This document shows positions 1 to 20,421 of a stretch of DNA of 20,421 nt, piece by piece. The notes below the pieces were generated by a model. It ran no database searches. It saw only the letters and a list, made by a program, of their open reading frames with translations, and was not told the DNA's origin. Origin of the DNA: a virus; the IMG/VR virus record IMGVR_UViG_3300021425_000240, positions 1 to 20,421 of that record; one strand, 5' to 3'. The translations under genes were made by a program, and so were the position numbers. Position 1 is the first letter of the stretch. The number at the start of each line of letters is the position of its first letter.

Positions 1-2
1 GC

Positions 3-1718
3 AGCAGCGAGCCTGTTCGATGGTACACCTCGAGAGCGGAGTATCAGCGGGGCATCATGAACGCTTGCAGCGATCCATCAATCCGCGAGGTGGTCGTGAT
101 GGCTGGCGCGCAGCTTGGCAAAACTGAGGCGCTGCTGAACATTATCGGTTATCACATTGACAACGACCCGAGCCCGATTCTGGTGTTGCAGCCAACGCTC
201 GAGATGGCGCAGGCATTCTCAAAGGATCGAATCGCAGCTGGATTGTTACGCTCGACGCCATGTCTACAAAACAAGGTGAAGGATCCCAGGGCGCGCGATT
301 CGGGGAATACCACGCTCCACAAAGTGTTTCCAGGTGGCGCCATCACCATCGTCGGTGCTAACTCACCGGCGGGACTGGCCTCGAGGCCGATCCGCATCGT
401 TTTATGTGATGAGGTGGATCGTTACCCGACATCGGCAGGATCAGAAGGTGATCCGATACAGCTCGCGAGAAAACGCTCGGCGACATTCTGGAATCGCAAG
501 GTGATCATGGTGTCGACGCCCACAAACAAAGGGTCATCACGCATCGAGGAAGCGTTTGAGGCATCGGACAAGCGTTTTTTCTATGTTCCCTGCCGTCACT
601 GTCACACGCCCCAGGTGCTGCGATGGTCGAATGTGCGATGGGATGATGGCAATCCAGACACGGCGCACTATGCCTGTCAGCATTGCGGCGCTATGTGGAG
701 CGAAAGCGACCGGATCATGGCGATCCGAAATGGCGAGTGGATTGCGACTCAGCCGGAATCGAATGTCGCGGGATTCGCGATCAATGGAATGTATAGTCCC
801 TGGACGTCGCTGCCGGATGCCGCTCGCGAATTCCTGAGCGTTAAAAAGAACCCGGAGCAGCTGCGAGTGTTCACGAATACCTATCTTGGCGAGACCTGGG
901 AAGATGAAGGTGAGACGGTCGACGATTACGATCTCAGCGAACGCCGCGAGCAGATGATTGACGTGCCTGACGATGTCATTTTGCTCACTGCCGGCGTCGA
1001 CGTGCAGGACAACCGGCTCGAGATCAGTGTGATTGGCTGGGGGCGTGATGATGAAACGTATGTCCTGGCGCATGACACGCTATATGGCGATCCGAGCACG
1101 CCGCAGCTCTGGACAAACCTCGACTCGGTGCTAAATACGCAATATCAAACCGAATCAGGTCGACAGATCGCTATCCGGGCGACTTGTGTCGACTCTGGCG
1201 GTCATTTCACGAACTCGGTCTATTCTTATTGCAAAAAGAACGGGCCACGTCGAATTTTTGCCATCAAGGGTGTCGGCGGTGAGGGGAAACCGATCTCAGG
1301 GCGCCCATCGAAGAACAACATCGGCAAATGCCCGCTTTTCCCGGTCGGAGTCGACACTGCGAAGGATCTATTATTCGCCAGGATGCGAATCAAAGAGCCT
1401 GGGGCTGGATATATGCATTTCTCAGACACTTTAAACGACGAGTATTTCAGGCAGCTAACGGCGGAGAAAATCGTCACACGCTTCCACAGGGGCTTTAAAA
1501 AGCGGGTATTCGAGAAGATTCGACCGCGCAATGAGGCGCTCGACTGTATGGTGTATGCATTGGCGGCCTATGGTATATTAGGGGTTAATGTCAATGCCTT
1601 GGCTGACAAACTCGACAGCGTCGATCAGAGCACCGAGACCGTCAAACAAGAGCAGAAAAAAACCAGCTATATCCCGCGCGGGCAGTCGCGAGGGAATTTT
1701 GCGACATCATGGCGATAA
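3..1718 (+). CDS. terL: Phage terminase large subunit, GpA family (5' end outside window)
   Basis: ATPase-nuclease that cuts concatemeric DNA and pumps it into the prohead through the portal. The frame is open to base 3, and the 18 codons before the ATG at 57 (including W-Y-T-S-R-x-E-Y-Q) match the usual GpA lead-in to the ATPase domain. The ATG at 57 is therefore not the true start and the gene is cut by the window edge. Numbering from that Met: Walker A-like G17-A-Q-L-G-K-T23; Walker B I-V-L-C-D118-E119; coupling motif S153-T-P-T; zinc-ribbon pairs C179/C182 and C207/C210; nuclease acidic residues D315 (G-V-D-V-Q-D), D379 (C-V-D-S-G-G) and D496 (N-E-A-L-D). All key residues are present, so it looks functional. 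About 571 residues are visible against 641 in lambda gpA. The stop is 3 bases before the gpW-like gene. Confidence 0.96.
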   Translation, partial: SSEPVRWYTSRAEYQRGIMNACSDPSIREVVVMAGAQLGKTEALLNIIGYHIDNDPSPILVLQPTLEMAQAFSKDRIAAGLLRSTPCLQNKVKDPRARDSGNTTLHKVFPGGAITIVGANSPAGLASRPIRIVLCDEVDRYPTSAGSEGDPIQLARKRSATFWNRKVIMVSTPTNKGSSRIEEAFEASDKRFFYVPCRHCHTPQVLRWSNVRWDDGNPDTAHYACQHCGAMWSESDRIMAIRNGEWIATQPESNVAGFAINGMYSPWTSLPDAAREFLSVKKNPEQLRVFTNTYLGETWEDEGETVDDYDLSERREQMIDVPDDVILLTAGVDVQDNRLEISVIGWGRDDETYVLAHDTLYGDPSTPQLWTNLDSVLNTQYQTESGRQIAIRATCVDSGGHFTNSVYSYCKKNGPRRIFAIKGVGGEGKPISGRPSKNNIGKCPLFPVGVDTAKDLLFARMRIKEPGAGYMHFSDTLNDEYFRQLTAEKIVTRFHRGFKKRVFEKIRPRNEALDCMVYALAAYGILGVNVNALADKLDSVDQSTETVKQEQKKTSYIPRGQSRGNFATSWR

Positions 1719-1721
1719 GTT

Positions 1722-2315
1722 ATGGCGAATTTATTCTTAGCTGCGAATGCTCCAGAAGGTGAACCCGAGGAAATCGTCGTTGGCGATTTTATTCAGTGGA
1801 AGCGATCGGACATTGCGGCAGATTATCCGACGTCGACCGGGTACACGGCGGAATACGTCGCTCGGATCACTGGTGGCGGCAGTTCAGAGATAAAAATTCC
1901 GCAAGCGGCAGGATCAACCGATACTTATTACCTATTCACGGCTGACAGCACGACCACCGCGTCATTTTTGACTGGCAAGTATCACTGGCAGCTCGAAATC
2001 ACTCAGACATCATCGGGTAATCGTGTCGTTGTCGATATCGGCGACTTTGAAGCGATCCCCGATATGGACAACAATCAGGCGGATCCCAGGATTCACGCCG
2101 AGATCATGGTCGACAAAATCGAGAGCCTGCTACAAGGCAAAGCCGACTCTGACGTCGCAAGCTACTCAATCGCTGGGCGATCACTGACAAAGCTGAGTTT
2201 TTCTGAATTGGTCGAGGCGCGCGACTATTACCGACGTGAGGTTGTGAAGCATGAAAACCACGAGCTCTTAAAACGCGGCAAAACGAACGGCGCGACAATC
2301 GAGGTGAGATTCTGA
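1722..2315 (+). CDS. gpW-like head-tail joining protein with N-terminal Ig-like extension
   Basis: Lies exactly where lambda W lies, between terminase and portal. Residues 121-197 look like gpW: a helix (I-H-A-E-I-M-V-D-K-I-E-S-L-L), a short hairpin (S-Y-S-I-A-G-R-S-L-T-K-L-S), and a second helix (F-S-E-L-V-E-A-R-D-Y-Y-R-R-E-V). gpW sits under the portal after packaging and forms the platform for FII and the tail. gpW itself is only 68 residues, so residues 1-120 are additional. They are strand-rich with no long helix and read like the Ig-like N-terminal domain of siphophage baseplate proteins (BppU_N type), resembling the small protein at 15233-15550. The gpW assignment rests on pattern plus position. 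The function of the extension is unknown. The Shine-Dalgarno before the ATG is weak. Confidence 0.72.
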   Translation: MANLFLAANAPEGEPEEIVVGDFIQWKRSDIAADYPTSTGYTAEYVARITGGGSSEIKIPQAAGSTDTYYLFTADSTTTASFLTGKYHWQLEITQTSSGNRVVVDIGDFEAIPDMDNNQADPRIHAEIMVDKIESLLQGKADSDVASYSIAGRSLTKLSFSELVEARDYYRREVVKHENHELLKRGKTNGATIEVRF

Positions 2316-2316
2316 G

Positions 2317-3798
2317 ATGGGAATGTTCGATTTCTGGAAGGCAAAGCCTGAGACCAAGCCGCAAACAATGAAGCGAGCCTATCAGGCAGCGAATACGGGT
2401 CGTTTATTTGCTGATTATCGAGAGTCAGAGCGCAGCGCAGACAGTGAGCTCTACCCGGTTTTATCGAGAATGCGCGCTCGATCTCGCGATCTCGCCAGGA
2501 ATAATGAATATGCAAAGCGTTATTTGACGCTATTAAAAACAAACACGATCGGTCAGCACGGCATCAAACTCCAGGTCAAAGCGCTCGATCCGGCGGGATC
2601 GCTCGACCAGGACGGCAACACGGCTGTCGAATCGTCATTTAAAGTCTGGGGGCGCTCCGGTAATTGCACGGCGGACGGCAAAATGAGCTGGATCGACGTG
2701 CAGAAGATGGTTATCGAGAGCCTGGCGCGTGATGGTGAGGTTTTCATCATCAAGCATCGAGGGAATAGCTTCCACGATTCGTTTGCGCTTGAGTTTATCG
2801 AGCCCGACCAGGTCGATGAGGAAAAATCAGAGCGATTGTCTAACGGAAACGAGATCAGGATGGGCGTGGAGCTCGACAAGTTCCGAAAGCCAGTCGCTTA
2901 TCATCTGCTGACCTATCATCCCGGCGATTATGATTTCACGACACTAACACGCTCGCCAAAACACCGGCGGATCACTGCCGATCGAGTGATTCATATATTC
3001 CAGCCGCTGCGCCCAGGACAGACTCGAGGCGAACCCTGGATGGCGCCGGCGATGGCATCACTCAAGCAGCTCAACGGCTGGCGAGAGGCATCGATTGTCG
3101 CGGCTCGAATGGGCGCGTCCAAGATGGGTTTTTTTACGAGCCCATCGGGTGATGGGTTTGTGGCAGATGATCTCGATGGTCATGTGCCGATCATTGACGC
3201 GCAGCCTGGGACATTTCACCAGCTGCCGAATGGCGTCGACTTTAAAACCTTCGATCCGCAGTACCCGACGAGCGAATTCGATAGCTTCCATAAATCAGTG
3301 CTCAAGGGTATCGCGTCGGCGCTGAACGTATCCTATACGTCACTCGCAAACGATCTCGAGGCGACATCGTACAGCTCAATCAGGCAGGGCGCGCTCGAGG
3401 AGCGCGACTATTATCGGAACCTGCATCAATTCATGATCGAGCATTTCATTCGCCCGGTGTTCGAGGCTTGGCTCGAGTCGGCGCTCGAGGTCCAGGGTGT
3501 TCGGCTGCCGTTGAGCACCTATCCCAAGTTTAGCGCTGCGGCTGAATTTCGTGGGCGTGCCTGGAATTGGGTCGACCCGCAAAAGGAAATGAACGCTGCG
3601 ATTAATGGCATGAAGGCCGGCGTGCTGAGTCTCCAGGATGTCGCGAGCCAGTACGGAAAGGACACCGAGGAGCTCTTGGCGGAGATTCGCCGCGACAGGG
3701 CGCTCATGGAGCAATTCGACGTTAAATATGCGCTGGAGCCCTACGCTGCCCAGTTTATGCCGGTCAATCCCGAGGTAACGGATAGTGGCGACGTATAA
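2317..3798 (+). CDS. Portal protein, lambda gpB family
   Basis: Dodecameric ring at one head vertex through which terminase packages DNA and to which the connector and tail attach. The 493 residues compare with 533 for lambda gpB. Family blocks visible: A-R-N-N-E-Y-A-K-R-Y-L (60-70), T-N-T-I-G-Q-H-G-I-K-L-Q (75-86), A-R-D-G-E-V-F (138-143), L-E-F-I-E-P-D-Q-V-D (158-167), and D-R-V-I-H-I-F-Q-P-L-R-P-G-Q-T-R-G (222-238), followed by the long stem helix region. The ATG follows the preceding TGA by one base, with gaggtgag (2301-2308) as ribosome binding site. The last 14 bases overlap the GTG-initiated protease-capsid gene, implying translational coupling. Confidence 0.95.
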   Translation: MGMFDFWKAKPETKPQTMKRAYQAANTGRLFADYRESERSADSELYPVLSRMRARSRDLARNNEYAKRYLTLLKTNTIGQHGIKLQVKALDPAGSLDQDGNTAVESSFKVWGRSGNCTADGKMSWIDVQKMVIESLARDGEVFIIKHRGNSFHDSFALEFIEPDQVDEEKSERLSNGNEIRMGVELDKFRKPVAYHLLTYHPGDYDFTTLTRSPKHRRITADRVIHIFQPLRPGQTRGEPWMAPAMASLKQLNGWREASIVAARMGASKMGFFTSPSGDGFVADDLDGHVPIIDAQPGTFHQLPNGVDFKTFDPQYPTSEFDSFHKSVLKGIASALNVSYTSLANDLEATSYSSIRQGALEERDYYRNLHQFMIEHFIRPVFEAWLESALEVQGVRLPLSTYPKFSAAAEFRGRAWNWVDPQKEMNAAINGMKAGVLSLQDVASQYGKDTEELLAEIRRDRALMEQFDVKYALEPYAAQFMPVNPEVTDSGDV

Positions 3799-6511
3799 AG
3801 GCGAAGAAATAAACACAAAACCAACGGAGGCGATGGCAAGTAATGCGAGACGCGGTTTGGAATGGCGTGAAGAATTTGGGCGAGGTGGTACTGAAATTGG
3901 TGTCGCTCGTGCTCGCGACCTGGCTAATCGTCGTGAGCTCAGTATTAATACTGTTCGGCGTATGTTTTCTTACTTTGCTCGACACGCTGTCGATAAGGAA
4001 GCCGAAGGATTCAGCAGCGGAGAGGATGGATTCCCAAGTGCCGGGCGAATCGCCTGGGAGTTATGGGGCGGAGATGCTGGACAGTCATGGACTCGACGAA
4101 TCGTCGAGCGACTTAATTCATTAGACGAGAGAGCCTATATCGATTCGCGTCCCTACCCGAACGAACACGCAGCCAGGATCAGAGATCCCGGCCAATATGA
4201 TGAGTTCCGGCGGGTAAATGATGAACTTGGTGAAGGAATTGATATAATCGTCGGTTATAAGAACGGCGAGACTGAGATCCAGTCGATCCGATTCGATTCT
4301 CGGATGTATTCGGCGGAAGCCGCTCGCGAATGGCTGCGGGAGAACAACTGGGAAGTTTTAAAGTTTGAGGAAGCCATTGAGGAAAAGGCAATGGATACAG
4401 AAAAGCGCGCAGAACCTGGTGAATTATCGATCGGCGATTTTGTCGAGTGGGATTCATCTGGCGGCATGGCTCGCGGAAAAATCGAGCGTATTGAGCGCGA
4501 TGGCGAGATCGATGTTCCAAATACTGATTTCACTGTCACCGGCACAGAGGATGACCCGGCGGCGTTGATACGTATCTATGACAGCGAGGGCAGCGAGAGC
4601 GATGTCCTGGTCGGTCACAAGTTCTCGACTCTGACGAAAATCGATCCAATCCGCGGTGCTCACGATGACGAGCGTCATATTGTAAACGTCACCGAAACCG
4701 AATCGAGCGTCATTGTCGAATTCGAAAAGCATGAAAGCGACTCGGACGAAGAGCGCAAGGGGGTTGCCCAGGTAACCCACCGGGCGATGGAAATGGATGC
4801 CAGGGCGGTCGACGAGGAATCGCGTCGGGTTCGCATGGCGGTCAGCTCCGAAGAGCCCGTGCAGCGCTCTTTCGGCATGGAAGTATTAGAACACTCAGAG
4901 GAAGCTATCGACCTTAGTTTCCTCAACAGCGGTCGCGCTCCGCTGCTCTTGGATCACGATCCAGAGCGACAAATTGGCGTAGTTGAATCTGTCGAACTCG
5001 ACGGCTCGGCTCGGCGGCTCCGGGCGACGGTGCGTTTTGGGAAAGGCGCATTGGCTAGAGAGGCTTTCGACGATGTGGTGGATGGAATCAAGGCTAACGT
5101 GTCCATTGGTTACGCCATCAACAAGCTGGAGCGCAAGGATAAAGAGACATATGTCGCTAAATCCTGGCGTCCCGTAGAGGCATCGCTCGTATCAATCCCG
5201 GCTGATTCATCGGTCGGAGTAGGGCGCTCTGCTTCATTAAACCCCGTGATCAAAACTGACTTTAAGGAGACATTACCCATGTCAGAATCTATTGATATCG
5301 CGGCAGTCGAAGCAGATGCTCGGAAAGCCGCCCAAAAGAACGCCGCTCAAATTGTTGAGTTAGGCGCACGTCACAACAAATCGGATCTCGCGCAGCGCGC
5401 GATCTCGGAAGGCAAGTCGATCGAAGAATTTCGCGGCGAGCTGCTCGAGGTGATCGGATCTGATCGTGCATTGGAAAGCCAGGATATTGGCATGAACAAA
5501 AAAGAAACCGAGCGTTTCTCTCTTGTTCGCGCTGTCAATGCTCTCGCAAACCCAACCGATCGACGAGCTCAGGAAGCCGCTGCATTCGAATTCGAGTGCT
5601 CTCGTGCTGCCGCTGATCAGTATGGCAAAACCGCCCAGGGCATCATGCTCCCGGCTGAGGTTATGCGAAACTGGAAGCGCGACCTGAACTCTGCTGATGA
5701 GTTCGAGTTGTTCACCGATGATTTTCGTGGCGGTGAGTTTATCGATGTCCTTCGCAATGCATCATCAGTGATGCAGGCCGGCGCTCGTATGCTTGGCGGT
5801 CTTTCTGGCGATGTAAAAATCCCACGTAAAGATTCGGCAGCGGTTGCGGGTTGGATTGCTACCGAAGGCGGTGCATCTAGCGAGTCAGAAATGACTGTCG
5901 GACAAGTCTCGATGACTCCCAAGACACTCGGCGCTCACACTGATGTGACCCGTCAACTCTTGATCCAATCATCATTGGATGTCGAGGCGCTAATGCGTGA
6001 CGACCTGGCGCAGTCAATCGCTCTGGCGATCGACCTGGCTGGTCTCGAGGGCTCTGGTTCAAGCGGTCAGCCTACTGGTATTTTGAATACCTCGGGCGTG
6101 AACACCGTGACAGCATTCGCAGCTGCTAACCCAACATTCGCAGAGGTGGTAACACTCGAGACGGCTGTTGCGGAAGATAATGCTCTGATGGGTAGCCTGG
6201 CATACATCATGCCCGCGGCTATGCATGGCGCGTTAAAGACGACTGAAAAGGCGTCGGGCACTGCTCAGTTTGTTGTCGAGCCTGGTGGCACTGTCAACGG
6301 CTATCGTGCAATCGTTTCGAACCAGGGAACCGCCGGTAACCTGTATTTCGGAAACTTCAACGATCTGTTGATCGGTATGTTTGGCGGCCTCGATATTGTT
6401 GTCGATCCGTACACAAACAGCACCAGCGGCACCGTTCGAGTTGTTGCGTTGCAGTCTGTTGACGTCGCTGTACGTCACGCTGTTAGTTTCGCATTCGGTA
6501 ACGATGGCTAA
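3785..6511 (+). CDS. Five-module fusion: accessory domains, HK97-type prohead protease and major capsid protein
   Basis: One uninterrupted 908-codon frame. Residues about 12-105: phage accessory domain (K-P-T-E-A-M, then G-G-T-x-x-G-V-A-R-A-R-D, and I-A-W-E-L-W-G-G-D-A-G). Residues 141-197: small domain ending F-D-S-R-M-Y-S-A-E-A-A-R-E-W-L, like XkdF-type protease flanks. Residues 213-287: Tudor-like DUF2945/HVA1-type domain (G-D-F-V-E-W-D-S-S-G-G, then T-E-D-D-P-A-A-L-I-R, then V-G-H-K-F-S-T-L). Residues 330-485: protease with His391 (L-L-L-D-H-D-P-E), Ser440 (A-N-V-S-I-G-Y) and the E465-A-S-L-V-S-I-P-A strand. From 499: scaffold/delta region, then an HK97-fold capsid protein including G-S-S-G-Q-P-T-G-I-L. 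The protease should cleave scaffold from shell. The GTG start is chosen because the first domain needs K-P-T at 12-14 and gaggt lies 8 bases upstream. The later ATG at 3833 has a badly spaced ribosome site. Confidence 0.92.
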   Translation: MATYKGEEINTKPTEAMASNARRGLEWREEFGRGGTEIGVARARDLANRRELSINTVRRMFSYFARHAVDKEAEGFSSGEDGFPSAGRIAWELWGGDAGQSWTRRIVERLNSLDERAYIDSRPYPNEHAARIRDPGQYDEFRRVNDELGEGIDIIVGYKNGETEIQSIRFDSRMYSAEAAREWLRENNWEVLKFEEAIEEKAMDTEKRAEPGELSIGDFVEWDSSGGMARGKIERIERDGEIDVPNTDFTVTGTEDDPAALIRIYDSEGSESDVLVGHKFSTLTKIDPIRGAHDDERHIVNVTETESSVIVEFEKHESDSDEERKGVAQVTHRAMEMDARAVDEESRRVRMAVSSEEPVQRSFGMEVLEHSEEAIDLSFLNSGRAPLLLDHDPERQIGVVESVELDGSARRLRATVRFGKGALAREAFDDVVDGIKANVSIGYAINKLERKDKETYVAKSWRPVEASLVSIPADSSVGVGRSASLNPVIKTDFKETLPMSESIDIAAVEADARKAAQKNAAQIVELGARHNKSDLAQRAISEGKSIEEFRGELLEVIGSDRALESQDIGMNKKETERFSLVRAVNALANPTDRRAQEAAAFEFECSRAAADQYGKTAQGIMLPAEVMRNWKRDLNSADEFELFTDDFRGGEFIDVLRNASSVMQAGARMLGGLSGDVKIPRKDSAAVAGWIATEGGASSESEMTVGQVSMTPKTLGAHTDVTRQLLIQSSLDVEALMRDDLAQSIALAIDLAGLEGSGSSGQPTGILNTSGVNTVTAFAAANPTFAEVVTLETAVAEDNALMGSLAYIMPAAMHGALKTTEKASGTAQFVVEPGGTVNGYRAIVSNQGTAGNLYFGNFNDLLIGMFGGLDIVVDPYTNSTSGTVRVVALQSVDVAVRHAVSFAFGNDG
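5264..5281 (+). promoter_or_regulatory. Internal ribosome binding site and ATG for a separate scaffold-capsid product
   Basis: The sequence aaggaga (5264-5270) lies 8 bases before an in-frame ATG (5279-5281, residue 499 of the fusion). This is the best Shine-Dalgarno in the gene, and it falls exactly at the protease/capsid boundary. Initiation here would make a 410-residue scaffold-capsid protein ending at 6511. This resembles the nested Nu3 scaffold start inside lambda C, but here it would yield the shell protein itself. Use of the site is inferred, not shown. Confidence 0.75.
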
Positions 6512-6520
6512 AACTCAAAC

Positions 6521-6550
6521 CCCGCCCTTCTCTGGAGGGGCGGGTTTTCT
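6521..6550 (+). terminator. Rho-independent terminator after the capsid gene
   Basis: A 10-bp stem (cccgcccttc at 6521-6530 with gaggggcggg at 6535-6544, one T-G wobble), tetraloop tctg, then ttttct. It starts 9 bases after the capsid stop and is the only strong hairpin plus T-run I see in an intergenic gap. Confidence 0.9.
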
Positions 6551-6561
6551 TGAGGTTGTTT

Positions 6562-6780
6562 ATGAAATATCTAGTTTTAAAAGGTACAGTGATTAACGGT
6601 TGCGCGGCTAAAGCCGGCGATGTTGTTGAGGTTCCTGAGTCAGAAGTGAAAGCGCTGTTAGCCATGAAGCGCATCGCCGAGGTAGCTGAGAAGCCGGCGG
6701 CGACAACAAATCGCGCCATTGGCCTGGACGATGACACTAAGCCAAAAAAGCGCGGCAGGCCGAAAAAGAAGGCTGACTAA
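6562..6780 (+). CDS. Small head-region protein with AT-hook motif
   Basis: 72 residues from the ATG at 6562, which has tgagg (6551-6555) six bases upstream. A TTG at 6550 would add four residues but lies in the terminator tail, so I reject it. The N-terminal half (M-K-Y-L-V-L-K-G-T-V-I-N-G) looks like a small beta-rich domain, followed by a helix (S-E-V-K-A-L-L-A-M-K-R-I-A). The C-terminus, P-K-K-R-G-R-P-K-K-K, is a classic AT-hook core (R-G-R-P with flanking Lys) that in other proteins binds the minor groove of A/T-rich DNA. Its place between capsid and the FII-like gene is that of lambda FI, a DNA-packaging helper. I see no sequence similarity to FI and assign no firm function. The stop overlaps the next start as TAATG. 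Confidence 0.8.
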   Translation: MKYLVLKGTVINGCAAKAGDVVEVPESEVKALLAMKRIAEVAEKPAATTNRAIGLDDDTKPKKRGRPKKKAD

Positions 6781-7085
6781 TGGCTGTTGAGACCGCTGAC
6801 GAGCGCGCGATATTCCTGGCTGATTTCGGGGTGGCTTGTTCCTATACCCCATCAGGTGGGACCGCGACCGATATCACGGTCATTTTTGACAATGAGTTCA
6901 TCGATGTCGACACGACCGGCACGGTGACATTCGCGATGCAGCAGCCCAAGGTGCTCTGTCGCGATGGCGAGGTGAGTAATATCGCCGAGGGTGATCAGAT
7001 GGTGATCGCTGGGGTAACTTATATTGTGCGCGTGGTGATGCCTGATGGGACGGGCATGACCGAAGTGATGTTAGAGGCGCAGTGA
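6780..7085 (+). CDS. Head-tail attachment protein, gpFII-like
   Basis: 101 residues, against 117 for lambda gpFII. The core pattern matches gpFII: V-I-F-D-N-E-F for G-V-F-D-D-P, then a strand ending in R-D-G-E-V, then I-A-E-G-D-Q-M-V-I-A-G-V-T-Y-I-V-R-V-V for L-R-R-G-D-T-L-T-I-G-E-E-N-F-W-V-D-R-V, then a D-G-x-G-turn and a last strand. FII binds beneath gpW and the portal and forms the joint that accepts the completed tail. The start overlaps the previous stop (TAATG) and the stop overlaps the next start (TGATG), so the three genes are probably translated in sequence. Confidence 0.78.
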   Translation: MAVETADERAIFLADFGVACSYTPSGGTATDITVIFDNEFIDVDTTGTVTFAMQQPKVLCRDGEVSNIAEGDQMVIAGVTYIVRVVMPDGTGMTEVMLEAQ

Positions 7086-7528
7086 TGGCGCACGTTAGAA
7101 AGTTAATTCGCGACAATATAACCACCGCGCTGACTGGTTTGACGACGACAGGCACCAATGTCTATCAAACCCGCGTTTATCCCCTGGCGGAGAATAAACT
7201 GCCAGGAATCGCGATCTATACGAAGTCAGAGGATGTCGAATATCAAACGATAACGACTCCCAGGGCCCAGGAGCGCGTTTTATTGGTTGCAGTCGAGGCT
7301 TATGTGAAGGCGCTCGCAAATTATGACGACACGCTCGACACTATTGCAGAAGAAGTCGAGGCTGCTTTATATACAGATTTAACTCGCGGCGGATACGCAA
7401 AAGACACGCGAGTGATATCATTCGATTCGCAGTTTTCGGGTGATGCTGATCAGCCGGTGGCATATGCTACATTCACGGTGGAGGTTGACTATTTCACGGC
7501 TGAAAACGATGCGGGGACAGCTATATGA
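7085..7528 (+). CDS. Tail terminator protein, gpU-like
   Basis: 147 residues from the ATG at 7085 (TGATG with the previous stop; gagg at 7074-7077). A GTG at 7082 would add one residue and cannot be excluded. gpU caps the growing tail tube and forms the tail side of the head joint. Matching features are an N-terminal helix, L-P-G-I-A-I-Y-T-K-S-E-D-V-E-Y (gpU: F-P-A-I-A-V-Y with E-Y), a strand with V-L-L-V-A-V-E-A-Y, and the helix D-D-T-L-D-T-I-A-E-E-V-E-A-A-L ahead of a final strand pair. Lambda gpU is 131 residues. Position after FII and before the tube gene agrees. Confidence 0.8.
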   Translation: MAHVRKLIRDNITTALTGLTTTGTNVYQTRVYPLAENKLPGIAIYTKSEDVEYQTITTPRAQERVLLVAVEAYVKALANYDDTLDTIAEEVEAALYTDLTRGGYAKDTRVISFDSQFSGDADQPVAYATFTVEVDYFTAENDAGTAI

Positions 7529-7716
7529 TAGCGATGAAATATGGTGACACGACGATCAGGGTGCAACCCGAGAAAGTCGACGAGATGTTGCGAAAAGGTT
7601 GGGAGCTGGTTGAGTCCCAGGGTGAGCCAGTCAAGGCGAAAAAGGCGAGAGCCAAAAAGCCGGCGGCAGAACCCGAAGCAGAAGTTACAAACGATCAAGA
7701 TTCCGGGGAGGAATAA
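7525..7716 (+). CDS. Small Lys/Ala-rich protein of unknown function
   Basis: 63 residues, start overlapping the previous stop as ATGA. The N-terminal half (M-K-Y-G-D-T-T-I-R-V-Q-P, then a helix V-D-E-M-L-R-K-G-W-E-L-V) looks folded. The C-terminal half is low-complexity, first basic (K-A-K-K-A-R-A-K-K) then acidic, ending at the tail tube ribosome site. The layout, a short folded head plus a charged tail, echoes the small protein at 6562, but I see no clear sequence relation between them. Not recognised. The tight overlap with the gpU-like gene and the tube gene suggests a head-tail connector or tail assembly role, which is inference only. Confidence 0.75.
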   Translation: MIAMKYGDTTIRVQPEKVDEMLRKGWELVESQGEPVKAKKARAKKPAAEPEAEVTNDQDSGEE

Positions 7717-7719
7717 AAC

Positions 7720-8109
7720 ATGGCAATCCACAAAGGATCCGAGGGGACTGTAAAGGTTGGTTCGAACACCATCGCCAATATTCGTTCCTACTCAATCGAG
7801 GAGTCGGCAGACACTCTCGAGCAGACAACAATGGGCTCGACCAGCCGGGCATTCGTTGCAAGCCTAACAACATTCACCGGGTCGGTGGATGTCTACTGGG
7901 ACGAAACTGACACCACAGGCCAGGGCGCTCTCACGAGCGGCGCTGAGGTGACTCTGAATTTTTACCCAGAAGGCGATGCAGCTGGTGATACTTATTATTC
8001 GGGAACGGCTATTGTTACCGGCGTGACTCGATCAGCTGCTTTCGATGGCAACATCGAGGCATCGATCACTGTCCAGGGTGATGGCGCACTGACTGAAACG
8101 ACGGTTTGA
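7720..8109 (+). CDS. Major tail (tube) protein
   Basis: 129 residues that would stack as hexamers to form the tail tube. The pattern is characteristic of small siphophage tube proteins: a glycine-rich start (H-K-G-S-E-G-T-V-K-V-G), I-R-S-Y-S-I-E-E-S-A-D-T-L-E, T-T-M-G-S-T-S-R-A-F-V, F-T-G-S-V-D-V-Y-W-D-E-T-D, L-N-F-Y-P-E-G, and a final strand pair with A-S-I-T-V-Q-G-D-G. The Shine-Dalgarno ggagga (7707-7712) lies 7 bases before the ATG and is among the strongest in the window, fitting a protein needed in high copy. Position between tail terminator and chaperones agrees. Confidence 0.9.
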   Translation: MAIHKGSEGTVKVGSNTIANIRSYSIEESADTLEQTTMGSTSRAFVASLTTFTGSVDVYWDETDTTGQGALTSGAEVTLNFYPEGDAAGDTYYSGTAIVTGVTRSAAFDGNIEASITVQGDGALTETTV

Positions 8110-8111
8110 AA

Positions 8112-8450
8112 ATGAGTGTCCTGGATAAGGCGAAGGGGCACTACAAAACCCTATTAAGCGCCGAACCAGTCAAGATTGAGATCCCCGAGTGGGAGACGAC
8201 GGCATATGCAAAGCCTGGCATCAATCTAGCTCAGATGGGCGAAATTCTCGAGCTGAGTCAGAACGGTAAGACAGCCGAAGCGATGGCGATGACATTGATT
8301 TATCGCCTGATCGATGAGGATGGCAAACCTATTTTCCGAAAGGCCGAGAAAACCGAGCTAATGCGGCACGTCGATCCCGATGTCCTGGCGCGTGTTGTTG
8401 GAGAGATTAGCTCGAACGATCCGGACGAGGATGAAGTCTCGGGAAACTGA
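8112..8450 (+). CDS. Tail assembly chaperone, gpG-like (unshifted product)
   Basis: 112 residues from the ATG at 8112. A TTG at 8106 would add two residues overlapping the tube stop and is less likely. Position just before the tape measure, small acidic character and the frameshift signal at its end mark it as the G-type chaperone that coats the tape measure protein during tail assembly and is absent from the virion. It has a short strand region (V-K-I-E-I-P-E-W), helices (I-N-L-A-Q-M-G-E-I-L-E-L-S), and an acidic end (D-P-D-E-D-E-V-S-G-N). The G-type fold call rests mainly on context, since this family diverges quickly. Confidence 0.85.
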   Translation: MSVLDKAKGHYKTLLSAEPVKIEIPEWETTAYAKPGINLAQMGEILELSQNGKTAEAMAMTLIYRLIDEDGKPIFRKAEKTELMRHVDPDVLARVVGEISSNDPDEDEVSGN

Positions 8451-8587
8451 GAGCCGACAATGACTTGCAGTTCCGTTATTACCTGGCGGAAACCCTCTGC
8501 AAAACAGTCGGAGAAATCGAAAGGATGGATATTAGGGAATATCTAGGCTGGATAGCGTGGTTTAAGTTAAAGGAATCGAACAGATGA
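8112..8587 (+). CDS. GT fusion chaperone made by -1 programmed frameshift
   Basis: Ribosomes slipping back one base at GGGAAAC (8441-8447) leave the gpG-like frame just before its TGA and read a 46-codon frame, 8447-8587, giving a 158-residue product. The added part (A-D-N-D-L-Q-F-R-Y-Y-L-A-E-T-L, then I-R-E-Y-L-G-W-I-A-W-F) is the standard T-domain pattern: D-L-x-F-R, then an R-E-x-x-x-W helix. It has no ribosome site or start codon of its own near the junction, so it makes sense only as a fusion. Its TGA (8585-8587) overlaps the tape measure ATG (8584) as ATGA. In lambda, G and GT bind and protect the tape measure protein, and the G:GT ratio matters for tail assembly. Confidence 0.92.
8441..8447 (+). 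other. -1 frameshift slippery heptamer G-GGA-AAC
   Basis: In the zero frame the codons are tcG GGA AAC TGA, fitting X-XXY-YYZ exactly and followed at once by the stop. The lambda counterpart is GGGAAAG. A gaggatga stretch (8427-8434) begins 14 bases upstream, with its gagg ending 10 bases before the heptamer, and could act as a stimulatory internal Shine-Dalgarno as in dnaX. I see no convincing stem-loop downstream. Confidence 0.9.
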
Positions 8588-10431
8588 GCCGAATGAACGC
8601 GCAGATCGATATCACAGCCAAGAACAAAACGCAGAAGGCGTTTGATTCTGTTAATCGAAATCTGACTAATATGCGGCGCGCCACGAATAAAACGGTCGGG
8701 CGTGTCGCTAAAATTGGAACGGCGTTTGTCGCTGCGGGTGCAGCGGCGACCGCTGCGATGGTCAAAATGCGAATGCAGGCCATCGATAACCTTGCCAAAA
8801 CCGCTGATAAACTCGGCGTCACCACCGAAGCGCTCGCCGGGTTCAGACACGCAGCCGAGCTCTCTGGAGTCTCCACCCAGGTATTCGATAAAGCGCTCCA
8901 GAATATGGGCGTGCAGATAGCGAATGCAGCCCAGGGCACCGGCATCGCTACTCGCGCGCTCGATGAACTGGGACTAAACGCCCAGGCGCTGACAAAACTA
9001 CCGCTCGATCAGCAAATGAGGGAAGTCGCGAAAGCGATGGAGAGTGTCGAGGATCATTCGACTCGAACCCGAATCGCATATGAGCTGTTTGGCGCGCGCG
9101 GTGTTGGCGTGCTGAACATGATGAAGGGCGGCGCCGATGCAATGGATGCGATGGCCCAGGAAGCGGAAACACTGGGGATTGCGCTCGACAGGGTCGACGC
9201 CGCTCAGATCGAGGCTGCGAATGACAACGTGACTCGAGCGAAAAGCGTATTCGAAGGCTTCGCGAATCAGATCACTGTCGCACTATCGCCGGCCATTTCT
9301 GAGCTGGCGGCAAATTTCTATCAGACCGCTCTCGATACGAACGAGATGGGCAACGTCGGCGACAGAGCTGCCAAGTTAATGGTGAAGGGATTCGGGTTCG
9401 TTGGCGATGGCATTCTCGGCCTAAAACTACTGATTAAAGGAATACAGCTTGCATTTTCTAGGATGACGGCGCTTTTATTGAGGGGTTTTTCAAAAATCGG
9501 TAAGGCGGTTGACTTTCTAATCAGACAATACAACAAGGTCGCTTCTTTTTTTGGTCGACCTACACTGGCGGCTAGTGTCTCCAGAAATTTCGAGATGATG
9601 GCGCAGTCGTTCGACAGTGTCGGCGATGATATCCAACAGCAAATATCTGACGCTTTGAATGCTCCGCTGCCGAGCGAGCGGATCAATGAGTGGTATGACA
9701 ACGTACAAATGAGGGCCCGAGAAACTGCCGAGGTCGTCGCAGCTAATGCGCCTGGTGTTGTCGCTGCCGAAGCAAGCTCTGCCGCTGCGCCGGTTGATGT
9801 CACTGATACCGACCCGGTCACAAAAGCGCGGATGGAAGGCGAGCAAAAGCTAAAGGAATTCACGCGCAAGTCGACAATGGAGCAGACTCAGATCGTGCTC
9901 GGCGGATTAGATCAGCAGCTGGCGGGCATTGCGAAACACAACAAAGCTGCGTTTGCCTTGCAGAAGGGCGTGCAGATCGCCCAGGCGGTCATGAATACGT
10001 ACACGGGCGCGACTAAGGCGCTTGCGTCATTCCCGCCACCGATCAATTTTGCGATGGCTGCGGCGGTGGTTGCGAGCGGCCTGGCGCAAGTGGCATCGAT
10101 TCGCGCACAAAGTTTCGAGGGTGGTGGTTTTACTGGTTTCGGTGCTCGATCTGGCGGTGTTGATGGTAAGGGTGGATTCCCGGCGATACTGCACCCCAAC
10201 GAAACGGTGATCGATCACACGAAATCACCGCGCGGAAAGCAGGACGACGAGAAGGTTCGCAATCAAAGCGAGGTGATCGTTCATCAAACGATAAACGTCA
10301 CGACGGGCATACAATCGACTGTGAGAGCTGAAATCGCGAATATGCTTCCTGCTATTACCGAAGCGGCAAAAGCCGCTGTGGCGGATTCTAGGATGCGTGG
10401 GGGCGGCTTCTCGGCTGCAATGGGGACATAA
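8584..10431 (+). CDS. Tape measure protein
   Basis: 615 residues, Ala/Gly/Met-rich and mostly helical. It sets tail length and is expelled through the tube during DNA entry. Residues 1-60 hold a charged helical start and a small hydrophobic run (A-F-V-A-A-G-A-A-A-T-A-A-M-V). Next is T-A-D-K-L-G-V-T-T-E-A-L-A-G-F, a common tape measure motif, a helical middle, hydrophobic segments near residues 270-305, and a late Ala-rich hydrophobic stretch. The end, from about residue 512 (G-G-G-F-T-G-F-G-A-R-S-G-G-V-D-G), through F-P-A-I-L-H-P-N-E-T-V-I-D-H, is typical of this family. At roughly 0.15 nm per residue the tail would be about 90 nm, which is an estimate. The start overlaps the chaperone stop (ATGA), with aagga 9 bases upstream. 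Confidence 0.94.
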   Translation: MSRMNAQIDITAKNKTQKAFDSVNRNLTNMRRATNKTVGRVAKIGTAFVAAGAAATAAMVKMRMQAIDNLAKTADKLGVTTEALAGFRHAAELSGVSTQVFDKALQNMGVQIANAAQGTGIATRALDELGLNAQALTKLPLDQQMREVAKAMESVEDHSTRTRIAYELFGARGVGVLNMMKGGADAMDAMAQEAETLGIALDRVDAAQIEAANDNVTRAKSVFEGFANQITVALSPAISELAANFYQTALDTNEMGNVGDRAAKLMVKGFGFVGDGILGLKLLIKGIQLAFSRMTALLLRGFSKIGKAVDFLIRQYNKVASFFGRPTLAASVSRNFEMMAQSFDSVGDDIQQQISDALNAPLPSERINEWYDNVQMRARETAEVVAANAPGVVAAEASSAAAPVDVTDTDPVTKARMEGEQKLKEFTRKSTMEQTQIVLGGLDQQLAGIAKHNKAAFALQKGVQIAQAVMNTYTGATKALASFPPPINFAMAAAVVASGLAQVASIRAQSFEGGGFTGFGARSGGVDGKGGFPAILHPNETVIDHTKSPRGKQDDEKVRNQSEVIVHQTINVTTGIQSTVRAEIANMLPAITEAAKAAVADSRMRGGGFSAAMGT

Positions 10432-10970
10432 TGGCTGCTTTTCCAAATGTAGGCTTTGAAAAGATGACGATGCGCCTTAAATCGGCGACATCCATCAGCA
10501 CCTCGCCTTTCACTTATGATCAACAGGTTTTCCAGCACCAGGGCGTGCGCTGGGAAGCCGAGGTTACACTGCCACCCTTAAAGCAGAGCCAGGCGAAAGA
10601 GGTTGAGGCTTTTTTCGCTGCACTGCGAGGCCAGGCGAACACGTTCACGATGGGAAATCCTATCCATAGCCAGTCGGCGATCGGTACGATTACGAGCGGC
10701 ACAAAAAACGCGACAACAGTCACCGGGACTCTGGGTGGCGCTGAGGTTGGCGACTATTTCGAGGTCGGTGGCAGTCTCTACATCATCACTGCGATCGATT
10801 CGTCGACGTTCGATATTATGCCGCCGCTGCGAACTGCGATCTCGGCATCGACGTCACTTGATTTCACGCTGCCGAAAGGAACCTGGCGCCTGGCATCGAA
10901 CGATATCGAGTGGGATATCGATAAGGCGAGTTTTTATTCTTTCACGTTCGCGTGCGTTGAGGCGATATGA
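10431..10970 (+). CDS. Tail tip protein in the lambda M / distal-tail position
   Basis: 179 residues, start overlapping the tape measure stop (TAATG). The pattern W-E-A-E-V-T-L-P-P-L-K-Q-S-Q-A-K-E-V-E-A-F-F, then A-L-R-G-Q-A-N-T-F-T-M-G-N-P, recurs in phage tail proteins encoded just after the tape measure. It describes a beta-sandwich with a helix that lies over the tube end, as in distal tail proteins. Residues 86-130 hold a second small beta domain (T-G-T-L-G-G-A-E-V-G-D-Y-F-E-V-G-G-S-L-Y-type), and the last strand returns to the first domain (S-F-Y-S-F-T-F-A). Probable role: ring joining the tail tube to the tip hub. Family membership is a pattern judgement. Confidence 0.75.
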   Translation: MAAFPNVGFEKMTMRLKSATSISTSPFTYDQQVFQHQGVRWEAEVTLPPLKQSQAKEVEAFFAALRGQANTFTMGNPIHSQSAIGTITSGTKNATTVTGTLGGAEVGDYFEVGGSLYIITAIDSSTFDIMPPLRTAISASTSLDFTLPKGTWRLASNDIEWDIDKASFYSFTFACVEAI

Positions 10971-11593
10971 CTCGCGGCTTGGTCACTGATATTGCGAACG
11001 CTATTTCGTCGGATGTTGTTCGCCCGGTCGTTTTTGTGCAATGCGCGTTTGACTCTGGCGCTCTCAATCTATGGAGCGGCCTGGGTGACCTGACTGCCGA
11101 TAGCGTCGATTATGTTGGCGCTGGCACGTTACTCAGCATCGGCAGCATCAAGGAAAGCGCGGAGCTCCAGGCTAATGGTGTCTCTGTCACATTGTCGGGC
11201 GTTACTGAGCCGCTATTGTCGAAGGCTCGAGATGAGAACTATCAGGGGCGATCGCTCAAGATTCTGCTCGGCGTAATGGATTCGACAAATACATTGATCG
11301 ACAACCCCTTTGTTATTTTCTCGGGCTTTATGGATACGATGACGATCCAGGACGGCGAGGAAACGGCGACGATTCGAGTCACGGTAGAAAATCGCCTGGT
11401 CGAGTTCGAGCGCTCACGACAGCGCCGCTATACCGCGGAAGATCAAAAAATCGATTACCCCACCGATAAAGGGCTCGAGTTCGTTGCCGAGATAGCAGAG
11501 AAGGAGATCGTGTGGGGTAGATCCCAGGCTACCCCGCAAACACCGCCCGGCGGTGATGGGGATTACGATGAAAGCGACAGATTTCATGACTAG
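10967..11593 (+). CDS. Tail tip protein in the lambda L position
   Basis: 208 residues, ATGA overlap with the previous gene, gagg (10959-10962) as ribosome site. Residues 1-60 contain V-R-P-V-V-F-V-Q-C-A-F-D-S-G, then L-W-S-G-L-G-D-L-T, the usual opening of this tail-tip family. The middle has the V-S-V-T-L-S-G and Y-Q-G-R-S-L-K-I-L-L-G strands and T-M-T-I-Q-D-G-E-E-T-A-T-I-R-V-T-V-E-N-R-L, a beta-hub signature also seen in DUF2163-like and gene-transfer-agent tip proteins. The end has D-K-G-L-E-F-V, then E-I-V-W-G. It likely forms part of the hub between the distal tail ring and the J-like protein. The final 20 residues are Gly/Asp-rich and look flexible. Confidence 0.78.
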   Translation: MTRGLVTDIANAISSDVVRPVVFVQCAFDSGALNLWSGLGDLTADSVDYVGAGTLLSIGSIKESAELQANGVSVTLSGVTEPLLSKARDENYQGRSLKILLGVMDSTNTLIDNPFVIFSGFMDTMTIQDGEETATIRVTVENRLVEFERSRQRRYTAEDQKIDYPTDKGLEFVAEIAEKEIVWGRSQATPQTPPGGDGDYDESDRFHD

Positions 11594-11605
11594 CGAGAGG
11601 CCATC

Positions 11606-12055
11606 ATGAAATTTGCTCATGAAAATCTCACTAATGTTAAACAGGATATATTGCCGCTGCTCGATGAGCATTGGCGGGAAATCGCTCTCAACCAGGACGT
11701 TATAAAGCTAAATCCTGACTGGGAAGCCTACGCTGCGCTCGATGCCGCTGGTCGGCTGCGCGTTTACACTGCTCGAGAGAATGGCGAGCTGCTCGGCTAT
11801 TTTGTTCTGATTGTGGCGCCTTCCCTGCATTACAAGGATCATATTTTCGCGAACAACGACATCATATTTTTGCGTGCTGACGTGCGCGAGGGATTCACTG
11901 GGATTAAGCTGATAAAATATGCGGTCGAGTGTTTAGAACGCGAAGGCGTTCGACAGATTAACATTAATACGAAAGTGCATCAGCCGTTCGATAAAATCTT
12001 GGAGCGCCAGGGCTTTGAGAATATCGAGCGCGTATATTCAAAGTGTATGAGGTGA
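11606..12055 (+). CDS. GNAT-type acetyltransferase encoded in the tail-tip operon
   Basis: 149 residues with the GNAT layout: N-terminal helices (I-L-P-L-L-D-E-H-W-R-E-I-A), strands 2-3 (L-R-V-Y-T-A-R, then G-E-L-L-G-Y-F-V-L-I-V), the motif A strand (N-N-D-I-I-F-L-R-A-D-V) and following helix, then I-N-I-N-T-K-V-H and F-D-K-I-L-E-R-Q-G-F-E. The pyrophosphate loop is V93-R-E-G-F-T-G99, which departs from the usual Q/R-x-x-G-x-G/A, so acetyl-CoA binding should be checked. I recall similar proteins from other phage tail operons at this position. Substrate unknown. gagagg (11595-11600) sits 5 bases upstream of the ATG. It could modify a tail protein or a host target; nothing here decides. Confidence 0.85.
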   Translation: MKFAHENLTNVKQDILPLLDEHWREIALNQDVIKLNPDWEAYAALDAAGRLRVYTARENGELLGYFVLIVAPSLHYKDHIFANNDIIFLRADVREGFTGIKLIKYAVECLEREGVRQININTKVHQPFDKILERQGFENIERVYSKCMR

Positions 12056-12059
12056 TTTT

Positions 12060-14723
12060 GTGGCAATTAGCGCCGTAGTCGGATTAGTGAGCGCGGTCGG
12101 TGCATCGATCGCGGTTCCGCTTGTATTCGGTGCTGCATATAGCATCACCGCGCTTGGGTTTGCTACTGCATTCGCCGTCGGCGCCGGCGTCTCTGCAATA
12201 TCAAAAGCGCTAGTGCCGAAACCTGACCTCGGCGCACAAATGCGCGGCACTACAGTCACCGCCCGCGACCCGGCGGGTCCCAGGAAAATTATTTATGGTG
12301 AGATGAGGGTCGGCGGGAATGTCGTGTTCATGCATCACTCTGGCACGGATAATGCTTACCTGCACCTGGTGGTGGCGTTCGCGACTCATGAGATCGAGTC
12401 TTACGAGGAAATTTGGTTTAACGACAATAAGATATGGGACGGCGGTTCATTCCAAGGCGATTGGGGCACCTATGTCACGGTCGATGTCACGAAGAAGGGA
12501 ACCGCAACGCAAACGGCCTCGAGCAGCCTGGTGAGCGATGTCACCGCCTGGACTAGCGATCACAAGCTATCAGGCATTGCATATATCGCATTCAAGCTAG
12601 AATGGAACCAGGACAAATTCCCCCAGGGCGTGCCCAATATCACGGCGCTGATTAAGGGTCGCAAGGTTTACGATCCGCGCACCTCGACGACAGCATTCAG
12701 TAAAAACCCGGCATTGTGCGTGCGTGATTATTTGCTCGATACCAAATACGGCCTGGGCGAGGATGCAGCGAACATCGATAACGACGCGGTGATTGCCGCG
12801 GCGAATATATGCGACACGACTGGTGACTACTCTGACGCTTCCCAAGCGCGATATGAGTGCAATGGCCTGCTGCTAACGACTAATCAGCTCAAATCTAACA
12901 TCGAGCAGCTGCTCTCGAGCATGGGCGGTCGGCTCACTTACTCCGGCGGAAAATTCTACATTCAAGCCGCTGGCTATACGGCGCCGACGTTCTCATTCGA
13001 TGAGTCGAGTGTCATCAGTGAGATCAAAACGCAAACCAAGCAATCCAGGCGCACAATCTATAACGGCGTGAAGGGCACGTTCGTCTCCGAGGAAAAAAAC
13101 TATAAAGTGATGGATTACCCGGCGCAGATACTCAAGACGACCGCCGGCAGTTTCATCACTGGCACTAAATACAAGATTCTATTTGTCGGCACGACTGATT
13201 TCACTGCGATCGGAGCCGCTGCGAACGATGTCGGCGTCGAGTTCACTGCGACGGGTGCCGGCAGCGGTACAGGTACAGCATCAAAAACAATCATCGAGGA
13301 TGGCGCTGAGATATATCTCGATATGCCGCTGCCGTTTGTAACAAACAACAAGCAGGCGCAGCGAATCGCCAAAATCGCAATGCTGAAATCTCGCCAGCAA
13401 GTGAACCTGGCGATGACAGTCAATATGTCGGCATTGAAAATCAAGGTCGGCGACACCGTGAATATCACGAATGCGCGCCTGGGGTACTCCGATAAAATAT
13501 TCGAGGTCATCGATTACGATTTCGCCATGAAGCCTGGCGGGGAATGTGGCGTTAATCTGAATCTGATCGAGACCGCATCATCGATTTATGATTGGACAAC
13601 CGCGGACGAAGAGGATTTTCTCGCTGGTGGAGAACTGACGCTATACGATGGTCGTACTGTGCCAGAAGTCGAGGATTTGACTGCTACAGAAGTAGCTTTG
13701 ATTGGGCCTGACGGCTCAACGACGACAACGGTAGAGCTTACATGGACAGCGCCAACTGATGCGTTTATCAACTTCTACAAAGTGCGTTGGAATGTAAACG
13801 GCACTACCAATTACTTTCATGCAGAGACTAGAGAAACAAGGATTCTCATCAGTGGCTTAAGTGTCACATCAAACTATGACTATCGTGTGCAGGTGCAAAA
13901 CCTTTTAGGCGTCACGAGTACGGGCGTAACGATATCTGATAACCCGTTTTTTGGTGATACAACTGCTCCTAGCGTTCCTACGGGAACAGGCACTACAGGC
14001 GGCATACAAACAATAACCGCAGAATGGACAAACCCGACAGATGCAGATTTTAAGCACGTCGAGGTTTATGTTGCTACTGACGAGGTACTTCCAGCGTCAC
14101 CAACTGCGATTGTGGATGGCGAAGAATACGTACTGACTGGATTATCTGGCATACAAACACGAAATTTCTGGCTCAAGTCAGTAGATTTTGCAGGCAACAA
14201 GTCAGCAGCTACTGCTAGGTTTCAAGGCACCTCTGTTTTAATAGACTTAAATGAGCTAGGCGATAACGTCGTCACTAAGAAAACAAAAAGCCTTGACTCC
14301 AATTTCACTATTACTGCAAATACCCTTCAGCAAATTTACTCAGTGCGCTTAGATTCTCCAACAGACACAACAGTAGGCTTGCGTTCTTATTACGCAGTAC
14401 ACATTGAATGGAATCCTATTTCAGCGTCTGACTGGGAGGATGATGGCGGTGATAGACCTGAAGTGAATTATCGGTTAAGTAAAGGGTCTACCTTTGCATC
14501 ACGCACTCAAATTGCACAGTCCAATTACGTACATCCCTATTTGAATGACACGCAGGCCGACAGTTACAAAAACACCACTACTTTAGTGGCGATGGATGAC
14601 GTAGCGCGTACTACGCACTTATACCTATATATTGAAGTGGACACAGGCAGTTTTAACACTGGCGGTGGCAGTGATAAAGGCACGATTACCTTATGTGATA
14701 CGACGATACTGGGCATACGATGA
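12060..14723 (+). CDS. Tip attachment protein J family, central tail hub with two FN3 domains
   Basis: 887 residues, against 1132 for lambda gpJ. GTG start with gaggtga (12049-12055) upstream. Residues 1-50 are a hydrophobic Ala/Gly-rich segment. Residues 60-330 hold the hub signature: R-K-I-I-Y-G-E-M-R-V-G-G near 75, L-V-V-A-F-A-T-H-E-I, P-N-I-T-A-L-I-K-G-R-K-V-Y-D-P-R, and the Y-L-L-D-T-K-Y-G-L-G block. Residues 362-408 are an inserted GTTDFTAIGA-type module. The hub resumes with L-D-M-P-L-P-F-V, A-Q-R-I-A-K-I-A and V-G-D-T-V-N-I. FN3-like domains follow at about 535-630 and 633-722, then a roughly 160-residue C-terminal domain I do not recognise that may bind the receptor or the next component. 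Composition becomes A+T-richer in the last third. No NlpC/P60 gene (gpK) or gpI-like gene precedes it. Confidence 0.93.
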   Translation: MAISAVVGLVSAVGASIAVPLVFGAAYSITALGFATAFAVGAGVSAISKALVPKPDLGAQMRGTTVTARDPAGPRKIIYGEMRVGGNVVFMHHSGTDNAYLHLVVAFATHEIESYEEIWFNDNKIWDGGSFQGDWGTYVTVDVTKKGTATQTASSSLVSDVTAWTSDHKLSGIAYIAFKLEWNQDKFPQGVPNITALIKGRKVYDPRTSTTAFSKNPALCVRDYLLDTKYGLGEDAANIDNDAVIAAANICDTTGDYSDASQARYECNGLLLTTNQLKSNIEQLLSSMGGRLTYSGGKFYIQAAGYTAPTFSFDESSVISEIKTQTKQSRRTIYNGVKGTFVSEEKNYKVMDYPAQILKTTAGSFITGTKYKILFVGTTDFTAIGAAANDVGVEFTATGAGSGTGTASKTIIEDGAEIYLDMPLPFVTNNKQAQRIAKIAMLKSRQQVNLAMTVNMSALKIKVGDTVNITNARLGYSDKIFEVIDYDFAMKPGGECGVNLNLIETASSIYDWTTADEEDFLAGGELTLYDGRTVPEVEDLTATEVALIGPDGSTTTTVELTWTAPTDAFINFYKVRWNVNGTTNYFHAETRETRILISGLSVTSNYDYRVQVQNLLGVTSTGVTISDNPFFGDTTAPSVPTGTGTTGGIQTITAEWTNPTDADFKHVEVYVATDEVLPASPTAIVDGEEYVLTGLSGIQTRNFWLKSVDFAGNKSAATARFQGTSVLIDLNELGDNVVTKKTKSLDSNFTITANTLQQIYSVRLDSPTDTTVGLRSYYAVHIEWNPISASDWEDDGGDRPEVNYRLSKGSTFASRTQIAQSNYVHPYLNDTQADSYKNTTTLVAMDDVARTTHLYLYIEVDTGSFNTGGGSDKGTITLCDTTILGIR
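13143..13283 (+). repeat. Inserted GTTDFTAIGA-type module within the J-like hub
   Basis: Codons 362-408 encode a compact Gly/Thr-rich unit: A-G-S-F-I-T-G-T-K-Y-K-I, then V-G-T-T-D-F-T-A-I-G-A, then G-V-E-F-T-A-T-G-A-G-S-G-T-G-T-A. Versions of it recur in many phage virion proteins, often in tandem. Here it is a single copy lying between the D-Y-P and L-D-M-P-L-P-F blocks, which are normally separated only by a short loop. Confidence 0.75.
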
Positions 14724-14917
14724 TTGCATGGCACACAATTAAGAAGAAGCGCGATTACTTATTGTTGATAAGTGACTGGACGCAGTTGAGTGATAACGAC
14801 TTAACAGATGCAAAAAAAGCTGAGTGGCGCACTTATAGGCAGGCGCTACGGGATTTGCCGCAAACGTACTCGACGGCAACAGACAAGTCTGAAATCACAT
14901 GGCCTACTAAACCATAG
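14720..14917 (+). CDS. Tail (fiber) assembly chaperone-like small protein
   Basis: 65 residues, ATGA overlap with the J-like gene. The sequence has the Phage_tail_APC-type core: R-D-Y-L-L-L-I-S-D-W-T-Q-L-S-D-N-D-L (family: R-D-x-L-L-x-x-T-D-W-x-x-L), then W-R-T-Y-R-Q-A-L-R-D-L, and the hallmark ending I-T-W-P-T-K-P. These short proteins usually sit next to fiber or tip genes and are annotated as tail assembly chaperones. The biochemical role is poorly defined. The stop is followed by a 36-base gap holding a promoter. Confidence 0.82.
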   Translation: MIAWHTIKKKRDYLLLISDWTQLSDNDLTDAKKAEWRTYRQALRDLPQTYSTATDKSEITWPTKP

Positions 14918-14920
14918 CGG

Positions 14921-14946
14921 TGATATAATCAAGAGATTCTAGGAGG
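14921..14946 (+). promoter_or_regulatory. Extended -10 promoter and strong Shine-Dalgarno
   Basis: TGATATAAT (14921-14929) is a perfect extended -10 (TG-n-TATAAT). No good -35 is seen at the expected distance (14901-14906 reads ggccta), but extended -10 sites can work without one. A start near 14936 would leave a leader of under 20 bases before aggagg (14941-14946), 7 bases from the ATG at 14954. This is the only such site I found in a true intergenic gap. Confidence 0.6.
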
Positions 14947-14953
14947 ATTTCGC

Positions 14954-15229
14954 ATGGCAAACCCATTCATTTATGAGAACGCTCCGAATCAGTCTGGCTT
15001 GGTTATTGACATGATCGAAGTCACTGCGAGCGATAGCACTGATAATGTCGGCAGCGGCAACATTGCAATCGGCTTGTACATCGAGACGGGCGGTGATGTT
15101 GTGTTCTTAAACAAGGACGGCAACGAGCGCACTGTGACTGTTCCAGACTTCCACACTCTGACTTGTTCAGTTAAGCGTGTTAAGTCTACTGGAACCACAG
15201 CAACTGGCATTCACGCACTGGTAGTCTAA
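14954..15229 (+). CDS. Spike-base-like small protein (RCAP_Rcc01079-like)
   Basis: 91 residues with the best ribosome site in the window. An N-terminal stretch (P-F-I-Y-E-N-A-P-N-Q-S-G) leads into a single beta-rich domain: V-T-A-S-D-S-T-D-N, I-A-I-G-L-Y-I-E-T-G-G-D-V-V-F, R-T-V-T-V-P-D-F-H-T-L, V-K-R-V-K-S-T-G-T-T-A-T-G-I. This matches what I recall of the spike base proteins of the Rhodobacter gene transfer agent and many marine phages (x-P-S-D-x-T-D, then Y-V-G-x-G-G-D-V, then S-G-T-T-A-S-G-I), which anchor head spikes. It could equally be a tail-tip adaptor. The likely separate promoter and strong ribosome site suggest many copies per virion. Confidence 0.72.
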   Translation: MANPFIYENAPNQSGLVIDMIEVTASDSTDNVGSGNIAIGLYIETGGDVVFLNKDGNERTVTVPDFHTLTCSVKRVKSTGTTATGIHALVV

Positions 15230-15232
15230 GAC

Positions 15233-15550
15233 ATGGCAACGATAACTCACAAACAGGGCGACACGCTTGAGTGGGTTATTTCGCTCACTGAGGGCGGCTC
15301 TGCCGTGGATATCTCTAACTGGAGTATCCGAGCGCAGATTCGTCAGAACGACACACTGATTGCGACGTTGAGCGTGACTGTCACTAACGCGAGTGGCGGT
15401 GTATTCAGTTTAACAGCATCAAAGACGGCGACAGATAGCTGGGCTGCTGGAACGCATTCCTGCGACATTGAGTTCACTGATGACAATACGGAAGTGTTCT
15501 CTACAGAGACTTTCTCAGTGACGATCATCGAGGATATCTCGCATGATTAA
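15233..15550 (+). CDS. Small Ig-like (BppU_N-type) structural protein
   Basis: 105 residues and almost entirely beta: T-H-K-Q-G-D-T-L-E-W-V-I-S-L-T, then V-D-I-S-N-W-S-I-R-A-Q-I-R, then F-S-L-T-A-S-K-T-A-T-D-S-W-A-A-G-T-H-S-C-D-I-E-F, ending in E-T-F-S-V-T-I-I-E-D-I. This is the pattern of the Ig-like domain at the N-terminus of siphophage upper baseplate proteins, here as a free-standing gene. It resembles residues 1-120 of the gpW-like protein at 1722. It probably acts as a structural adaptor near the fibers. Its start lies 3 bases after the previous stop with little Shine-Dalgarno, so it is likely translated by coupling. Confidence 0.72.
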   Translation: MATITHKQGDTLEWVISLTEGGSAVDISNWSIRAQIRQNDTLIATLSVTVTNASGGVFSLTASKTATDSWAAGTHSCDIEFTDDNTEVFSTETFSVTIIEDISHD

Positions 15551-15734
15551 CATCACGTCGCCAACACGTACAGCGTATTCCATATCTATCGAACAAGGGC
15601 AGACAGTTTCGGGCACTCTGTCGTTCTCTTCTCGCACAGTCAGCATTGTGCCTAAAGGCGGCGAGACTGTTAGCCTGGTAGAAGCAGTAACAGTCGATGG
15701 TGCTATACAGAATCAGCCCAAGGAGTCTAACTAA
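15543..15734 (+). CDS. Small protein of unknown function between Ig-like and fiber genes
   Basis: 63 residues, start overlapping the previous gene by 8 bases, gagg upstream, stop overlapping the fiber start as TAATG. It is Ser/Thr/Val-rich with two predicted strand stretches (A-Y-S-I-S-I-E-Q-G-Q-T-V-S-G-T-L-S-F, then T-V-S-I-V) and no Cys, signal peptide or membrane segment. Not recognised. Tight coupling on both sides argues it is real and part of the adsorption apparatus. Confidence 0.7.
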   Translation: MINITSPTRTAYSISIEQGQTVSGTLSFSSRTVSIVPKGGETVSLVEAVTVDGAIQNQPKESN

Positions 15735-18514
15735 TGGCTGTCAATATCGGTATTAACATTCAGCGAAGTCCTAACCGTATCAGTCAAGAGCTTAGAGACG
15801 CTGCGGTGCTGGGCAAGTTCCCCAAGCTATTCTTAGACTTCAAAGATGAGTATTACCTAGCCAACGGCGGCAGTAAGACATTCGCTAATGCAGTCACCCA
15901 CGCCCGTGCTGGCAATGCCACTATGACTGACGGCTATGGGCCTGAGCTTGTGACTAATGGCTCATTCGACAGCGGCATAGACAACTGGACAGCAATTAAC
16001 GCGACACTTAGCCATGTCAAATTTGCAGGCAGAGATAATGTTATTTCGGTAGCAGATAATGGCGGTTTTTCACAGGCGGCACAAACCATAACCACAGTCG
16101 CAGGTAAAACCTATTTATTTTCGGTGAAAGTAAATAACAACAATATAAACGACAACGGCACTTTGCAGGTTTTTGACGGAGCGGCATCGGCTGGAAATGG
16201 TGATATTGTTGTCTACACAGATGCGGAGCCACCACAATCATCTGCTTGGCAAACTTTTGAAATTGCTTTCGTCGCAACGAGTTCAAGCACGTCAATTACG
16301 CTAGGTTCTAATTCTGCTAACACTGCTTACTTTGACAACGTAAGCGTCCGAGAGATGCCTGTCATCAAATGGGCACCGCATAATCTCTGCCGAAACAGTG
16401 AGGATGCCACTCAGTCCAACTTTTTTAAGAGCAATGTAACAGTAACGTCGGCTAGTAGTGTGACGGCACCAAACGGCACAACAGGAGTAAGTCAATATGC
16501 TTTTGCTGGCGCGGCTTCAGATAACGTCTATATCACTGATGGCGGTTCAGATATTCGTGGTGGTGTTACAGGCACCTTTGCCGTGTTTGCCAAAGCAGTA
16601 TCAAGTGCTACGACTATTAGAATGCGTATTTGGGACAACGGCACGACAGGCGCACAATATGTAGATAAGTCTGTAAGCGCAGATGATTGGACGCTGTTAA
16701 CTCACGAAGCAACAACTTCTTCAAACTCTACGACAGCCAACTTTGCAATTTACAACAATTCATCTGGTGATGCGTCTGATATTTACGTTTGGGGGTTCCA
16801 CATTTTCCGCTCTGACTTAGGCGGCATGGTAGACAACCCTGATCAGCCATCCTCAAGAGCGTCATACGTCCCTACAACGTCAGCGGCTAAGTATCTTCCA
16901 CGAATAGGCCACCACGTCTACAACGGCTCTGCATGGGTTAACGAGGGCGTACTGGCTGAGTCTGAGGCTAGGACTAATCTTTTTCATTATTCGCATGACT
17001 TTAGTAATTCTTACTGGGCTAAGTCGGAACTCACTGCCACAGCAAATGAAGGTGTTGCCCCTGATGGAACCGACACGGCTTTTAAGCTGGTTGAAAGCAG
17101 TACGTCTAGCACATCGAGACACGTCACACGCGGCGGCGGTACGTTAGCTAACTCAACCGAATACACAGCGGCGGTTTACTTAAAGAAAGGCACAAGAACA
17201 AAAGCCAAGATTAACGTATTTACTGGGGCGGCTAGTCACACGGGCAAGTACGACATTGAAAATGGCACAGTAGAGTCTAGTGCTGGCGCTGACGCGGCGA
17301 CTATTGAGGACGTTGGTAACGGTTGGTTCAGATGCAGTATCACGACAACAACTGCTTCAACTGGAAACCCTAATATTGCTTTCGGTATGTTGCCTGATGA
17401 TTATAGTGTGACATACGACGGTGACGGCTCATCTTACATTTACGCATGGGGCGCTACACTAGAGGCATCGCCAACACGCTCAAGTTATATACCGACAGTC
17501 GGAGCGGCCACAGTAACCAGAGCGGCAGAAACCTTCACTATCCCATCAGCTAACCTACCGTGGCCTACGCCGCAGTACATTGGCTCTGAGTTGGTGACTA
17601 ATGGGACGTTCGACACAGACACTACAGGCTGGACAGGAGCTTTGGGCGCTACGTTGAGCATCGTTAGTGGTGCTTTGCGGGTAACAGAGGACGGTTCAGA
17701 TGGATCTACTTCGAGAGCCTATCAAGCGATTACAACAGAAGTTGGCAAAGTTTATCGCGTCTCTGTTGATTACGTAGGCGGCACAGGAGGCTCTGGTGAA
17801 GTTTATATAAACACCAGTACTAACTTCGGCGGTGCTATTGTCTCTGATACTACGATAGTTGCTGGCACAACCTCTACGCTTTCGTTTGTGGCTACGGCAA
17901 CAACAACCTATATATTATTAGGTGCTGGCCCTGCTTCTGAGTATAACGACTACGACAACGTCAGCGTCCGCGAGATTAACCCCCTGTCTGTCTCTATCGG
18001 CATGGAAGGTAGGGTGACTTATGCTGATGACGGTGCGACGGTTTCTTCTAATGCGGCATCTGGTACTGCATTGCCGTTCAGATGGAGGGCAGGTGGTTTA
18101 AATTATATTACACACGTTTTATCAACAGAAACCACGAACGTAGGCACAATATGGTTTATGCAGGAAGACGGAGGGACGTTTGATTATGTTCTTGCTACGG
18201 ATGAATACTCCCCAGACATCCTAGTCCCATTTAACGTCGCTAGTCGCCACGGCTCTACGTTCATCAACGGCGCAGTAGACGGTGTAGCACTAACAGCCGA
18301 CACAACCCCTACGGCTCTCCCTGATCTCTCTAGCACTGACTTAGAGCTAGCCTATGACTACATGGGAACAGTCTCAGAATTCCGTGTATGGGACAAAGAC
18401 ATTACTGATGCTGGGCTTGTCGAAGCAACCAATCCTGAATTAGAGCCATCCCTGTCGTTAGAATTCTCAGGCAGCGGTACAAACAGCTACGTTATTAATG
18501 ACTGGAGTGAGTAA
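15734..18514 (+). CDS. Large modular fiber protein 1
   Basis: 926 residues, Ser/Thr/Gly-rich. Order of modules: N-terminal segment (F-P-K-L-F-L-D-F-K-D-E-Y-Y-L, then A-R-A-G-N-A-T) typical of phage spike or fiber proteins; carbohydrate-binding-like module A (71-207, E-L-V-T-N-G-S-F-D to D-N-V-S-V-R-E); module B (217-381, head-spike-fiber type); a second B copy (414-588, T-N-L-F-H-Y-S-H-D-F-S-N-S-Y-W to S-Y-I-P-T); linker with L-P-W-P-T-P-Q-Y-I-G; a second A copy (619-747); and a C-terminal concanavalin/LamG-like domain (S-R-H-G-S-T-F-I-N-G-A-V-D-G). It likely binds surface glycans of the host. No catalytic motif or peptidase chaperone is seen. The stop overlaps the next start as TAATG. Confidence 0.88.
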   Translation: MAVNIGINIQRSPNRISQELRDAAVLGKFPKLFLDFKDEYYLANGGSKTFANAVTHARAGNATMTDGYGPELVTNGSFDSGIDNWTAINATLSHVKFAGRDNVISVADNGGFSQAAQTITTVAGKTYLFSVKVNNNNINDNGTLQVFDGAASAGNGDIVVYTDAEPPQSSAWQTFEIAFVATSSSTSITLGSNSANTAYFDNVSVREMPVIKWAPHNLCRNSEDATQSNFFKSNVTVTSASSVTAPNGTTGVSQYAFAGAASDNVYITDGGSDIRGGVTGTFAVFAKAVSSATTIRMRIWDNGTTGAQYVDKSVSADDWTLLTHEATTSSNSTTANFAIYNNSSGDASDIYVWGFHIFRSDLGGMVDNPDQPSSRASYVPTTSAAKYLPRIGHHVYNGSAWVNEGVLAESEARTNLFHYSHDFSNSYWAKSELTATANEGVAPDGTDTAFKLVESSTSSTSRHVTRGGGTLANSTEYTAAVYLKKGTRTKAKINVFTGAASHTGKYDIENGTVESSAGADAATIEDVGNGWFRCSITTTTASTGNPNIAFGMLPDDYSVTYDGDGSSYIYAWGATLEASPTRSSYIPTVGAATVTRAAETFTIPSANLPWPTPQYIGSELVTNGTFDTDTTGWTGALGATLSIVSGALRVTEDGSDGSTSRAYQAITTEVGKVYRVSVDYVGGTGGSGEVYINTSTNFGGAIVSDTTIVAGTTSTLSFVATATTTYILLGAGPASEYNDYDNVSVREINPLSVSIGMEGRVTYADDGATVSSNAASGTALPFRWRAGGLNYITHVLSTETTNVGTIWFMQEDGGTFDYVLATDEYSPDILVPFNVASRHGSTFINGAVDGVALTADTTPTALPDLSSTDLELAYDYMGTVSEFRVWDKDITDAGLVEATNPELEPSLSLEFSGSGTNSYVINDWSE
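15944..16354 (+). repeat. Fiber module A, copy 1
   Basis: Codons 71-207 of fiber 1, from E-L-V-T-N-G-S-F-D to D-N-V-S-V-R-E, a CBM_4_9-like jelly-roll layout with T-T-V-A-G-K-T-Y near the middle. The same border motifs recur at 17588 and 18607. Confidence 0.85.
16382..16876 (+). repeat. Fiber module B, copy 1
   Basis: Codons 217-381 of fiber 1: N-L-C-R-N-S-E-D, then A-P-N-G-T-T-G-V, then Y-V-W-G-F-H-I, ending S-Y-V-P-T. It is the most diverged of the three B copies. Confidence 0.75.
16973..17497 (+). repeat. Fiber module B, copy 2
   Basis: Codons 414-588 of fiber 1: T-N-L-F-H-Y-S-H-D-F-S-N-S-Y-W, then A-P-D-G-T-D-T-A, V-G-N-G-W-F-R-C-S, I-Y-A-W-G-A-T-L-E-A and S-Y-I-P-T. This is the closest of the three to the family pattern I know as the phage head spike fiber domain. 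Confidence 0.82.
17588..17974 (+). repeat. Fiber module A, copy 2
   Basis: Codons 619-747 of fiber 1: E-L-V-T-N-G-T-F-D-T to D-N-V-S-V-R-E, with T-T-E-V-G-K-V-Y in the middle. At DNA level the last 20 bases (gacaacgtcagcgtccgcga, 17954-17973) differ from copy 1 at only two positions. Confidence 0.85.
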
Positions 18515-20379
18515 TGGGAACAAAGACGTATAACAACTACCAGGATTTAATTACATTCAGTCGAGCTAGTTCAGGCTATGCGCTGCGCCCTGTTACCTAT
18601 GGTAGTGAGCTTGTAACTAATGGAACTTTTGATAGTGATGTCACTAGCTGGCCTGTCAGCAGCGGCACATTCGTAACTGATAACTCTGATCCATACGAAG
18701 GCGATAATTCCGCTCTTTTAACGGCGAGCGCAGGCGCAGGGCGAGCAGTGCAAAATCTTACGACTGAAGTAGGTAAGCTCTATCATTTATCTTGCTTTGT
18801 GAAATACAACAGCGGTGACTCTGGCTCTGTCGAGATCTTTGAGGTAGTAGAAAATAATTCTAAAACACTCGTTACTAGCAGTGATACGGATTGGAGGCAA
18901 CTTAGCTATAACTTTGTTGCAACTTCTACCACAAGCCAAATACGAATTCGAGAAAGAGGAGTGAACGACAACGCTTCGTTTTTTATAGATAACGTATCCG
19001 TCAAAGAAGTCACCTTTGATGAAGTAGGCGGGAGACTAACCTTATTCGAGCATCCAAATAATATCCCGCGCATCGAGTATGCCCTGAACGATAGTAAAGA
19101 GCGTTTTGAAGGCATCGACGATCAGATATTGAAAGCAGTAGTAGGCACAGAGCCACAAGCGACAGAATTTGATGTTCTTGTGAATGGCCAAAAAATTGGC
19201 GACATTACAAACAACGGTGATGTTAGCGCGTTTGATGCGAGCCAATACCTTAGTTGGCTTACTGGTACTCTAACTAATCAAACCTACATTGATTACATCG
19301 AAGACGTTCTGAATCCCTACATCGAAGCTAATCTCGATAAATACATTCTGCCCTATCCCGAGGGTGTAGACAGGCGCGGGCTTCTTATTGAGGGAGCTAA
19401 AACCAATTTAATTGCTAATAGCGATTTCGATGCTGGTGTTTCTCAGTCTGCCGTAACAATTACACCTCGTGCATCAGAAAGCCCAGATGGTTTACAAAAC
19501 GCAACGAGTTTAAATATCACATCAAGCGGTGCTTTTGCTTACTTTACTGTCAGTGTAACTGCTGGAACTGAGTACACTTGGAGTTGGTTCGCTAAGTTGG
19601 GAACCGCCACGGCTCATGTCTACGCTGTATACGATGTGACAAATGCCGCATTTGTTTCAAGAGATCAATATACGCTCACCAACGGCGAAAACTATGGTAG
19701 AGGCTGGTATCGACACTCTGAAACATTCACTGCGCCTAGTGGATGCACAGAGGTTCGCGTTTATGCGGTAAGAGCAACAGATGACAACGGCGGTGTAGCT
19801 GGAGCGCAGGGAACGACGTTTGTCTGGGGAGGTCAGGTTGAGGCCGCTGGCTTTGCGTCATCGATAATTAGGACTACAGGAAGCTCGGCAACACGCTCTG
19901 CTGATGTTCCAACTATTAACACAAGCGAGTTTGGATTTAACGCTAAAAACTTCACAGTGCTTTGCGAATGGGACACCATTATTCCAGCTCCTGTGCAATG
20001 GGATAGCTTTAACAGAATTGTGGGTATTAGCGATGCAGGCGGCACAGAAAATGTATCTCTAATTGGTAGTCAAGGAAATGCCTCTGTTTACGGCGTAGTT
20101 TATGCAGATGGTGCGCATCAATTATCATATTTCGCATTCCAAACAGACGGCAATCCAGAAAAAACAGCTTTTAGAGTCGGTACGGATACTTTTTTGATAG
20201 CAAATGATGGAACGCTGCTAACAGAAGACACGAGCGTTAATATGCCTACCTTGCTAGATCGCATGGGTATCGGCATAAATGGCGGAAACCTAACTCAACA
20301 CCTTAATGGCTATTTAAAATCAATCAAATACTACCCACGTCGCCTGACTAACGCACAACTACAGGACATCACATCATGA
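18514..20379 (+). CDS. Large modular fiber protein 2 with dockerin-like insertion
   Basis: 621 residues and a shorter relative of fiber 1. Order: short start with I-T-F-S-R-A-S-S-G-Y; carbohydrate-binding-like module A (32-165); linker E-V-G-G-R-L, then N-N-I-P-R-I-E-Y; an inserted segment (190-283) with a dockerin-like calcium loop D230-I-T-N-N-G-D-V-S-A-F-D241 and following helix; then R-R-G-L-L-I-E-G-A-K-T-N-L, the usual lead-in to module B (297-455); then R-S-A-D-V and a C-terminal concanavalin/LamG-like domain (D-R-M-G-I-G-I-N-G-G, then S-I-K-Y-Y-P-R-R-L-T-N-A-Q-L). It likely acts in glycan or surface binding beside fiber 1. The stop overlaps the following start (ATGA). Confidence 0.87.
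   Translation: MGTKTYNNYQDLITFSRASSGYALRPVTYGSELVTNGTFDSDVTSWPVSSGTFVTDNSDPYEGDNSALLTASAGAGRAVQNLTTEVGKLYHLSCFVKYNSGDSGSVEIFEVVENNSKTLVTSSDTDWRQLSYNFVATSTTSQIRIRERGVNDNASFFIDNVSVKEVTFDEVGGRLTLFEHPNNIPRIEYALNDSKERFEGIDDQILKAVVGTEPQATEFDVLVNGQKIGDITNNGDVSAFDASQYLSWLTGTLTNQTYIDYIEDVLNPYIEANLDKYILPYPEGVDRRGLLIEGAKTNLIANSDFDAGVSQSAVTITPRASESPDGLQNATSLNITSSGAFAYFTVSVTAGTEYTWSWFAKLGTATAHVYAVYDVTNAAFVSRDQYTLTNGENYGRGWYRHSETFTAPSGCTEVRVYAVRATDDNGGVAGAQGTTFVWGGQVEAAGFASSIIRTTGSSATRSADVPTINTSEFGFNAKNFTVLCEWDTIIPAPVQWDSFNRIVGISDAGGTENVSLIGSQGNASVYGVVYADGAHQLSYFAFQTDGNPEKTAFRVGTDTFLIANDGTLLTEDTSVNMPTLLDRMGIGINGGNLTQHLNGYLKSIKYYPRRLTNAQLQDITS
18607..19008 (+). repeat. Fiber module A, copy 3
   Basis: Codons 32-165 of fiber 2: E-L-V-T-N-G-T-F-D-S to D-N-V-S-V-K-E, with T-T-E-V-G-K-L-Y in the middle. 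It is closer to copy 2 than to copy 1 at the centre motif. Confidence 0.83.
19402..19878 (+). repeat. Fiber module B, copy 3
   Basis: Codons 297-455 of fiber 2: T-N-L-I-A-N-S-D-F-D, then S-P-D-G-L-Q-N-A, G-R-G-W-Y-R-H-S, F-V-W-G-G-Q-V-E-A and S-S-I-I-R-T-T. Confidence 0.78.
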
Positions 20380-20421
20380 CAGAAGAAGTAATCGAAGAAG
20401 TAATCGACGCGCCAAAGGTAG
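20376..20421 (+). CDS. Start of a further gene, cut by the window end
   Basis: ATG overlaps the fiber 2 stop as ATGA, the same coupling used throughout the operon. Fifteen codons are visible and read M-T-E-E-V-I-E-E-V-I-D-A-P-K-V, acidic, with a perfect 12-base tandem repeat (gaagaagtaatc at 20382-20393 and 20394-20405). Too little remains to name it. Confidence 0.6.
   Translation, partial: MTEEVIEEVIDAPKV

Follow-up and report, generated by a model that had tools for sequence, protein, structure and literature searches.

A single marine-phage gene in the IMG/VR virus record analysed here (20,421 nucleotides, 20.4 kb; hereafter the window) encodes, on one uninterrupted frame, four N-terminal accessory cassettes (A-B-C-D), an S78 prohead protease, a delta-type scaffold and an HK97-fold shell (3785..6511, + strand, as for all features given below; 908 aa, 99 kDa). 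To judge from comparison with related sequences, the protease/scaffold boundary carries a conserved internal translation initiation region, and the N-terminal domains are swappable cassettes. The gene is therefore likely to give rise to two nested in-frame products, namely an abundant scaffold-shell protein (residues 499-908) and a rarer full-length protein that would load the protease and the cassettes.

The fusion frame runs from GTG 3785 to the stop at 6511 over 908 codons in the ORF reading of the window. Its start, which overlaps the 3' end of a lambda-type portal gene, is served by an SD-like GAGGT (3772..3776). The genes of the window are arranged in the order large terminase, head-tail joining protein, portal, fusion, head closure, tail terminator, tail tube, chaperone, tape measure and tail proteins. 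Tail-region genes at 18514-20379 and 15233-15550, in which a carbohydrate-binding module (PF02018) and a BppU N-terminal domain are found, probably encode receptor-binding parts, and a small gene in the same region (11606-12055) matches the acetyltransferase PHROG phrog_1249, the gene at that position in CRP-821 and CRP-823 being annotated as DUF6950.

Protease-capsid fusions are already known and are represented by PHROG 617 and NCBIfam NF045541. PHROG 617 ('major head protein', protease-capsid fusion) spans residues 330-906 of the window protein (E 5e-148), and the Pfam families Peptidase_S78 and Phage_capsid are found at 373-476 (E 5e-5) and 651-906 (E 1e-42), respectively. The prohead protease core (4901..5212, residues 373-476) has its catalytic His391 and Ser440 exactly where the preliminary description of this DNA had placed them; across 48 homologues, neither these two residues nor Glu465 varies. 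With protease and HK97-fold shell in a single frame and the S78 catalytic His and Ser retained, the protein fits the PHROG 617 family, while its score for NF045541 (prohead protease/major capsid fusion) is 141.9 bits over residues 342-601 only, below the curated 525 bits. The delta-type scaffold (5279..5698, about residues 499-638) would be expected to be removed on maturation, leaving a mature shell protein of 28 kDa (5699..6508, about residues 639-908). This boundary was mapped from the capsid of R4C, which has the same protease-scaffold-shell frame without cassettes: its solved shell chain (8GTA) comprises residues 362-629 of 629, and residue 362 maps to about 639 of the window protein, although the first modelled residue need not be the cleavage site. 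The R4C head contains 415 shell copies in a T=7 lattice (PMC10276861). In HK97 gp4/gp5, a delta-type scaffold is likewise fused to the shell and processed by an S78-type protease, and residues 499-908 match that layout; however, the HK97 protease is a separate gene, and its scaffold domain has 103 residues (PMC10275583) against about 140 in the window.

When all in-frame ATGs of the gene were scored for an upstream Shine-Dalgarno (SD) sequence, Met499 (ATG 5279) was the strongest. Its SD, TAAGGAG (5263..5269), lies 9 nt before the ATG, which sits exactly at the protease/scaffold boundary, within the linker of residues 485-499. The predicted nested product (Met499-908; 5279..6511; 410 aa, 43 kDa) would consist of scaffold and shell without protease. 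An ATG within the 29-codon linker window is present in 107 of the 118 non-redundant fusions, though the linker is otherwise variable, and it is preceded by an SD of at least 4 bases in 91 of these 107 and of at least 5 bases in 68. By comparison, only 4.1% of control windows of equal length (n=1906) contain an ATG whose SD has 5 or more bases. Counted per codon, such SDs accompany 68 of 120 linker ATGs; in the protease (11/416) and in the shell (35/864) they occur at or below the expectation from synonymous shuffles. Amino-acid constraint is not the explanation, because shuffling the linker synonymously yields 35.4 sites against the 68 observed.

The choice of synonymous codons points in the same direction. 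Where Lys-Glu precedes the linker ATG it is encoded by AAGGAG in 27 of 45 cases and never by AAAGAA, whereas elsewhere AAGGAG accounts for 7% and AAAGAA for 50%. With one sequence per cluster, AAGGAG is used in 18/29 cases before the ATG versus 13/224 elsewhere (Fisher p 2.6e-12); this p-value and the one that follows are optimistic even at the cluster level, since the sequences share ancestry. A single codon phase holds for 62 of the 68 SDs, and a few relatives form the SD with other residues or phases (IKGDD, QRSDP). RNA accessibility prediction gave an unpaired value of 0.59 for the start region of the window, a value equalled at 1 of 85 sampled positions, and across 65 clusters the start region was unpaired at 0.52 versus 0.38 at other ATGs (Wilcoxon p 1e-10). 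The same region is 62% AT as against 48% (clusters).

The same SD and ATG at the linker are also found in the cultured relatives CRP-811, CRP-821, CRP-406, R4C and VP882. The cyanophage members S-CBS1, S-CBS3 and S-LBS1 retain the linker ATG but have no SD, and no SD-ATG was found in the linkers of PPpW-3, phiHAP-1 and FoX5. The internal start is thus not universal in the wider family, because several lineages have no SD or no SD-ATG. In relatives with split genes, the shell start adjoins the stop codon of the protease, and its surroundings (KETTM, KEITM) are similar; since the scaffold of these relatives is not alignable, this start is regarded as analogous.

It had been proposed for this gene that each copy of the fusion carries a protease into the prohead, so that stoichiometry must be controlled in another way. 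The second half of that proposal was right, with internal initiation as the probable means of control. The first half is probably wrong: given the conserved ATG and SD in the linker, with accessible RNA and biased synonymous codons around them, a scaffold-shell protein can arise without the protease. According to the mechanism proposed here, most of the ribosomes that make shell would enter at Met499 and produce the 43 kDa scaffold-shell protein, which would build the prohead as HK97 gp5 does. A minority would begin at GTG 3785 and produce the 99 kDa chain, which would co-assemble through its own scaffold-shell part, bringing in a limited dose of protease with the cassettes facing inside. The protease would then sever the scaffold at about residue 639 and would presumably cut off the cassettes and itself as well. 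The cassettes would be exchangeable accessory domains that travel with the protease; their site of action is tentatively placed in the head interior, where they would either take part in assembly around the portal or be co-packaged as cargo.

A precedent is found in phage lambda, where C and Nu3 are nested genes, with an in-frame start inside the protease gene at the protease/scaffold boundary. The C product is the protease and Nu3 is the scaffold (PMC3224144). The window gene resembles this pair in its conserved, predicted in-frame SD-ATG at the same boundary, but the inner start of lambda yields scaffold alone, with the shell encoded by the separate gene E, whereas the predicted inner product of the window would include the shell. 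The gene would therefore work like C/Nu3 without being a member of that system, because its scaffold and shell share one frame. Among known PHROG 617 fusions, those of R4C, RcCronus, KA2-1, VP882 and S-LBS1 likewise follow a lambda-type portal gene and combine S78 protease, scaffold and HK97-fold shell in a single frame; they are without the 330-residue cassette region, and their records mention no internal start. Known relatives that do bear cassettes have the same core with N-terminal cassettes in frame, in sets that differ from that of the window (A-C, A-R-B-D, A-D, A-B), and are annotated merely as major capsid protein. The paper on the CRP-822 family leaves the fusion undiscussed (PMC12629253). 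A literature search in which few subscription journals were covered returned no paper that describes the cassette system or reports that protease-scaffold-shell fusions contain an internal start; this is no proof of novelty.

The N-terminal region had been described as three separable accessory domains, and this holds, as each is found without the others in relatives and structure prediction of residues 6-322 gave a helical domain, a beta-alpha domain and a Tudor barrel. A fourth unit, a short conserved hairpin at residues 295-318, had been missed. Cassette A (KPT...WGGDAG; 3815..4120, residues 11-112) is predicted with confidence to form a six-helix domain (pLDDT 96); it belongs to no Pfam family and corresponds to phrog_2859, which covers residues 11-115. 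An Ala, an Arg-His and a Trp-Gly are invariant among its diverse homologues. Comparison with solved structures gave no match (Foldseek best E 4.2; VIA-align among Foldseek's candidates best Z 4.9), which is not proof of a new fold. Prohead proteases and portals are among the structural relatives of the cassette in viruses. Elsewhere, in phages and in viruses of haloarchaea, cassette A is free-standing between head genes or fused to XkdF-type protease, portal, MuF-type and coiled-coil or scaffold-like proteins. In haloarchaeal tailed viruses it lies within a MuF-type head morphogenesis protein (HRTV-28, L094 4495-4776) and within the portal (HATV-3, L098 5004-5297). In the giant phage PaBG it is free-standing between RNA 2'-phosphotransferase and topoisomerase genes, distant from the head genes (L097 4956-5288).

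Cassette B (RPYPNEHAAR...EAAREWL; 4139..4387, residues 119-201) shows a weak similarity to Pfam BRX. Searched alone against this plant family (PF08381), it scored 23.9 bits (E 2.6e-5), just below the gathering score of 24.5; because of this score and the plant origin of the family, the similarity is only a lead. If real, it would connect a phage head domain with one from plant signalling. Cassette C (4415..4645, residues 211-287) is a Tudor domain, with Pfam Hva1_TUDOR (PF11160) at 217-263 and, for the cassette alone, 28.9 bits against a cut-off of 24.1. Its model aligned with the Tudor folds of SETDB1 and PHF1 at Z 6.6-7.8 over 54-72 residues (rmsd 2.2-2.6). NusG/Spt5, the top Foldseek match of the whole N-terminus (E 1e-3, TM-scores <0.33), was set aside as weak and at least partly driven by the Tudor-like barrel. 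Cassette D is the conserved hairpin RHIVNVTETESSVIVEFEKH (4667..4738, residues 295-318), which is short enough to be missed or overcalled. A further module, R (DUF5824, PF19141), recurs in relatives and is absent in the window. No recognised enzymatic domain was found in any of the cassettes.

A profile of each module was searched against all fetched loci. The five recurring modules (A, R, B, C and D) are combined in 20 architectures among 97 complete non-redundant fusions, and at least 57 architecture changes are required on the tree of the protease-to-shell core, the per-module minima being 13 for A, 10 for R, 22 for B, 19 for C and 13 for D. Long branches (L106, L009, L011 and L205) leave parts of the core tree unsure, but the change count does not depend on them. 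The usual order is A, R, B, C, D. A strictly fixed order, as suggested by 80 loci, was dropped when wider sampling gave the rare permutations A-C-B, A-D-C, A-B-R, C-A-P and P-A (P, protease). The five-domain order of the preliminary description is not a set design but one of at least 20 cassette combinations upon a shared core. In loci whose protease and shell genes are separate, the cassettes remain with the protease (C-A-P, A-P, B-P), so that their partner is the protease and not the shell. In L282, L290, L292, L294 and similar loci, Tudor, KPT and protease domains, in that order, make up one gene (C-A-P), and the shell is encoded separately, a few hundred bases further downstream; the cassettes are therefore older than, or independent of, the shell fusion.

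A third nested product may also exist, although we hold this only tentatively. A further start at the cassette/protease junction (in the window, Met203; in relatives, immediately ahead of hairpin D) would give a protease-scaffold-shell protein without some or all of the cassettes. The candidate site in the window (4379..4393) consists of GAGG at 4379-4382 and, 8 nt downstream, the ATG of Met203 (4391) ahead of the Tudor cassette, in an accessible context (0.53). It makes a weaker case than Met499, its SD being short, and hairpin D of the window has no ATG. In relatives, 29 of the 64 ATGs immediately before hairpin D follow an SD of 5 bases or more, but genuine gene starts account for part of the excess in the cassette region, ORFs being read from stop to stop. 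In L045, cassette A stands in frame upstream of an SD and ATG (AAGGTGATCGC-ATG-SEELK) identical to those of its sister L046, where they form the apparent gene start because this is the only in-frame ATG before the protease; a start codon retained in this way may nevertheless be a relic. These two sister phages (about 20-120 codons into the fusion ORF) provide a natural experiment for start-codon retention.

The data on the cassettes are compatible with a role in assembly as well as with one as cargo. As cargo, the cassettes would enter the head on the protease chain, be cut free and leave it together with the DNA, to act in the newly infected host; host conflict would be the reason for their swapping. 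The high turnover (20 architectures, at least 57 changes) is consistent with this, as are the fusions of cassette A to portal, MuF-type, XkdF protease and scaffold-like proteins, all within the head, and phages do package multidomain effectors in the form of polyvalent proteins (PMC5512222). The cassettes resemble the latter as mix-and-match multidomain chains linked to virion genes, but they are small domains without recognised enzymatic activity, fused to protease and shell, and their delivery is only hypothetical. Assembly roles could produce equal turnover, and the cassette A homologue of PaBG stands free near topoisomerase genes, which speaks against the cargo reading; we consider the cargo role unlikely on present evidence. 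A broader scheme of combinatorial head-loading is similarly speculative. It supposes that the internal start gives the bulk of the shell, and that a rare full-length chain loads the protease and interchangeable domains, which are cut loose inside and maybe ejected into the next host, cassettes being swapped upstream of retained starts while the shell is left untouched.

The two-product model must also be weighed against a pure polyprotein, in which only the full-length chain is made, at about 415 copies per head, the SD-like stretch being a translational pause that aids folding of the protease before the scaffold and the cassettes being stoichiometric core material later destroyed by the protease. 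The frame itself agrees with such a reading. The protease is in the same frame as the capsid in 215/215 informative IMG/VR and phage loci (capsid at least 35% identical to the window), and a conserved stop between residues 485 and 499, proposed earlier as the observation that would speak against a true fusion, was searched for and is absent in these 215 loci. The cyanophage members, moreover, retain the fusion though their linker ATG has no SD. However, a pause requires no ATG, yet 107 of the 118 fusions have one at this place, and the SD-ATG spacing, the AT-rich accessible context and the missing AAAGAA codons suit initiation. From the masses, about 64 kDa of extra domains per subunit would have to fit within the shell if every position held the full chain. 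The pure polyprotein is therefore considered quite improbable.

The open frame claimed in the preliminary description, with accessory domains, protease, scaffold and shell on a single chain, is real. Among loci with a capsid identity of at least 45%, it is intact in 173 of 176, and the remaining three ORFs come from two contigs truncated within the fusion gene (L080, L088), one of which is also frameshifted. One-frame fusions also occur in the cultured, independently sequenced phages CRP-811 (816 aa), CRP-821 (974 aa), CRP-406 (794 aa), S-CBS1 and S-CBS3 (836 aa each). The window is a metagenomic contig, but a sequencing or assembly error that merged two genes can be dismissed with near certainty, because the same frame recurs in these cultured phages, in 173/176 loci and in all 215 informative loci. 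In CRP-823 (L004, 5016-5056), a run of T is one base longer than in CRP-821, and the major capsid protein is annotated as two overlapping CDS as a result; the additional T probably stems from faulty sequencing or assembly, or from a frameshift that arose recently. CRP-823 was rejected as a genuine protease/shell split, as the break falls between cassettes and is due to this extra T.

Protease-capsid fusions are common in aquatic phages and are usually annotated just as 'major capsid protein'. In these phages, a conserved internal start would explain how the dose of protease stays below that of the shell. Full-frame capsid trees and mass predictions should be read with caution, as they mix a conserved core with fast-changing cassettes. 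As the cassette system shows, the inside-facing end of a capsid precursor tolerates frequent domain exchange, and the cassette variants form a natural set for asking what such domains do inside the head. The cassette system may also suggest ways of loading foreign proteins into phage capsids.
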